A DNA stretch of 64,000 nucleotides from Trichocoleus desertorum NBK24 (GTDB lineage Bacteria; Cyanobacteriota; Cyanobacteriia; FACHB-46): positions 2,122,628 through 2,186,627 of the forward strand of contig NZ_CP116619.1 of the NCBI RefSeq assembly GCF_030409055.1, written 5' to 3'. The position numbers and the translations under genes were made by a program. Shown here one piece after another: positions 1-64,000 of the stretch; positions within the stretch are counted from its first letter, which is position 1, and the number at the start of each line of letters is the position of its first letter. The notes beneath the pieces are model-generated. The model had not been told where the DNA came from and searched no databases. It saw only the letters and a program-made list of their open reading frames with translations.

Positions 1-569
1 GTCAATGGCGAGACTACAAAGCCATTGCCACTGAACAAGGTAGGGTTGCCAACTTTCAAAACAATGCTCAACTGATTGGCTGGGTTAATGCTCAAGCTTT
101 AGAGCATCCCTTGACCTGTTTAGGCGATGGCCATGATGGAGTTTGGAATCTGATTGCGCAAATCGCCACCGCAGAGTGTCGTCGGGAGATCCTCGATTGG
201 TATCATCTCAAAGAGAATCTCTACAAGGTCGGCGGTTCGCTCAAGCGTCTCCATCAAGCCGAAGCGCTACTATGACGGGGGAAAGTGGATGCAACCATTC
301 TCTTGTTTGAAGACGTTCAGAAAAAACAGGCAAAGAACTTCTGTGAGTATCTGCGCAAACATCGCCACCGCATTGTGAATTACGACTACTTCCAAGCGGA
401 AGGGCTGTGTTCGGTGGGTTCGGGTGCGGTTGAATCGACTATCAAGCAGATTGACCGTCGCGTTCAAATATCAGGCGCGCAGTGGAAGCGTGAGAATGTT
501 CCACAAGTGCTAGCTCATCGTTGCGCTTATCTCAATGGTCTAATCGGTTTGCAAAACTGACATGCTCCC
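1..569 (+). mobile_element. ISKra4-type element, right part
   Basis: The element runs off the left edge. Its right end lies about 10 bases after the transposase stop, near 567-570, because the bases from about 570 to 617 read as ISAs1 transposase on the other strand. Read inward from the end, the sequence starts GGGAGCATGTCAGTTTTGC. The left end and the target duplication cannot be seen here. Confidence 0.65.
3..560 (+). pseudogene. ISKra4-family transposase, C-terminal part, with in-frame stop
   Basis: The frame is open from the left window edge to the stop at 558-560, apart from one TGA at 273-275. The residues on both sides of that TGA belong to one protein. Before it come LGDGHDGVWN, with a likely catalytic Asp, and DWYHLKENLYKV. 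After it come KHRHRIVNYDYFQAEGLCS and the GSGAVEST motif with the likely catalytic Glu. These are hallmarks of ISKra4 transposases as I know the family. The codons around the TGA read EALL-stop-RGKVDAT. A Trp codon (TGG) is the expected ancestor, so this looks like a nonsense mutation and not a frameshift. The N-terminus lies outside the window. The element is probably inactive unless the stop is read through. Confidence 0.85.
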
Positions 570-617
570 CTGCACATCCTCCAACAAGTTCGGTTGATTA
601 CCTTTGAGGGCAAGGAC
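570..617 (-). pseudogene. ISAs1 transposase fragment, downstream part
   Basis: On the minus strand these bases read VLALKGNQPNLLEDVQ, the conserved stretch that follows ADYVLA in ISAs1-family transposases. The matching upstream part ends at 1886. The two are separated only by the IS4-family element at 618-1885, so this fragment and the one at 1886-2484 were one gene. Its downstream side is cut off by the ISKra4-type element, so the catalytic Glu region is missing from the window. Confidence 0.8.
610..617. repeat. Target-site duplication, left copy
   Basis: GCAAGGAC is repeated exactly at 1886-1893 and brackets the IS4-family element. It lies inside the ISAs1 reading frame (codons for V-L-A). 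Confidence 0.85.
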
Positions 618-1885
618 CTGGTGGGGGGACAGAAGGGCTTACAAAGTAGAGCGAATCAGAGACATAGCCCGTTGACCTCGTTGATAAAACGGTCGTTTTC
701 CAAGGCTCAGTTGCAATAAGGCATTCACTAAATCCGCACAGGTGTCGGCAAAGTTAACCCAGCCATAGGCATACAAACCCGTATAAAAATGGCTATGTCT
801 CGGGTGACTTCGTGGCGATTGGGAGGGACGAGCAATGTAATGAGCCACTCCTCGTTGACGCAGTTTTTGTCCCACAAAAGTTGCCGCTCCATAGGCCAAA
901 GTCAGGACTAACAACAAGGCAATTAAGCGATTGCCTTTGAGTCCGGTTCCCTCCAGGTGGTAACCTCCGCTTTTACAATCTCTGAACATTTGCTCAATGC
1001 CCATGCGCTTGGCATAGGCTCGAGTTGCCGCTTGCAAGGATGACAGGTTGGTTAACAAGAACCACCCTTCTTTAGCGACTTTGCCTCGGTATTTGCCTCG
1101 CCAACAAGCGGCTACTTGAAAGCCACTGGCTTGATGCGTTTTTGTGACATTGACTCCACGAAAAAATGCCTGCATTCCAGGCTTCAACCCCAACTGCTTC
1201 AATTGTTGCCAATCGCCATCCCAACGCTGCAAATATTCATGACAGCGCAAGCGCAAACAAAAGTAGACGCTTTGGTGGCTCAGCCATCGAGCGAGTTTGA
1301 TTGCACAAAACTCACGGTCGCCTAGAACCACGACTTTGTACTCTTTCAGAGGTTGCAACGCCTTGAGTAATACCTTCTTTTGTTCCTTAAAGTTGCTGCT
1401 CCCGAGATGCGATAGTTCTATCCAGTAAATCGGAATGGCTCGACCGGATTGCACCCAACTGAGTACTAATAAATTCGTTTGCTTCCATTGCGTGCGGTCT
1501 AGGGCAACATAGATGCTCGCACCGGGTGCATGAATCTCGTGTAACTGTTCAATCAGAATTGGGTGCCAGAGGCGTTCAAAACTTAACTCGCTTAAACTCA
1601 AAAAGCGTTTTAACTTCCGTAGACGGCTTGCGCTTTGAATCGGGATTGGTAGATTCGCGGCCAGAGATTCGAGCTTGATCGTTTTGAGGGTTTGTAAGAG
1701 TTGAATCACCAACAGGAGTAGGAGAAATTGAGCCCGACTGAGGCAGGAGCGCAGATGAGTTTGGTAGAATTCAGGCATCTTGATTATGGAAGGTCTTCTC
1801 AACAAGCGGGAACCTTTTTTTCTTTGCCTATTGTCCCTCAAACCTCCACTACATCTGTCTTAGAAACCCCTCTGTCCCCCACCAG
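618..1885 (-). mobile_element. Complete IS4-family insertion sequence
   Basis: The ends are imperfect inverted repeats: CTGGTGGGGGGACAGAAGGG at the left and CTGGTGGGGGACAGAGGGG at the right, which differ by one G and a few inner bases. Both ends are flanked by the direct repeat GCAAGGAC (610-617 and 1886-1893), an 8-bp target duplication. The element is 1268 bp long and carries one intact transposase gene. It sits inside an ISAs1 transposase gene. Confidence 0.88.
639..1778 (-). CDS. IS4-family DDE transposase
   Basis: This encodes the transposase that moves the element at 618-1885. With the start chosen here the protein begins MPEFYQTHLRS, which fits related transposases; an upstream start at 1841 would add 21 basic residues. 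Numbered from 1841, the DDE triad is visible. D115 lies in VALDRTQW and D175 in VLGDREF. E283 lies in the full Y-(2)-R-(3)-E-(6)-K signature (Y276, R279, E283, K290). The C-terminus is rich in basic residues and ends close to the left inverted repeat. No frameshift or stop interrupts it, so the element may still be mobile. Confidence 0.9.
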   Translation of the reverse strand: MPEFYQTHLRSCLSRAQFLLLLLVIQLLQTLKTIKLESLAANLPIPIQSASRLRKLKRFLSLSELSFERLWHPILIEQLHEIHAPGASIYVALDRTQWKQTNLLVLSWVQSGRAIPIYWIELSHLGSSNFKEQKKVLLKALQPLKEYKVVVLGDREFCAIKLARWLSHQSVYFCLRLRCHEYLQRWDGDWQQLKQLGLKPGMQAFFRGVNVTKTHQASGFQVAACWRGKYRGKVAKEGWFLLTNLSSLQAATRAYAKRMGIEQMFRDCKSGGYHLEGTGLKGNRLIALLLVLTLAYGAATFVGQKLRQRGVAHYIARPSQSPRSHPRHSHFYTGLYAYGWVNFADTCADLVNALLQLSLGKRPFYQRGQRAMSLIRSTL

Positions 1886-2484
1886 GCAAGGACATAATCA
1901 GCACCTTGGTCAATAATGGCCGCAGCAATTTCTCTTTGACAGCCCATCGCATCAATGGTGACAATACATCCGGCAATCGAGAGCACTTCCAACAGCTGGG
2001 GAATGGCGGTAATTTCATTCGACTTTTCATCGACCTTACGTTGCCCCAGCACCAGGCGATTCACACTGGCCCAAGCACTAACCATGTGAATGGCTCCTTT
2101 GCCATGACGGGTATCGTAAGAACCGCGCACGGTTTTGCCATCAATCGCAATGATTTCGCCTTGCGTCAATCGACTAATCGCCCCAATCCAACTCACAAAG
2201 CATTGCTGCATTTGCTCTGGCTCCATGCGGGCAAACAACCGGGCAAAGGTATCGTGAGTCGGAATGCCATTGGGTAGGCTGAGGAAACTGCTCAACCAGT
2301 CGAATTTCGCCCGTCCATACTCCTCAATGTCTGTCCAACTTTCAGCACCACAGATGACAGCGCAGATAGCAATGGTAACGATGTCAAGCAACAGATGCTC
2401 TTTGCCGCGTTCATCGCGTGGGTCGTCCAAGCTAGCAAAGTGAGTCAGAATGCTGGCATCATTGAGCGGGTTCATGGCAGCCAC
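1886..2484 (-). pseudogene. ISAs1-family transposase, N-terminal part, interrupted
   Basis: The start at 2484 gives MAAMNPLNDASILTHFASLDDPRDER, the typical ISAs1 N-terminal domain (DDE_Tnp_1-associated type). Then come IAIDGKTVRGS, with the first catalytic Asp, and VTIDAMGCQ, with the second. The frame continues a few codons into the IS4-family element and stops at 1849. Its true continuation is at 570-617. The third catalytic residue is lost, so this copy cannot be active. Confidence 0.88.
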
Positions 2485-2539
2485 CTTTGCGCTTGGGTAC
2501 TGCTTTTAGCCTACGCTCTATTTTTATGCGTTTGCCCTG
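1886..2539 (-). mobile_element. ISAs1-family element, right-hand remnant
   Basis: Read on the minus strand, the element begins CAGGGCAAACGCATAAAAAT at 2539. This matches ISAs1 termini as I remember them and lies 55 bp upstream of the transposase start. The other terminus is not in the window, because the ISKra4-type element replaces everything beyond about 570. The element lies directly after the stop codon of the gene remnant at 2541-2743. Confidence 0.75.
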
Positions 2540-2540
2540 G

Positions 2541-2743
2541 TTACTGGAAGTTGATGGTATGCACACCAGCCAGTTGAAGCGCTTCTTTCGTACCGCTGTC
2601 GTAGGCCCAAGCCTTGAGAGTAGCTTTATCGCTGGGTAAGGCGGTTGGCGATACTGTTGCCGCCCAACCAGAGTTAGCATTGTTCGTAGCAGTGGCAACA
2701 TCGGCTCGATTAACGTTGACTGGGGCGCACACCGTTCTGAGTT
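2541..2743 (-). pseudogene. C-terminal remnant of a disrupted gene, downstream part
   Basis: The minus strand reads TVCAPVNVNRADVATATNNA and continues with SGWAATVSPTALPSDKATLK and AWAYDSGTKEALQLAGVHTI before a TAA at 2541-2543. From memory it resembles beta-rich C-terminal domains of large cyanobacterial membrane proteins linked to glycosyltransfer; that assignment is weak. The upstream part lies at 3927-4052, on the far side of an IS4-like element. Joining the two through one copy of an 8-bp repeat gives IITQLRTVCAPVNV in one frame. No start codon or N-terminal part survives. The next gene upstream is also a glycosyltransferase. Confidence 0.6.
2736..2743. repeat. Putative target-site duplication of the second IS4-like element
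   Basis: TCTGAGTT recurs at 3927-3934 on the other side of the element. Collapsing to one copy makes the remnant open reading frame continuous, which supports a true duplication. Confidence 0.65.
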
Positions 2744-3926
2744 CCTTGACTCAAATCTTGCACCTCGTGATCTGAACCTCCCATCCCTGCTTCTGTAGTA
2801 ACAGTCGCTTTTGTTCAACTTCCTGGAGCAGCAGGGCGATAACAATCTCAGGTAGACAGGCTTCGAGCACGACTGTGGCAGCCTCAACCCAGTCCGGTAA
2901 CATCTTTGAGTTCGTTGAAAGATAGCCCCAGTGAGCCAGAATAAAAGCACTCAGCGACAACACCAACCAGCGATAGAGACCCTTCAAGGTTTGTTGTCCA
3001 AAGCGATGCAGACCAAAACGGTGTTTTGCTGTCTTGAACCAGCCTTCTATCTGCCAACGATGCCGCCCCCACCAGATAATCGGGCTGGCTTTGAGCGACT
3101 TGGTGGAGAGCACATAGCGCTTCAAGCGTGGCTTGCCCTCTTCGCGCTTGAGGTAGAACCAAGCCACGGTGACAGGGAAGTCGAGCCCTTCGAGCCGCAC
3201 CTGCTGCCCTGGCTTGTGCAGATGGAACAGTTGCCGTCCATCCTGGAGGAGACGGTCATAGCGAACGCCTGTGACCGCGTGAAGTTTCAGCTTTCGCATC
3301 CCTTTGAGGAAGTCTATGCTGCCAAAGGCGGTATCGGCGAGCACGACCAACCGGAAAGCTTGGCGCAACCAACGAGGTAACTGACGCACCAGATGCAGGC
3401 CTAAATGGGCCGGGGAAGTCGTGTCCTTGCCCCGGTACACTCGAAAGCTCCAAGGAATGCGCCAAGGCCCAACCACGAGATACAGCACTACCAGATGCAC
3501 CCCGTGTTTGCTGTGAAAGACAGAGACTAGCTGCTCAAAGGCTTTGAACTTGCCTCGTTTCTCCAAGGTCGTCAAATCCCCAATCACTTGCAGATGTGGT
3601 CGGCGACCGCGAGGACGATACTGCTGGAGTTGCTGACGCACAGCTTTTCGCAGGCGACGAATCACTTCCCGCGCTGACCAGCTATAGACGTTGAGGAAGC
3701 GGCTGAGAGCACTCGGGGATTTGAGGGGACTGTGCTCTGGCAGAGGAGCACCCTGGGCTCTAAGAAACAACTCCAGCAAAGCTTGCAGGCTTTGACGCTG
3801 GTAGGGACTCGGCATCCCGTCGAGCAAGTGATAGATTAGTTCTTGGGCGTGGGCAAGAATGTCCATGGTTCTTGCAATCTATTGGTTTCACGCCCTTTCT
3901 CTCACTTTTCAAGCTTAGGTGCAAGA
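2744..3926 (-). mobile_element. IS4-like insertion sequence in a gene remnant
   Basis: The 1183-bp segment carries one intact transposase. It is bracketed by the direct repeat TCTGAGTT (2736-2743 and 3927-3934), and excising it through one copy restores the flanking reading frame. The inverted ends are less simple. The shared motif ATCTTGCACCT starts about 12 bases inside the left boundary and right at the right boundary, and a longer match (ACTCARATCTTGCACCT) would overlap the right repeat. The exact ends are therefore uncertain by about 10 bases. Confidence 0.7.
2751..3866 (-). CDS. IS4-like DDE transposase
   Basis: The 371-residue protein is the transposase of the element at 2744-3926. 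The likely catalytic residues are D97 in VIGDLTTLEK, D178 in VLADTAFGS, and E274 in RWQIEGWFKTAK, which shows R-(3)-E-(6)-K spacing. The N-terminal 90 residues are helical and basic. The stop codon lies within the left inverted end, as in many compact insertion sequences. The frame is intact. It differs clearly from the transposase at 639-1778, so the two elements come from different subgroups. Confidence 0.85.
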   Translation of the reverse strand: MDILAHAQELIYHLLDGMPSPYQRQSLQALLELFLRAQGAPLPEHSPLKSPSALSRFLNVYSWSAREVIRRLRKAVRQQLQQYRPRGRRPHLQVIGDLTTLEKRGKFKAFEQLVSVFHSKHGVHLVVLYLVVGPWRIPWSFRVYRGKDTTSPAHLGLHLVRQLPRWLRQAFRLVVLADTAFGSIDFLKGMRKLKLHAVTGVRYDRLLQDGRQLFHLHKPGQQVRLEGLDFPVTVAWFYLKREEGKPRLKRYVLSTKSLKASPIIWWGRHRWQIEGWFKTAKHRFGLHRFGQQTLKGLYRWLVLSLSAFILAHWGYLSTNSKMLPDWVEAATVVLEACLPEIVIALLLQEVEQKRLLLQKQGWEVQITRCKI

Positions 3927-4052
3927 TCTGAGTTGGGTAATGATGGCCAGATCAGCAGGTTTTTCAGCAGTAAAAATAATCGCCCAACCATATATTATTA
4001 AGGGCTCTGTTCTGGGTAAGGGGTGTTCTAAGGCGGATCGGTTATTGGTATA
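3927..4052 (-). pseudogene. C-terminal remnant of a disrupted gene, upstream part
   Basis: Starting just after the stop of the glycosyltransferase gene at 4053, the minus strand is open without a start codon. It reads PLIIYGWAIIFTAEKPADLA and then IITQLR up to the insertion. The GWAI..PAD pattern continues into the fragment at 2541-2743. The first 15 or so codons may not belong to the original gene. The rest of that gene has been deleted or moved. Confidence 0.55.
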
Positions 4053-5030
4053 TTACGAAGCGGCCTGCCGCATTTCAGCATAAGCAGCATACACACCTTG
4101 AACGTTGTACCAATTTAAGAAGATACGAGCGATCTCAAGGGCTAGTTGCGGTTTGCCTTGATTAATTAGCCATTGCAACAAAGGGGCTAAGGTTCGCTCA
4201 TTTAAGGAGCCACCGAGAGACAGTAACCCCCAAAGAATGCGGTGGAGCCAAGTCATTTGAATCATCATCCGCACTTCCCAGGTGGGATGCTTTTGATAAA
4301 ACAACACTCCCATGCGTCCGCGCTGGATTTCTTTGTCAATCAACTGCGGAATTTCTGCTAAGGCAAAAGGTGGATGCCAATGGTAGCCAACTGCACTGGG
4401 GCATTTAATCAGCTTTAGCCCTAATTGCTTCAGCCGTACGCCTAGCTCTAAATCTTCCCAGCCATATAATTGGAACTGAGTATCAAATAAGCCTGCTTTC
4501 TCTAACCAATAACGAGCGATCGCGACATTCCCGGTAGCGAAATAGGCTGCCGAAAAATCTGTGACCTTGTAGGGCTCAGCCGTAGGATGCTCGAAGTTAC
4601 AAGTATTAATTACCCGACCGTAGGTAAAGAGGCGGGGTGGTTCTGTAGAGTTTGTCTGAACTGATAGCGAACTGGGTAGCGATCGCTGACCTTCCGCCAA
4701 ACCATCCGCATGAGCCTGTAAAAACTGCTCGGTGACAACTAAGTCGCTGTCAATGAAAATAATCGTATCCCCGCTCGCTTGCTGCACCCCTAAATTCCTC
4801 GCAGCGGCTGGGCCTCGGTGATCTTGGCAAAACAAGCGTACATGGGGGAAATCGGCTGCGTGAGCGCGCATCCACTCGACTGTCCCATCTGTAGAGCCAT
4901 CATCAACCAGCACAATTTCATAGCCAGTCACTTCGCCATCTACTGCCAAGTGTTGATGCTCTAAAGCCTTCAGACATTTCTCCAAAATCGGTTGGCGATT
5001 GTAGGTTGGGATGACAACGCTAAAAAACAC
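4053..5030 (-). CDS. Glycosyltransferase family 2
   Basis: The 325-residue protein has a GT-A fold N-terminus of the family 2 type. It opens with MFFSVVIPTYNR, followed by the nucleotide-binding VLVDDGSTDGT (about residues 40-50), the DxD-type FIDSDLVV (about 92-99) and the acceptor-side motif GWEDLELGVRLKQLGLKL. No membrane segment is obvious. It should transfer a sugar from a nucleotide sugar to a glycan or lipid acceptor at the cytoplasmic face; donor and acceptor cannot be told. It is followed directly by the remnant of a disrupted gene and the insertion sequences. It may be what is left of a larger surface-glycan locus. Confidence 0.85.
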   Translation of the reverse strand: MFFSVVIPTYNRQPILEKCLKALEHQHLAVDGEVTGYEIVLVDDGSTDGTVEWMRAHAADFPHVRLFCQDHRGPAAARNLGVQQASGDTIIFIDSDLVVTEQFLQAHADGLAEGQRSLPSSLSVQTNSTEPPRLFTYGRVINTCNFEHPTAEPYKVTDFSAAYFATGNVAIARYWLEKAGLFDTQFQLYGWEDLELGVRLKQLGLKLIKCPSAVGYHWHPPFALAEIPQLIDKEIQRGRMGVLFYQKHPTWEVRMMIQMTWLHRILWGLLSLGGSLNERTLAPLLQWLINQGKPQLALEIARIFLNWYNVQGVYAAYAEMRQAAS

Positions 5031-5241
5031 AGCTTCTCCTGCAAGGAAACCTTACTCTCAATATCTTCAGTATCTTCAAGCCTATTGATTGGGTGCCAAT
5101 CCAGCCTAAAATCTGGTGGCGTTCGGGCAAGTTGACAAATTCAAACAGCATCAATGGCATATCTGTAGAGATTCTGACAAGAATTTATGAATATTGGTTG
5201 CATAATAGGGACTCAGTTGTTCTACCAAATCGGAAAAATCA

Positions 5242-6444
5242 ATGGGTCGCGCCAAGAAAGTTGTGCTGGCATACTCCGGCGGAGTCGATACTTCCGTCTG
5301 CATTCCTTATCTCAAAACTGAGTGGGGGGTTGAAGAAGTCATTACTCTGGCAGCCGACTTGGGTCAAGGGGATGAGCTAGAACCGATTCGCAAAAAAGCA
5401 CTCGACTCAGGTGCAAGTGAGTCCTTGGTCATTGACGCGACGGCAAGCTTTATTCAAGAGTATGCTTTTCCTGCCATTCAAGCCAATGCGCTCTACGAAA
5501 ATCGTTATCCTCTCTCTACCGCTCTAGCTCGGCCACTCATTGCCAAGCTGTTGGTGGAAGCTGCTGCAAAATATGGTGCAGATGCGGTAGCACATGGCTG
5601 CACAGGTAAAGGGAATGACCAAGTGCGTTTCGATGTCTCGATCGCCGCGCTAAACCCCAACCTGAAAGTCCTAGCGCCCGCCAGAGAATGGGGCATGAGC
5701 CGGGAAGAAACGATCGCCTACGGAGAAAAATTTGGCATTCCCACTCCTGTTAAGAAGTCTTCACCCTACAGCATCGATCGCAACCTGTTAGGGCGCAGTA
5801 TCGAAGCAGGCCCTCTAGAAGACCCCTGGACTGAGCCACTAGAAGAAATTTATGCTTTGACCAAGGCGATCGCAGATACCCCCAACGAGCCAGAGTATGT
5901 AGAGATTGGCTTCACAAAAGGGTTGCCCACTCACCTGAATGGAGAAGCTTTAGATTCTGTAGCGCTGATTACCCGGCTCAACGACCTAGCTGGTAATCAT
6001 GGCGTCGGGCGGATCGACATGCTAGAAAATCGTTTAGTTGGAATTAAGTCTCGCGAGATTTATGAGGCACCCGCTCTCTTAGTGCTAATTCAAGCCCATC
6101 GAGATCTAGAGAGTCTGACGCTCACGGCTGATGTCACCCACTACAAGCGGGGGATTGAGGAGAGCTATAGCCAACTTGTCTACAACGGCCTCTGGTATAG
6201 CCCGCTCAAGGGAGCCTTAGATGCCTTTGTTCAACAGACTCAAGAGCGAGTTTCTGGCACTGTACGGGTCAAGCTATTCAAGGGCAATGCCAATATTGTG
6301 GGGCGGCAGTCTGCCAACTCTCTCTACAGCCCAGACTTAGCGACTTATGGTGCGGAAGACAAGTTCGACCACAAAGCTGCCGAAGGGTTTATCTATGTTT
6401 GGGGTCTACCCACGCGGGTTTGGTCACAGCAAAATCGCCTTTAA
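5242..6444 (+). CDS. argG: Argininosuccinate synthase
   Basis: It catalyses ATP-dependent joining of citrulline and aspartate to argininosuccinate, the penultimate step of arginine synthesis in the cytosol. The 400-residue length is normal. The PP-loop [11 protein letters not shown] is at residues 8-18. Further family motifs are [13 protein letters not shown] (about 115-127) and the citrulline/aspartate-binding [20 protein letters not shown] (about 176-195). The ATG at 5242 starts [14 protein letters not shown], as in other cyanobacteria. It is a single gene, divergent from the glycosyltransferase at 4053-5030 across about 210 bp. Confidence 0.97.
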
Positions 6445-6578
6445 CTTATTGGCTCTAGGTTGGTCAAAGGCTCTAAGCCAATCAAAAACAGATGGGGCAG
6501 TTTGCATTGCTCCATCTGTTAAGTCTGCCTATTTACCCTAGTGCTCAGAAGCCTGATTCAGCTTACTGAACCTTAAAA

Positions 6579-7211
6579 TTAGTCTGGACGTTCCAATTGC
6601 TTAGCTTTGCGAGTTTCTAGCCAAATAGGAACTGCAATCCAGGCGATCGCCAGCACCAAAGCAACACCCGTGAACTGAGCCGCCCAAACAACTAGCTGTT
6701 CTAAAGGCACAATCCGACCCGCAAAAAACGCCAGCGTCACCATTACCGAAGCCCAAGTTGAAGCGCCGATCAAGTTGTAAAACATAAACTTGAGAAACGG
6801 CATTTCAACAATTCCAGCTAGAGGGCTGGCAAAAACTCTGAGCAAAGCAATAAAGCGGCCAAAGAAAACGGTTTTTGCTGCGTTTTCGCTGAATTGATTT
6901 TTGACTTCTAGCAGTTGCTCCTCGCGAAAGCGGAAGATGCGACCCAGGCCAACCAGCAATGGCCAGCCACCCCATCTCCCAATCCAATAGCCACAAGTCC
7001 CCCCTAAGGAAGCGCCGAGAGCTGCACTACCGAGAACAATCCAGTAATTTAATTCACCACTCCCTGCCAAGAAACCGCCAGCTAGTGTCGCAGTTTCACC
7101 AGGGATTGGTAGACCCAAATTTTCTAGCAGAATTCCTACAAACACTGCCCAGTACCCGTAGTGACGGGCTAACTCCTGGATAGTCTCTAACGATAAAAAC
7201 TCGAAAGACAT
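6579..7211 (-). CDS. DedA family membrane protein
   Basis: The 210-residue protein has the DedA/VTT layout. There are membrane segments near residues 15-35, 45-75, 135-160 and 175-200, with re-entrant-type loops. Family motifs seen are LENLGLPIPGET (about 29-40), GYWIGRWGG and GRFIALLRVFASPLAG (about 117-133), with the conserved Arg and Gly. Family members act in the inner membrane and several flip undecaprenyl phosphate or phospholipids; the substrate here is not known. It converges with argG, with about 130 bp between the stops. Confidence 0.9.
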   Translation of the reverse strand: MSFEFLSLETIQELARHYGYWAVFVGILLENLGLPIPGETATLAGGFLAGSGELNYWIVLGSAALGASLGGTCGYWIGRWGGWPLLVGLGRIFRFREEQLLEVKNQFSENAAKTVFFGRFIALLRVFASPLAGIVEMPFLKFMFYNLIGASTWASVMVTLAFFAGRIVPLEQLVVWAAQFTGVALVLAIAWIAVPIWLETRKAKQLERPD

Positions 7212-7571
7212 GCAACACAGCCTTTACAAAGATTTGCCTTTCTTAAGATCTTGACGTGGCGATCTGAAAGTGTCAACAAAGCTTAAAGCAGCTCATTTCC
7301 CTAGGTTATCTGGCACAACTGAAATTTCATCAAAACTTCAGTGAAGATGAAGATTTAGCAAAGTTACGGGAAATTACTGAGCTTCCCAGCTTACGCCTTT
7401 TATATTGGGGGCAGATAAACTCCTGCAAGCATCATTCGTGTAGACACCATTTACAAGTAGCTGAGAGACCTCAGTACCTTCCAGTCAACAGTTTCAGCTT
7501 CGAGCGCCGGAGCCACGCTTGCTCGCAAGTTAAGTTCCGCTATTCCAGATGCCATTTACTGTGCTAGGACT
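7212..7571. other. Intergenic region between dedA-type gene and STAS gene
   Basis: This 360-bp stretch separates two divergent genes, so both promoters should lie in it. An open frame runs on the plus strand from about 7320 to 7570, but it has no ATG and an unusual His/Cys-rich translation, and I do not call it a gene. I see no hairpin, RNA gene or repeat. Confidence 0.5.
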
Positions 7572-7964
7572 ATGACTGATCAAAAAGTGAGCAGAGCCAT
7601 TGTACTTCAACCCCAAGGTCGTTTAGATCTTGAAGGTGGTGTTGCTTTACAACATCAGATCGCAGCGATCGCCTCCGAGCGCTATAGCTACTGGATACTG
7701 GACTTAGCAAATATTGAGTTCATCAACAGCTCTGGCCTAGTAGCCTTGATTACTGGGCTCAATAGCGCCAACAAGTGTAATTGCCGCCTAGTCATCTGCA
7801 ACGTACAGGCTTCTGCCAAACTCATTTTTGAAATTACTCAGCTCGACCGAGTATTTGAGATTGTAGAAGACCTTGAGACCCTATTCACCGAACGGCCTCC
7901 TGTGATGGAGCTAGTACCCTCCAAAACCACTACATCGAAAGTTTCAAAGCCTGTAGCAGCTTAG
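7572..7964 (+). CDS. STAS-domain protein, anti-anti-sigma factor type
   Basis: The 130-residue protein is a single STAS domain with a short Ser/Thr/Lys-rich tail. The motif IEFINSSGLVALITGL covers residues 48-63. In SpoIIAA-type proteins the Ser of this loop is phosphorylated by an anti-sigma kinase; S53 or S54 is the candidate here, and the preceding Asp of the classic D-S-S-G-L is Asn (N52). It probably works in a partner-switching pathway in the cytosol. No kinase or phosphatase partner lies next to it. The ATG at 7572 is the first in frame. Confidence 0.88.
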   Translation: MTDQKVSRAIVLQPQGRLDLEGGVALQHQIAAIASERYSYWILDLANIEFINSSGLVALITGLNSANKCNCRLVICNVQASAKLIFEITQLDRVFEIVEDLETLFTERPPVMELVPSKTTTSKVSKPVAA

Positions 7965-7976
7965 AAAATCCTGTCG

Positions 7977-8831
7977 CTACACCCCTGGTCTATCCGTTTG
8001 GCCTAGAGCCATAGCTGCAACAACCAAATCTAAAATTGGTTGGTCTGTGAGGCAGCGCCAATGGCAGGCAAATAGATCCGGGGTTTGCACACCCAAGCTC
8101 GCGATCGCAGGTGCCGCCGGAAACGGCCAGAGCCGATCGAAGCAAATTGTTTGCCCCTGAAACCCAAACTGTAGTAGATAAGTAGCGGGTGGAGCCGACA
8201 GCGATCGCAGCAGACGGTAGCCCAACTTGTAAAGCGGTTGTCGCCACTCATCAGATAAATGCAGTGGTTGACAATAGCTAAATTGAGAGAGGTCAGCGTC
8301 AGGTAGCTTCAAAACTTGATTCTTTGACTCTTGATTCTCTCCTAAAGTAATCACCTCTCCATAGAGCGGCCCTTTTTTGGTGTAGACAATAGGTAGCCAG
8401 TAGAAACCAGAGCCTATGGCGCATGCAAACTGCTGCTCTACTAGCCGCCGCAAGGCGTCTACATCTCGGCATTGCTGGTAAATGGTTTGTGCCAACCAAG
8501 CAAAGGTATCGGGAAGGTTGAGTGTCAAAGGACAAAGCAATACAGGATCAGATCCTTGACTTCCACCACCACGAAACAATGCAGCTTGATTAGTTTCGTT
8601 TAGGTGAAGGATCTGACTGACTGAGAAAACTTGGATATGATGCTGAGCGATCGCAGATGCAGTTGACTTGGAAGCGCTGGATTGACTGGATTGAGTTGTA
8701 GATGCCCCTATGACCTCAGTCAAGATAGCCTGCCTCAAGGCAGCAACCATTTGTTCTATAACAGACGAGGATGTGACCTGTTGACTAGACGCACTCACCT
8801 CAACGTCTACTACAATCACAACCTGAACCAT
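7977..8831 (-). CDS. Conserved protein of unknown function, third gene of a tight cluster
   Basis: I do not recognise a characterised domain in these 284 residues. The N-terminus starts MVQVVIVVDVEVSASSQQVT, a beta-strand-like stretch, and then a Ser/Gln/Thr-rich linker (about residues 40-62). The rest is a mixed globular domain with many Leu, Gln and aromatic residues. There is no signal peptide or membrane helix. The start codon overlaps the stop of the preceding coiled-coil gene (TGATG), which suggests translational coupling. It is probably cyanobacterial, because its partners are. Confidence 0.75.
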   Translation of the reverse strand: MVQVVIVVDVEVSASSQQVTSSSVIEQMVAALRQAILTEVIGASTTQSSQSSASKSTASAIAQHHIQVFSVSQILHLNETNQAALFRGGGSQGSDPVLLCPLTLNLPDTFAWLAQTIYQQCRDVDALRRLVEQQFACAIGSGFYWLPIVYTKKGPLYGEVITLGENQESKNQVLKLPDADLSQFSYCQPLHLSDEWRQPLYKLGYRLLRSLSAPPATYLLQFGFQGQTICFDRLWPFPAAPAIASLGVQTPDLFACHWRCLTDQPILDLVVAAMALGQTDRPGV

Positions 8832-9373
8832 CAGCCAAAGTTGGGTAGACTAGCAGCGCCAGGACGGGGGAAACTCGGCAAATCCAAGCCAGAAGCACGA
8901 CGAGTTCTCACTGCTAAGCGGTAGCTGACGCTTTGCAGCTCAGCATGCAATTGACGATTTTCGCGTTGCAGCATGGCTAGCTTCTCTTTCACTGGAGCAA
9001 TCCGCTCAGCAAACTTTTCGCGATAAACTCGTGGAAGTTCTTGCACCACTTGCTCCAACATACGGCTGCGATCGGTCAGCTCTTGTACCGATTGCCGTAG
9101 TTGGTAGATTTCAGTATCCCGTGATGTGATCTGCTCTTGGTAGAACGTTACTTGCTGTTCTACACCCTGTAATTGCTCCCGTAAGGCCCGAATCTCAGTC
9201 ATGTGGCGCTCTGAAGCTTCCGGGCTGGGCATAAATCCAGTATTGCCCTTCACCAACCGGAACAGTTCCTGAGATAACTGCTGCACCAACTGGTCTCTCA
9301 TCTGCAATTCTTCACGCAGATGAGCCACTTCTGCTTGCACTTCTTGAAAGTTGCCTGTGTCAATCGGGGTCAC
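8831..9373 (-). CDS. Coiled-coil protein of unknown function
   Basis: The frame is open to 9547, but the start is best placed at the GTG at 9371-9373. It overlaps the stop of the preceding gene in a GTGA arrangement, and the residues before it look non-coding. This gives 180 residues. The region from about residue 8 to 155 is rich in Glu, Gln, Leu and Arg with heptad spacing (for example LREELQMRDQLVQQLSQELF), a long coiled coil. A basic turn (RTRRASGLDLPSFPRPG) and a Pro/Gly tail follow. It may be a structural or adaptor protein; no function is claimed. Confidence 0.8.
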   Translation of the reverse strand: MTPIDTGNFQEVQAEVAHLREELQMRDQLVQQLSQELFRLVKGNTGFMPSPEASERHMTEIRALREQLQGVEQQVTFYQEQITSRDTEIYQLRQSVQELTDRSRMLEQVVQELPRVYREKFAERIAPVKEKLAMLQRENRQLHAELQSVSYRLAVRTRRASGLDLPSFPRPGAASLPNFG

Positions 9374-10371
9374 GTCTTTGCAGCTCCAACTAAGTTGTCT
9401 TGCCAAACACGAGGATTTGACTGTCGCCGAATCTCTCGCCAAATTGCTGTTGCAGCTAATGTACCATCTGCAACAGCAATTGACACCTGATTCAAACCTT
9501 CCTTTAAATCTCCCACCGCAAAAATGCGGGAATGGGACGTGCGACACATGGAATCAGTTTTCAGATTGCCACCATTCCATTCCAAATTCAAGTTTTTTAG
9601 ATACTCACTTTGGTAATGAGAACCCATGGCAATCAAACCTGTCTCAAGTTCAACCACCGACCCATCAGACAATTCAACGCCGTTCATTTCATGGTCATGT
9701 CCGACAAAGCGGGCAATGGGAGTCTCGATCAAAGGATACCCATGCTCTTGCAATTTCTGCCGCATTTCTGGGCTGACCTCACATAAGCCGTGAGTAAAGA
9801 CACTGATATAAGGGGTAAACCAATTTAAGACAAAAGCAGTGTTAATTGCCGACTCTGAAGCCACAAAGAGTCCACACTTCTTATCAGCCATTTCGTAGCC
9901 ATCGCAAATCATACAGACGTGCAGATTGTAGCCTGCGTAGTCAAACACGTTCTGCATGTCTTTAAGCTTTGGCAAATGGTCAATGATGCCACTCGCAGCT
10001 ATTAAGTACTTAGACCGAAAGACGGGGTAGGTGCTATCTTTCTTGCCAACTTTGACCTTGACCGCAAAAGTCTCGCCTTCATCCTGAACATCTTCAACGT
10101 AGCCTGCCAGGTAATCACCTTCTAGAGATAATAGGTGCTCTTGCCCCTGTTGCAGTAGGGTTCTGCCTGGTGTGGTGGGGGGTAGACCCAAGTAGTTGCG
10201 TAATTCCTGCATCCAGAAGGAGCGACCTCGGCCTTTTTCAATCACTAGACAGGAAAGGCGATAGCGTTGTAGGTAGACTGCTGCCGAAAGACCACCAGCA
10301 CCGCCTCCAACGATGATGACGTCATAAACGTGATCTAGCTTTTGATCTAAATTCTTCTTGGAAAGCTTCAT
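9370..10371 (-). CDS. Thioredoxin-reductase-like FAD flavoprotein
   Basis: The 333-residue protein has a Rossmann FAD site (VIIVGGGAGGLSAAVYLQRY, about residues 18-37) and a redox-active CxxC in CMICDG (C153, C156), placed as in bacterial thioredoxin reductase. The C-terminal FAD motif is RIFAVGDLKEGLNQVS. The second nucleotide site, normally GxGxxA, reads GLFVASESAINTAF and lacks the glycines. This suggests it may not use NADPH; atypical cyanobacterial homologues of this kind (such as DDOR and ferredoxin-linked types) are known. It likely reduces or oxidises a thioredoxin-like disulfide in the cytosol. It leads a three-gene overlapping cluster. Confidence 0.85.
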   Translation of the reverse strand: MKLSKKNLDQKLDHVYDVIIVGGGAGGLSAAVYLQRYRLSCLVIEKGRGRSFWMQELRNYLGLPPTTPGRTLLQQGQEHLLSLEGDYLAGYVEDVQDEGETFAVKVKVGKKDSTYPVFRSKYLIAASGIIDHLPKLKDMQNVFDYAGYNLHVCMICDGYEMADKKCGLFVASESAINTAFVLNWFTPYISVFTHGLCEVSPEMRQKLQEHGYPLIETPIARFVGHDHEMNGVELSDGSVVELETGLIAMGSHYQSEYLKNLNLEWNGGNLKTDSMCRTSHSRIFAVGDLKEGLNQVSIAVADGTLAATAIWREIRRQSNPRVWQDNLVGAAKT

Positions 10372-10446
10372 CGGTCTGCTCAGTAATCTAGAGACATTAG
10401 CAACTGCTTATAGCCAGTCTAGTTTAAAGCTTACTTAGATATAGCT

Positions 10447-10492
10447 AAAAAGACTGGAAGGTGAACCATGTCGCACTCTCCAGTCTTTTTTT
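10447..10492 (-). terminator. Rho-independent terminator after rpsF
   Basis: The arms AAAAAGACTGGA (10447-10458) and TCCAGTCTTTTT (10479-10490) pair perfectly. Each strand ends in a T-run, so it can act in both directions. It lies between rpsF and the TrxR-like gene, both on the minus strand. Confidence 0.8.
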
Positions 10493-10555
10493 GCTTGAGC
10501 CTAAATTTAATTATCAGGCTCTCCTAAGATCTGTGTAAGGCTCTAGAAGCTATAA

Positions 10556-10882
10556 CTATGCTTCAGCTTCGTCAGCTGGAACAGCCTCATCCGTAACTTC
10601 TTGTTTCACCGTGAGGTAGCGAACCACTTCTTCACTCAGGCGCATAGCTCGCTCTAAGACCGCGATCGCGCTACCTGGGCCGCTGTAGTTCATTTGCACA
10701 TAAACACCCTCACGGTGCTTCTTGATTTCGTAAGCTAGACGACGCTTGCCACGATGCTGAGTTTCTATCAGCTCCGCACCTTGCTCTCTGAGGATGTTTT
10801 GGTACTTACCAATCGTCTGATCGGTAAGTTCCTCCCCTAAGTCAGGGCGCAAAATGTACATTGTCTCGTAGATGTAGCTCAT
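10556..10882 (-). CDS. rpsF: 30S ribosomal protein S6
   Basis: The 108-residue protein has the normal length and hallmarks of S6: [16 protein letters not shown] at the N-terminus, [20 protein letters not shown] in the middle and [17 protein letters not shown] near the end. The acidic tail [11 protein letters not shown] is typical. It binds 16S rRNA with S18 in the small-subunit platform. It is a single gene here; ssb and rpsR, its partners in many bacteria, are absent. A Shine-Dalgarno-like GGAG lies about 10 bases upstream of the ATG. Confidence 0.97.
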
Positions 10883-11187
10883 GCCAAGGATCTCCTTATG
10901 GACAGTCGGGCTTCTTCAAGCAGCTTTAAGGGCCAACTTTAAAAAGCAAGGAATTATAGACAGCTGCTGCAAAACTTATGGCGCTAAGGTCAAGTTCAAC
11001 AGACATGTGTCATAAAATACATTAGTGCTTCTTAGGCACAAACATCCATTATGTCAGACTTGCGCGAGAATGTTGAAGATTAGCCCAATAATTTGTGTTC
11101 AAAGCCGTCCTGAGGTTGAATAGTTAACCAAGCTGGCTTGCTTTAATAGACACTCAGGGATTACACAGTGGGGTACAACGCACTCCT
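10883..11187. other. Intergenic region between rpsF and FAH-family gene
   Basis: About 305 bp separate the divergent rpsF and FAH-family genes. It should hold both promoters. A ribosomal leader site might be expected before rpsF, but I see no convincing stem-loop, repeat or small gene. Confidence 0.45.
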
Positions 11188-11976
11188 ATGGCACAGCGCT
11201 ATGTCCGAGTTCAAACACCTGAAGGCCAAATTTACTATGGCTTGTTGCAGCTAAATCGAGGTGTGCAGGTGCTAGATGCACCTCCGTGGCTCAAGGGCCA
11301 GCCCACTGACTTAGAGCTGAAGCCAGATAGCTACCAGCTTTTAGCGCCTTGTGCGCCCTCTAAAATTGTGGCGGTCGGCAAGAATTATGCCAAGCATGCA
11401 GCGGAAATGGGAGGAGACGTTCCTCAAGAACCTTTATTGTTTTTGAAGCCTCCCACTGCGGTAACGGCAGCAGGAACAGAAATTAATTACCCATCTCAAT
11501 CCGAGAGAGTGGATTACGAAGGCGAGCTAGCGGTGGTGATTGGGGAGCGGTGCGTAGACTGTACCCCAGAGCAGGCTCAGAACAAAATTTGGGGCTACAC
11601 CATTGCCAATGACGTCACCGCCAGAGATCTCCAGCGCCGTGATAGCCAATGGGCAAGGGCCAAAGGATTTGATACGTTCTGTCCTTTGGGGCCTTGGATT
11701 GTGCGCGAACTCAGCCCAGGAGCCAGATTGCAAACCATTTTGAATGAAAATTCTGAACCTGCCCAATCTGCTTTGATTGAGCAGATGGTTTTTCCTCCCG
11801 ATGTGCTGGTGTCTTACATCAGTCGCATCATGACGCTGCTTCCAGGCGATGTGGTGCTAACCGGGACACCGGAAGGAGTAGGGCCGCTACAAATTGGCGA
11901 TCGCGTGCGCGTAGAGATTGAAGGAATCGGTAGCCTCGACAACCAGGTAGTCGCTCGACCAGCTATTCGCTCCTAA
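11188..11976 (+). CDS. Fumarylacetoacetate hydrolase family protein
   Basis: The 262-residue protein has the FAH C-terminal fold. KIVAVGKNYAKHAAEMG (about residues 59-75) starts the core. The metal-binding acidic residues lie in RVDYEGELAVVIG (about 109-121, ExE type) and the downstream Asp lies in GYTIANDVTARDLQRRD. LLPGDVVLTGTPEGVGPL (about 218-235) is the typical C-terminal signature. Such enzymes hydrolyse or decarboxylate acylpyruvates and related oxo acids in a Mg-dependent way. The substrate is not predictable, and acylpyruvate hydrolase or oxaloacetate tautomerase activity is possible. It is a single gene. Confidence 0.9.
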   Translation: MAQRYVRVQTPEGQIYYGLLQLNRGVQVLDAPPWLKGQPTDLELKPDSYQLLAPCAPSKIVAVGKNYAKHAAEMGGDVPQEPLLFLKPPTAVTAAGTEINYPSQSERVDYEGELAVVIGERCVDCTPEQAQNKIWGYTIANDVTARDLQRRDSQWARAKGFDTFCPLGPWIVRELSPGARLQTILNENSEPAQSALIEQMVFPPDVLVSYISRIMTLLPGDVVLTGTPEGVGPLQIGDRVRVEIEGIGSLDNQVVARPAIRS

Positions 11977-12048
11977 TGAGCAAGCAGCTACTACCAGAAA
12001 CCAACTCCTACAACTTCCACGCGGCATCAGCCAAAGCAAATCAGGGAA

Positions 12049-12534
12049 TTAGCGAACCTGCATATAAACTGCATCTGAAATTGTAGGAATTTCAGCATAG
12101 CGACCCAATAGAGATTGAGCCACTGAATAAATAAATGCCGCCAGAACCCCTAGGAAGACGACGTTATACAGTGTTTCTATAAGTAGACTTCCTGGGCCGC
12201 CTTGAGGAAAAATTGAAAGTACTAATCTACACAAAATTAGAACAATATCTATCAAAATAGCTTGCATGGCATTGAAGCGAATAAAGTGATTAATTCGTTC
12301 GTTTCTAACCACGAGAAAAAACAAGGCAAAGAAAACAATTAGCCCTACAAAAGGTCCTACAAGGGGTAGAGTATAGATTTGCAATACTGGAAAGAGGGGA
12401 ATAAAGAGCAATTGCAATATGGGGAATTGACTAAACAAAAATTCACCGAAAGGCAGTGCGTCAATGAGGGGTAGTAAGTAAGGCAAAGCCGCAAAAATCC
12501 GATCGGGAACAGTAGTTGATCCGCGCCAAGTCAT
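12049..12534 (-). CDS. Tic20-family membrane protein
   Basis: The 161-residue protein has four predicted membrane helices (about residues 12-30, 38-60, 62-85 and 125-148). Tic20 family features include RIFAALPYLLPLIDALPFG near the N-terminus and NERINHFIRFNAMQAILIDI in the loop and third helix. In chloroplasts Tic20 is a core subunit of the inner-envelope protein translocon; the role of the cyanobacterial homologue is not settled. The ATG at 12534 is the natural start. It converges with the FAH-family gene. Confidence 0.9.
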   Translation of the reverse strand: MTWRGSTTVPDRIFAALPYLLPLIDALPFGEFLFSQFPILQLLFIPLFPVLQIYTLPLVGPFVGLIVFFALFFLVVRNERINHFIRFNAMQAILIDIVLILCRLVLSIFPQGGPGSLLIETLYNVVFLGVLAAFIYSVAQSLLGRYAEIPTISDAVYMQVR

Positions 12535-12657
12535 CGTACTGGCTCCTATGAGTTGTCAGATAATGGTTATTAAGCTCAGGATAACGCAACTACCATCCCC
12601 ATCTGGCTCTACCTGGCACCGCCTCATGTAGCTTGAGCTAAAACAACCAGTTTCATC

Positions 12658-12855
12658 TCACTCAATATTGGCGATGCGGAAACCCATCTGACACTCGTAT
12701 TGATCTGGCTGGCTCTCGCTCAGTTTGTGAACGGCATGACCACAGCGCAGCCGTCCTTGATTCCAGCGCGGTTGGCCACTGCGGTCTGCTAAAAGGCAAC
12801 TTTGGCAAACTTGCTGAGGGGAGAGTAATTGATCACCTATCAAGATGACGAGCAT
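12658..12855 (-). CDS. Small Cys-containing protein of unknown function
   Basis: I place the start at the ATG at 12853-12855, because GGAGGT lies just upstream with good spacing; an upstream start at 12885 would add 10 residues. The 65-residue protein has cysteines in VCQSCLL, RLRCGH and YECQMG, which could form a zinc-ribbon-like site with the nearby His residues. It has no signal peptide. The family is not one I can name. Confidence 0.65.
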   Translation of the reverse strand: MLVILIGDQLLSPQQVCQSCLLADRSGQPRWNQGRLRCGHAVHKLSESQPDQYECQMGFRIANIE

Positions 12856-12885
12856 TTGACACCTCCGGTGGTTCCCCGATCCCAC

Positions 12886-13246
12886 TACATGTATTTTAAG
12901 TTGTCGTTAGGGGAAATGAGAGCGAAGCATACACAGCTTAATCTGCAAGTTTAGGGTTCCCACTTTGAGTGAGTAGTGTTCTTAGCATCACTTTGCTGAA
13001 ACTTCTTGATCCCCGGCTGCATCACCTGCGATCGCCAACCCCTTCTATAAAGATCAAGCTTGTCAAACCCCTCTAGCAGCTCAAGCGTAACAACCAGCAA
13101 ACTGCCTTTCTCTCTCCGTCCTTCGGAGTTATGATTATTGATTCAGGAAAAAATTGCCACAGCTGGCACCATAGTAATTACTACTGAAGGGTAGCCAACC
13201 TGAGCTTGCAGCCGTTCTGACATTACTTTCACTAGGGGTTCGCTCT
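12886..13246. other. Intergenic region upstream of glyA
   Basis: About 360 bp lie between two divergent genes. I looked for a glycine- or purine-type leader before glyA and saw none. There is no clear repeat, RNA gene or additional reading frame. Confidence 0.4.
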
Positions 13247-14530
13247 GTGACTCAAACTAACTTAGACTTCCTAGCCAAATCTGATCCCGATATTGCTGGC
13301 TTGATTAACCAAGAACTCCAGCGTCAGCGTGACCACCTAGAGTTGATTGCGAGTGAAAACTTCACCTCTGCCGCCGTGCTAGCAGCTCAAGGTTCGGTGC
13401 TAACTAATAAGTATGCAGAGGGGTTGCCACAGAAGCGCTACTACGGAGGTTGCGAATTTGTGGATCAGATCGAGCAATTAGCGATCGATCGCATCAAGCA
13501 ACTTTTTGGTGCTGCCCACGCCAACGTACAGCCTCACTCTGGTGCCCAAGCTAACTTTGCCGTTTTCTTGGCTCTGCTAGAACCCGGAGATACCATCATG
13601 GGAATGGACTTGTCCCACGGTGGTCACTTAACCCACGGCTCCCCAGTCAACGTTTCTGGTAAGTGGTTTAAGGTTTGCCACTACGGCGTTAGCCAGGAAA
13701 CCGAGCAGCTAGACTACGACCAGATTCGCGAGTTGGCACTTCAGCATCGGCCTAGATTAATTGTCTGCGGTTACTCCGCTTATCCTCGGATTATCCAGTT
13801 TGATAAATTCCGGGCGATCGCGAATGAAGTTGGGGCTTACCTACTCGCAGACATTGCTCACATTGCTGGCCTCGTTGCCACTGGGCATCATCCCAATCCC
13901 TTACCCTACTGCGATGTCGTCACCACCACGACTCACAAGACTCTGCGTGGCCCTAGAGGTGGATTGATCATGACCCGCGATCCAGAACTGGGCAAAAAGT
14001 TTGATAAAGCGGTCTTCCCTGGCACTCAAGGCGGACCTTTAGAGCATGTGATTGCGGCTAAGGCTGTGGCTTTCGGTGAAGCTCTGAAACCAGAATTCAA
14101 AACTTATTCTGGTCAGGTGATTGAAAATGCTCAAGCGCTGGCAAGTCAGTTACAACAACGAGGCTTCAAAATTGTTTCAGGTGGCACCGACAACCACTTG
14201 ATGCTGGTGGATTTGCGATCGATTGGTATGACTGGCAAGAAAGCAGACCAGCTAGTGAGCGGTGTTAACATCACAGCCAACAAAAATACCGTACCGTTCG
14301 ATCCAGAGTCACCGTTTGTCACCAGCGGCCTCAGACTCGGTTCACCTGCCATGACCACTCGTGGGATGGGAACGACTGAATTTGCAGAAATTGCCAATAT
14401 TATTGCGGATCGACTTCTAAACCCAGAAGATGAGGCGATCGCTCAAGCTTGCCGCCAGCGAGTCGCTGCCTTATGCGCTAGGTTCCCGCTTTATCCTCAT
14501 CTGAGCATTCCAGTGCCAGTTTTGGCATAG
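13247..14530 (+). CDS. glyA: Serine hydroxymethyltransferase
   Basis: The 427-residue enzyme interconverts serine and glycine with tetrahydrofolate and supplies one-carbon units; in cyanobacteria it also bears on photorespiratory glycine use. The PLP lysine is K231 in [13 protein letters not shown]. Other family motifs are [15 protein letters not shown] (about 60-74) and [16 protein letters not shown]. Translation starts at a GTG (13247) giving [15 protein letters not shown], and no better ATG exists. Length and C-terminus are normal. It is transcribed alone. Confidence 0.97.
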
Positions 14531-14630
14531 AAATTTATCTTGGCGTCCGGATTTAATTGCCTGTAACTCGCTGAAATATAGTAGACTCTGCCTGACAGTA
14601 CTTTTGGCTGAACCCTACTCTATTTTCCAG

Positions 14631-15680
14631 ATGCCATACCAGCTCTATCACCTGGTTGCATTTCTCGTCTCCGCCGTCGTCGTCCTCTGGAGTACGCCAA
14701 TTGTCAGAAAAATTGGCCTCAAAAGTGGACGAGTAGACCTCCCTGGCGATCGCAAGGTCCATCAACGACCAATGGTGCGTTTGGGAGGTGTTTCTATCTT
14801 TGCGGGCACTTTAATTGCCCTCTTGATTGTTTGGTGGACGGGCGGATTCGGTTTGCTCCCACCCGACAAAGAATACGAAGTTTGGGGAGTCACTATTGGC
14901 GGTCTAGCCTTTTTCTTAATTGGCTTGACCGATGACTTGTTTGGTCTGTCGCCGTTGACTCGTCTAATTGTGCAAGCCCTTGTTGCTGGCTTAGCCTGGA
15001 AAGCAGGCGTACAGATCGAATTTCTCTCCATTCCCTTTGATGGTCTAGTCTCTCTACCCGATTGGATCAGCCTACCCATCACCGTGATCTGGTTGGTAGG
15101 CATGGCGAATGCGATCAATTGGATTGACGGCTTGGATGGCTTAGCGGCAGGAGTTTCTGGAATTGCTGCCGTAGTCATGCTGGTTGCCAGCTTATTCATG
15201 AACCAACCCGCTGCGGCCTTAATTGCTGCGGCCTTAGCCGGAGGAGCTTTGGGCTTTCTGCGCTACAACTTCAATCCAGCTCAGATCTTTATGGGTGATG
15301 GAGGAGCCTATTTCATTGGGTTTACGCTAGCTGGGGTAGGTGTCATTGGCTTAGTTAAGAGTGTGACCACTGTCGCAGTTGTGTTGCCCTACTTAATTTT
15401 GGCGGTGCCCATTTTAGATATGTCGGCGGTAATTTTAGACCGACTGCGTAGTGGCAAGTCTCCTTTTGTGGCAGACAAACGCCATTTACATCATCGGTTA
15501 CTCGAAGCAGGGCTCTCGCATCGCTTAACGGTTTTATTTATTTACTCGTTAACTTTGTGGGTCGGCAGTATTGCTCTTGCTGTTTCTGGCATGCCTAGTG
15601 GCATCGCTTATGCTCTGGGTGCAACGGCCCTACTGAGTTACACCAGTTGGAAAGTACGCAAGCAAGCAAGAGCCCGCTAA
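14631..15680 (+). CDS. WecA/MraY-type undecaprenyl-phosphate sugar-1-phosphate transferase
   Basis: The preferred ATG at 14631 gives about 349 residues; a TTG at 14604 would add nine. The protein is a multi-pass membrane enzyme with around ten helices. Signature motifs are KVHQRPMVRLGGVSIFAG (about residues 42-59), GLTDDLFGLSPL with the DDx catalytic pair, ANAINWIDGLDGLAAG, and FMGDGGAYFIGF. The HHRLLEAGLSHR loop near the C-terminus matches the WecA/TagO group. It links a sugar-1-phosphate, probably GlcNAc-1-P, to undecaprenyl phosphate to begin wall polymer or O-glycan synthesis. It lies alone between glyA and cinA. Confidence 0.9.
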   Translation: MPYQLYHLVAFLVSAVVVLWSTPIVRKIGLKSGRVDLPGDRKVHQRPMVRLGGVSIFAGTLIALLIVWWTGGFGLLPPDKEYEVWGVTIGGLAFFLIGLTDDLFGLSPLTRLIVQALVAGLAWKAGVQIEFLSIPFDGLVSLPDWISLPITVIWLVGMANAINWIDGLDGLAAGVSGIAAVVMLVASLFMNQPAAALIAAALAGGALGFLRYNFNPAQIFMGDGGAYFIGFTLAGVGVIGLVKSVTTVAVVLPYLILAVPILDMSAVILDRLRSGKSPFVADKRHLHHRLLEAGLSHRLTVLFIYSLTLWVGSIALAVSGMPSGIAYALGATALLSYTSWKVRKQARAR

Positions 15681-15768
15681 CCCGACTGCACTCTACGGCA
15701 CTCTGTAGAATTTGGTTGAACGGTGCAAAATCAAATACTGTGGCTGACTGCTAACGTTTTATAGGTGA

Positions 15769-17055
15769 ATGTCAATGAGTCTGAGTGCTGAGGTGATTTG
15801 TGTTGGCACTGAGTTGCTCTTGGGAGATATTCTAAACAGCAACGCGCAGTATTTAGCGCAGCAGTTAGCCCGGTTGGGCATTCCTCACTACTACCAGACT
15901 GTAGTCGGGGATAATCCCTTGCGCCTCAAAAAAGTATTGGCCATTGCCTGTGAGCGATCGCGCCTGATCATCCTCACTGGAGGCTTGGGGCCAACCCCCG
16001 ACGACCTCACCATCGCCACCCTGGCAGACTTTTTCGATGTCCCACTCGTCGAGCATCCAGAAATTCTGGAAGATATTGCTCAGAAATATGCTCGTCGGGG
16101 TCGGGAGATGTCTCCAAGCAACCGTAAGCAAGCTTTGTTGCCAGAAGGAGCTGAAGTGCTCCCTAACGCCTCTGGCAGTGCCCCAGGCGTAATTTGGCAA
16201 CCCCGCACAGGTTTAACGATTCTGACCTTTCCGGGAGTGCCTTCAGAAATGCAGTTGATGTGGCAAGAAACAGCGGTGCCTTACCTGCGGCAGCAGGGCT
16301 GGGGGCAGGAAGTGATTCATAGCCGCATGCTGAAATTTTGGGGTACCAGCGAATCAGTCTTGGCAGAAAAGGTCGCTCCATTTCTGGATTTAGTCAATCC
16401 CACGGTCGCACCTTATGCCAATCATGGGGAAGTGAAGTTGAGGATTGCGGCACGGGCAGAGTCAGAGGCAACAGCGCTCCAACTGATCGAACCCGTAGAG
16501 CACCAACTGCGACAAATCGGTGGTCTCGACTACTACGGGGCCGATGACGAAAGCTTGGCGTCTGTGGTTGGAGGGCAGTTGCAAGCGGTGCGCGAAACCG
16601 TAAGTACGGCTGAATCTTGCACAGGGGGAGGTTTGGGTCAAATGCTTACCAGTATCCCTGGCAGTTCAAGTTATTTTATGGGCGGAGTCATTTCCTATGA
16701 CAACCAAGCCAAGATTTCTCTGCTAGGCGTGAACGCGGAAGATTTAGCGCAGCAGGGAGCGGTGAGTCATATTGTTGCTAAGCAAATGGCCGGTGGCGTG
16801 CGATCGCGTTTAGGCACTACCTGGGGACTGAGCATCACTGGCATTGCGGGGCCTGGCGGTGGTAGCGCTTCTAAACCTGTGGGTCTAGTTTACATAGGTC
16901 TGGCAGGCCCTCAGGAAGAAATAGAAAGCTATGAATATCAATTTGGCTCCTTCCGAGGGCGGACTTGGATTCAGCAAATCAGTGCTTGCACAGCGCTAGA
17001 TCAATTACGGCGTAAGCTATTGACGCGATCGCTGGCAGAAAATTCGCATTTTTAA
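15769..17055 (+). CDS. cinA: CinA-family protein
   Basis: The 428-residue protein has both CinA domains. The N-terminal MoCF-type domain (about 1-170) includes EVICVGTELLLGDILNSNAQ, TGGLGPTPDDLTIATLADFF and FPGVPSEM. The C-terminal nicotinamide-nucleotide amidase domain (about 270-420) includes VSTAESCTGGGLGQML, GGVISYDNQAK and SITGIAGPGGGSASKPVGL. It recycles nicotinamide mononucleotide and may hydrolyse ADP-ribose pyrophosphate. Two ATGs lie at the start (MSM); either is possible. It is followed by a small ORF and aroQ. Confidence 0.95.
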   Translation: MSMSLSAEVICVGTELLLGDILNSNAQYLAQQLARLGIPHYYQTVVGDNPLRLKKVLAIACERSRLIILTGGLGPTPDDLTIATLADFFDVPLVEHPEILEDIAQKYARRGREMSPSNRKQALLPEGAEVLPNASGSAPGVIWQPRTGLTILTFPGVPSEMQLMWQETAVPYLRQQGWGQEVIHSRMLKFWGTSESVLAEKVAPFLDLVNPTVAPYANHGEVKLRIAARAESEATALQLIEPVEHQLRQIGGLDYYGADDESLASVVGGQLQAVRETVSTAESCTGGGLGQMLTSIPGSSSYFMGGVISYDNQAKISLLGVNAEDLAQQGAVSHIVAKQMAGGVRSRLGTTWGLSITGIAGPGGGSASKPVGLVYIGLAGPQEEIESYEYQFGSFRGRTWIQQISACTALDQLRRKLLTRSLAENSHF

Positions 17056-17209
17056 CCAATTGGGATTGTGACCTTGATCATTTCTAATCATTGGTTATGA
17101 TCAAGTAAAGAATCCCCTTTTGTTAACTTAGCTACCTCTTTTACGTTTGAAACAGGATTTTGTTTTTGTAGTAAAAGCAGTAGGCTAGATTAAAGGAGCT
17201 ATTGGTTTA

Positions 17210-17341
17210 ATGGATTTGATTGACAAAGTCCTAGAAAAACTAAAAGAGTTGGTTGGTAAGCTCATTGATGCTCTGCTGGGGCCAGAAGCGCAGCCAGAGC
17301 CAGAGCCGATCCCCGTTCCTGTTAACGATCGCCGTCGTTAA
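17210..17341 (+). CDS. Small protein, 43 residues, amphipathic helix plus Pro/Glu tail
   Basis: The frame runs from the ATG at 17210 to the TAA at 17339-17341, behind an AAAGGAG (17192-17198) at workable distance. The first half, [20 protein letters not shown], is a clean amphipathic helix with alternating Lys/Glu. The second half is [19 protein letters not shown], a rigid Pro/Glu segment with a basic end. It ends 31 bases before the proposed aroQ start, so the two may share a transcript. I do not know a function. A membrane-surface or docking peptide is possible. Confidence 0.6.
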
Positions 17342-17372
17342 TGCCAACATCCAAGAGTATGGGTTGACGCGC

Positions 17373-17822
17373 TTGCTAAGCGTTCTGGTTTTGCACGGAC
17401 CTAACTTAAATCTCCTGGGGCAACGTGAACCAGGGATCTATGGTCGTGTGACTCTAGATGAAATTAACCGTTTCCTAGAGCAGGAAGGGCAAACGCTGCA
17501 AGTCAAGGTGTCTACCTTGCAATCAAATCACGAAGGTGTTTTGGTGGATGCCATCCATGCGGCTCAAGGGCATCATCAAGGAATTGTGATTAATGCTGGG
17601 GCTTACACGCATACGAGCGTAGCGCTGCGAGACGCGATCGCCGCAGTTAATCTCCCCACCGTTGAGGTGCATCTCAGCAATATCTATCGTCGCGAAGAAT
17701 TTCGGCATCACTCATTTATTGCGCCTGTAGCAGTTGGGCAAATTAGTGGTTTTGGCCCTGAAAGCTACCGATTGGGGCTGCATGCTTTAGTCCATCACCT
17801 TCAGAAACTAGCAGCAACTTAA
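17373..17822 (+). CDS. aroQ: 3-dehydroquinate dehydratase, type II
   Basis: It catalyses the third step of the shikimate pathway, dehydrating 3-dehydroquinate. The frame is open from 17253, but homologues begin near [15 protein letters not shown], so a TTG at 17373 (or 17364) is the likely start; this gives about 149 residues, the usual size. Family motifs are [14 protein letters not shown], the catalytic Tyr loop [19 protein letters not shown] and [17 protein letters not shown] with the catalytic His. The far-upstream ATG at 17253 overlaps the 43-residue ORF and is unlikely. Confidence 0.93.
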
Positions 17823-17885
17823 CTCCAAATTCGGTCTTCGGTCTGAAGGCTGAGAGGCAGTTGCTGACTTAAAAACCTAGATGGC

Positions 17886-18779
17886 TTAAGCGCGTAGAGT
17901 AGGGCGATCGCCTCGCTGAAACATCGTCCAAGAATTCTTCAAAGCTGTAGGTGCAGGATGCTTGGCGTCATAAACAACGATGACATTGGTGAGGTCACGC
18001 CCTGGATGGACCAAAATCCTACTATGGCTAGCGAGTCCTAGAGAGGAGCCTCCATCTAAATTCATGGCTTCGTAGCAGCCGATCGCTCGCATAATTTTGG
18101 CTTCTCGCTCCAGAGATAAGTTAGCTAAAAAGGTAACAAGCACTAATTTTTTGCCGCCACGTGGGAAACCAATTGCCGCTCGTGATGCAACCCCCAGCAC
18201 GCGCGGATCTCGAAAGCCTTCTGACTTAGGAGCCAGCCAAACCTTGCCCTGTTTTAACAACCTAGGACCACTGGTAATCGAAAACCAATGTTCCTGCCAC
18301 TGAGGTTTGCCATCTACTCTGGCAGTAATCATCTCCGGTTCATTACCTGCTCTTAAGCCCAGCGTCGTTCCATAGTTCTCCCAAGGGCTGTACTTGAGAA
18401 ATCGGCCTTCTGCGACTACGTTGCCCATGACTCGCTTCTCTCCGTCGGTGCTAAAGAAGGTGCCATTCGCCACCACTGCCGCATGAGAACGAGCCACAAT
18501 TCGACCAAAGGCTTCATCTCCATAAGAAACGTGAGCGCTATTGGCTGTAGGAGCCCGATGGGGTAAACCGATCGTGATGAAAGTTTTGGGGTCAGTTAAG
18601 TCAATCGTGGTTTGGTAGAAGGGAATGCCTGCAACTCGACGACGAATCACGTGGGCGGGACGAGCTGCATCCACAGACTCTACTTGGGCAAAGACCTGCG
18701 TCAGGGCTGCACCTCCTAACGCTAAAAACGCCCGCCGGGAAAATTGACGGTGGCTGTTTGTCCCATTCTGACTCGACAT
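17886..18779 (-). CDS. Secreted phosphodiester glycosidase (NAGPA domain)
   Basis: The 297-residue protein starts with a twin-arginine type signal: SRRAFLALGG (about residues 14-23), a hydrophobic stretch and a likely cleavage near VDAARP. The remainder is a NAGPA-like domain with HAAVVANGTFFSTDGEK, RAAIGFPRGGKKLVLV and MNLDGGSSLGLASHSRILV, the last being the family hallmark. Related enzymes cleave GlcNAc phosphodiesters or are linked to exopolysaccharide and wall turnover; the substrate here is unknown. It converges with aroQ. Confidence 0.88.
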   Translation of the reverse strand: MSSQNGTNSHRQFSRRAFLALGGAALTQVFAQVESVDAARPAHVIRRRVAGIPFYQTTIDLTDPKTFITIGLPHRAPTANSAHVSYGDEAFGRIVARSHAAVVANGTFFSTDGEKRVMGNVVAEGRFLKYSPWENYGTTLGLRAGNEPEMITARVDGKPQWQEHWFSITSGPRLLKQGKVWLAPKSEGFRDPRVLGVASRAAIGFPRGGKKLVLVTFLANLSLEREAKIMRAIGCYEAMNLDGGSSLGLASHSRILVHPGRDLTNVIVVYDAKHPAPTALKNSWTMFQRGDRPTLRA

Positions 18780-18998
18780 TCACAACTCCTAAAGCTCCTG
18801 ATTTAGGGTTCCCATGCCCCTCAGTAGCGATCGATTTCGCTACCAAGACTTAATTCCTTGCAACACACCAAAACTCAGGAGATTCAGAGACTAATTTTCG
18901 TGAAGCGATCGCCTTTTTCCTTTCAAGCTCGTGCCTGTCATCTCTCCAGGAAAACTGTTATGGTGCAAATTGTTGTGTTTTTGGTTTAAATCGCCGCT

Positions 18999-19598
18999 GT
19001 GGTGGCCTCCGAATTACCCAAAATTAAGTTTTTGCAGCAACCTACTGCTCCTGCTTGGATCGAGCAAGCTCTGGCTAACTTAGATACGGTTCTGCTCGAT
19101 CACTCTCACTGTGAACGCAAAGCCGCAGGTGTAGCGCTAAACCTAATGTTTCGCTACCCGTCTAACATCCAGATGGTAAAAACTCTAACGGCGATCGCCA
19201 AAGAAGAGTTAGAGCACTTTGAGCAAGTCAATCAAATCTTGGAGCGTCGCGGCGTATCTTTGGGGCCTTTGTCTGCTCCGCCCTATGGTACGGGTTTAAA
19301 TCAACAAATTCGTCGCCATGAACCAGAACGCTTACTCGATTTTCTGCTAGTTTGTGGATTAATCGAAGCGCGCAGCCACGAACGTCTAGGCTTGTTAGCG
19401 GCTCATGTTCCTGACCCAGAATTAGCGCGATTCTATCGAGCCTTGATGGCTTCAGAAGCAAGACACTATGGAGCCTACTGGGTCTTGGCGACGACCTACT
19501 ATGAGCGATCGCTGGTAGAGCAACGCTTAGAAGAGTTGGCAACCGTTGAAAGCCAGTTGCTAGCGACCCTACATCCAGAACCCAGGATTCACAGTTAA
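18999..19598 (+). CDS. miaE: tRNA 2-methylthio-N6-isopentenyladenosine hydroxylase
   Basis: The 199-residue protein is a MiaE-type non-haem di-iron monooxygenase that hydroxylates ms2i6A at position 37 of tRNA. The ferritin-like four-helix core carries the iron ligands: HCERKAAGVALNL (about 46-58), AKEELEHFEQVNQIL (about 67-81) and EARSHERLGLLA and SEARHYGAYWVLA further on. Translation starts at the GTG 18999. Its stop overlaps the ATG of the next gene by one base (TAATG), so the two are probably co-translated. Confidence 0.93.
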   Translation: MVASELPKIKFLQQPTAPAWIEQALANLDTVLLDHSHCERKAAGVALNLMFRYPSNIQMVKTLTAIAKEELEHFEQVNQILERRGVSLGPLSAPPYGTGLNQQIRRHEPERLLDFLLVCGLIEARSHERLGLLAAHVPDPELARFYRALMASEARHYGAYWVLATTYYERSLVEQRLEELATVESQLLATLHPEPRIHS

Positions 19599-20074
19599 TG
19601 CCGCGCTACCGAGAGTTTGTAATTCGGCCTTGGCAACCCCGCGATCGCACTGCTGCGGCTGAGCTAATTCGCTCGGTCTTGGCAGAGTATGGCTTGGGCT
19701 GGGAACCAGAAGGAGCCGATCGCGACGTCTTAGAAGTTGAAGCTTGCTATCAAGAAGTAGGCGGTGAACTTTGGGTAGTGGAACATCAAAATCGCATCGT
19801 GGGCACAGCAGCCTATTACCCTGTAAATCGGGGAGAAGCAGCAGTTGAAGTTCGCAAAATGTATTTGTTGCCCGAAGTGCGAGGGCAAGGACTGGGCAAG
19901 TATTTATTGCAGCAATTAGAGCAAGCGATCACCACGCAACAATTTCAAACCATCTGGATCGAGACTGCCAGTGTTTTAGCTGAGGCTGTCAAACTATACG
20001 AAAGCAATGGCTATCAACCTGCAACTGGGGTAGAAACTGCTCGGTGCGATCGCGTCTATATTAAATGGCTCTAA
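19598..20074 (+). CDS. GNAT-family N-acetyltransferase
   Basis: The 158-residue protein is a single GNAT domain. The acetyl-CoA-binding motif is VRGQGLGKYLLQQLEQAI (about 98-115), preceded by the strand EVRKMYLLPE. It should acetylate an amine on a small molecule, peptide or protein; the acceptor cannot be told. It is coupled to miaE by a one-base overlap, so a link to tRNA or ribosome modification is conceivable but is only inference. Confidence 0.88.
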   Translation: MPRYREFVIRPWQPRDRTAAAELIRSVLAEYGLGWEPEGADRDVLEVEACYQEVGGELWVVEHQNRIVGTAAYYPVNRGEAAVEVRKMYLLPEVRGQGLGKYLLQQLEQAITTQQFQTIWIETASVLAEAVKLYESNGYQPATGVETARCDRVYIKWL

Positions 20075-20081
20075 GGCTCGA

Positions 20082-20909
20082 TTAAGGGCGACCTAACACC
20101 ACGCCCCAAAAATAATCTTCAAACGGCCCTTCATCTGCATCTATTTTCATCTGTTTGGCCCAAGAATAAATATCGCAGCTAAAGTGACCGCTATCGTGCT
20201 TCAAAAATTGGCCCTTTTGGATGACGATGTTGCCTACAAGGGTTATCCAGTGACTAGGGTAGGGCAGTAATGGCTGCTTATTCTGCAAGAGTCCTTCCGC
20301 TGTGATCAAGGCAAAAGCTACACCGCCAGAGGCAATGACTTCCGCAGCTTCGGTTAGAGCTTCAAACTCACCAAACAGGTAAGTATGGTTATACTTCACA
20401 TCGCGGTAGCCGAGAATCTCTCGTACCCAGCCTTTCATTTCCCAAGATTTGGTCATGCCTGACAAATTACGCATCACATCAGGAGCACCTGGATCAACTG
20501 GAAATAAAAGGTTTTCAGAATCGCGCAAGGTAGAAAGGAGCATCCAATCGGCTTGGCCCATGCGGAGACGACCCTGGCTTTGGCGCAGGCGGCTCGTTGC
20601 TTCCACCCAGCGAGTTTTTGACTGGAAACTGCCTACTTCATACAAGCTGCGGCAAATTTCGACATAGCGCACTGGCTGCTTCCGCACTAGTTCGAAGGCG
20701 ATCGAGGCAGGCCCACAAAAAGGTTGCCCCCCTTGATTAATCTGAAAAGGATCAGCGATTCGAGCCCGCATTTCTGCCACTAGCGTCGCTTTATCTAGGT
20801 TGGGCCACATCCCTGGAGCCACGGAGCGCTCAAAGTCTGCGATCGCTTGCTGCGCTTGATCAATTAAGGCCAGGTTAGGCAATGGACCGCCTGCAGGTGA
20901 ATGAGTCAT
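20082..20909 (-). CDS. Unknown protein with a possible papain-fold Cys-His pair
   Basis: I do not recognise a named family in the 275 residues. Two motifs stand out: GQPFCGPASIAFELV with C65 at the start of a helix, and PSHWITLVGN with H220 at a strand start, in the order and spacing of papain-like cysteine peptidases or transglutaminase-like folds. D239 in KHDSGHF could be a third residue. It has no signal peptide or membrane helix. It is alone, converging with the GNAT gene at 19598-20074. Confidence 0.7.
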   Translation of the reverse strand: MTHSPAGGPLPNLALIDQAQQAIADFERSVAPGMWPNLDKATLVAEMRARIADPFQINQGGQPFCGPASIAFELVRKQPVRYVEICRSLYEVGSFQSKTRWVEATSRLRQSQGRLRMGQADWMLLSTLRDSENLLFPVDPGAPDVMRNLSGMTKSWEMKGWVREILGYRDVKYNHTYLFGEFEALTEAAEVIASGGVAFALITAEGLLQNKQPLLPYPSHWITLVGNIVIQKGQFLKHDSGHFSCDIYSWAKQMKIDADEGPFEDYFWGVVLGRP

Positions 20910-20927
20910 GGGGTCTCTACTTCCTTC

Positions 20928-20986
20928 TAGAGCTTGAAATATCTTGCTAGAACTTGAATATCTTGAAATATAAATCTTGAAATATT
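20928..20986. repeat. Short imperfect repeats of CTTGAAATAT
   Basis: Upstream of the gene at 20082-20909 the motif CTTGAAATAT or CTTGAATAT is repeated about four times within 60 bases. It may be simple slippage or a promoter-region tandem site. Confidence 0.45.
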
Positions 20987-21185
20987 GAGGGGTAACGGGT
21001 TTCTACAGTGCCAAGATGACTAATTCCTGTGTAGGAGAATGAACTATTCACAGCAATACAACAGACGAGCCTAAAAAAGCTTTACTATTACTGAATCTAG
21101 TGAATTTTTTAGTCTTGGCAAAATAAGCTTTGTTGCTTTGATTGCCCCGCTCCAGATTGCCAAATCCCCGTTCTTACCATCTGCT

Positions 21186-21728
21186 GTGATTGCCATCTAC
21201 CCCGGTAGTTTCGATCCCATCACCTTTGGCCACCTCGACATTATTCAGCGAGGGGTTAGGCTTTTTGACACGGTCATTGTGGCAGTGTTGCGCAACCCCA
21301 ACAAAATGCCCATGTTCACCGTAGAGGAGCGGATTGAGCAAATTCGACTGGCAACCAGCCATATTCCTGGGGTCCGGGTGGATAGCTTTGATGGGCTCGC
21401 CGTGACTTATGCCCATCTCCGACAGGCTAAAGTGCTATTGAGGGGTCTCAGAGTGCTTTCCGACTTTGAAAAAGAACTCCAGATGGCCCACACAAACAAA
21501 ACTCTCTCTGACCAGATTGAAACAGTTTTTCTCGCAACTTCCAACGAATACAGTTTCCTAAGTAGTAGTCTGGTGAAAGAGATTGCCAAGTTTGGTGGTC
21601 CTGTCGACCATCTCGTTCCTAAACATGTTGCCCTAGATATTTACAGCCGATGTTACGCCAAGACTCATCCAGTAGTAGCCCCGACCGTGATGGATCCAAT
21701 CTCCACACTGGATCATCCCAAAGCGTAG
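21186..21728 (+). CDS. coaD: Phosphopantetheine adenylyltransferase
   Basis: It transfers AMP to 4-phosphopantetheine in coenzyme A synthesis. The GTG at 21186 gives the standard N-terminus [20 protein letters not shown], with the nucleotidyl-transferase T/HxGH motif; an upstream start at 21138 would add 16 residues that homologues lack. Other motifs are [20 protein letters not shown] and [18 protein letters not shown]. The C-terminal tail after [12 protein letters not shown] is about 20 residues longer than usual, and its coding sequence overlaps the next gene by 79 bases. Confidence 0.93.
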
Positions 21729-22381
21729 CTTCCTACGGAGATGCTGCAAGGACGGGAAGTGTGGATATTCAACGAGAGCTGAATCGGCTAGAAGAAATGA
21801 TTCTAGACAGCCCTCGTATTCCGCTCAGCCGTCGCACCCTTGTTGATGAAGAGCAGTTGCTCGACCAATTGGATTTGGTGCGGCTCAACTTACCGACTGC
21901 TTTCCGAGATGCGGAAGAACTGCTGCGGCACAAAGATGACATTTTGCTGGAAACGGAGCAGTATGCCCAGGAAATTGTCGAGGTGGCAGAACGGCGAGCC
22001 GCCCAGATTCTAGATGAATTGGGCATTGTTCGACAAGCGGAGATGGAAGCACGGCAAATCCGCCAGCACGTTCAGCAGGAATGCGAAGCCATGCAGGAAC
22101 AAACAATGGCTGAAATCGACCGGATGCGTCGTCAAGCGCAACAAGACCTAGACGAAATGCGACGAATGGCGATCGCGGAATGTGAGGATATCCAAGAAGG
22201 CGCAGATGCCTACGCCGATCGCGTCTTGGGTGATATGGAACATCAACTGAGCGAAATGGTACGCATTATTCGGAATGGTCGGCAGCAGTTACACACCGAA
22301 ACGCCTGCTCCTCGACCTCAACCCCCAAACCCTTCTGCCTCAAATCGGCATGCCTCACCGTCTAACAAAAAAAATCCGTAA
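21650..22381 (+). CDS. DivIVA-like coiled-coil protein
   Basis: The 243-residue protein starts inside the end of coaD at 21650; a GTG at 21761 is an alternative. After a Ser-rich lead comes [20 protein letters not shown], a conserved block in cyanobacterial homologues. From about residue 95 to 215 it is a continuous coiled coil with many Glu, Arg and Gln. The tail is Pro/Asn/Ser-rich. It resembles DivIVA or F0-b-like helical proteins only in general form. A cell-division or envelope scaffold role is possible. The overlap with coaD implies co-expression. Confidence 0.8.
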
Positions 22382-22587
22382 GGTAAATTTTCTCAGCTTT
22401 GGCTCCTGTGTTGTGGAGGTCTAGAATCTGGCCTAGCAGAACCTGCTGTTCGAGCGACCGATGGCACAGTAAAAATAAGCTAAGACTGCGGTCATTCCGG
22501 TAAAACGCTCGTCAGTTCTTAGTGCTTTCATTCTTCTATCACTCAACTGCTTATGGCTGAATCAGTTAGCCTGAGCAGGAGGTTTTT

Positions 22588-24072
22588 ATGCCTTCAGACA
22601 AATTTCGGTATCAGCTACGTCAGGAAGCGGAACACTGGCGTAGAGATGGTTTAATTGATGCAACTCAGTACCAACAACTCGCCGATCGCTATCAGTTCAA
22701 CACCTTAGAAACGGCGGCTCGTAACCGCTTTACGCTTGTTTTGATTGGTCTTGGTAGCCTTCTAGTTGGTTTAGCCGCCATTACCTTTGTGGCAGCCAAC
22801 TGGCAAGAGTGGCCCCGATCCGCCAGGATGACCCTGTTGCTTAGTTTATTCGTGGGTATCAATACTGCTGGGTTTTACCTCTGGCGGCAGCGTTACGATT
22901 CCGGTGCAGAGCGCTGGCAGCACAGGCTGGGCCAAGGTCTACTGCTACTCGGCACCCTCGTTTTGGGCGCAAACTTGGCGCTGATGGCTCAGATGTTTCA
23001 GGTAAACGGCCCCAGCTATGAACTCTATTTGGTGTGGGGTCTGGGCGTTATAGCGATGGCTTATAGCTTGCGTCTCACTTCCTTGGGGGTTGTAGCCATT
23101 CTGCTACTAGGGCTGGGATATTGGCAAGCTTTCTTTAATTGGGGAACGCTGGAACTAGGTAGCACTTGGCTAAGCTGGTTATTGCAATACATGCCTCTCT
23201 GTATTGGTCTACTCACCGTTCCGCTTGCTTATTGGTGTCGCTCTCGCGTCATTTTTGCCCTAGGCGCGATCGCAGTAATTTCGGCTTTTGAAGGTAACTT
23301 AAGCGCTCTAGGCTTAAACTATGGCCGCCTAATTGCTGGAACCCATTGGATTAGCGCGATCGCCTTTGCCCTGCCTCCCGCTCTGCTCTGGGCCTATGAT
23401 GATACCTTTTGGGCCGAACGAGGCCAACATCGACCCCTCAGTTTAGAGGTGCACCGCCCCTTTCAATTTCTCGCCCGTAACTTAGCACTGCTATTTTTGA
23501 GTGTGCTGCTGTACTGGCTCTCATTCCACTGGTTTTGGGATGGACAAGCTACTTACTACCCCACCACAGCAACCCCAGGAGCATTCAATGCGCTGTGGGT
23601 AAACGTAGTAGCGCTCTTAGGGCTTACCCTGCTGGAGTGGTTATACTTAGCTCGCCAAGCCAGAGGCCGTTCTCCTCGCCGCCCTGTGGAACTCTCTACG
23701 CCAGTAATAGCCAGTTTTATTGCCATCCTCGCTGGGCTACCACTTTTGCCCCTAGGGGAAGAGTTCATGCCAGCGATCGCCACCCTCATCGTGAACATAC
23801 TGTTATTTCTCTTAGGGGGCGGGCTAATTCGAGAGGGAATCGCTTCTGGTCAACGCCGAGTATTTTGGCTTGGCATGACTTTATTGAGCCTACAAATTTT
23901 GAGTCGGCTATTTGAGTACAGTACGGGCTTAGTGTTTAAGTCTTTGGTTCTCTTCTTGTGTGGCATTGGCGTCATTGCCATTGGGCTTTGGTTCGAGCGC
24001 TACGTTCGTACCCTCAGCGTCCCGCCCCTGCTCTCAGCCACTCCCACCCCAACTGAGGGAGAAAATTCATGA
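22588..24072 (+). CDS. DUF2157 multi-pass membrane protein
   Basis: The 494-residue protein has a short cytoplasmic N-terminus with the DUF2157 pattern (WRRDGLIDATQYQQLADRY, about residues 12-30), then about twelve membrane helices. GGAGG lies six bases before the ATG. Function in the family is unknown. The stop overlaps the start of the next gene (ATGA), and in many bacteria DUF2157 and GDYXXLXY proteins are neighbours, so they probably act together in the membrane. Confidence 0.88.
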   Translation: MPSDKFRYQLRQEAEHWRRDGLIDATQYQQLADRYQFNTLETAARNRFTLVLIGLGSLLVGLAAITFVAANWQEWPRSARMTLLLSLFVGINTAGFYLWRQRYDSGAERWQHRLGQGLLLLGTLVLGANLALMAQMFQVNGPSYELYLVWGLGVIAMAYSLRLTSLGVVAILLLGLGYWQAFFNWGTLELGSTWLSWLLQYMPLCIGLLTVPLAYWCRSRVIFALGAIAVISAFEGNLSALGLNYGRLIAGTHWISAIAFALPPALLWAYDDTFWAERGQHRPLSLEVHRPFQFLARNLALLFLSVLLYWLSFHWFWDGQATYYPTTATPGAFNALWVNVVALLGLTLLEWLYLARQARGRSPRRPVELSTPVIASFIAILAGLPLLPLGEEFMPAIATLIVNILLFLLGGGLIREGIASGQRRVFWLGMTLLSLQILSRLFEYSTGLVFKSLVLFLCGIGVIAIGLWFERYVRTLSVPPLLSATPTPTEGENS

Positions 24073-24704
24073 CCACTCTATCTACTTCTAGAACTTTACC
24101 GAGCTGGAGATTTTGGCTGCCTTTAGTGTGCCAAGCTGCTTTAATTCTGGCGATTCCGTCTCAAGCCCTGTACACGCAAATTACGGGCCGAACCGTAATT
24201 CTAAAAACGGTTCCCGTAGACCCTTACGATCTGTTACGCGGCTACTCAGTCACGCTCAACTATGACATTTCTCAAATGAGTACCTTGCAGCGGCTTCCGG
24301 GCTGGGCCGAGTTTGAGCAACAAGCGAGTATGAGTCCGGACGTAGGCAGCAGCTCTTTCTATCTAGTACTGCAAGCGCCTAAGAGCACTGATGCTAAACC
24401 ACCACAGCATTGGCAAGCCATTCGCATTAGCCGCGATCGCCCCGCTAATTTAGCCGAGAATCAGGTCAGCCTCCGAGGCCAAATCAGCAATAACACAGTT
24501 CAATACGGCTTAGAACGCTATTACATTCCTGAAGATCAGCGAGATGCGATTAACCAAAACATCAATACAGCTCAAGCTAACCAAGCTTCGCAACCGATTG
24601 TGGTGGCAGTCAAGGTGGATGCTCAAGGACATGCGGTACCCCTAAGTTTTTGGGTAACTTTGGGTAAAGCTCCTGCTCAACAGACATACCACTATCAGTT
24701 TTGA
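24069..24704 (+). CDS. GDYXXLXY-type membrane-anchored protein
   Basis: The 211-residue protein has one N-terminal membrane helix (about 12-32) and an extracytoplasmic domain with VPVDPYDLLRGYSVTLNYDI (about 51-70). This is the GDYXXLXY motif region, although here the G-D-Y is G-Y-S. RYYIPEDQRDAINQ is a second conserved block. Its ATG overlaps the stop of the DUF2157 gene by four bases. The family is not functionally characterised to my knowledge. Confidence 0.85.
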   Translation: MTTLSTSRTLPSWRFWLPLVCQAALILAIPSQALYTQITGRTVILKTVPVDPYDLLRGYSVTLNYDISQMSTLQRLPGWAEFEQQASMSPDVGSSSFYLVLQAPKSTDAKPPQHWQAIRISRDRPANLAENQVSLRGQISNNTVQYGLERYYIPEDQRDAINQNINTAQANQASQPIVVAVKVDAQGHAVPLSFWVTLGKAPAQQTYHYQF

Positions 24705-24784
24705 TAGATTGTCTGAGCCAAAGGGAAACATAGTGAGGCAGTGCTCCACTATGAAATCCCCAGGCAATATTTAGAGTGACTGAG

Positions 24785-25024
24785 TTAATCTTTACGATTG
24801 AGATGGAAAGTTGCACCTAGAGCAGCACCAGCCCCTGCCAGTAAACCACTGCTCATGCCTTCCACTGTCTTTACCGCTGGATCTTGAGTCAGGCATGTAT
24901 TAGTCGGCGTTTCAGATTGCAGACATCGGCTACTATCTGCCCAGCTTGCGGTTCCTCCCAGAATGACGCCAACGGCGCTGCAAGCCACAATGAAGATAAC
25001 GGAGCGATTAATTTTCCTACCCAT
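24785..25024 (-). CDS. Small secreted or membrane protein of unknown function
   Basis: The 79-residue protein has a basic N-terminus and a hydrophobic stretch (SVIFIVACSAVGVILGGTAS, about residues 8-27), a likely signal peptide or anchor. Then come two cysteines (SRCLQSETPTNTCLTQD) and a Gly/Ala-rich hydrophobic segment near the end (SGLLAGAGAALGATF). It may be a small periplasmic or membrane protein. I cannot name a family. Confidence 0.6.
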   Translation of the reverse strand: MGRKINRSVIFIVACSAVGVILGGTASWADSSRCLQSETPTNTCLTQDPAVKTVEGMSSGLLAGAGAALGATFHLNRKD

Positions 25025-25138
25025 AGATAGAGGTTGAACCTGGTAGATTGATCTAAAGCTATCTCAATTTACCCATTCTAGAGGCGAATACCATCGTAGC
25101 TCCACTGAGATCTAACTTTTTTTCGAAATCAAGCTTCA

Positions 25139-25885
25139 ATGCCCATTGGCCTTAATCCAGAGTTTATGAAACGTGCTTCGACAACTTCCCCAGAACCAAT
25201 CGAGGATAAGCAAAAAGCAAAAAATCAAATCTTGCATCTGCTCAAAACTCAGGGGTCGCAAACTGCCACGACCTTAGCCGAACAGTTGCAAGTTTCTCCG
25301 ATGGCAGTACGTCAACATTTGCAGGTGCTGCAAGCCGAGCAGTGGGTAACGTATCAAGAAGAGCGTCGTCCCTTGGGCCGTCCAGTCAAACTGTGGCAAC
25401 TGACCGAGCGATCGCTGCAATTATTTCCCGACAGCCACGCTGACCTCATGACCGATTTGCTCTTGGGGGTCGAAGCGCTATTTGGCACCGCAGGTTTAGA
25501 AAAACTCCTAGCCGATCGCATTCGTCGTCAATTGCAAGCCTACGCAACCAAACTGCCAGAAACTATACCACAGGCGATCGCAGAACCAACTTGGCAAGAG
25601 TGGATCGCTCAGGTAGGAATTGCTGAACCTGTGAAACATCTGGCCCAGCTCCGCACTCAAGAAGGTTATATGGCGGAGGTGGTAAAGGCTGAAGCAGGCT
25701 GGCTGTTGATTGAGAATCACTGCCCCATCTGTGCGGCTGCCCAAACGTGCCAAAAGTTGTGTGGTTCTGAGTTAGAAATGTTTAGGACTCTTTTAGGGTC
25801 AGGGGTCGCGGTAGAGCGAGTTGAGCACATCATCCAAGGCGATCGCCGTTGTGCTTACCACATTCAGCTTGCTTCGAGATCTTGA
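25139..25885 (+). CDS. SufR-like winged-helix transcriptional regulator
   Basis: The 248-residue protein (ATG 25139; an alternative ATG at 25166) has an N-terminal winged HTH: ATTLAEQLQVSPMAVRQHLQ (about 43-62) and a wing at RRPLGRPVKLW. The C-terminal part has C195, C208 and C238 in the SufR-like context ENHCPIC, KLCGSELEMF and GDRRCAYHI. SufR binds an Fe-S cluster and represses the suf operon. Its reported four-Cys spacing (CX12CX13CX14C) is only partly met: the third Cys position is Gly, while C198 and C204 are extra. No suf genes are nearby. This may be a paralogue sensing a different signal. Confidence 0.75.
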   Translation: MPIGLNPEFMKRASTTSPEPIEDKQKAKNQILHLLKTQGSQTATTLAEQLQVSPMAVRQHLQVLQAEQWVTYQEERRPLGRPVKLWQLTERSLQLFPDSHADLMTDLLLGVEALFGTAGLEKLLADRIRRQLQAYATKLPETIPQAIAEPTWQEWIAQVGIAEPVKHLAQLRTQEGYMAEVVKAEAGWLLIENHCPICAAAQTCQKLCGSELEMFRTLLGSGVAVERVEHIIQGDRRCAYHIQLASRS

Positions 25886-26700
25886 GCAATCCGCTCGAGC
25901 AGTTGTTGAATTGCTACCGCATCTTCGGCATCCGGCACCTTGGCAAGGTAAGTTTTTAAGTCTCGGTAAGCTTCAGTCCCAGCACCGACATGGTAGTGCA
26001 AAATGCCGCGATCGCGCAGTTCTAGAGGGCTATCGGGAAACAGCAACAAAATTCGCTCGATCGCGGCTAAAGACTTCTGGGCCTGGTCGCGATTGAGATA
26101 AATCATTTTGAGGTTGGTCAGCATCCTGGCTAGAAACTGACGCGGACCGATCGGCTGGAGAAAGACAGGTTGCAGCTCGACGGAGCGACCATAAATTTGA
26201 TTTAGACGATTTTGGCAATCTTCGGCAAACAAAGTCTCGCCCCGATGGTAGGCATCGATATAAACTTCCATTTCCTCAACGGTAGGGCGAATTAAGAAAT
26301 GTCCTGGCATTCCCACCCCTGCCAAGGGGAAGTCAATTCGTTTCGCCACTTCCATGTAGACCAAGGAAAGCGTAATCGGAATCCCTGTGCGGCGCTCTAT
26401 GACATCATTCAAAAAACTGTTGCGTGGGTCGTAGTAGTCGGCTGTGTTTCCCACAAAGCCTAAATCGTCGTAGAGATATTGATTGATAGCTTGGATCACC
26501 CGTAGGGGATAACGTGCCGCTGGTAGGCGTGTTTCCACCTCAGTCGCCATTGCATCCAAGGCTTTGAAATAAGCTTCGACATCCAAATCTGGATATTCTT
26601 CTTGGGCAATATAAAGTGCTGCTTCTGCTAAATTAATCTGCTCGTCAGGTTGAGCGATCGCGCGGTAGAAAGATTGCCGTGCCCCCAGAAGATCCGTCAT
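25864..26700 (-). CDS. SirB1-family, transglutaminase-like/TPR protein
   Basis: The 278-residue protein has the SirB1 transglutaminase-like N-terminal region: YDPRNSFLNDVIERRTGIPI (about 89-108), LSLVYMEVAKRIDFPLAGVG and PGHFLIR. The C-terminal part (about 180-278) has TPR-like helices (MIYLNRDQAQKSLAAIERIL). The biochemical role is not established in the family. The 3' end overlaps the end of the SufR-like gene by 22 bases on the opposite strand. Confidence 0.85.
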   Translation of the reverse strand: MTDLLGARQSFYRAIAQPDEQINLAEAALYIAQEEYPDLDVEAYFKALDAMATEVETRLPAARYPLRVIQAINQYLYDDLGFVGNTADYYDPRNSFLNDVIERRTGIPITLSLVYMEVAKRIDFPLAGVGMPGHFLIRPTVEEMEVYIDAYHRGETLFAEDCQNRLNQIYGRSVELQPVFLQPIGPRQFLARMLTNLKMIYLNRDQAQKSLAAIERILLLFPDSPLELRDRGILHYHVGAGTEAYRDLKTYLAKVPDAEDAVAIQQLLERIAQDLEAS

Positions 26701-26738
26701 GAATTCTTGCCTTATTTCATGAAGTGGTCAGGTACTTG

Positions 26739-26784
26739 TAACCCGCAATAAACTAACCCGCAATTAAACTAACCTGCAATAAAC
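26739..26784. repeat. Threefold tandem repeat of a 15-16 bp unit
   Basis: TAACCCGCAATAAAC, TAACCCGCAATTAAAC and TAACCTGCAATAAAC follow one another without a gap, between the cNMP-domain gene and the SirB1 gene. It may be a slippage product or part of a regulator site. Confidence 0.8.
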
Positions 26785-26789
26785 CGCTT

Positions 26790-27350
26790 TTACTCAAGTG
26801 TTTGAGCATCTATGCCTCTGAGCCGTCTCATCAGCCAGTCAAACCGGGTTCCTCCCAAGGCTAAATTATCTCGGATGTTGGGGGCCATACTATTCTCTTG
26901 GGCAGTGCGTTCTTCGGCAGATGGCTCTTTCCCAGAAACCAATCGGCTCACAGTTCCTCGTAAGCGGTCTGACAGAAAAATTGCCAAAGCTCGGTAAAAC
27001 CGGGAGGCAAACCCCACATCCTGTTGGAGCTTGGTGACTAGTTCCTCTCTGGGAATACTCATCACTAAGGAATCTACGGCTGCTGCCACCGTGGCCGAAG
27101 GAGGACGCTCATCCACAAAAGACATTTCACCCACGACCTCGCCACTAGAGAGCTGCGCGACTTCTCGGTCTCCCAATGCTGCCACGGAAACCGTCAAGGT
27201 GCCATCAATGACGATGTATAAAGCATCAATCAATTGGCCTTCCTGAATTAAAATTGTGCCTGCTGGTACCCGTTCTTGAGCGGAGATGCCGATCATCCAG
27301 TCGATGTCATCATCACTCAACTCTCCCAGAATAAAAAGGACTTTCTTCAT
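26790..27350 (-). CDS. Cyclic nucleotide-binding-domain protein
   Basis: The 186-residue protein is a single cNMP-binding beta-barrel with helices. Motifs are VPAGTILIQEGQLIDALYIV (about 28-47) and LSSGEVVGEMSFVDERPPSA (about 67-86). In ligand-binding members the phosphate cassette has GE...P-R-A-A-T/S-V; here it reads PPSATV, so the key Arg is replaced and cAMP binding is doubtful. There is no HTH domain, so it is not a CRP-type regulator. The C-terminal 40 residues are polar (SGKEPSAEERTAQE). Its partner is unknown. Confidence 0.85.
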   Translation of the reverse strand: MKKVLFILGELSDDDIDWMIGISAQERVPAGTILIQEGQLIDALYIVIDGTLTVSVAALGDREVAQLSSGEVVGEMSFVDERPPSATVAAAVDSLVMSIPREELVTKLQQDVGFASRFYRALAIFLSDRLRGTVSRLVSGKEPSAEERTAQENSMAPNIRDNLALGGTRFDWLMRRLRGIDAQTLE

Positions 27351-27669
27351 GTTGTCTGTGCAAATCCGCTACAAAGGGAATCTGAAGCGTTTCCTTCAGT
27401 GTGGGTAGTCTGAATGAAATGTGCCAATATCTTGCTACTGATCTTGTCTATCACCCTAGGGTGAGCCTAGGCCAAATCGGGGTAGATCTAGAGCGATACT
27501 TCCAAGACAAACAAATTTAGCTGGTAGCTTACTAGACCACAACTGTAGTCATAAGCCCCTAAAAACAGCAGCAATTTAATGAAGTCTTCCTGGCGATCGC
27601 TCCTCTAACCGGAAAAGCTCAGTAAAACTTCTTAACTAAATTGAGGTTGTAGCAATTTTTCACAAATTT
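27351..27669. other. Intergenic region containing a 14-bp palindrome
   Basis: About 320 bp lie between the end of the CruP-type gene and the start of the cNMP-domain gene, both on the minus strand, so it should hold the promoter of the latter. It includes the perfect palindrome TCACCCTAGGGTGA at 27451-27464, about 100 bp before that gene. I see no other gene or repeat. Confidence 0.5.
27451..27464. promoter_or_regulatory. Perfect 14-bp palindrome, possible operator
   Basis: TCACCCTAGGGTGA reads the same on both strands and lies upstream of the cNMP-domain gene. A dimeric repressor could bind it. No other copy was noticed in the window. Confidence 0.35.
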
Positions 27670-29214
27670 CTAAGCTTCATAATCCCCGCCAGCGCCATAC
27701 TGCCAAGCTTGTAACCAGCGTTGAAAATAATATTTCTGAGTAGGGGGCCAAGCTTTAGTCCAAGGGGCGATCGCGTTGCCTAGGGGATATAGAGCACTAT
27801 AGAGCGCTAAGCCGCTGAAATGCCGAGTCCAGTCCAGAAGAGCAGGCAGACCTACTTGAGGCACAATTTTGGCAACTAAGCTGGGATGGGCGAGAGATGT
27901 TTTGAGTAGGGTGCGAGAGAGGGCCGAAAACTGGACGACATCCTGCAAGAAAGGCCGTAATACAGGTTCGCCTAGCTGGGACATCTCTTGAAAGACATCT
28001 GTTAGCAGTTGATTAATTTGATTCGGATTTACTGGCTGGTTCACCCCTACACTCATGGCCTTTTGGAATAACCAAGTGACTGAGACGTTGGGCTGATAAG
28101 GCTGGAGCAGCGCTAAGGCTTTGCGATTGAGGGCGTTGCCTTCTAGAGCTTGATGAATCCCCTGCGTGAGACGCTCCAAGTGGCGCACCATTGCCCCAAA
28201 ACCACCAAAGCTGAGCGGTGACTGACCACCACTACTATCTCCCACCTGCAAAATGTGAGGCCAAGCTGGTTGGAGGGGGCTGTTTTGGTAACAAGGAAAG
28301 AGGCCAAATAAAGCTCGCTGAAATTGCAGCTGAGACAAATCAACTTGTTGGTATTCAGGTAGGAGGCGGAAATACTCCTCAAACAAGGTTTCTAAGCTGA
28401 AGCGATCGGGGTGGGCATCCAGGTAAGTAAAAAGGTAAGTGGTGCGACCATCACGGGCAGGAAAAGCTTCCCAAAAATATTGGCATTGGTTTTGGATCGG
28501 GGTAAATGAAACCAACAAATCCCCTGCATCATTGTTAGGAAAACCTTGGGCACAGGTGCCAACTACTAAACAAATGCCATCTGGAGTTTGGCCTTGCCGA
28601 GCTTGCTGCACAATCGGCGAAAAATGCCCCATTGCATCAATCAATAACCTTGTCTTCAGGTCTTGTCCTGCTTTGACCGTTACTCCATTGGGATGAGCGA
28701 TCGCGCCTTCAAAACCTGTGTGTTCTAGCAGCTTGCCGCCACTCGCTAAGAAACGAGACTTGAGCGTATCAAGTAAAAAAACTGGATCAACTCCAATATT
28801 GAGGATGTCCCGCACCCAGAGGTCAGAGCCGCCTAAAAAGCTAATGCGGGCAGGATTGTACTGGGTCGCGATCGCCTGTGCCAGTTCTGATTCGGTGAGT
28901 AAACCGAGTTCTATAAAGACTTGCAGTTCTTGTCGCGAGATATTCCACTCTTGCTCTCGTCCCCGTAGCACTCCTCGCTCCACTAGTGCTACTCGCCACC
29001 CTTTTTGGGCTAAAGCTGCGCCAATAAAAATCCCTAAAGTCCCCCCGCAGATCACGACATCCCAATCCACCGACTCTAAGAGTTCCTGACTCGGCCGAAT
29101 AACTGTTGGGATGGGAAACTGCTGGTGGCGTAACTTGTGCCACAAATCATCAACCCGGCGTAGCCCTGCTAGGGCATCTCCAGGCAAAGTAGCGAGAATT
29201 TGCTCGGTTAGGGT
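27670..29214 (-). CDS. cruP: CruP-type lycopene cyclase family flavoprotein
   Basis: The protein starts best at the ATG 29214 (about 514 residues); an upstream TTG at 29247 is less likely. It has a Rossmann FAD site (VVICGGTLGIFIGAALAQKG, about 53-72), then EQEWNISRQELQVFIELGLL and VRDILNIGVDPVFLL, blocks I associate with CruA/CruP-type cyclases. LQVGDSSGGQSPLSFGGFGA is the second FAD block. CruA makes beta-rings on lycopene in some cyanobacteria; CruP homologues have weak or no cyclase activity and in plants are linked to oxidative-stress protection. CruP is the more likely of the two. It sits downstream of the ketoacyl-ACP synthase gene, separated by about 85 bp. Confidence 0.75.
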   Translation of the reverse strand, partial: TLTEQILATLPGDALAGLRRVDDLWHKLRHQQFPIPTVIRPSQELLESVDWDVVICGGTLGIFIGAALAQKGWRVALVERGVLRGREQEWNISRQELQVFIELGLLTESELAQAIATQYNPARISFLGGSDLWVRDILNIGVDPVFLLDTLKSRFLASGGKLLEHTGFEGAIAHPNGVTVKAGQDLKTRLLIDAMGHFSPIVQQARQGQTPDGICLVVGTCAQGFPNNDAGDLLVSFTPIQNQCQYFWEAFPARDGRTTYLFTYLDAHPDRFSLETLFEEYFRLLPEYQQVDLSQLQFQRALFGLFPCYQNSPLQPAWPHILQVGDSSGGQSPLSFGGFGAMVRHLERLTQGIHQALEGNALNRKALALLQPYQPNVSVTWLFQKAMSVGVNQPVNPNQINQLLTDVFQEMSQLGEPVLRPFLQDVVQFSALSRTLLKTSLAHPSLVAKIVPQVGLPALLDWTRHFSGLALYSALYPLGNAIAPWTKAWPPTQKYYFQRWLQAWQYGAGGDYEA

Positions 29215-29299
29215 CATGGCAGTTAACTCACGGTCAGAACTGGGCAATGCAAATAACGGTAAGACCTAAATGGGACGATTTGACATCACCTATACAAAG

Positions 29300-30442
29300 T
29301 TACTTACCGAAAGCTAGAACCGCATTCTGTCCCCCAAAACCAAAACTAAAACAGAGAGCATGGTTCACCACGCGATCGCTAGCTTCTGTCACAAAATCCA
29401 AATCAAATTCTGGCTCTTGTAGCCCAACACAAGGCGGCAAAATCTGGTGTCGGAGAGCCATGAGACAAAATGCAGCCCCTAAAGCGCCCGAAACTCCTAG
29501 CGTATGACCTGTGGCTCCTTTGGTAGAACTCACTGGGACTCCTTGTGGAAATAGATGCTGAATTAGATGCGCTTCGTTGCGATCATTCAGTTGCGTGGCA
29601 GTGCCATGAGCATGGATATAGTCGATCGCTTCGGGCCTTAAAGAACTGCGATCGAGGCATTGCTGAACCGCCGCGATCGCCGCTCTGCTATTAGGGTCAG
29701 GGGCACTCATATGGTAGCCGTCAGCCGTTAAGCCAAAACCTAAAATGCGGCCACAAACCGGAGCCAATCGCTGTTGTGCCAACTCCGCTGACTCCAGCAC
29801 TAAGACAGCGGCCCCTTCCCCTAACACCAAGCCTTCACGACGGCGATCGAAAGGATAAGCCCCTGTTGCAGCTAAAGCTCCCATTTGTTGAAAACCAGCC
29901 AGCGTGAGGGGAGTAATCGGGGCTTCCACGGCCCCCGCGATCACTCGCTGACATTGCCCCGTTCGTACCAACTCAAATCCCTGCGCAATCGCCCATATCC
30001 CAGTAGCACAAGCCGCCATCGGAGCCAGTACAGGCGCAGAACTACCAATTTGCCGAGCCGCCGCGATTGCGGCCTGACCTGGTAAAGTTTCTAGCCAAGG
30101 GAGAGCGATCGGATCACCCGACAAGGGCTGCGCCATTAGGCGGTGCCGCACTTGTAGCTCCCATTGGCTTTGGTAACTGCGGCTCGACCCAATCACGACT
30201 CCACATTCACCCAAAGGCGGCGCTAGACCTGCATCTTGCAAAGCTGCGACCACTACTTGCTGAGTTAAGTCATTCAGCGCCGCTGGATGCTTTCCCAACA
30301 TGGCCAGAGGACGCGGTTCTAGTTCTGGAAAAGGCTGGCGCAGCAGAATGCCTGATTGGTTTGCCAGGAGTTGCTGCCAACTCGTCTGCATGGTCTCACC
30401 CAACGCAGACACCAAGCCTATACCTGTCACCACTACATCCAC
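29300..30442 (-). CDS. Beta-ketoacyl-ACP synthase, FabF-like
   Basis: The 380-residue thiolase-fold enzyme condenses acyl-ACP with malonyl-ACP. The catalytic triad is visible: C145 in PMAACATGIWA, H279 in IHAHGTATQLND and H313 in KGATGHTLGVSG. It is shorter than most FabF proteins (about 410), and the family motif DAMIAGG is replaced by RVIAGAVEAPITPL. It is likely a second KAS beside the housekeeping FabF, with a specialised product, but this is inference. No acyl carrier protein lies nearby. It ends about 85 bp upstream of the CruP-type gene. Confidence 0.85.
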   Translation of the reverse strand: MDVVVTGIGLVSALGETMQTSWQQLLANQSGILLRQPFPELEPRPLAMLGKHPAALNDLTQQVVVAALQDAGLAPPLGECGVVIGSSRSYQSQWELQVRHRLMAQPLSGDPIALPWLETLPGQAAIAAARQIGSSAPVLAPMAACATGIWAIAQGFELVRTGQCQRVIAGAVEAPITPLTLAGFQQMGALAATGAYPFDRRREGLVLGEGAAVLVLESAELAQQRLAPVCGRILGFGLTADGYHMSAPDPNSRAAIAAVQQCLDRSSLRPEAIDYIHAHGTATQLNDRNEAHLIQHLFPQGVPVSSTKGATGHTLGVSGALGAAFCLMALRHQILPPCVGLQEPEFDLDFVTEASDRVVNHALCFSFGFGGQNAVLAFGK

Positions 30443-30474
30443 TGCGCCTGCTACCTAGCTCACCAAAAAGCGAT

Positions 30475-31272
30475 TTATTGGGGAGAAGGGGAGGGGCTAG
30501 GAGTTGATGCTGCACCACCCTGTTTCAAGTTTTCAGCACCTTTAGTGACTTTGGCAGACTCAATGCGATCGCCTTGCTGAATCGTATCTACCACATCCAT
30601 GCCCTGAGTCACATAACCGAAAACGGCGTAATCCCGATCCAGGAATTGCAGATCTGCCAAAGCAATGTAGAACTGGGAAGAAGCAGAATCAGGAATAGAC
30701 GCCCGAGCCATCGCCACAGCGCCACGAGTGTGCTTGAGCTGAGGTGGAGCAGCGATGCCAGCGGTATCTAAGGTTTTGCTATACACCGGGGAAGCACTTC
30801 CCTCAGGCTTAATTTCTAGAGGAATATTGCGAGGTTGGCCTGTCGCAGGGTCTACAAAACCCCCTGTACCTAGCTGTTCTAAAGAAAAATTAGGGTCTTT
30901 ACTTTGCGGGTCACCTGCTTGGGCCACAAAGGGTTGTGGTTCTCGGATAACTCGATGAAAGACTAGACCGTCGTAAACCCCTTGCTGCACCAAGTCCACA
31001 AAGTTTCCAGCAGTGATGGGAGCATTAGCACCATCTACTTCTATCGTAATCGGCTTGCCTTTGATGATCAGTTCTACAGTTGCTTTGCCCTCTAAACGAG
31101 GGAGGTTAGCAGGCTGGGGGCTAGCAACCGGGGTCGCCGTTGCCGTAGGAGTAGTCTCAGCAGATGAACCGTCAGAGGGTGAGGGGGATGTTTCTTGGGG
31201 TGAACATCCTCCTGCTACCAAAGCACTAATCACTAAAAGTGACACTAACCAACGCCGCATCTGCATGTTCAA
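30475..31272 (-). CDS. Cyclophilin-type peptidyl-prolyl isomerase, lipoprotein
   Basis: The 265-residue protein starts with a lipoprotein signal: MRRWLVSLLVISALVAGGC with C23 as the lipid-attachment Cys. A Ser/Thr/Pro-rich linker follows, then a cyclophilin domain (about 60-250): NFVDLVQQGVYDGLVFHRVI with the catalytic Arg, FVAQAGDPQSKDPNF, and GAVAMARASIPDSASSQFYI. It should help fold periplasmic or lumen proteins by proline isomerisation. It ends 32 bp before the ketoacyl synthase start, so the two may share a transcript. Confidence 0.93.
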   Translation of the reverse strand: MNMQMRRWLVSLLVISALVAGGCSPQETSPSPSDGSSAETTPTATATPVASPQPANLPRLEGKATVELIIKGKPITIEVDGANAPITAGNFVDLVQQGVYDGLVFHRVIREPQPFVAQAGDPQSKDPNFSLEQLGTGGFVDPATGQPRNIPLEIKPEGSASPVYSKTLDTAGIAAPPQLKHTRGAVAMARASIPDSASSQFYIALADLQFLDRDYAVFGYVTQGMDVVDTIQQGDRIESAKVTKGAENLKQGGAASTPSPSPSPQ

Positions 31273-31414
31273 TTACCTACTCAACCGGAGCCACTTATCA
31301 TCTCATGCGACGATCCCTTCTCTCAACAGAGGTGGCAACCCCTCCAAAGGTCTGATGGGATACCAAATCTTAATCAAGGGAAGGGATGGTGGCGATGAAA
31401 GCCAAAGCAAATCA

Positions 31415-31981
31415 CTACAGCCCTTCTAAGGGCACATTCAAGAAGCGAGCCAACTCAGCTCCTTGATTCTCAAGCTCAGCTAATGGCAAAGGCTCGCCCA
31501 CCCGTGTCAGCGGGATATCATTACGGCCCTTGAGCTTTAGAAACAGAGCACGACGGGGGTTGAGTCCTTCTCTGAGATCAACTCGCACCGATTGGACATC
31601 CGAGATGGGACAGTTGATCTCAATGCGGCGGTTCTTTCCGGGAAAGCCCCAACGAAAGATCTTGACTGTACCTGTGTCCCGATTGAATTCGTTATAACCT
31701 GCTCCTACGTCCGCAATGATAACTAGCCAGAGGTAGGATGCAAGTAGCAAAGCTGCCACTCCATAGAAACTCATGGCCAATCCTTGAGGCACAAAAACGA
31801 GCTGTGTGGGATCGGATACGGGCAGGAGATTGACTTTGAGATAACTAGAGAGACCAGACAAAGCAAATCCAGTGCCACCAATCGAGACAACGGTGGCCCA
31901 CCAGTAATTACTGAAACGACGAGATCCTAGAATCGGTTGACGTAGGACGAGATTACCTTTGGAAGCAGCTTGTGCAGTCAT
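31415..31981 (-). CDS. ycf4: Photosystem I assembly protein Ycf4
   Basis: The 188-residue thylakoid membrane protein helps assemble the PSI complex. It has two N-terminal membrane helices (about residues 27-47 and 68-90) and a soluble domain. Family blocks are GSRRFSNYWWATVVSIGGTG, YLWLVIIADVGAGYNEFNRD and VRVDLREGLNPRRALFLKLK. It is divergent from psbD across about 380 bp, which suggests coordinated regulation but not a shared promoter. Confidence 0.96.
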   Translation of the reverse strand: MTAQAASKGNLVLRQPILGSRRFSNYWWATVVSIGGTGFALSGLSSYLKVNLLPVSDPTQLVFVPQGLAMSFYGVAALLLASYLWLVIIADVGAGYNEFNRDTGTVKIFRWGFPGKNRRIEINCPISDVQSVRVDLREGLNPRRALFLKLKGRNDIPLTRVGEPLPLAELENQGAELARFLNVPLEGL

Positions 31982-32364
31982 GCGACTCGCTCAATATAAA
32001 TTCGCAAAAATTAAAAAAGTGGAACTCCACACTGGAATTATCTAATCCCACCACCCTATAGTATGAGTTAAGCGGTCTAAGAGCCAAAGATTGCTGAGAG
32101 AGTACGTGTCAGATTGTAAAAATCCTGATATTTTCTATCATATAGAAACGTTAACTCCTATCTCAGGATCGTATGTCGGTTGCCTAGACAGGGTAAGCGA
32201 GAACTAATATGGCTAAGGCTCAACCTCAGCAAGCATATTGGCCGACGTTAAACTGCAAACTCGCAACTTGCTCAATGCCAGGTAGAAACTTCTCTAACCT
32301 TGGATAATGAGAAGAGTGTCACTGAGGCAAAAAACTTTTTGCTGCAATAGTAAGAGGATTTGAA
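31982..32364. promoter_or_regulatory. Divergent ycf4/psbD control region
   Basis: It should hold promoters for ycf4 and psbD. Visible are the inverted repeat TTTCTAT-CAT-ATAGAAA at 32132-32148 and the AT-rich hairpin GCAAAAA-AC-TTTTTGC at 32327-32342, just before the psbD ribosome site (AGAGGA near 32350). I did not find a convincing HLR1 direct repeat. A clear -35/-10 pair was not assigned. Confidence 0.5.
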
Positions 32365-33423
32365 ATGACCATAGCAATGGGACGCGCGCAGGCAGAGCGG
32401 GGGTGGTTCGACGCCCTCGACGACTGGCTCAAACGCGATCGCTTCGTCTTCGTCGGCTGGTCCGGGATTCTCCTGTTCCCCTGCGCCTTCTTGGCAATTG
32501 GCGGCTGGATGACCGGAACCACCTTCGTCAGCTCCTGGTACACCCACGGGTTGGCTAGTTCCTACTTAGAAGGATGCAACTTCCTCACCGTCGCTGTCTC
32601 GACTCCTCCCAACAGCTTGGGTCACTCCTTGCTGTTGCTGTGGGGTCCTGAAGCTCAAGGTGACTTCACTCGCTGGTGTCAGCTCGGCGGCCTCTGGGCC
32701 TTCGTCGCCCTCCACGGTGCCTTCGCCCTCATCGGCTTCATGCTCCGCCAGTTCGAAATCGCTCGCCTCGTGGGCATCCGTCCCTACAACGCGATCGCCT
32801 TTTCGGCACCGATTGCGGTGTTTGTGTCGGTGTTCCTGATGTACCCCTTGGGTCAGTCGGGTTGGTTCTTCGCTCCCAGCTTCGGAGTGGCAGCGATTTT
32901 CCGCTTCCTGCTGTTCCTGCAAGGCTTCCACAACTGGACCTTGAACCCCTTCCACATGATGGGTGTCGCAGGTGTACTCGGTGGGGCGCTGCTGTGTGCG
33001 ATTCACGGAGCTACCGTGGAGAACACCTTGTTTGAAGACGGCCAAGGGTCCAACACCTTCCGCGCCTTCAACCCCACCCAAGCCGAAGAGACCTACTCAA
33101 TGGTGACGGCGAATCGTTTCTGGAGCCAAATCTTCGGGATTGCGTTCTCCAACAAGCGGTGGTTGCACTTCTTCATGCTGTTTGTGCCCGTGATGGGTCT
33201 GTGGATGAGTGCGATCGGAATTGTCGGTCTGGCGCTGAACCTGCGAGCTTACGACTTCGTGTCGCAAGAGATTCGCGCAGCGGAGGACCCTGAATTTGAG
33301 ACGTTCTACACGAAGAACATCTTGCTGAACGAGGGCATCCGCGCTTGGATGGCTCCTCAAGATCAGCCACACGAAAACTTTGTCTTCCCTGAGGAGGTTC
33401 TGCCCCGTGGTAACGCTCTCTAA
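32365..33423 (+). CDS. psbD: Photosystem II D2 protein
   Basis: The 352-residue core reaction-centre protein binds P680 chlorophylls, pheophytin, QA and the non-haem iron together with D1. The sequence is standard: [20 protein letters not shown] at the start, [40 protein letters not shown], and HHMMG-type iron ligands in [17 protein letters not shown]. The C-terminus ends [10 protein letters not shown]. Nothing suggests a far-red-adapted paralogue. The 3' end overlaps psbC by 17 bases. Confidence 0.99.
33391..33409 (+). promoter_or_regulatory. psbC ribosome-binding site and GTG start inside psbD
   Basis: GAGGAGG (33391-33397) lies within the last psbD codons, nine bases before the GTG at 33407. 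This is the known cyanobacterial and plastid arrangement, which couples CP43 synthesis to D2. Confidence 0.9.
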
Positions 33424-34792
33424 TCCAGTGGTTGCGGGCAGTGGCCGCGACCAAGAATCATCTGGTTTTGCTTGGTGGGCTGGTAATGCCCGTCTAATTA
33501 GTCTGTCTGGTAAGCTGTTGGGCGCTCACGTCGCTCACCAAGGTCTGATTGTTTTCTGGGCTGGAGCAATGACCTTGTTTGAGGTCGCTCACTTTGTGCC
33601 CGAAAAGCCCATGTACGAGCAGGGCTTGATCTTGCTGCCTCACTTGGCGGCTCAAGGCTGGGGCGTGGGTCCTGGTGGTGAAGTGATCAACACCTTCCCC
33701 TACTTTGTGGTGGGTGTATTGCATCTGATTTCTTCTGCGGTACTTGGTCTAGGTGGTATCTACCATGCTGTCCGTGGTCCCGAAACCTTAGAAGAGTACT
33801 CCTCCTTCTTTGGCTACGACTGGAAAGACAAGAACAAGATGACCACCATCATCGGCATTCACCTGATCCTATTGGGAGGGGGTGCTCTGCTACTGGTGGC
33901 TAAAGCCATGTTCTTTGGCGGTCTGTACGACACTTGGGCACCAGGCGGTGGTGATGTGCGGGTGGTCACGAACCCCACCCTCAACCCAGCCACAATCTTT
34001 GGCTACTTGCTGAAGTCTCCCTTCGGTGGCGATGGCTGGATTGTCAGCGTTGACAACTTAGAAGACATCGTCGGTGGTCATATTTGGGTTGGCCTGGTCT
34101 GCATTTTCGGTGGAATCTTCCACATTCTCACCAAGCCTTTTGCTTGGGCTCGTCGCGCTTTCATCTGGTCAGGTGAGGCTTACCTCTCCTACAGCTTGGG
34201 TGCCTTGTCCCTGATGGGCTTCATTGCTTCTTGCTTTGTTTGGTACAACAACACTGCTTACCCCAGCGAATTCTTTGGTCCTACGGGTCCTGAGGCGTCT
34301 CAAGCACAAGCGATGACCTTCTTGATTCGTGACCAACGCTTGGGTGCAAACGTTGGTTCTGCTCAAGGTCCTACAGGTCTTGGTAAGTACCTGATGCGCT
34401 CCCCCACTGGTGAAATCATCTTTGGTGGTGAAACCATGCGCTTCTGGGACTTCCGGGGTCCTTGGTTGGAGCCTCTGCGTGGGCCTAACGGTCTAGATCT
34501 GAACAAGATCAAGAACGACATTCAACCTTGGCAAGTGCGTCGCGCGGCTGAGTACATGACTCACGCTCCTCTGGGTTCTTTGAACTCTGTAGGTGGTGTG
34601 GCAACCGAAATTAACTCGGTCAACTTCGTGTCTCCTCGCGCTTGGTTGGCAACTTCTCACTTCGTGCTTGCTTTCTTCTTCCTAGTCGGTCACCTGTGGC
34701 ATGCGGGTCGTGCACGGGCTGCTGCGGCTGGTTTTGAACGCGGCATCAATCGTGAAACCGAACCCGTACTCTCTATGCCTAACCTCGACTAA
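33407..34792 (+). CDS. psbC: Photosystem II CP43 protein
   Basis: The 461-residue antenna protein binds chlorophyll a and, through its large lumenal loop, contributes a ligand (Glu in the [14 protein letters not shown] region) to the Mn4CaO5 cluster. I choose the GTG at 33407, giving [20 protein letters not shown], as in other cyanobacteria; the longer frame from 33380 is not used. Six membrane helices with the usual His ligands are present. It is co-transcribed with psbD and followed by a terminator. Confidence 0.98.
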
Positions 34793-34840
34793 GACTTTTT
34801 CTGGCGAATTTGTCTGAACTATTAGGTAAATAACTTTCAG

Positions 34841-34870
34841 GCTCCTGTGTTAAAGCAGGAGCTTTTTTTT
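34841..34870 (+). terminator. Rho-independent terminator after psbC
   Basis: The arms GCTCCTG (34841-34847) and CAGGAGC (34856-34862) form a hairpin followed by eight T (34863-34870). Confidence 0.9.
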
Positions 34871-34950
34871 GTATTTAGGCAGCCTGTGCTTTTATGCGGG
34901 GATGAAGTTTGGAATGATAGAAGTGATACATAAACTCATGGGAGACCCAT

Positions 34951-35136
34951 ATGCGTGAGTCAGATCTAACCGATGCTTTGAAATGGACTCCTGAGGCAAA
35001 AGTTAAATTACAAAATATTCCTTTCTTTGTGCGATCGCAGGCACGTCAGCGGATTGAGCATTTAGCGCGGGAGGGAGAGTTGGATACGGTGACGGCTGAG
35101 CTGGTAGAGCAGGCGCGCCTAGAGTTTGGCCAATAG
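34951..35136 (+). CDS. Small PCP-reductase-domain protein
   Basis: The 61-residue protein is almost entirely the domain also found at the C-terminus of ChlB, the light-independent protochlorophyllide reductase subunit: [20 protein letters not shown] (about 12-31) and [21 protein letters not shown]. Stand-alone copies exist in cyanobacteria; their role is unsettled and may concern pigment-protein assembly. It lies just downstream of psbDC behind its own promoter region. Confidence 0.88.
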
Positions 35137-35173
35137 GTCTGGTTCAGGAAACGCTGCTCGAACAAGGTTTCAA

Positions 35174-36076
35174 TCAACTGCCTGAGGTATTCATCGCAGT
35201 CACAACTGCTTGCTGACTGACGGCTGCATAGATGGAGCGCAGGTGCTCCATAACGACCGAGGAAGGAGGCTGAGTAGTTGCAGGGGTCGCCGCTTCTGGT
35301 TTTATAACAATAGGACCGAGCACATCCAAGATGGTTTCTGTGCTGGGAGGGGGTGCGATGACTACCAAAGAAGGCTCTAGCTGTTCGTTGTAATGCCAAA
35401 ACTGCTCGATTTTTAGCGGTGCAGTGGGTTGCGGGCGATCGCTCACTGATTCTTCTGGAGTTAATGCTGTGCCCTCACTGCTAGTACTCCGCATTTGTCG
35501 TAGGGCAGCGATAATTTGCTCTTTAGTACGCCCCCGCAGTTCAAACAAGACAAACGGATCTTCACTAAAGCGATCGCCCAACAGGTAATAAACTGCCCCA
35601 ATATGCTTGCAGGGATTCGCAGGATCAGGGCAAGAGCATTTGCTATGAATGTCAAATCGTGTGAGCGGAAATAAGCTCAAACCATTGCTAGTAAATACTT
35701 CTTCAATGCTTTGAGGCATTTCTCCTGCTAAGAGTTTGGCTGAGAAAATAGCTCGCTGGGACATTGTTTCAATCACATACCCCCACTGTTCCTCCGTGAA
35801 CGGATCGAGAGAAAGCGAGACTTGATAGGGTTCAGGAGCCGTACCTTGGACTAGAGCAGACACCTTTGACCCTTGAAACTCTAGTGACAGAACGTTGCCT
35901 TGCCGAGCGTAGTTACGAGCCCGCTCCAAGCGTCGCCGCCAGCCAAAAGACTCCAAAACATCTACCCACCGCTGCGCCCACCATTCACGGCTGGGTTGGA
36001 GAGAAACGCCATCTGCTGCCGTGGTGGCTTTAGGTGGTTCGTTATTTTTAGTTGAATTAGGAGAATAATGGGTCAT
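35174..36076 (-). CDS. SWIM zinc finger protein
   Basis: The 300-residue protein carries a SWIM motif CSCPDPANPCKH with C147, C149, C156 and H158 as zinc ligands. The preceding region (WWAQRWVDVLESFGWRRRLE) is the typical N-terminus of bacterial SWIM proteins. The tail after about residue 205 is Ser/Thr/Pro-rich and low in complexity. Its start overlaps the stop of the SNF2 helicase gene by four bases (ATGA). SNF2 helicases and SWIM proteins are commonly paired in bacteria, and probably act together on DNA or RNA; the exact role is not established. Confidence 0.9.
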   Translation of the reverse strand: MTHYSPNSTKNNEPPKATTAADGVSLQPSREWWAQRWVDVLESFGWRRRLERARNYARQGNVLSLEFQGSKVSALVQGTAPEPYQVSLSLDPFTEEQWGYVIETMSQRAIFSAKLLAGEMPQSIEEVFTSNGLSLFPLTRFDIHSKCSCPDPANPCKHIGAVYYLLGDRFSEDPFVLFELRGRTKEQIIAALRQMRSTSSEGTALTPEESVSDRPQPTAPLKIEQFWHYNEQLEPSLVVIAPPPSTETILDVLGPIVIKPEAATPATTQPPSSVVMEHLRSIYAAVSQQAVVTAMNTSGS

Positions 36077-39000
36077 TCGGTGTCCTCATCAATCACGGCG
36101 CTGCGATCGAGCAAGAGCAAGTTGCGAAGCTGGTCAGTATCCATCTCAGTTAGCCATTGTTCCCCAGCCCCGACAACCTGCTCAGCTAGAGCTTTCTTGC
36201 TTTCAATCAATTCATGAATTTTTTCTTCTAAGGTGCCGTTGCAAACAAACTTATGAACTTGGACATTCCGAGTCTGACCGATGCGGAACACCCGATCGGT
36301 GGCTTGGTTTTCGACGGCTGGGTTCCACCAACGATCGAAGTGGAAGACATGGTTGGCACGCGTCAGGTTGAGTCCTACCCCACCTGCTTTGAGGGAAAGA
36401 ATAAAAATTCTCGGCCCCTGGGGGTCTTGTTGGAAGCGATCGACCATTTCCTCGCGTTGCTTTTTCGAGGTGCTGCCGTACAGGAACGGAATTTCTTGCT
36501 TTAGTTGTTTTTGCAGATGGTCTTGGAGCAATTTGCCCCACTCAGCAAACTGAGTAAAGATCAAGGCGCGATCGCCTCGGTTGACTCCTACTTCTTCGCT
36601 CGTGGCTAAAATTTCTTCCAGCATCTCGTCCAAGCGCTGAAGCTTGCCAGAACGAGCTTTAAAGGATGAAGCAGTTTTATTTTCATCCTTTAAAGCTCGT
36701 TCATCCTTCAATAAAGTTGGGTGATTGCAAATTTGCTTTAGTTTCACCAGTAGCGCTAAAATCATGCCTCGTCGCTGGATGCCGTCAGCACTTTCAATTT
36801 CAGCTAAGGAAGAATCTACAGCCTGCTGGTACAACTTGGCTTGCTCGGCAGTTAGCCCACAAAAAACTGTCATTTCCTGTTTTTCGGGCAAATCTTGGAT
36901 AATGCTGCGATCGCTCTTAAGCCGACGCAGAATAAAGGGTTGCACCAGCGATCGCAGAGTTTTGAGCGAGGCAGTATCCCCGTAACGCTCGACTGGAATC
37001 GCAAACCGCCGTTGGAAGAAGTTCTTTGGTCCCAGATAGCCAGGATTGAGAAAGTCCAAAATAGACCACAACTCAGAGAGGCGGTTCTCCACTGGAGTAC
37101 CCGTTAGGGCAATACGAAAGCTGTTTTCTAATTGCCGCACTGCTTGTGATTGTTTAGCCTCTGGATTTTTAATATTCTGGGCTTCATCCAGCACTACCCC
37201 TTGCCAAGTAACGGTTTGCAGATCTTTGAGGTCTCGTTGAATGAGCGCGTAACTCGTAATGACTAAATGTTGACCTTTAACAGTTTTCGCAAGAACCTTT
37301 CCTTTGGGGCGCTTGTCGCCGTGATGCACCATAACTTTGAGGGTAGGACCAAATCTCTTCACTTCCCGCTCCCAGTTACCTAACACTGAAGTGGGGCAGA
37401 CCAAGAGAGTGGGCTGTTCCAACGCTTTTTGTTCCTGTAGATGTAACAAGAAAGCAATCAGCTCCACGGTTTTTCCCAAACCCATATCGTCTGCGAGGCA
37501 AGCTCCTAAACCCCAGCGCTCTAGAAAGGCTAGCCAGCCAGCGCCACGGGCTTGGTAAGGACGTAGCTCTCCTTTAAAAGTTGTGGGAGTGGCGATCGCT
37601 TCTACAGATTGATTCCCGGAAGTCAGGGCATTGATGAGTTCTTGCAAGGCACCAGAAGCTTCAAAGCTGACGACTGGAAGCTTTTCAATTACTTGCGTGT
37701 CGCCTGTACTAATCCGCAGCGCATCTTCCAAGGAGAGAGCCATCTGGTCTTTGCGTTCGGCAAAGAAATTTTGAGCCGCACGAATATCTTGGGGCCGCAG
37801 TTCCACCCACTCGCCGTTGATTTCGACTAAGGGCGTATTCAAAGCTACTAGGCGATCGAACTCAGCTTTGGAAAGGGTTTGACCCCCAATCGACAAGCCC
37901 CAGCGAAAATTCAGTAAGCTTTGGAGTCCTAAACGGCGATCGCCTGCAATAGAAGTTTCTGCTTGAATTTTCAGTCCCAGACGGTTGGCCCAGCCCTCTT
38001 GGTTGGCTAGCCCAGGGGGGAGAATTACGCCAAAGCCGCTATCTTGTAAACGCCAAGCTGCCGTTTTAATAAACTCGTATACCTGCAAAGCGGTGAGGCG
38101 ACAAAACTGGGGTCGCTGTTCGTGCAAGCTGGGTTCTAGCAGCGGGTACAGTCGTGAAGCCAGTCCTAAACCTGCCAGTAGTGTTTCTTGCGGTCGCTCA
38201 ATGGTGCGGCCTAAATACACTAATCGCTCCACTGGATTGCTCCAAATGGTGGGGGCACTCAGCAAAAAGTCGGCATCATTGGCTGCTTGCAAGAAATACT
38301 CCAAGAGCCATTCGGTTTGCCCGCTGACTGGAGGGTGCAAATAGAAGCAAGTCCGAAACCGCCGTTGCTCTACCAAATAATCTTGGAGCGGGGCTGTCCA
38401 GGTCTGCAAAGCAGTGTCTAAACGCTCTAGGGTCGCTGGATCGCTCGTTATCAATCCAGATTCAGCGCTCAATGCTTGCAGCCACAGTTGCAGAGCTGGG
38501 TCAATCGCAGGTTCTGGCTTGCGGCGATCGCCTGGGAGACTAGCCGGAGCAGGAGGGCTAGCGATCGCTCTCACTTGAGCATCCAACGTACTGTTTAAGA
38601 AGCCTCGAATTAAATCCTGTGGCGCTAGGGGTAAGTCTAAGGCTGGGGCCTGGGGTGTGGCAGAGGGTGTAGCGGGGGGTGCAGCTTGATAAGTACGGCA
38701 AACCGCAGGTAAGTGCTGCCTAAATTTCTCTAGTCTCTCTTGATCCGTCGCACTGTCAAGCAGGGATTGCCAGCGAGCCACTCCGCTACCATCATTGGTT
38801 TGCACCATCGGCAGAAATTTTCTTCTTGCCAGCAGATCCAAGCTCCAGCGGGCCATGTGGGACCAAAACCGCAAATCATCGCCCACAAATGAGTCTTCAG
38901 CCCCAAAAGAACTCAGCGGTAAAGCTTGGAGAAACTGCATTGCCGCCAGTGGAGGCAGACAAAAGCCCTCGACTCGCCAAGGAGACAGGGAGAGCGTATC

Positions 39001-39510
39001 GGGTGCAGCTTCAGCCTCAGTGAGCGCAGCAGCAGAATGTTGAGGCAGGAGAGTGGTGGCAGTGACCCAAGTAGGTAAAGCCAACACTTGCGATCGCCAA
39101 GTGAGCGCACCATCAGCAGCGGTAACAGGCTCAACAGCAACGACAGAAGCAGAAGTAGCGCTACTCCCAGCAGTACGTTTACGGGAACGTCCAGCAGGCG
39201 TTGGGCTTTCCGTAGGAGAAGAAGCAACAGAATTAGCAGCAGGCGTTGGCAATGTCCACTTGAGCCTGCCCGCTTGGTGCAGCGATCGCAGAAGATCAAC
39301 TAACTCGGTGGGCGCGATCGCAAAAGGATGCTCAGGAATTTGCTCAGTGGCAATAGCCGTATCATCAGCAATCCGTCGCCAAGTCTCACCCCAGACAAAA
39401 AAACAGCCTGCAAAATCAAGAGATGGAGTATGCTCTCCTAGTTCTGAGGCACTCTGATGAGCAACATTTCTGGAAGTTTGCAGTAACCAACTACCGTGTA
39501 AAATTGCCAT
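36073..39510 (-). CDS. SNF2-family DEAD/DEAH helicase, HepA-like
   Basis: The 1145-residue protein has an N-terminal SNF2-associated region (about 1-600, with Pro/Ala-rich stretches) and a C-terminal Swi2/Snf2 ATPase. Walker A is ADDMGLGKTVE (near 675). Motif II is VVLDEAQNIK. Motif III is ALTGTPVENRLSELW. Motifs V and VI are SLKAGGVGLNL and NQATDRVFRIGQ. It should translocate on DNA using ATP and remodel protein-DNA or RNA polymerase complexes. At 36651-36701 a 20-bp perfect inverted repeat with an 11-base loop lies inside the frame and codes residues around 937-953, between the ICNHPTLL and RSGKLQRLDEML blocks. It is upstream of, and coupled to, the SWIM gene. Confidence 0.93.
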   Translation of the reverse strand: MAILHGSWLLQTSRNVAHQSASELGEHTPSLDFAGCFFVWGETWRRIADDTAIATEQIPEHPFAIAPTELVDLLRSLHQAGRLKWTLPTPAANSVASSPTESPTPAGRSRKRTAGSSATSASVVAVEPVTAADGALTWRSQVLALPTWVTATTLLPQHSAAALTEAEAAPDTLSLSPWRVEGFCLPPLAAMQFLQALPLSSFGAEDSFVGDDLRFWSHMARWSLDLLARRKFLPMVQTNDGSGVARWQSLLDSATDQERLEKFRQHLPAVCRTYQAAPPATPSATPQAPALDLPLAPQDLIRGFLNSTLDAQVRAIASPPAPASLPGDRRKPEPAIDPALQLWLQALSAESGLITSDPATLERLDTALQTWTAPLQDYLVEQRRFRTCFYLHPPVSGQTEWLLEYFLQAANDADFLLSAPTIWSNPVERLVYLGRTIERPQETLLAGLGLASRLYPLLEPSLHEQRPQFCRLTALQVYEFIKTAAWRLQDSGFGVILPPGLANQEGWANRLGLKIQAETSIAGDRRLGLQSLLNFRWGLSIGGQTLSKAEFDRLVALNTPLVEINGEWVELRPQDIRAAQNFFAERKDQMALSLEDALRISTGDTQVIEKLPVVSFEASGALQELINALTSGNQSVEAIATPTTFKGELRPYQARGAGWLAFLERWGLGACLADDMGLGKTVELIAFLLHLQEQKALEQPTLLVCPTSVLGNWEREVKRFGPTLKVMVHHGDKRPKGKVLAKTVKGQHLVITSYALIQRDLKDLQTVTWQGVVLDEAQNIKNPEAKQSQAVRQLENSFRIALTGTPVENRLSELWSILDFLNPGYLGPKNFFQRRFAIPVERYGDTASLKTLRSLVQPFILRRLKSDRSIIQDLPEKQEMTVFCGLTAEQAKLYQQAVDSSLAEIESADGIQRRGMILALLVKLKQICNHPTLLKDERALKDENKTASSFKARSGKLQRLDEMLEEILATSEEVGVNRGDRALIFTQFAEWGKLLQDHLQKQLKQEIPFLYGSTSKKQREEMVDRFQQDPQGPRIFILSLKAGGVGLNLTRANHVFHFDRWWNPAVENQATDRVFRIGQTRNVQVHKFVCNGTLEEKIHELIESKKALAEQVVGAGEQWLTEMDTDQLRNLLLLDRSAVIDEDTE
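36651..36701. repeat. 20-bp perfect inverted repeat within the SNF2 gene
   Basis: The arms 36651-36670 and 36682-36701 are exact reverse complements. They contain GGATGAA and its complement TTCATCC, heptamers that recur at 36700-36707 and in the intergenic repeat at 56881-56931. The repeat stays in frame within the helicase gene. Confidence 0.9.
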
Positions 39511-39640
39511 GCGATTTTAAGTTGCCAAATTTTATCAGGATTAAAAGTTGGAGTAGAGCCTACCGAAGCTAACCAGGCGCATAGTCATGATTTTCTCGAA
39601 CTAAAAACTCTGGGCTGATAACTCCTTCGTGGATCACTTC

Positions 39641-40192
39641 ATGAATATCCAGTTGCCACTTTACAAAACACTTCGAAATGGAATGTCAGCCGAGTTAGAT
39701 CGGATGGAACTTGCCGATCGAGAGTTGGTTCGGGAACTGCTGAATATTGTCATTATTGAAGGCCAAACCTATCCCCAAATACAACCTCTGAGCGAAAGCG
39801 AATTTGCAGCTTATTGGGCGAGCCATGATGCTTTTATCGTGCGGGCAATGAACGATCTAGAGGGCCAGAAATCACCAAGGATCTTAGGAGCGTTTTATCT
39901 CAAACCAAACTTTCCGGGACGGTGCAGTCACATCTGCAATGCTGGGTTTATTGTGCAACCAAGCTTAAGAGGCCAGGGAATCGGGCGTTGGATGGGAGAG
40001 ACGATGTTAGCGATCGCCCTGACTCTGGGATATCAGGCTGTGATGTTTAACTTAGTGTTTGCCACCAATACCCCTTCCATCAGCCTATGGCAATCTTTAG
40101 GATTCAGCACCATTGGCCGCATTCCCCAAGCCGTACAGTTGGCTGAAGGCTGTCAAGTTGATGCCCTCATTCTATATCGGTCTTTAAGCTGA
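39641..40192 (+). CDS. GNAT-family N-acetyltransferase
   Basis: The protein (about 183 residues from the ATG 39641; a GTG at 39629 adds four) is a GNAT domain. The acetyl-CoA loop is SLRGQGIGRWMGETMLAIAL and the following strand-helix unit is NTPSISLWQSLGFSTIGRIP. The N-terminal third has ELLNIVIIEGQTYPQ. The substrate is unknown. It is related in form to the yhhY/RimI-like group but is not a close match I can name. It stands alone, divergent from the helicase gene. Confidence 0.85.
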   Translation: MNIQLPLYKTLRNGMSAELDRMELADRELVRELLNIVIIEGQTYPQIQPLSESEFAAYWASHDAFIVRAMNDLEGQKSPRILGAFYLKPNFPGRCSHICNAGFIVQPSLRGQGIGRWMGETMLAIALTLGYQAVMFNLVFATNTPSISLWQSLGFSTIGRIPQAVQLAEGCQVDALILYRSLS

Positions 40193-40510
40193 ATGTGCTT
40201 ATCAATAACTTGTTGAATCTCTGGATCAAATTGCTGCGATCTCTAGAGTCAGTTTCATGAGCAATCAATCATAAAACCAGCAATCAAAGTGACATTTTAC
40301 ACTAGTGATCGCCAGCCAAACCTTTGTAAAAATTTTATTAATTATTATTGAGTTGAATGACTAAAAATTGAGGATTAAGCAAGGAATTGCCTCAGCTAAT
40401 TTATTCAAGCGATCGCCTCAGAAGACTCTCCTGTAAAGGCAGCACAAGGTCATCAGTGCTACGATTGCCTCAGAAGAAAAAAATAAGAACAACAAAGGAA
40501 CGAACGCTAC
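40193..40510. promoter_or_regulatory. pnp upstream region with GCCTCAG repeats
   Basis: This 318-bp AT-rich stretch precedes pnp. GCCTCAG occurs at 40389-40395, 40415-40421 and 40467-40473, spaced 26 and 52 bases; the last two are part of the longer exact repeat GCCTCAGAAGA. The pnp ribosome site is AAAGGAA near 40494. In other bacteria PNPase controls its own leader by RNase III or RNase E cleavage, but no such long stem is obvious here. Confidence 0.4.
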
Positions 40511-42661
40511 ATGGTAGAGATAGACAAGTCAATATCCTTTGATGGACGGGATATTCGACTTAAGGTTGGTTTGCTGGCCCCTCAAGCAGGTGGGTCAGTG
40601 TTAATTCAATCGGGCGATACGGCGGTTCTAGTGACGGCTACGCAAGCAGCAGGGCGAGAAGGAATTGATTTCCTGCCATTGCTGGTGGACTACGAAGAAA
40701 GACTTTATGCAGCAGGCCGAATTCCAGGCGGATTTCTCCGGCGTGAGGGTCGTCCCCCGGAAAGAGCAACCCTAACTAGTCGCCTCATTGACCGTCCGCT
40801 GCGTCCCCTATTCCCCTCTTGGCTGCGAGATGACATTCAAGTGGTTGCCACCACTGTGTCAATGGATGAGCGAGTCCCTCCCGATGTACTAGCCGTGACG
40901 GGAGCCTCGATCGCAGTCCTGTTAGCGCAGATTCCCTTTGATGGCCCAATGGCAGCCGTGCGCGTCGGTTTGGTGGGTGATGATTTTATTATTAACCCGA
41001 CCTACAGCGAAATTGAGTCTGGTGATTTGGATTTGATTGTTGCAGGCTCCCCCGATGGCGTAGTCATGGTGGAAGCAGGTGCGAATCAATTGCCTGAGCA
41101 AGACATGATCGAAGCGATCGACTTTGGTTATGAAGCGGTGCGCGACTTGATTCAAGCTCAGCGTGACTTGCTAGAGGAGTTGGGACTATCTTTGGTACAA
41201 GCGACCCCACCCGAAGTTGACTCCACCCTAGAGACTTTTATCCGCGATCGCGCCACAGCTCAGATTAAAGAGATTCTGGCCCGCTTTGAACCGGACAAGA
41301 AGGTACGGGATGCGGCTTTAGATGAAGTAAAAGCTGCGATCGCTACCGAGATTGCAGCCTTGGAAGAAACTGATCCGGTACGAGTTGCAGCCGCAGAAAA
41401 CTCCAAAGCTCTGGGCAACACCTTTAAAGACATCACCAAAACCCTCATGCGTCGTCAAGTCATTGAAGACGGGGTGCGCGTAGATGGACGGAAGTTGGAT
41501 GAAGTACGGCCCATTTCCTGTCGTACCGGGGTGCTGCCCTCGCGCGTACATGGCACTGGCCTATTCAACCGGGGCTTGACTCAGGTGTTGTCGGTCGCTA
41601 CATTGGGTACTCCTGGCGATGCCCAAGAGCTAGACGACCTACACCCCGACGAGCAGAAACGTTACCTGCACCACTACAACTTCCCCCCCTACTCGGTGGG
41701 TGAAACTCGGCCCATGCGATCGCCAGGTCGCCGGGAAGTAGGCCACGGTGCCTTAGCAGAGCGAGCCTTAGTGCCTGTCCTACCGAGTCAGCAAGAATTT
41801 CCCTATGTGATTCGGGTCGTGTCTGAGGTGCTATCTTCCAACGGTTCCACCTCAATGGGTTCGGTCTGTGGTTCTACCCTGGCTCTTATGGACGCGGGCG
41901 TGCCAATTACCAAACCCGTCAGCGGTGCAGCGATGGGTCTGATTAAGGAAGGTGACGAAATCCGGATTCTGACAGACATCCAAGGCATCGAAGACTTCCT
42001 GGGTGACATGGACTTCAAAGTAGCTGGAACCGACAGCGGTATTACAGCGCTACAGATGGACATGAAGATCACCGGGCTATCAATGGAAATCATTTCCAAA
42101 GCGATCGCCCAAGCCAAGCCTGCTCGGATGCACATCCTGGAAAAGATGTTGTCCACGATCGACCAACCTCGCCACGAACTCTCCCCTTACGCGCCTCGCC
42201 TGCTGACCATCAAGATCGATCAAGACTTGATCGGCATGATCATTGGCCCAGGTGGTAAGACGATCAAAGGCATTACCGAAGAAACCGGAGCCAAGATCGA
42301 CATCGAAGATGATGGCACCATCACGATTTCGGCAGTCGATGGCGAAAAGGCCATGCGGGCGCGCAACATTATCCAGGGCATGACGCGCAAGCTCAATGCA
42401 GGAGATGTTTACGCAGGCCGCGTGACTCGGATTATTCCGATTGGGGCGTTTGTGGAGTTTCTTCCTGGAAAGGAAGGCATGATCCACATTTCTCAGTTGG
42501 CCGAGCACCGCGTCGGTAAGGTGGAGGATGAAGTTGCCGTGGGCGATGAAGTCGTGGTGAAGATCCGCGAAATTGACAACCGTGGCCGCGTCAACCTCAC
42601 CCGTCTGGGCATTCATCCTGACGAAGCTGCGGCTGCGCGTGAAGCTGTGACCGTGGAATAA
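40511..42661 (+). CDS. pnp: Polyribonucleotide nucleotidyltransferase
   Basis: PNPase degrades RNA 3' to 5' by phosphorolysis and can add tails; in cyanobacteria it is also the main polyadenylating enzyme. The 716-residue protein has two RNase PH domains (about 1-210 and 320-550), with [15 protein letters not shown] and [20 protein letters not shown] in the second, a KH domain ([20 protein letters not shown], about 575-595) and an S1 domain ([20 protein letters not shown], about 635-655). The length is normal. It is followed by two hairpins, then tpiA. Confidence 0.98.
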
Positions 42662-42722
42662 GTAATACCCAGTTTTAGTGAGTGAACTGGTATCTCGGTT
42701 CATTGGCTATAACTCTTCATTC

Positions 42723-42763
42723 AAGCGATCGCTTTTTCCTAACTTAAGGAAGGGCGATCGCTT
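42723..42763. repeat. HIP1-flanked hairpin after pnp
   Basis: AAGCGATCGC (42723-42732) and GCGATCGCTT (42754-42763) are inverted copies. They enclose further imperfect pairing (CCTAA with TTAAGG). This may act as a transcript 3' end. Confidence 0.6.
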
Positions 42764-42772
42764 TAGATCTAT

Positions 42773-42809
42773 GGATTGTGAGGACAGGCGAAGCCTGTCC
42801 TCACAATCC
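42773..42809. repeat. Perfect 17-bp inverted repeat with three-base loop
   Basis: The arms 42773-42789 and 42793-42809 are exact reverse complements around GAA. No T-run follows, so it is not a classic terminator. It is typical of mobile or repeated extragenic palindromes. Confidence 0.85.
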
Positions 42810-42885
42810 CAAACAGCAAGTCGAAGAAGAATAGGTAAAACTGCCCCCCGAAAGCCTTAAACTGGAGGTTGCATTTCAAAGTGTT

Positions 42886-43635
42886 GTGAGTTTGGCTGAA
42901 GCACCCGTGCGCAAAATCGTTATTGCTGGCAACTGGAAAATGTACAAAACCCAGGCAGAGTCCCTGGAGTTTTTGCAAGGATTTATGTCCGAATTGGATG
43001 CAACCCCAGATGAGCGGGAAGTAGTCGTTTGCGCTCCCTTTACAAATTTAGGGCTGTTGTCGAAGAGTCTGCATGGCAGTCGAGTCCAGTTGGGCGCTCA
43101 GAACGTTCATTGGGAAGATGCAGGTGCCTATACGGGTGAAATTGCGGGTGCCATGCTAGCCGAAATTGGCGTGCGCTTCGTAGTCGTCGGTCACAGCGAG
43201 CGCCGACAGTACTTTGGCGAAACCGACGAAACCGTAAACTTGCGCCTAAGAGCAGCCCAGCGGCATAACCTTACCCCCATCTTGTGTGTAGGCGAAACCA
43301 AGCAGCAACGGGACGCGGGCGAAACCGAAGCCGTAATTTTCAACCAGTTGGCGAAAGATTTGGTAGGAGTTGACCAGCAGAATCTAGTGATTGCCTACGA
43401 ACCGATCTGGGCGATCGGCACTGGCGATACTTGCGAAACCGCAGAAGCCAATCGCGTCGTTGGTTTAATTCGTCAGAAACTGACCAATACCAATGTCTCG
43501 ATTCAGTACGGTGGGTCTGTCAAACCAGACAACATCGACGAAATTATGGCTCAACCAGAAATTGATGGCGCTTTAGTCGGCGGGGCCAGTCTAGACCCCA
43601 AGAGCTTCGCTCGGATCGTGAACCACCAAGCATAG
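42886..43635 (+). CDS. tpiA: Triose-phosphate isomerase
   Basis: It interconverts dihydroxyacetone phosphate and glyceraldehyde 3-phosphate in glycolysis and the Calvin cycle. The protein is 249 residues from the GTG 42886, behind a distant GGAGG; the GTG at 42907 would give the more typical N-terminus [14 protein letters not shown] and about 242 residues. The active-site Lys is in GNWKMYKT, the His in VVVGHSERR and the Glu in [15 protein letters not shown]. The phosphate loop is [10 protein letters not shown]. Confidence 0.96.
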
Positions 43636-43657
43636 AATCTAGCAACTATTCCCAATC

Positions 43658-43679
43658 GGGCACCTCATTGTAGGTGCCC
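43658..43679. repeat. Hairpin between tpiA and histidine kinase gene
   Basis: GGGCACCT (43658-43665) and AGGTGCCC (43672-43679) pair around CATTGT. The two genes converge here. The hairpin could end transcripts from both sides, although neither strand carries a clear T-run directly after the stem. Confidence 0.55.
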
Positions 43680-43689
43680 CTACAAAAAA

Positions 43690-45525
43690 TTATTCGGGTG
43701 GTATGTCACTATTCACCTGGGTTGGCAAGCAGATAGTAAACACTGAGCCTTGACCAAACTCACTGGAAACTGTAATGTCACCCCCCATCATGTGACAGAA
43801 ACGACGACTCAAGGATAAGCCTAAGCCAGTACCACCATAGCGACGTGTAGTTGAAGCATCCGCTTGCGTAAAAGGCTGAAAAATCTGTTGCATTTGCTCA
43901 GGCGTAATGCCAATTCCAGTATCAGCAACCTCAAAAATAAAACAGTCCAAGTCCGTAGCGGCTCCGATCGCTGCACTGGTCTTACTTTTGTAGACTGTTA
44001 GGGTAATTAACCCTTGCCGCGTGAATTTAGTGGCATTGTTTAACAGATTGCATAGTACTTGACGCACCTTCATCAGGTCAGCCTGCATCAAACCCAAGTC
44101 AGGAGCTAGGTTCACCTGTATCTTGTTATCGTTTTCTCTTAAAGAGAGATAAATAGTCGCAACAACTTCCTGTACCAAAGAAGCTAGGTCAAATGTCTCA
44201 ATATAGAGATCCATCTTGCCTGCTTCAATCTTGGAGAAATTCAGAATATCGCTGATGAGTACAAGCAGATGATGCCCTGACCTCCGAATCGTCTCTAAAC
44301 CGGGGCTATATTCGTCGTGCCCCATTTCCTCAAGTTCTTCTTGGATTAGCTCACTGTAACCAATGACGGCATTGAGCGGAGTGCGTAACTCGTGGCTCAT
44401 GTTAGCGAGAAATGTATTTTTGGCTCGATTAGCCGCTTCAGCCGCTTCTTTCGCTGCCTGCAATTTAGCCTCAGCTTGCTTACGTTCGGTGATATCCCGC
44501 CAAACAATTAAGCGCCCTGTCAGCCGATCGTAGGAGTCAGTCAAGGGAGAGATCCGCAGATCAAAACAACGTTCGTCAGCACCTGTACCTAAGCTAATTT
44601 CCGCGTGAGCTTCCAGAAGATTGCCGTACTGTTGCAGCAAATGCGGCCACTGAGCCAATACTTGCATGACGGGTTGCCCGATCGCTGTTGCATCCCACCC
44701 GATCATCTGTTGAGCGGCAGGGTTTAGATCTACGATGCGATTCTGGATATCTAAAACCATCACCCCATCACTCATCCCTTCAATCACTGCGTCCCGTGCC
44801 ACAGGTACAATGTCGAGCAGCCGAAAGCGAAACAGTCCCCAAGCCATTGCTATCCCCGTCACCGTAAAAGCAAAAGGAGTCAGGTCTAAGTGGGGAAAAG
44901 GATTTAAGCGTAGAAGGTAAAGCGCATTAGCGAGCCAAGGCGCGATCGCCCCAATTAATAAAGCCCAAGCTTGTCCTCGATAGAGCTGAGGAGAACGCAG
45001 CAGCGCCCGTACAATCAGCAGCGTACCTAACCCAGTTAAGAGATAAGAGTAAGCAGCGTGAACCCAAAACCCCATACCGTGGGTCACCCTCATGAGGGTG
45101 AAGGAGCCAATTGGCTGCAAGCTCGTTTGAGACCAAACCAACCGATGCCACTCGTTTGTCCAGACTAGAAACGACATGCACAGAGGTTCGATGGTTAGGA
45201 GTAGCAGATTTCTGCGAGTGATCCATCTGGTTCGCCCTGTGTACTGGAGGGCAAAGAGCAACCAAGCCGCTGGAACAACTACAATGCCTAAGTACTGAGC
45301 TTTTCCCGCTAAAATTTTGCTGGGCAAGTCAATGCTACTGACTTCCCAGATATATCCGAGCAACCACTCTGAGACGCCCAGCATGAATAGCCCAAATGTA
45401 GCCGCAATCCTAGCAGAACGACGTCGCCACGCTAGACACACGAGGGTAATGGAGGCCCCAGCGGCAATGGCCAGCGGAAAAGCATAAGGAGTAGACTGCC
45501 AATGCAGCATACTGGGGATTCCCAT
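43690..45525 (-). CDS. Histidine kinase with 7TM input, PAS and HATPase domains
   Basis: The 611-residue sensor has an N-terminal seven-helix membrane region (about 1-230, histidine kinase 7TM type), a PAS domain (about 240-345, DAVIEGMSDGVMVLDIQNRI), and a HisKA domain with H378 in FLANMSHELRTPLNAVIGYS. The HATPase has NLLNNATKF (N box), VADTGIGITPEQM (G1) and YGGTGLGLSLSRRF (G2). It autophosphorylates in response to an unknown signal at the membrane. It is downstream of, and 15 bp from, a response regulator gene, so the pair is probably one two-component system. Confidence 0.95.
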   Translation of the reverse strand: MGIPSMLHWQSTPYAFPLAIAAGASITLVCLAWRRRSARIAATFGLFMLGVSEWLLGYIWEVSSIDLPSKILAGKAQYLGIVVVPAAWLLFALQYTGRTRWITRRNLLLLTIEPLCMSFLVWTNEWHRLVWSQTSLQPIGSFTLMRVTHGMGFWVHAAYSYLLTGLGTLLIVRALLRSPQLYRGQAWALLIGAIAPWLANALYLLRLNPFPHLDLTPFAFTVTGIAMAWGLFRFRLLDIVPVARDAVIEGMSDGVMVLDIQNRIVDLNPAAQQMIGWDATAIGQPVMQVLAQWPHLLQQYGNLLEAHAEISLGTGADERCFDLRISPLTDSYDRLTGRLIVWRDITERKQAEAKLQAAKEAAEAANRAKNTFLANMSHELRTPLNAVIGYSELIQEELEEMGHDEYSPGLETIRRSGHHLLVLISDILNFSKIEAGKMDLYIETFDLASLVQEVVATIYLSLRENDNKIQVNLAPDLGLMQADLMKVRQVLCNLLNNATKFTRQGLITLTVYKSKTSAAIGAATDLDCFIFEVADTGIGITPEQMQQIFQPFTQADASTTRRYGGTGLGLSLSRRFCHMMGGDITVSSEFGQGSVFTICLPTQVNSDIPPE

Positions 45526-45540
45526 GTTGTAAGGGATAGC

Positions 45541-45912
45541 TTAAATGGGTTTGCTTAAAAAGAACTGCATTTTTTCTACTAATTGATTGAAGTTTACTGG
45601 CTTAGCCTCATATTCATCACACCCTGCGGCCAAACATTTTTCACGATCGCCCGCAAGAGCATGAGCGGTCAGCGCAATGATGGGAATGGTGTGGGTGGTA
45701 GGAATAGCCTTGATCTGCTGCGTTGCCTGCCAACCATCTAGAACGGGTAGGCTCATGTCCATCAGAATCAAGTCTGGGGCTTCTGACTGTGCGATCGCCA
45801 CAGCTTGAGCCCCATCCACCGCATGGATGACTTGATAACCCCGCATTCGTAGCCGTCGCAACATCATAAAAGAGTTCACCTCGTTGTCTTCAACGAGTAA
45901 AATTTTAGTCAT
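45541..45912 (-). CDS. Single-domain response regulator
   Basis: The 123-residue protein is a CheY-like receiver alone. The phospho-acceptor is D52 in LILMDMSLPVLDGW; the acidic pair is in LLVEDNE and the conserved Lys in YEAKPVNFNQL. It has no output domain, so it acts on protein partners or passes phosphate on. It precedes the 7TM histidine kinase gene by 15 bp on the same strand. Confidence 0.95.
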   Translation of the reverse strand: MTKILLVEDNEVNSFMMLRRLRMRGYQVIHAVDGAQAVAIAQSEAPDLILMDMSLPVLDGWQATQQIKAIPTTHTIPIIALTAHALAGDREKCLAAGCDEYEAKPVNFNQLVEKMQFFLSKPI

Positions 45913-46107
45913 ATATTTTCTTGGCAGCCTGCTGGCGCAATCACGGCTAATCTTGCTGCTGTATAAGTAGTTGCTGTATAACTAAGCGTCCCCATATCTA
46001 GTTGTATAGCAAGATACTAAAATGACCACCGAGTTCCTACAGGGATTCACTGTATCCTAGGGAAAGCTTATTCAGTGTCTGTCACTAGTGTGTATTTAGT
46101 AACTTCA

Positions 46108-46959
46108 ATGCCAATCCCTGCTACCTGGATGATTAGAAATATTCGCTTCGATTGGGGGCGGCGTACCTACCTAATGGGAGTCCTGAATGTAACGCCAGAT
46201 AGCTTCAGTGATGGGGGCCAATTTGACTCTTTAGCAGCAGCCTTAGAGCAAGCGAAGCGTTTAGTAGCAGCAGGGGCAGACATTGTCGATGTGGGTGGTC
46301 AGTCTACCCGCCCCCAAGCCGCTGAGGTTGATGTAGAAACAGAACTGGATCGGGTCATTCCAGTCATAGAGGTGGTACGATCGCAGCTAGATGTGCCAAT
46401 TTCGGTCGATACAACCAGAGCGGCTGTGGCTAAAGCAGCTGTAGAGGCTGGAGCTGACATCGTCAACGATATTTCGGGCGCAACCTTTGATCCAGACATG
46501 CTACCGACTGTCGCAGCTCTGCAAGTGCCTCTGATCTTGATGCACATCCGAGGTACACCCCAGACGATGCAGCAATTGACCGATTACGAAGACTTGGTTG
46601 GAGAGATTCAAGCATTTCTGCAAGGTCGCATAGAGGCAGCGATCGCGGTGGGGATTGACCCTGCTCACCTCATGATCGACCCAGGACTTGGCTTTGCCAA
46701 AACTTACTCGCAAAACTTAGAGCTGTTGCGCCGAGTCTCAGAATTTCGAGCCTTAGGGTGCCCTATTTTAGTTGGGCCTTCCCGCAAAAGTTTTATTGGG
46801 CATATCCTCAACCAACCCGATCCACAACAACGAGTTTGGGGCACAGCGGCTGCGTGTGGTGCGGCGATCGCGGGTGGCACTGACCTACTGCGAGTGCATG
46901 ACGTGCAGGAAATGCGCGATGTTTGCCGAGTGGCCGATGCAATTTGGCGGCAGTCTTAG
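46108..46959 (+). CDS. folP: Dihydropteroate synthase
   Basis: It joins pterin pyrophosphate and p-aminobenzoate in folate synthesis. I prefer the ATG at 46108 (about 283 residues; the frame opens at 46075). Family motifs are GVLNVTPDSFSDGGQF (about 22-37), DIVDVGGQSTRPQAAEV, ISVDTTRAAVAKAAVEAGAD, INDISG-like IVNDISGATFD, DPGLGFAKTYSQNLELLRR and PILVGPSRKSFIG. It is alone, between the two-component genes and a band-7 gene. Confidence 0.96.
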   Translation: MPIPATWMIRNIRFDWGRRTYLMGVLNVTPDSFSDGGQFDSLAAALEQAKRLVAAGADIVDVGGQSTRPQAAEVDVETELDRVIPVIEVVRSQLDVPISVDTTRAAVAKAAVEAGADIVNDISGATFDPDMLPTVAALQVPLILMHIRGTPQTMQQLTDYEDLVGEIQAFLQGRIEAAIAVGIDPAHLMIDPGLGFAKTYSQNLELLRRVSEFRALGCPILVGPSRKSFIGHILNQPDPQQRVWGTAAACGAAIAGGTDLLRVHDVQEMRDVCRVADAIWRQS

Positions 46960-46996
46960 CTAAAGGTAAAAATGCAGGTAGCCAGAATCAGCTCCC

Positions 46997-47809
46997 CTAC
47001 GAAGAACCGTTTCCTGCTCCCAGATCGATGCCGTCCGGTACAGTGGGTGTTTCCATCAAATTCTCCAAAGCCTCACTCAGGGCTTTCGGGTCCATAAAAA
47101 TGACTTTGGAGTTAGGGCTTTCACTCAGCTTTTCATTCGCTTCTACATATCGCTGAGCAATCAGATACTTCAGCACTTCACTGGTATTGGGCTGAGCTTG
47201 CAACGCCTTGGCAATCAAGCGCATAGATTCCACCGTACCTTCGGCCTCAGAGATGGAGGCGCGTTTGCGAATTTCAGCGGCTCGTTGCTGGGCCATCGAC
47301 TCTAAGAGGGAGGCAGGTGGAGAAATGTTCTGTACCTCAACCCGCGTCACCTTCACGCCCCAAGCTGCGGTTGCTTCATCTAGTTGACGCAAGAGGGTTT
47401 GGTTAATCTCAGAGCGAGATGAATAGGTTTCTTCCACCTTCATTTGGCCCAAAGTCGATCGCAGCGTCGTGAGCACCAGGTTTTTGATGCCCAACTCCAC
47501 ATCTTCCACCGAGTAAAAAGCTCGCTCTAGCTCCAAAATTCGCCAGTAAACAACTGCATCTGCTTTCAGACACACGTTGTCTTTCGTAATCGCTTCTTGC
47601 GGTTCCACGTCCAACACTTGCTCCCGCACCGTGTCTTCCAGAACGATCGAGTCCACAAAAGGCACAATAAAGTTCAATCCGGGAACGAGCTTGCGGTGGT
47701 AGCGGCCCAACCGTTCTACAAGCGCTTCATTGCCTTGGTTGATGATTTTTACAGAGCCAACGGTATAACCGACAATGACTAAAGCTAAGGCGGCAAGAAT
47801 AGACTCCAT
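46997..47809 (-). CDS. SPFH/band-7 stomatin-like membrane protein
   Basis: The best start is the ATG 47809, giving MESILAALALVIVGYTVGSV, a single N-terminal membrane anchor, in a protein of about 270 residues; the frame opens at 47857. The SPFH domain follows: GNEALVERLGRYHRKLVPGL, DTVREQVLDVEPQEAITKDN, and GVKVTRVEVQNISPPASLLE. The C-terminal helix RAAEIRKRASISEAEGTVES is typical of stomatin/HflK-type proteins. Members form large membrane rings and modulate proteases or channels. Confidence 0.93.
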   Translation of the reverse strand: MESILAALALVIVGYTVGSVKIINQGNEALVERLGRYHRKLVPGLNFIVPFVDSIVLEDTVREQVLDVEPQEAITKDNVCLKADAVVYWRILELERAFYSVEDVELGIKNLVLTTLRSTLGQMKVEETYSSRSEINQTLLRQLDEATAAWGVKVTRVEVQNISPPASLLESMAQQRAAEIRKRASISEAEGTVESMRLIAKALQAQPNTSEVLKYLIAQRYVEANEKLSESPNSKVIFMDPKALSEALENLMETPTVPDGIDLGAGNGSS

Positions 47810-47930
47810 AAATTCATCAACTCCCGATGAGTGGGTTAGGCAGAAACGCAGAGCCAAGATTACTCAGGCTACGATCTTTCCAGTTTAGTGGTTAGTTTAG
47901 TGATGCGATCGCGTCTCTCTGAACTATCCG

Positions 47931-49766
47931 CTAGCCCCTAGGTGCTTTGCGCCGAGAGCCGAGTTGCCACGCAGAACTACCAGAGGCGCTGACGGTATAG
48001 AGCACTGAATTACAGGCGACAAAATAGTAAGCCAAGGTAGAAACTCGCTGACCGACTTCTGTATTTAACTGCTGGGGCGGAAGAGATGCGACTTTCATCC
48101 AGGGCGCTAGACTGGCGGGCAATTGAGTGTTCAAGCGCAGAGGAATTTGAGCCGTGGAGAGCGATTGAGCATAGCCAGAAGTCAAAAACGGCTGATACAA
48201 CTTAGCTTCTGGGGTGAGCTGTTTGATGAAAGCTAGACTCACGCCTTGCAGAAGTTGCCGAAGATGCTCTGTCTCTGGGCCTTGTCGCTCTCGAACTAAC
48301 GTGCTTTGGGTAATCAGGTCACTAAAATTCGCTGGATCACCGACGCTTAAATGCGTACCGCCGATCGCCGTTACCAAATATTTAGGCTGAGGTAGCTGGG
48401 CAAACGGTTGTAATTGGTGAGTTAAGGTAGGAGTCAGATTGTCTTCTGTCCCCGTCAGGATCAAGGTTGGGGTCGCTACTCGCTTCAGCCCATCGGGACC
48501 AAACAGACGACCCACGACTGGATTGAGGGCGATCGCTTGAGCCACTCTAGGGTCACGCAGTTGCACACGACGTTCTGGTAAATCAATCGCGGTACATTGC
48601 AACCAATCAGCCGGAGATAAGCCCAAGGGAATGCGCTCTTGGCAAAACTGACGCAACCCTTCCACGTTCAGTTCGGCACCCGCTAAGGCTAGGGCTGTAT
48701 AGCCGCCCAAAGAATGCCCCATGACACTGACTTGATTGGTATTGAGTTTCCCTTGTAAAGCTCCAGGTTTTTGATTGCGCTGAGCGAGTTGATCGAGCAA
48801 AAAGCTGACATCCCGTGGCCGTTCCACAAACTCTGCCGCTGAAAGCAAGGTATCGCGGGCTAGACCTGGGGAAGGACTGGCGAGCCAAGCCAGATTGCTC
48901 CCTGGATGCTCAATGGCGGCTACCGTCAAACCATAGGAAGCGAGATGACGAGCTAAATAAGCGAGAAAAGTCCGATTCGCTCCAAAACCGTGAGAAAGCA
49001 CGACTAAAGGCCCCGTGGGGCGATCGCTCCAGTAGAGATCAACAGGCAGGGTGCGCTGGCGTTGGCGATCGCGCAGCACCAAAGTTTTTTGCTGGACTTC
49101 CTGAGCACCAGAAACCGTGGGGTCAAAAGTAGCTGCAAACGCTGGGCTCTCTACCTTCAACTCCCGCTCTAGGATGGGGCTGAGCGCTTGGCTTTCCCAA
49201 TAGGAAAAGTTGAGTTGTGAGGCGATCGCCGCAATCGAGCTGACATCGATCGTGACAGTCTCTTGGGGAAATGCTCTCAAGATCGCCAATACACTTAAAC
49301 CGTTGGCCTGACGAGCGGCCAGCGTCACGGCGGCTTGCAGTTGTTCTACTGTACTGCCGGGAATTGCCACCCCTAAGGCCGCTAGCATTCTTTGCCCGGC
49401 GGGAGAGCGCAACAGCTCATTCACCACCTGATCGCCAATGTTGGGGTCGAGTTCTAGGCGATCGGCGAGGGCTTTGCGAACATCGGGGGTGAGAACTAGC
49501 GCATAAGGTTTGAGCGCGGGAGTCAATTCTCCAGTTTTGGCAAAGGTTTCTAAATCCGCGATCGCGATCGTCTGCTGAAATGGCCCCAAGCGAAACGTCA
49601 CACGCTCTGCCGCTTGACCAGGCGTGGCAAGACTACAACTAAGTGCGACTACAGCGCCACACAAAAGCCCCTGCATCCATTTTCTAGAACGTTGCACCAA
49701 GACTGTTTGGATGGTTGGGGCTGAGGAGTTAGTAATCCCCTGTTGAAGCCAGAAAAACTGTGGCAT
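47931..49766 (-). CDS. Secreted alpha/beta hydrolase with DUF1400 domain
   Basis: The 611-residue protein has an N-terminal export signal (near residues 27-52, ending TPGQAAE), a DUF1400 region (about 53-210) known mainly from cyanobacteria, and an alpha/beta hydrolase domain. This contains VVLSHGFGANRTFLAYLARH (oxyanion loop), VSVMGHSLGGYTALALAG (nucleophile Ser) and the His in IGGTHLSVGDP. It should hydrolyse an ester or lipid in the periplasm; the substrate is unknown. The long lead before the signal is suspicious, so a downstream start is likely. Confidence 0.88.
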   Translation of the reverse strand: MPQFFWLQQGITNSSAPTIQTVLVQRSRKWMQGLLCGAVVALSCSLATPGQAAERVTFRLGPFQQTIAIADLETFAKTGELTPALKPYALVLTPDVRKALADRLELDPNIGDQVVNELLRSPAGQRMLAALGVAIPGSTVEQLQAAVTLAARQANGLSVLAILRAFPQETVTIDVSSIAAIASQLNFSYWESQALSPILERELKVESPAFAATFDPTVSGAQEVQQKTLVLRDRQRQRTLPVDLYWSDRPTGPLVVLSHGFGANRTFLAYLARHLASYGLTVAAIEHPGSNLAWLASPSPGLARDTLLSAAEFVERPRDVSFLLDQLAQRNQKPGALQGKLNTNQVSVMGHSLGGYTALALAGAELNVEGLRQFCQERIPLGLSPADWLQCTAIDLPERRVQLRDPRVAQAIALNPVVGRLFGPDGLKRVATPTLILTGTEDNLTPTLTHQLQPFAQLPQPKYLVTAIGGTHLSVGDPANFSDLITQSTLVRERQGPETEHLRQLLQGVSLAFIKQLTPEAKLYQPFLTSGYAQSLSTAQIPLRLNTQLPASLAPWMKVASLPPQQLNTEVGQRVSTLAYYFVACNSVLYTVSASGSSAWQLGSRRKAPRG

Positions 49767-49977
49767 GTTCTCAGAGTACGACCAGTATCAACGTCAACAA
49801 AATGCTGGCGAGCATTCAGCAACTGGCTCTGCGCCATGCAGGAGTCCGATACTAAAGCTGCCAACCAGACAAATTGGTAGAAGGGATCTGTCGCAGGTTG
49901 TTCCCACCTACTTTAAAAGGTAGTCGAAAGTTGAGAAGTTTGATGTGTCCTTAATGCCGAGTTCACCAAAAGATCGG

Positions 49978-50706
49978 TTAGGGAGTTCTAGCAGGCACCG
50001 CAAATTCTTGAGCCGCAAATTTACGTCCAGACGCCGGATCAATGACAACCCCATAACCAAATTTGACGTACTCTGGCTTCAGAATGTTCTGACGATGTCC
50101 GTTGCTGTACATCCAGCCTTTCTGAAACATCTCAATATCGCGATAAGTCAGCCCCAGGCTGGATTCTTGGACGTAGATGATATTTTCTCCGACACCCACC
50201 TTAGGATTACCCCCGATCGCATGAAAGCGATGGGTTGGCGTGTGGCCCTCTAAAGATTGGTGCGCAAAATAGCGACGGTTCATCATGTCTTGAGCATGAA
50301 GCTGAGCCGCTTGGGAGAGCAAGGGATCTTCTACCAAAGCAGGTAGGCCATTGAGTTGGCGATCGCGATTCATCACCTCTAGAGCAAATGTCCGTAGCTC
50401 TGGCAAGGATCGAGGAGTTGCCGCAGTCCAAAGCGTAGCAATCGGTAGACCAATCTTCCAATCGCGACCGCCAGGGCCGTTGTAAAGACCGAGGTGAAAA
50501 ACTTTTTGAGGAGATAACTCAGCCCAAAAGTAATGAGCATCCAGGGGATGACCGCGCTGAGCTTGTTTAACGAAATGGAAAACAGGAGGCACCGTCCATA
50601 AAACCGCAAATAAAGCGGCATAGCTGAGCCAAATACTTTTAGGGCAAACTCGCTTAGTCCCTGTTTTGTACCAAAATAATCGCGGCTTAGGGGACAAACT
50701 TGACAT
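49978..50706 (-). CDS. CAP-domain (SCP/PR-1-like) protein
   Basis: The 242-residue protein has one N-terminal membrane helix (about 26-45) and an extracytoplasmic CAP domain (about 105-240): LEVMNRDRQLNGLPALVEDP, HAQDMMNRRYFAHQS and GHRQNILKPEYVKFGYGVV. Bacterial CAP proteins are secreted or anchored and of diverse, mostly unknown function; some bind lipids or act as peptidases. It stands alone, with YjbQ 149 bp upstream. Confidence 0.9.
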   Translation of the reverse strand: MSSLSPKPRLFWYKTGTKRVCPKSIWLSYAALFAVLWTVPPVFHFVKQAQRGHPLDAHYFWAELSPQKVFHLGLYNGPGGRDWKIGLPIATLWTAATPRSLPELRTFALEVMNRDRQLNGLPALVEDPLLSQAAQLHAQDMMNRRYFAHQSLEGHTPTHRFHAIGGNPKVGVGENIIYVQESSLGLTYRDIEMFQKGWMYSNGHRQNILKPEYVKFGYGVVIDPASGRKFAAQEFAVPARTP

Positions 50707-50854
50707 ATTGCGATCGCCCCACAGGACGCAGCATTTTCCGGGTTCATCCTATAAACAAGGCAGCGGCTAGAGATACCGTAAAAGCACCCTTGCGATCGCT
50801 TTTTAGAAATTTATTGCCCGTAAAAGTGCGCCATTAACGCCATTAAGTTAAACG

Positions 50855-51274
50855 TTACTCTCCAGTGATATGCACCACCAACTCACGGGTATGGCTGCGT
50901 TGGCGGTGTTCCCATACATAAATTCCTTGCCAGGTGCCTAGAACTAATTGCCCTTGAGCGATCGGAATTTGCTCGGAGCTGTGGGTAAGGGCGGTACGAA
51001 TGTGAGCGGGCATATCATCCGGGCCTTCAGCACTGTGAATATAGCGTTGGCTATCTTCGGGCACCAGCTTAGCGAAGAAGTTTTCTAAATCGCGGAGCAC
51101 GTCCGGGTCAGCATTTTCTTGAATTAGCAAACTGGCTGAGGTATGCCGTAGAAACAAGGTACAAAGCCCAGTTTCAATTCCTGACTCTGCCACGATCGCC
51201 TGAATTTTTGAGGTGATTTTAGCCAGTGACTTACCCGCAGTTGAGATGCTCAGGAAACGTTGGTAATGGCGCAT
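50855..51274 (-). CDS. yjbQ: YjbQ/UPF0047 family protein
   Basis: The 139-residue protein has the family signature: CTLFLRHTSASLLIQENADP (about 38-57) and WQGIYVWEHRQRSHTRELVV near the C-terminus. The conserved His residues (H44, H117-type) are present. Members have secondary thiamine-phosphate synthase activity and may be hydrolases; the physiological role is unsettled. It lies 71 bp downstream of the GT-B-like gene on the same strand. Confidence 0.93.
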   Translation of the reverse strand: MRHYQRFLSISTAGKSLAKITSKIQAIVAESGIETGLCTLFLRHTSASLLIQENADPDVLRDLENFFAKLVPEDSQRYIHSAEGPDDMPAHIRTALTHSSEQIPIAQGQLVLGTWQGIYVWEHRQRSHTRELVVHITGE

Positions 51275-51345
51275 GAATTTTGAGTGATTTTTGAGTGATT
51301 GAAGCGAACTAAATTAACCGAATTAACTCAATTAGCTAGATTAAT

Positions 51346-52425
51346 TTACTGGCCAAAGTATTGAATCACTGCCTCAGCGATCGCCTGATTGCCATCGGTT
51401 TTTACAGGTTCAGACTGACGCGGAGGTTGGGGGGATTGGTGCAAAAATTCCCAGTCACTGTGAAAGAATTCCTCTGGTTGCAAGATTTGATGATGGGCAT
51501 AATTCTGGATGCCTTCTAGCAAAACTGGTGATTCAGCAAAGTCATCGCGAGTGATGGTAATAATCGGCAAGCTCTGACGACAAGCTTCGGCAAACGTGCT
51601 GTAGCCCGGTTTTGACACCAATCGGCCACACAAAGGCATAAAATCCACGGGACGATATTGATGATCTGTCACCTTGCGTAAATTTGCCAAATCTGGCGCT
51701 TGGCGATCGAAGGTGATGAATTGCCAATCGGGAAAGTGCTGCAAGTTTTGATAAGGAATTTGATCCAGACCCAGACCGCCAAAGGTCAACAAAACCGTCC
51801 GTTCTGGCGATGTATCGAGATTAAACGTGGCGCGGAGCTGATCCAAATCAAAGCGAGGAGAGCCACCCGTTAAACCCACATCTGTAATTTTGGGAAAAGC
51901 ACTCATCGGTTCGTGAAAGGGCAAGCGAAACAGGCGATCGCACTGTTGAAAACAACCCCGAATCCAATCGGCAATTTCTACAAACTCACCGCCCCAAGCT
52001 TGATAAATAAAGTCCCAGCCGAAGTTGCTCATCATCCAGCAAGGCACCCCGGCAGCTTGAGCAATCTTGGTAGCCAAGGGTGGAATATCAGCGAGAACTA
52101 GACCGATCCGATTTTGCTGAATAAAGTTCACTTCTGAAGCAATCAGCGATCGCTCTTGTGCTCGGATATGCCGCAGTTTTTCCAAGGTGGCGGCTTTATC
52201 CATCGTGATGCTGTCGCTTTGAATAATCCCCACATCTAAACCACGAGGACGGTGAATGAAATCGCCACTCACATAAGACTCCAACAACCAACGCGGTGCC
52301 GTCGTCACCATTGCCACTAGAATCTCTGGGCAAAGGTGTTGAATTTCTGCCACCACCGAGGCCGCGCGGGTCGCATGGCCAAAACCGTGATTGGTGATCG
52401 CCACATATAAAACGGGTCGAGACAT
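51346..52425 (-). CDS. GT-B-type glycosyltransferase-like protein
   Basis: The 359-residue protein has a GT28/UGT-like architecture. The N-terminal domain starts VLYVAITNHGFGHATRAASV with the donor-loop GFGHATR. The C-terminal region has VLLTFGGLGLDQIPY and SKPGYSTFAEACRQSLPIIT, the nucleotide-sugar site. A polar 45-residue tail follows. It should transfer a sugar from a nucleotide donor to an unknown acceptor. It starts 30 bp after the stop of the cystine-lyase-like gene and may share its transcript. Confidence 0.85.
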   Translation of the reverse strand: MSRPVLYVAITNHGFGHATRAASVVAEIQHLCPEILVAMVTTAPRWLLESYVSGDFIHRPRGLDVGIIQSDSITMDKAATLEKLRHIRAQERSLIASEVNFIQQNRIGLVLADIPPLATKIAQAAGVPCWMMSNFGWDFIYQAWGGEFVEIADWIRGCFQQCDRLFRLPFHEPMSAFPKITDVGLTGGSPRFDLDQLRATFNLDTSPERTVLLTFGGLGLDQIPYQNLQHFPDWQFITFDRQAPDLANLRKVTDHQYRPVDFMPLCGRLVSKPGYSTFAEACRQSLPIITITRDDFAESPVLLEGIQNYAHHQILQPEEFFHSDWEFLHQSPQPPRQSEPVKTDGNQAIAEAVIQYFGQ

Positions 52426-52455
52426 GCGCCAGCTCCTTCTACTACCCCACCATTA

Positions 52456-53670
52456 CTACCCAACCGTTTGACAGAACTGCTGCACGCCTGCCACCAAGCG
52501 ATCGATCTCCGATTCTAGGGTTAGGTAATGCACACAAGCCCGAACACAATCAGGATTTAAGATCGTACGAATCATCACCTCTTGGCTCTCTAAAAACTGG
52601 GCTAGTTGGCGGTGCGATCGCCCAGAAACTTGATCTACCAACTGAAACGAAACCAACCCTGCTTCTGGCGCAGTCGTCCGCAAGCAATGCACTGAGCGTA
52701 ACTCGCGGAGTTGTTGCCAGAGATAGGCACTCAGGGATTGAATGCGCTGATAGCGAGCTTCAATTGAACCCCATTCCGATTGAGTCGCGATCGCCACTCT
52801 CAACGCCGGATACAAGGCATAGTCAGAAGTAGCCACTTCAAACCGTTTACCGCCTCGTTCCCATCCGCTGGGTTGACCGTTCGCATCCGTGGTGATGCCT
52901 CGCCAGCCGATAAAAGTCGGTTGCAAGGTTTCTAGCGCTTCTGGGCGAATGTATAGCCCACCCACTCCCGCAGGGCCACACCACCACTTATGCCCTGTAA
53001 ACGCATAAAAATCCACCTCTAGTGCGGCCAGATCGAGCGGCAACACCCCGACCGATTGCGCTGCATCAACCAAGACTTGGATGGGATGTTGTTGAGTGGG
53101 GTAGGCATGGCAAGCCTGAACCATTTCTCCTAACGGCAGCACTTGGCCCGTGTTCCAGAGAATATGGCTGAGAACGACTAGGCGAGTATTAGCGCTTAAG
53201 TGCTCCGCGATCGCCGCCACTGGATCACCTTGATTCAAAGTCGCCAGCAGCGGGCAAACATCCACTACCACCCCAAACCGACGTTGAATTTCTTGCACCG
53301 TAGCGATGATGCTTTGATGCTCACAATCGGTGATTAAAATGCGATCGCTAGGCTGCCACTCGATCCCCCAAAGCGCAATATTGCAGCCTGTCGAGACACT
53401 GTCGGTCAAAGTGATGGTTTCAGCAGTCGTACCCAATTCTGTAGCGATCGTTTGGCGAGTTTGCTGAGTCTCCTGATGAATCCAAGTATTGCTGTTATTA
53501 GAGAATGGGCCAACTTGTTGAATATGTAGGTGAGCCTGTTGCAAAGCGGCTAGGGCTGCTTGAGGCATAGGGCCTTGGCCACCATAGTTGAAATAGGCTT
53601 TGTTGGCTAAGGCGGGAAACTGCTGGCGATGGCGTTCTAAAAGGTGCTGAACCGGAAGCGTACTCTTCAT
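52456..53670 (-). CDS. Cystine C-S lyase-like PLP enzyme (C-DES type)
   Basis: The 404-residue enzyme closely follows the Synechocystis C-DES protein as I remember it: RQQFPALANKAYFNYGGQGP at the start, TLTDSVSTGCNIALWGIEW, CEHQSIIATVQEI and YAFTGHKWWCGPAGVGGLYI with PLP Lys K228, and D202 in VDAAQSVG. C-DES cleaves cystine to supply persulfide sulfur for Fe-S cluster assembly in vitro. It is not IscS or SufS type. It precedes the GT-B-like gene on the same strand. Confidence 0.88.
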   Translation of the reverse strand: MKSTLPVQHLLERHRQQFPALANKAYFNYGGQGPMPQAALAALQQAHLHIQQVGPFSNNSNTWIHQETQQTRQTIATELGTTAETITLTDSVSTGCNIALWGIEWQPSDRILITDCEHQSIIATVQEIQRRFGVVVDVCPLLATLNQGDPVAAIAEHLSANTRLVVLSHILWNTGQVLPLGEMVQACHAYPTQQHPIQVLVDAAQSVGVLPLDLAALEVDFYAFTGHKWWCGPAGVGGLYIRPEALETLQPTFIGWRGITTDANGQPSGWERGGKRFEVATSDYALYPALRVAIATQSEWGSIEARYQRIQSLSAYLWQQLRELRSVHCLRTTAPEAGLVSFQLVDQVSGRSHRQLAQFLESQEVMIRTILNPDCVRACVHYLTLESEIDRLVAGVQQFCQTVG

Positions 53671-53863
53671 AGCGGCTCAAGTCATGGGGAAGCCCTAGCA
53701 TTTTAGCAACTTCGGTCATGGCGAAATGGCTAGAACCTCAGAATCTTCGACAATTGAGCGAATTGATTACAAAAATCAACCCTGAGATACATCCCCAATT
53801 AGATAGATTCTTATAAATTATTAAAAGAAAAATCTTTCTGTTGTGTGAGGATCTAGAGCCGTT

Positions 53864-54613
53864 ATGACAAACTGGCAACTGCGCAGCTCGCTGCTGAAAT
53901 CTGGTCTAATTATCGGACTGGCAACTGTCATTGGCCTTGGTGGCAATATGGGTGTGGCTCTGGTAAATAGCCAAAGCGCGATCGCCCAAGAACAAGCTCC
54001 TGCCGAAGAAATGCCCACGGAGGAAATGCCTGCCGAGGAAATGCCTACGGAAGAAATGCCTACGGAAGAAACTCCGGCTGAGGAGATGCCCGCTGAAGAA
54101 GCTCCCACTGAACAATCTTCTGAACAGCGATCGCTGCCGATTGTGCTTATATCTACTGCTGGAGAAACTGCTAGCACCAGAGCCATTCCTGGCTACCAGA
54201 GCCGCTTTAGCCAAATTTTGGGTAGTGGTGCCTTACTGCTAAATAACGAAGATCAAGTCACAGGATATTACTTCACCACTACAGGTCTAGAACCTAGCCA
54301 AACCCTGCCCTATCACTTCCATGCAGCCATGACTGGTGCGAACCCCACTAGCTGCGAAGGAGATAAAGCCCTCATAGACTCCGAAGTAGGTGGCGGTGTA
54401 ATTACAGATTTAGCTGCGATCGCGCCTTTGCAATCCAGTGCAGGTGGTGTAGGTCGGGTAGGTTCACCATTTAGCCCAGTGCAACTACCCAGCCCTGTAG
54501 CCCTACAGGACGTTGGTTACTTGAACATTCACTCCACCCAAGGAACTCCAGTGGGGCCTGGGATTGTCTGTGCCAACGTGCGTCTAGATCCTGCTGGCTT
54601 CATGCGCAAATAA
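53864..54613 (+). CDS. Secreted protein with acidic PxEEM repeats and CHRD-like domain
   Basis: The 249-residue protein has a signal peptide (hydrophobic core SGLIIGLATVIGLGGNMGVA, cleavage near SAIAQ). A repeat region of about 38 residues follows (53997-54114), built on the 5-residue units PAEEM and PTEEM in imperfect 15-base repeats. The C-terminal domain (about 90-249) contains LPYHFHAAMTGANPTSCEGD, ALQDVGYLNIHSTQGTPVGP and GIVCANVRL, resembling the CHRD/superoxide-dismutase-like beta-sandwich. It is probably periplasmic or wall-associated; function is unknown. Confidence 0.75.
   Translation: MTNWQLRSSLLKSGLIIGLATVIGLGGNMGVALVNSQSAIAQEQAPAEEMPTEEMPAEEMPTEEMPTEETPAEEMPAEEAPTEQSSEQRSLPIVLISTAGETASTRAIPGYQSRFSQILGSGALLLNNEDQVTGYYFTTTGLEPSQTLPYHFHAAMTGANPTSCEGDKALIDSEVGGGVITDLAAIAPLQSSAGGVGRVGSPFSPVQLPSPVALQDVGYLNIHSTQGTPVGPGIVCANVRLDPAGFMRK
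53997..54114 (+). repeat. Minisatellite of 15-bp units inside coding sequence
   Basis: About eight imperfect copies of a 15-base unit (for example GAAGAAATGCCTACG) encode PAEEM/PTEEM. Such arrays can change length by slippage without breaking the frame. Confidence 0.85.
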
Positions 54614-54727
54614 TTGTCCGATAGCTACTGCTGATGCGTTGATGCCTATAGGTTTTTCGACAACGTAGGCTGATTTAGTAGTTTCTGAGTACCACAACTA
54701 AGCAAATTTCCTGCTAGCGTTGAAGGC

Positions 54728-56203
54728 ATGTTCCTGACTACTGAACTCCTACTACAGTATCAACGCTGTAGTCGAAGAGCCTTCTTGGATATTTATGGGG
54801 ATCTCACTCAACGAGATCCTCCGAGTGATTACTTGCTCAAGTTAATCCAAGACAGCACAGCTCATCGACGAACGGTGTTAACAGACTATGCTTGGCAGCA
54901 ACCTGTTTGGCCGCCAAGAGATTGGGTTGCCGGAGGACAGGCCACTCTAGACCTGATGCGGCAAGGGGTAGAGTGCATTTACCAAGGCATTCTGGTCACC
55001 GAGACACCGGAAGGAGTCACCCTGGTCAGCCAGCCGGATCTCCTGATCAAGCAGCCTGGTCAGTCTTATTTTGGTGATTGGATTTATGTCGCAACTGAAA
55101 TCAAGTTGGGCAAGCGGCCCAAGCTGGAATATCAGATCATCGCTACATTTCACACCTATGTCTTGGCTGCGGTTCAAGGCGCTTGGCCTGAGACAAGTTG
55201 GCTGATCTTGCGAGAAAAGGGAAGCTATGAGGTTGATTTGTGGACGCTGTTGCCACAGATGCAGACGATCTTGCAGGATTGTATGCAAACCCTTTTAGCC
55301 CCAGAAGCACCAGAAGTTTTCATTGCTCGCAACCGCTGTAACCTTTGTGGTTGGCTGAGTTACTGTTCGGGGGTCGCGCAAGCGCAGCAGCATCTTTCAC
55401 TCCTGCCTGGAGTTACTGCCAGCCGCTACGCTCAGTTGCAAGCTCTCAATCTAGTCACAGTTGAGTCGTTAGCCAGCTCTACACCCACCAAACTAGAGAC
55501 TTTACCTGGCTTTGGCCCAGATGTAGCTCACAGGCTGGTTTGGCAAGCACAATCTGTCTTAGAGAACCGGGCGATCGCCTACCCAGATAAGTCATCTTCC
55601 CGCCAGCCTTTGAACTTGGCTCAAGAACTGCCCACAGCTCCGGTAGAACTTTATTTTGATATTGAAGCCGAACCGGATGTTAATGTGGCTTTTCTACATG
55701 GTGTACTAGTAGTCGATCGCCGGATTCAGCAAGAAACGTTCTACCCCTTACTAGCAGAGCGACCAGAAGATGAAGTGCTGGTTTGGCAACAGTTCATAGA
55801 ATTAGTCAACGACTACCCAGATGCCCCCATTTTCCACTTCTGCCCCTACGAAGCCCAAACGGTAGAACGCCTCGCCAAACTCTACGACACCCCAGCGCAT
55901 TGGGTACGACCGCTACTAAACCGCTTCGTGGATTTGCATGAGCGCGTGACTCGGACTGTAATTTTGCCAGTTGAAAGTTACGCTCTCAAACCGATCGCCC
56001 GTTGGGTGGGGTTTGATTGGCGCGATGCCAAAGCGAATGGAGCCCAAGCAATTTGTTGGTATAGCCAGTGGCTAGAAACAGGCGATCGCACTTACCTAGA
56101 CGCGATCGTGCAGTACAACGAAGACGATTGTCGCGCTACCTACCAGATCAAAGATTGGTTAGTGGGATTTTTGCAAGAGGCACTCTGCTCAGAGTTAGTC
56201 TAG
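54728..56203 (+). CDS. TM0106-family putative nuclease, RecB-like with Fe-S cysteines
   Basis: The 491-residue protein combines three parts. First is a PD-(D/E)xK RecB-like nuclease with D104 (QPDLLIK) and E124/K126 (TEIKLG). C14 near the N-terminus and C204, C207 and C213 in CNLCGWLSYC give a four-Cys pattern like that of Cas4 and AddB. Second is a helix-hairpin-helix at about 255-275 (LPGFGPDVAHRL). Third is a C-terminal RNase H-like DEDD domain with DIEAE (D311, E313), FVDLH (D402) and YNEDDC. It probably handles DNA ends or RNA-DNA hybrids. No CRISPR array or cas gene lies in the window. Confidence 0.85.
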   Translation: MFLTTELLLQYQRCSRRAFLDIYGDLTQRDPPSDYLLKLIQDSTAHRRTVLTDYAWQQPVWPPRDWVAGGQATLDLMRQGVECIYQGILVTETPEGVTLVSQPDLLIKQPGQSYFGDWIYVATEIKLGKRPKLEYQIIATFHTYVLAAVQGAWPETSWLILREKGSYEVDLWTLLPQMQTILQDCMQTLLAPEAPEVFIARNRCNLCGWLSYCSGVAQAQQHLSLLPGVTASRYAQLQALNLVTVESLASSTPTKLETLPGFGPDVAHRLVWQAQSVLENRAIAYPDKSSSRQPLNLAQELPTAPVELYFDIEAEPDVNVAFLHGVLVVDRRIQQETFYPLLAERPEDEVLVWQQFIELVNDYPDAPIFHFCPYEAQTVERLAKLYDTPAHWVRPLLNRFVDLHERVTRTVILPVESYALKPIARWVGFDWRDAKANGAQAICWYSQWLETGDRTYLDAIVQYNEDDCRATYQIKDWLVGFLQEALCSELV

Positions 56204-56704
56204 GAGTTCTGTTCCAGAGATTTTGCGCCCTAGAATCACTAGGTCTCGCTCTATTTCATCCAAGATAGCGACTTGCGGCAGGTAGCCCCACTGCTGAAAG
56301 CCAAATTTTTCAAACAAGCACAAACTGGGTTGGTTGTGAGCAAAGATAAAGCCGAGCAAGTTTTTTAAGCCTAACTGAGGGCTACGCTGAATCGCGGCTT
56401 GCAAGAGAGTTTGCCCTATCCCCTGACGCTGATAAGGCGCAGCTACGTAAACACTCACCTCTGCGGTGGCTTGGTAAGCGGGTCTGCCATAGAATGACTG
56501 AAAGCTGAGCCAACCTACCACCTTTTGCTCCTGCTCCATTACCCATAAAGGTCGAGAGAGAGGATCGCGATCGCGCAACCAAGCCAAACGACTCTCTACC
56601 GTAATGGGTTGGGTGTCAGCCGTGACCATGCGGCTAGGAATGGTGGCATTGTAAATCGCTACGATCGCACGCAAGTCAGCCTCAATCGCATCCCGAATCG
56701 GCAT
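56195..56704 (-). CDS. GNAT acetyltransferase, phosphinothricin-acetyltransferase-like
   Basis: The 169-residue protein starts MPIRDAIEADLRAIVAIYNA, typical of the PAT/Bar-like group, and has YVAAPYQRQGIGQTLLQAAI (acetyl-CoA loop) and PSLCLFEKFGFQQWGYLPQV. Members acetylate amino acids such as methionine sulfoximine or methionine sulfone and related toxic analogues. Its 3' end overlaps that of the TM0106 gene by nine bases, convergently. Confidence 0.9.
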   Translation of the reverse strand: MPIRDAIEADLRAIVAIYNATIPSRMVTADTQPITVESRLAWLRDRDPLSRPLWVMEQEQKVVGWLSFQSFYGRPAYQATAEVSVYVAAPYQRQGIGQTLLQAAIQRSPQLGLKNLLGFIFAHNQPSLCLFEKFGFQQWGYLPQVAILDEIERDLVILGRKISGTELLD

Positions 56705-56793
56705 CTAAACATTCCTCAAAGAATTCTTTAGAAAACGTTTGACAAACCTATGAAACATCAGCATAATAGAAATCGCGCTCGAAAAGAGCTCAA

Positions 56794-56867
56794 GGGACTG
56801 TAGTTCAATTGGTTAGAGCACCGCCCTGTCACGGCGGAAGTTGCGGGTTCGAGCCCCGTCAGTCCCG
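56794..56867 (+). tRNA. tRNA-Asp (GTC)
   Basis: The 74-base cloverleaf has acceptor arms GGGACTG and CAGTCCC, an anticodon stem CCGCC/GGCGG with loop CTGTCAC (anticodon GTC), and a T-arm with GGTTCGAGCC. Discriminator base G matches tRNA-Asp. CCA is not encoded. It lies 90 bp upstream of gltX on the same strand. Confidence 0.96.
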
Positions 56868-56880
56868 TAGAATAAATTAT

Positions 56881-56931
56881 GAAGGATGAGGGATGAAGGA
56901 TGAATTAGAATTCTTTCATCCCTCATCCTTC
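56881..56931. repeat. GGATGAA heptamer repeat with 17-bp inverted arms
   Basis: The arms 56881-56897 and 56915-56931 are exact reverse complements. The left arm is built from GGATGAA-like heptamers, in the style of the STRR repeats known from cyanobacteria. It lies between tRNA-Asp and gltX. A further TTTCATCC follows at 56934. Confidence 0.85.
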
Positions 56932-56957
56932 TGTTTCATCCTTTCTAACTTTGACCT

Positions 56958-58403
56958 ATGACTGTTCGAGTCCGTCTTGCCCCCAGTCCCACGGGGAACT
57001 TGCACATTGGTACTGCCAGAACTGCGGTGTTTAACTGGCTGTTTGCCCGCCATCAGGGTGGTCAATTCATCTTGCGGATTGAGGACACTGACATAGAGCG
57101 ATCGCGCCCAGAATACACCCAAAACATCCTGGAAGGTTTGACCTGGCTGGGTATGACTTGGGACGAAGGGCCGTTCTACCAAACCCAACGGATGGACTTG
57201 TATCGACAGGCAATCCAATCCTTGCTCGACAAAGGCTTAGCTTACCGCAGCTACGAAACGCCTGAAGAGTTGGATGCCATGCGGGAAGCCCAGAAAGCGA
57301 GAAACGAAGCGCCTCGATATAACAATCGTCACCGGAACCTAACGCCTGAGCAAGAAGCCGCTTTTATTGCAGAAGGTCGTCAGCCAGTGATTCGATTCAA
57401 AATCGAGGATAGCCGAGAAATTAGCTGGAATGACCTTGTGCGAGGCAAAGTTAGCTGGAAAGGTCGGGATCTGGGCGGTGATATGGTGATCGCGCGAGCC
57501 GCTGCTGCCAATGAAATTGGCCCACCCCTCTATAACTTTGTTGTGGTCGTCGATGACATCGACATGAAAATTTCCCATGTAATCCGTGGAGAAGACCACA
57601 TCGGCAACACGCCCAAGCAGATTCTGCTCTACGAAGCCTTAGGTGCCACAGCGCCAGAGTTTGGGCACACACCACTGATTCTGAACTCAGCGGGAGCCAA
57701 GCTCTCTAAGCGGGATGGGGTCACTTCCATTTCCGACTTTAAACAAATGGGCTATGTACCTGAAGCTTTAGCCAACTACATGACCCTGCTCGGTTGGTCT
57801 GCACCAGACGCCACTCAAGAGCTGTTTACCTTATCCGAAGCGGCTGAACTGTTTAGTTTCGATCGCGTCAACAAAGCAGGAGCCAAGTTTGACTGGGATA
57901 AGCTGAATTGGATTAACAGCCAATACCTACATGCGATGCCCATCGATCGCCTGACAGATCTGTTGATTCCATTCTGGCAAGCTGCCGGATACGAGTTTGA
58001 TCCCACGAGCGATCGCGCTTGGCTGGAGCAACTGACCAGCTTATTAGCAGCCAGCTTAGTGCTGCTTAAAGATGCGGTCGAGATGAGTCAACTTTTCTTT
58101 GCCCCGATTGCTTTCACTGACGAAGCCAAGGTGCAACTTCAGCAAGAAGGCTCTGCCGCCACTCTGCAAGCGGTGATTACAGCTTTGCCAACCGATCACA
58201 GCCTGACTGCCGAGCAAGCGCAAGACATGATTAAGCAAGTGGTGAAAGAGCAAAACGTCAAGAAAGGCTTGGTGATGCGATCGCTACGTGCCGGATTGAC
58301 TGGGGACTTACATGGGCCTGACCTGCTCCAATCTTGGCTCTTACTGCATCAAAAAGGACAAGATTTGCCCCGTTTCCAGCAAGCTTTGTCAATCGCTCAG
58401 TAA
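56958..58403 (+). CDS. gltX: Glutamate-tRNA ligase
   Basis: It charges tRNA-Glu; in cyanobacteria the product also feeds tetrapyrrole synthesis through glutamyl-tRNA reductase. The 481-residue class I synthetase has [20 protein letters not shown] with the HIGH-type motif [24 protein letters not shown] and the KMSKS-type [12 protein letters not shown] (about 247-258). The C-terminal anticodon-binding domain is complete. The ATG at 56958 is the natural start. A terminator-like hairpin follows. Confidence 0.97.
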
Positions 58404-58497
58404 ATCTTCGTACAAACTTTGTAGCAAATTAACCAAATCAAAATTAAAAGTACTGCTTGCTGAACCAGATAGGGTGATAGAACTATCTCAAGAGAGT

Positions 58498-58534
58498 GGT
58501 AGGGAACTCCGATGGGGAACCTACCGTCTTTTTT
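58498..58534 (+). terminator. Probable terminator after gltX
   Basis: GGTAGG (58498-58503) and CCTACC (58520-58525) close a hairpin, with some inner pairing, followed by GTC and six T (58529-58534). Confidence 0.55.
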
Positions 58535-58563
58535 ATCCAGAGTAATTCTCACCAATCGTACAT

Positions 58564-58599
58564 GGAGAGGGTAGTGCGCGCTCAGACCCACTACCCTCC
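58564..58599. repeat. Hairpin upstream of the secreted protein gene
   Basis: GGGTAGTG (58569-58576) and CACTACCC (58589-58596) pair exactly, extended by GGA/TCC. It lacks a T-run. Confidence 0.5.
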
Positions 58600-58705
58600 A
58601 AACCATAAAAATGTAGGTTTAGAGCAATGCGACTCTGTCAATAGAGACGCAATTGTTGTTCGCTACATTTCAGGCAAGCAGTTAAGGGCAATAAGGGCAA
58701 CTAGA

Positions 58706-59209
58706 ATGCGCAACAGTGGGTTAAGCAGAGGAGTAGGATTGCCAGTCGCGATCGCGATCGTAGCTGGAGGGTTGGTCACGACCCCAGCACAAGCGCAGTC
58801 AGCCCAATCTCCCTTACTTTCAATCTTTGAGAACGTTAAGCTCAGTCCCAAATTTTCCCCAGACCCCACCAGAATTCAGGGTATTAGTGGTGGCTCAGTA
58901 GCGGCTACAACCATAGCAGGGCGTAGCGACACGATTACAGGGCCATGCAGCGGCTACATGGATACTAAGCCAGACCACACCCTCTCTCTGACAGGCTTTT
59001 TCAACTACCTCAGCTTAGAAGTGGAAAGCCCCGAAGACACGACTTTGGTCATTCAAGGACCAGGTGGGACTTGGTGTAATGACGACCATCAAGGTAAGAA
59101 TCCTGGTATTGCAGGCCAGTGGCTACCTGGGGTTTATAGAATCTGGATTGGTTCATACAAACCCGGTAGCTACCACCCTTATCGAATTAAACTCTCTGAA
59201 GTTCGCTAA
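58706..59209 (+). CDS. Secreted protein of unknown function
   Basis: The frame opens at 58496, but a start at the ATG 58706 fits a signal peptide: MRNSGLSRGVGLPVAIAIVA with likely cleavage after TPAQAQ. The mature part (about 130 residues) has two cysteines in GPCSGYMDTK and GGTWCNDDHQ and a C-terminal YRIWIGSYKPGSYHPYRIKL. The pattern of Gly-Trp-Asp/Asn and the WIGSY ending resembles bacterial pre-peptidase C-terminal-type beta-sandwich domains. Function is unknown. Confidence 0.7.
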   Translation: MRNSGLSRGVGLPVAIAIVAGGLVTTPAQAQSAQSPLLSIFENVKLSPKFSPDPTRIQGISGGSVAATTIAGRSDTITGPCSGYMDTKPDHTLSLTGFFNYLSLEVESPEDTTLVIQGPGGTWCNDDHQGKNPGIAGQWLPGVYRIWIGSYKPGSYHPYRIKLSEVR

Positions 59210-59260
59210 AAGCCAGCTTCTGCCTCAATATGCTTCTAGGAGAAAGCTGCTGGCAATTTG

Positions 59261-60124
59261 CTAGAAGTCCTCTAAAAGAGAACTGAGTCGGCTCAGGATC
59301 GGATCAGATTCGTGAGATGAAGCTGCTATGGTTGCTTTGGGCGGTGGCTCCTTGAAGACCAAGACAGGCTCAGGGGTACCGTGGGCATCAGTGAGGCCAG
59401 CCTGAGTTGAAACGGGTTCTGCTGGGATTGCAGCCACGCTAGGGGAAGGAACTGAAACGGGTGGGACTGGCTGATGCTGGCTGAATCGAGATTGTAAATC
59501 CGCAAACTGCTGAGAAATTTTAGTCTCGATCGCCTCAACTTGGGTCGTCAAGTGGACGAGCTGGCTAGTCAATTGATTGAGATATTCCGTCGTTGGATTG
59601 TTGGTCGGTTGTTTCCAGCTAGAGAGTTGAGTTTGAACCGTTTCTACTTGCTGCTGAAGGTTGGTATTACTTTGCTCAACCCCCTGTAATAACTGCATAA
59701 GCTCTGATAAGAAGTCTGTGGGATCTACTACAGAAGTAGATGGCAGCGCCGAAATTCCAGCTTGTAGCTCTGAAAAACCGCGATCGCCCTTGGCATGCAA
59801 CGCCTCTAACTGCTGAATAGTGTGTACTAGTTGTTGCTTTAGCTCATCTAAGCGCTGAGATTGACTAGTGAGTAATTTAGCTTCTAGTTGGGCTACTTGC
59901 TGCTGAATAGGCGCTAGAACTGCTTCTAAGTCAATATTAGAGTTGGCAAGTTGGGCAGATTCGGTATCTAGTAAGGCCTGCTGTAGCGCTTGCTTACAGA
60001 GGTCGCTGAAACTGTCGTACTGCTCCTTGGTCAATGCTTGCTCGATCGCCGCCAGCAAAGTTTGGTCAGCAGCTTCCGGAGTAAACGTAATAGATTTATT
60101 CGTCTTTTTTGCGGGGGTGGGCAT
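59261..60124 (-). CDS. Coiled-coil protein with ribbon-helix-helix-like N-terminus, possible ParR-like partner
   Basis: The 287-residue protein begins with KSITFTPEAADQTLLAAIEQ and SFSDLCKQALQQALL (about 10-50), suggestive of a small RHH DNA-binding fold. A long coiled coil rich in Gln, Leu and Glu follows (about 60-215), then a Pro/Val/Ser linker and an acidic end. It follows the ParM-like actin gene by five bases on the same strand, the order of parM-parR. It may be the adaptor between filament and DNA; the RHH call is by eye. Confidence 0.65.
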   Translation of the reverse strand: MPTPAKKTNKSITFTPEAADQTLLAAIEQALTKEQYDSFSDLCKQALQQALLDTESAQLANSNIDLEAVLAPIQQQVAQLEAKLLTSQSQRLDELKQQLVHTIQQLEALHAKGDRGFSELQAGISALPSTSVVDPTDFLSELMQLLQGVEQSNTNLQQQVETVQTQLSSWKQPTNNPTTEYLNQLTSQLVHLTTQVEAIETKISQQFADLQSRFSQHQPVPPVSVPSPSVAAIPAEPVSTQAGLTDAHGTPEPVLVFKEPPPKATIAASSHESDPILSRLSSLLEDF

Positions 60125-60129
60125 GGCAG

Positions 60130-61233
60130 TCAGACCTGGGTGAGTTGAGGGTTAACAGTTGCCAGTTGAGCGCGGCCATAGAGGTATTGGCCTAAGGCGT
60201 TGGCCTTGCGGGATGGTTGGGCCAGGTGAATCCGCAACTGCGCTTCCTCTAGTAAGGGTTGAAAATCTGGCCAGAAAAATTCGCCACCCCCACCACTGAC
60301 GATCACATCTGTAACCCGCTCCGGAAGCCAAGCGATTAAACGGTTCGACAATTCACGCGCAAAACTTTTACGCAGGCTAGGCAGAATGGTATCTAGATCA
60401 GTAGGACGAGTGGCACCACGAGGCCGATAAAACCGTTGTCCCTGAGGCCGATTCACCACTTCGATTAACGACAAAGATTGGCTGTCTGCACCTTGAATTT
60501 GACTCGCCACTTGGTCGTAAAACTGGTTCATGGCAAAAGGTTCGCTCTTAGAGGCTCCCCGCGCAAACCGGAAGCGATCGACCATGAGAAAGTCGGTAGT
60601 TTGGTGACCAATATCCACGATCGCCACTGACAGATTCGGCAAGTCAGGACTCTGAGCCTCTTTTTCCTGCGCTTCACACCAAATCAAACTGCCATAGCCT
60701 TCGGGCATCACCCAAACTTGCTGAATATTGACCGCGATCGCTTCGCCTCGATAAGACAACACATGAGGCGATCGCAGCAGGCCAATCAATTGTTCTTTTT
60801 CGCGATCGAATTGCTCTTGAGAGTGATAGGGCAAGCCTAGAACAATGGCTAAGTCGCCTGAGAGATTGAAATATCCAATACAAGCTAAAACCTTCACTAG
60901 CGCATCTTCGACCTTAGATTGCCCCACGCCTAAGTTGGCTCCAAAGTCTGCTGCTAATTGGCCGATCGCGTAACCTCGGCCTTGATGCTCTAGCCAAATA
61001 TCTAACAGCGCATCCGTAGAGCGGGACTCAAACCCACCCCGACGCACCTGATCAACGCTGAGATGCGCTACATTGGCCGCAATCAGCACGACATCATCGG
61101 CATAGCGGCTGACACAGGCTTTAGTAGAAGTTCGCCCTAGGTCAATACTTAAAACCGACGTGTGGTTGGACTGACCATTGAGTGAACTGGTCAGTGAATT
61201 AGAGGGTTGTCTGGCAGTCATCGAATTATTCAC
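60130..61233 (-). CDS. ParM/StbA-like actin-family ATPase
   Basis: The 367-residue protein has the actin-fold motifs in order: phosphate 1 SVLSIDLGRTSTKACVSRYA (about 26-45), phosphate 2 VAIVDIGHQTTDFLMV and adenosine VTDVIVSGGGGEFFWP. The N-terminal 25 residues are a polar Ser/Asn tail. Plasmid ParM forms filaments that push DNA copies apart with ParR bound to parC. Here the gene sits among chromosomal housekeeping genes (gltX, ftsH), so it may have another cargo. It leads the RHH/coiled-coil gene. Confidence 0.82.
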   Translation of the reverse strand: MNNSMTARQPSNSLTSSLNGQSNHTSVLSIDLGRTSTKACVSRYADDVVLIAANVAHLSVDQVRRGGFESRSTDALLDIWLEHQGRGYAIGQLAADFGANLGVGQSKVEDALVKVLACIGYFNLSGDLAIVLGLPYHSQEQFDREKEQLIGLLRSPHVLSYRGEAIAVNIQQVWVMPEGYGSLIWCEAQEKEAQSPDLPNLSVAIVDIGHQTTDFLMVDRFRFARGASKSEPFAMNQFYDQVASQIQGADSQSLSLIEVVNRPQGQRFYRPRGATRPTDLDTILPSLRKSFARELSNRLIAWLPERVTDVIVSGGGGEFFWPDFQPLLEEAQLRIHLAQPSRKANALGQYLYGRAQLATVNPQLTQV

Positions 61234-61713
61234 CTCTCGTTTAAATTCTTAACTGTGCATGCCCTGGCTTCCGCTCCTAGAAACTGATTCGAGTACCTGG
61301 GAGGGATGGTTGAATGCCGAAAATTCGGTAAAGTTTTGAGGTAGGTGTTTAGGAAATTGCTCCTAGATGAAGGTTTGAATCTGGCTGAACTGAATGCTGG
61401 GTCAGTCTAGTTCTAGTGAGCCTAGAGCGATCGCTTTTTTCTGACTTCAGCTTTATAGTACAAAAGTACTATATCCCATGTTTATGAGGAGACAACCCCC
61501 TATAGTTGCTCCAATCCTGATAATTAAGTTAAATTTGATTAAGAATCTGTTCTAACCGCTCCTGAGCAAGTTCCTGCAAACCTGAGCTTGTTAGATATGA
61601 AACTAAGGGAAATTTATTTATCGACCCTTGATTCAAAAACTTATTCTGCGGGTGAGATGACTCGCTCACGCCGAATCTAGCTGTTGTGCTCCGTATATAG
61701 AGGCCACTAACTT
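61234..61713. promoter_or_regulatory. Divergent ParM-like/ftsH control region
   Basis: This 480-bp gap holds promoters of the ParM-like operon and ftsH. It contains the perfect inverted repeat TATAGTAC-AAAA-GTACTATA at 61454-61473. GCTCCTAGA appears at 61273-61281 and again at 61359-61367. I do not see regular iterons of the parC kind. Confidence 0.45.
61454..61473. promoter_or_regulatory. 8-bp perfect inverted repeat, possible operator
   Basis: TATAGTAC and GTACTATA flank AAAA, about 240 bp upstream of ftsH. The AT-rich loop and symmetry suit a dimeric regulator or a weak hairpin. Confidence 0.4.
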
Positions 61714-63600
61714 ATGAAATTGTCCTGGAAAACAGTGCTGCTGTGGGCACTGCCCGCTGTGGTCATCGGTTTCTTCTTTTGGCAAGGCGCTTTTGCTCCC
61801 ACTCCAGTAGATATGAGCAGCAATGCGGCGAGTACCCGCATGACCTACGGTCGCTTTCTGGAATATTTAGACACAGGTCGAGTCACAAGTGTTGACCTCT
61901 ATGAAGGAGGACGGACAGCAATTGTAGAAGCGGTTGATCCAGAATTAGACAATCGGGTGCAGCGGCTGAGAGTAGACCTACCTGGTAACGCTCCAGAACT
62001 GATTTCTCGCCTGAGAAACGACAAAATCAGTTTTGATGTGCATCCGCCTCGCAATGATGGTGCCATCTGGGGCTTGTTGGGCAACCTAGTCTTTCCCATC
62101 TTGCTCATCGCTGGGCTCTTCTTCTTGTTCCGTCGCTCTAACAACGTGCCAGGTGGTCCGGGCCAAGCCATGAACTTTGGTAAGTCACGGGCTCGCTTCC
62201 AAATGGAAGCCAAGACTGGCGTGATGTTCGATGATGTGGCTGGCGTGGAAGAAGCCAAAGAAGAATTGCAAGAAGTCGTTACCTTCCTGAAGAAGCCAGA
62301 GCGCTTCACGGCGGTTGGAGCCCGCATTCCGAAGGGTGTACTGCTAGTTGGCCCTCCGGGAACGGGTAAAACTCTATTGGCTAAGGCGATCGCGGGGGAA
62401 GCGGGCGTACCCTTCTTCAGCATCTCTGGTTCCGAGTTCGTGGAAATGTTTGTTGGTGTGGGTGCGTCTCGCGTCCGTGACCTGTTCAAGAAAGCCAAGG
62501 AAAATGCTCCTTGCATCATCTTTATCGATGAAATTGACGCAGTGGGTCGTCAGCGAGGAGCAGGCATTGGCGGTGGCAACGATGAGCGAGAGCAAACCCT
62601 TAACCAGTTGCTCACCGAGATGGATGGCTTTGAAGGCAACACTGGCATCATCATTATCGCGGCCACCAACCGTCCTGATGTCTTAGACTCGGCGCTGTTG
62701 CGTCCCGGTCGCTTTGACCGTCAAGTTACAGTGGATGCTCCCGATATCAAGGGCCGCGTAGAAATTCTGCAAGTCCATGCCCGCAACAAGAAGCTATCTG
62801 ACGAAGTTTCGATCGATTTGGTGGCTCGTCGGACTCCTGGCTTCACAGGTGCAGACTTGGCGAACTTGCTGAACGAAGCTGCTATCCTAACCGCGCGTCG
62901 CCGGAAAGAAGCGATCACCATGCTAGAAATCGATGACGCAGTCGATCGCGTGGTGGCTGGGATGGAGGGTACGCCTCTAGTTGACAGCAAGAGCAAGCGC
63001 CTAATCGCCTATCACGAAATTGGTCACGCCGTAATTGGCACCCTGGTCAAAGCACACGACCCCGTACAGAAAGTAACTTTGATCCCCCGTGGACAAGCTC
63101 AAGGCTTAACCTGGTTTACCCCTAGCGAGGAGCAAGGTTTAATTTCCAAAGCCCAACTGATGGCTCGCATCATGGGAGCCTTGGGCGGTCGGGCGGCTGA
63201 GGAAGTGATCTTCGGTGACGCTGAAGTTACCACTGGCGCTGGCAACGACCTGCAACAAGTCAGCAGCATGGCACGGCAGATGGTGACTCGGTTCGGGATG
63301 TCTGACTTAGGGCCTTTGTGCCTTGAAAGCCAATCAGGTGAAGTATTCTTGGGCCGCGACTTGATGACTCGCTCGGAGTTCTCCGATGAGATTTCGTCTC
63401 GGATCGATGGTCAAGTTCGCTCGATTGTAGAGCACTGCTACGATGAGTCTCGCCGCATCATCCGTGAGAACCGCACTGTAGTCGATCGCCTAGTGGATCT
63501 CTTAATCGAGAAAGAAACTATTGATGGCGAAGAGTTCCGTCAGATTGTAGCTGAATACACCGTCGTACCTGAAAAAGAACAGTACGTACCTCAGCTTTAA
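61714..63600 (+). CDS. ftsH: ATP-dependent zinc metalloprotease FtsH (FtsH2 type)
   Basis: The 628-residue thylakoid/plasma-membrane protease has two N-terminal membrane helices (about 5-24 and 112-133), an AAA+ domain with Walker [12 protein letters not shown] (about 212-222), Walker [12 protein letters not shown] and [21 protein letters not shown], and a zinc site HEIGH (about H434-H438) with the third ligand Asp in TGAGNDLQQ. The N-terminus [20 protein letters not shown] fits FtsH2, which degrades damaged D1 in the PSII repair cycle. It is transcribed alone and ends at a strong terminator. Confidence 0.96.
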
Positions 63601-63628
63601 TCTCTAAAAGCAAAAAATTCTGAATATA

Positions 63629-63657
63629 GGGGACGGTTTCCACCGTCCCCTTTTTTT
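63629..63657 (+). terminator. Rho-independent terminator after ftsH
   Basis: GGGGACGGT (63629-63637) and ACCGTCCCC (63642-63650) form a perfect stem around TTCC, followed by seven T. Confidence 0.93.
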
Positions 63658-63660
63658 GTT

Positions 63661-63963
63661 CTAAACAAACTCGATCGATTCGTAATATCGACAGTCCTGA
63701 CAAGGGCCAACAGGATTCACAGCGCAACGGAGATGAGGCGATCGCGCATTGAACCGACAGGTAATATCCCCTGTAAGAAACCCAATGCCTTCCACATACT
63801 GTTGCTCACCCGATCGCTGGAGGCTCTGCATACCTCGACGCTCGACCGCTGCCATTGCCCTTCTCAATCGGCTCTGGGCGCGTTCTTCGGCTTGTCGCAT
63901 GAAGCACAGCGATAAGAGGGGAGGGAGTAAACCTAGAATTACCACAAAGATAGTCTCGATCAT
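63661..63963 (-). CDS. DUF6464-type small membrane protein
   Basis: The ATG at 63963 gives about 100 residues: MIETIFVVILGLLPPLLSLC, an N-terminal membrane helix, then a basic stretch and a Cys-containing C-terminal domain with YVEGIGFLTGDITCRFNARS and NPVGPCQDCRYYE. The arrangement matches the DUF6464 family of cyanobacteria as I recall it; function is unknown. An upstream ATG at 63987 is possible. It converges with ftsH. Confidence 0.75.
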   Translation of the reverse strand: MIETIFVVILGLLPPLLSLCFMRQAEERAQSRLRRAMAAVERRGMQSLQRSGEQQYVEGIGFLTGDITCRFNARSPHLRCAVNPVGPCQDCRYYESIEFV

Positions 63964-64000
63964 GGCAGCTCGCCTCGCTACAGACATGATGCGATCGCCA

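Follow-up and report, generated by a model that had tools for sequence, protein, structure and literature searches.

A chromosomal actin and its coiled-coil partner in Trichocoleus desertorum very probably form a divergent FcmBC (CorMR) cytoskeleton

What does a gene pair with the layout of a plasmid partition system do among chromosomal genes? The question is raised by a ParM-like actin gene and its partner in the cyanobacterium Trichocoleus desertorum NBK24, found in a 64,000-nucleotide stretch of contig NZ_CP116619.1 (hereafter the window). Both open reading frames were verified on the minus strand in parM-parR order (Table 1), separated by the five bases 60125-60129, as a first-pass annotation of this DNA had described. 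The same annotation placed the pair between gltX and ftsH, and the neighbours are indeed a hypothetical gene adjoining gltX on one side and a divergent ftsH on the other. The genome is rated 99.99% complete, and the contig is a single sequence of 5.46 Mb. Since this is the size of a chromosome, the alternative that the contig is a plasmid is excluded in practice; together with the gltX and ftsH neighbours, it means that the plasmid location typical of ParMRC systems is not found here.

The actin probably starts at ATG 61221 rather than at GTG 61233. The GTG sits within a Shine-Dalgarno-like sequence, AGAGGTGA, from which the ATG is properly spaced, and relatives begin with 'MT' at the same place. 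The ATG is therefore preferred.

Table 1. Coordinates of the features discussed (window positions, or locus:positions for other genomes)
Feature	Position	Strand	Remarks
fcmB/corM	60130..61221	-	ParM-derived actin-like ATPase, 363 aa from ATG 61221; ORF extendable to GTG 61233
fcmC/corR	59261..60124	-	partner of the actin, 287 aa; named from NCBIfam NF052682 and position 3' of fcmB
FcmC head, residues 8-56	59957..60103	-	conserved; extended strand and two helices, RHH-like layout
FcmC coiled coil, residues 61-216	59477..59944	-	variable length; predicted helices 66-126, 135-170, 178-216
FcmC linker, residues 217-272	59309..59476	-	fast-evolving; pLDDT mostly <55; dN/dS ~0.9-1.1
FcmC C-terminal tail, residues 273-287	59264..59308	-	short, amphipathic, SDPILSRLSSLLEDF; helix 275-284
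fcmB-ftsH intergenic region	61222..61713	.	between divergent genes; without iteron array (no parC)
ftsH	61714..63600	+	conserved divergent neighbour; context, outside the system
Fused FcmB	L147:3527-5053, L148:3146-5047, L149:3584-5113		plasmids
Fused FcmB	L041:5832-7361, L042:4581-6161		chromosomal or draft contigs
Same module fused to four GUN4 repeats	L160:2171-4474
Same module with dynamin-like GTPase (Dynamin_N)	L161:1996-4746		Pfam
Same module with dynamin-like GTPases	L162:1284-4103, L163:2988-5690, L164:1912-4671		by resemblance

Comparison with protein family models provides the main clue to the identity of the pair. Against the NCBIfam models of FcmB (NF052678, cut-off 300 bits) and FcmC (NF052682, cut-off 90 bits), the actin and the partner score 639 and 126 bits, respectively. 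Models thus exist for both proteins and both are passed, so the earlier view that the pair is unlike known systems no longer holds. The FcmBC/CorMR system, which derives from plasmid segregation and governs cell shape in filamentous cyanobacteria, is in fact already known, having been published in 2025. Residues 5-359 of the actin also match the solved structure named "CorM" (PDB 9rmi) with an E-value of 4.8e-154, and in our reading of these sequence matches CorM and FcmB would be one family. The likeness to CorMR rests on this match; for the system itself a 2025 preprint by Springstein et al. (doi 10.1101/2025.06.27.661541) is represented here by its title, as cited in PMC12752495. We therefore consider, with a probability of roughly 0.93, that the pair is the ParM-derived FcmBC (= CorMR) cytoskeleton of cyanobacteria, working by the published mechanism. 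If so, it adds a divergent orthologue to a cytoskeleton whose first description dates from 2025.

The actin itself shows the nucleotide-site motifs conserved in FcmB/CorM: the DLGRTSTK, PEG and DIGHQTTD-type motifs are invariant over 18 relatives, and GGGGEFF is also present and aligned with those relatives. With a dN/dS of ~0.02-0.04 within the genus, the gene is, as judged by its sequence divergence, under strong purifying selection. Its nearest named FcmB relatives come from MAGs and from Oculatellaceae/Leptolyngbya-type cyanobacteria. In a quick phylogenetic tree with long outgroup branches, it clusters with two genomes of the same genus; this group falls within the clade of chromosomal FcmB, at a large distance from ParM of the plasmid type. 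MreB, according to published work, shares with FcmB the actin fold, cortical filaments and a link to rod shape, but it is a separate gene in this genome (G000:C1:2863165), which has one FcmB, and no match of the MreB_Mbl domain (PF06723) to FcmB was found in the Pfam scan at E-values up to 1.

The conservation of the pair in cyanobacterial chromosomes had been put forward for checking. FcmB was found above the cut-off in 62 of the 386 sampled genomes of the phylum and in none of 14 controls, and in 79 of 80 named loci it is followed downstream by FcmC, encoded on the same strand. Of the window neighbours that were tested, ftsH alone is widely kept: it adjoins fcmB at 41 of 100 loci, and gltX is nearby in 8. 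The preservation of the ftsH neighbourhood indicates that the locus is old and chromosomal.

What this system does is known from Nostoc punctiforme (Nguyen et al., mSphere 2025, PMC12645912), the one species for which membrane filaments and shape control have been shown. There, FcmB forms membrane filaments round the cell, FcmB and FcmC interact, and the membrane placement of FcmB needs FcmC. Both proteins are required for rod shape, which is lost on deletion, and the distribution of nucleoids without FcmBC is normal. The N. punctiforme pair (Npun_R4472/R4471) resembles the present one in passing both NCBIfam models, in gene order and in chromosomal location. It differs in that FcmC here, at 287 aa, has a much longer coiled coil; identity to Nostocales members is ~60% for FcmB but only ~35% for FcmC. 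The role in the present organism would be carried over from these orthologues. Accepting this, FcmB, an actin that binds ATP and descends from ParM, would polymerise into filaments; FcmC, in the place of ParR, would deliver these filaments to the cytoplasmic membrane rather than to plasmid DNA; and the resulting cortical filaments around the cell circumference would restrict cell width.

The first-pass annotation was right about a ParM-like actin, a chromosomal partner in the position of ParR and a link to plasmid systems. The cargoes that it proposed (a chromosomal region, a megaplasmid, thylakoids or polyhedral bodies) find no counterpart in the cortical, width-setting filaments of the orthologues (PMC12645912) or in the DNA around the pair, which has no parC-like iterons. 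Because the N. punctiforme filaments are membrane-bound and needed for rod shape, with nucleoids visibly unaffected, the pair most likely positions neither DNA nor organelles and represents no novel type of system. In principle, cargo of any kind could be carried by an actin pair that lacks a DNA site, and the literature explains only incompletely how cell shape is set. Such a MamK-like positioner of thylakoids, carboxysomes or polyphosphate bodies is nevertheless very improbable given the cortical localisation and the shape phenotype in N. punctiforme, and no cargo gene is linked to the pair here, ftsH being the only neighbour, of those tested, that is widely kept.

The partner had been described as long and mostly coiled coil, and this was borne out: the 133 family members range from 108 to 326 aa with a median of 166, against 287 here. 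The pattern derived here for FcmC/CorR, a conserved head and a conserved C-terminal tail around a variable coil, is found in the partner as well. Its length comes close to the upper limit of a variation typical of the family, that of a coiled-coil spacer, and the architecture is the same. From these conservation patterns, head and tail may be the working ends of FcmC and the coil a spacer of tunable length. Thus the partner gains a testable anatomy of fixed head, variable spacer and fixed tail.

In the head, F14, F39 and K44 are invariant (45 sequences), and the AlphaFold model places helices at 18-32 and 39-52. A ribbon-helix-helix (RHH) N-terminus had been suspected, and the strand-helix-helix layout of the model fits it. 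No significant RHH match was obtained in PDB and Pfam searches using FcmC or its head. In the full-length model the coiled coil would have outweighed everything else in a comparison of folds, so the head was used; with it, Foldseek returned three PDB hits, the first and third of which are ParD RHH domains. As these stand at E 5.8 and 9.0, the RHH fold is compatible with the modelled head and weakly supported, rather than proven. The head would dimerise via such an RHH-like fold. The linker is probably disordered, as its model confidence indicates. The tail is almost invariant (DPILSRLSSLLEDF), its dN/dS is near 0, and within the genus it is unchanged or nearly so; DF or EF ends the protein in 133 of 133 relatives, and the hydrophobic moment peaks at 277-287. 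It may be the end that binds FcmB, as an analogy with ParR would have it, or else the membrane end.

Could the long coil mean that an FcmBC orthologue has shifted its function, with FcmC tying the membrane filament to a further layer such as the thylakoid or the cell-wall machinery? Two genomes of the genus encode FcmC proteins of 287 and 292 aa, against a family median of 166, which is what such a shift might look like. However, the sister genome of the same genus (G386) has an FcmC of 240 aa, from which ~50 coil residues are absent and in which head and tail are kept. The extra length is therefore easily gained or lost, and we regard a shifted function as unlikely.

A working chromosomal ParMR system, in which FcmC binds a centromere and FcmB pushes so as to position a chromosomal region or a megaplasmid, would account for the ParM-type actin, the partner in the ParR position and the RHH-compatible head. 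The plasmid ParMRC loci of the same phylum (L170-L183), in which a small gene for the partner likewise comes after that of an actin-like ATPase, offer an internal control. Copies of a 10-mer in the 400 bp upstream of parM or fcmB were counted and compared with shuffled sequences. The plasmid-type loci have 4-7 copies in 7 of 13 cases, and 4 of 13 exceed every shuffle. Upstream of the window's fcmB, the best 10-mer has 2 copies, the same as in shuffles; a repeat search of this region also gave no array, and no iterons were found downstream in the window either. For the FcmB family as a whole, 129 of 134 upstream regions have three copies or fewer, and five (L063, L066, L138, L140 and L141) have 4-5. 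Thus, measured against plasmid-type loci of its own phylum, the window's locus has no centromere of the kind that a partition system should have. Moreover, the ParRs of these plasmid-type loci belong to another family, and FcmC has no profile kinship to them (hhalign probability 0.1%). The genome is a single contig in which the FcmC head occurs once, and nucleoids are distributed normally after deletion of the orthologues (PMC12645912). Taken together, DNA segregation by the pair appears highly improbable.

Repeats of another kind were seen elsewhere. In a Tychonema relative, the one case checked, a heptamer tandem array, (TTAGTTG)n, lies 3' of fcmC (L084:7746-8007), and other Microcoleus-type loci also carry many repeat copies 3' of fcmC. 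Such arrays were considered and rejected: they are absent from the window and not family-wide.

Several FcmB copies in Nostocales are longer (508-633 aa) and carry an N-terminal module of predicted hydrophobic/membrane and coiled-coil character, with no adjoining FcmC (Table 1). The phosphate-2 motif is altered in several of them (for example, DIGHQSIHM and DIGHQNINM), and in the plasmid records the genes are annotated with starts that exclude the module. The module was found in 30 of the 193 sampled genomes of that family, and it is also fused to GUN4 repeats and to dynamin-like GTPases. It is conceivable, though doubtful, that FcmC is a membrane adaptor with a coil of free length, replaced in places in Nostocales by self-anchored second FcmB copies that act as caps or nucleators of FcmB filaments.

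It has been published that FcmBC is absent in unicellular strains. FcmBC was observed in a MAG contig labelled Gloeomargaritaceae (L068:3756-5278), possibly a contamination, and in two loci, L033 and L034, the latter on a single contig of 3,049,282 bp (genome G241); these belong to the related genome family f18, which may be unicellular. The FcmB proteins of L068 and G241 group together (93% SH-aLRT). If f18 is Gloeomargaritaceae, the published statement needs revision. The membrane-fused FcmB variants and the presence in Gloeomargaritaceae, should it be real, would be informative about the working of the system. Another non-filamentous label is that of a Xenococcaceae MAG with FcmBC on a 32-kb contig (L078:5950-7831), again possibly a contamination, and where a MAG bearing the label Thiomargarita contains a cyanobacterial FcmBC (L101:733-2158), a binning error is probable. 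Finally, positions 53864-54613 of the window encode a secreted-looking protein with a stretch of acidic (P/A)TEEMP tandem repeats.
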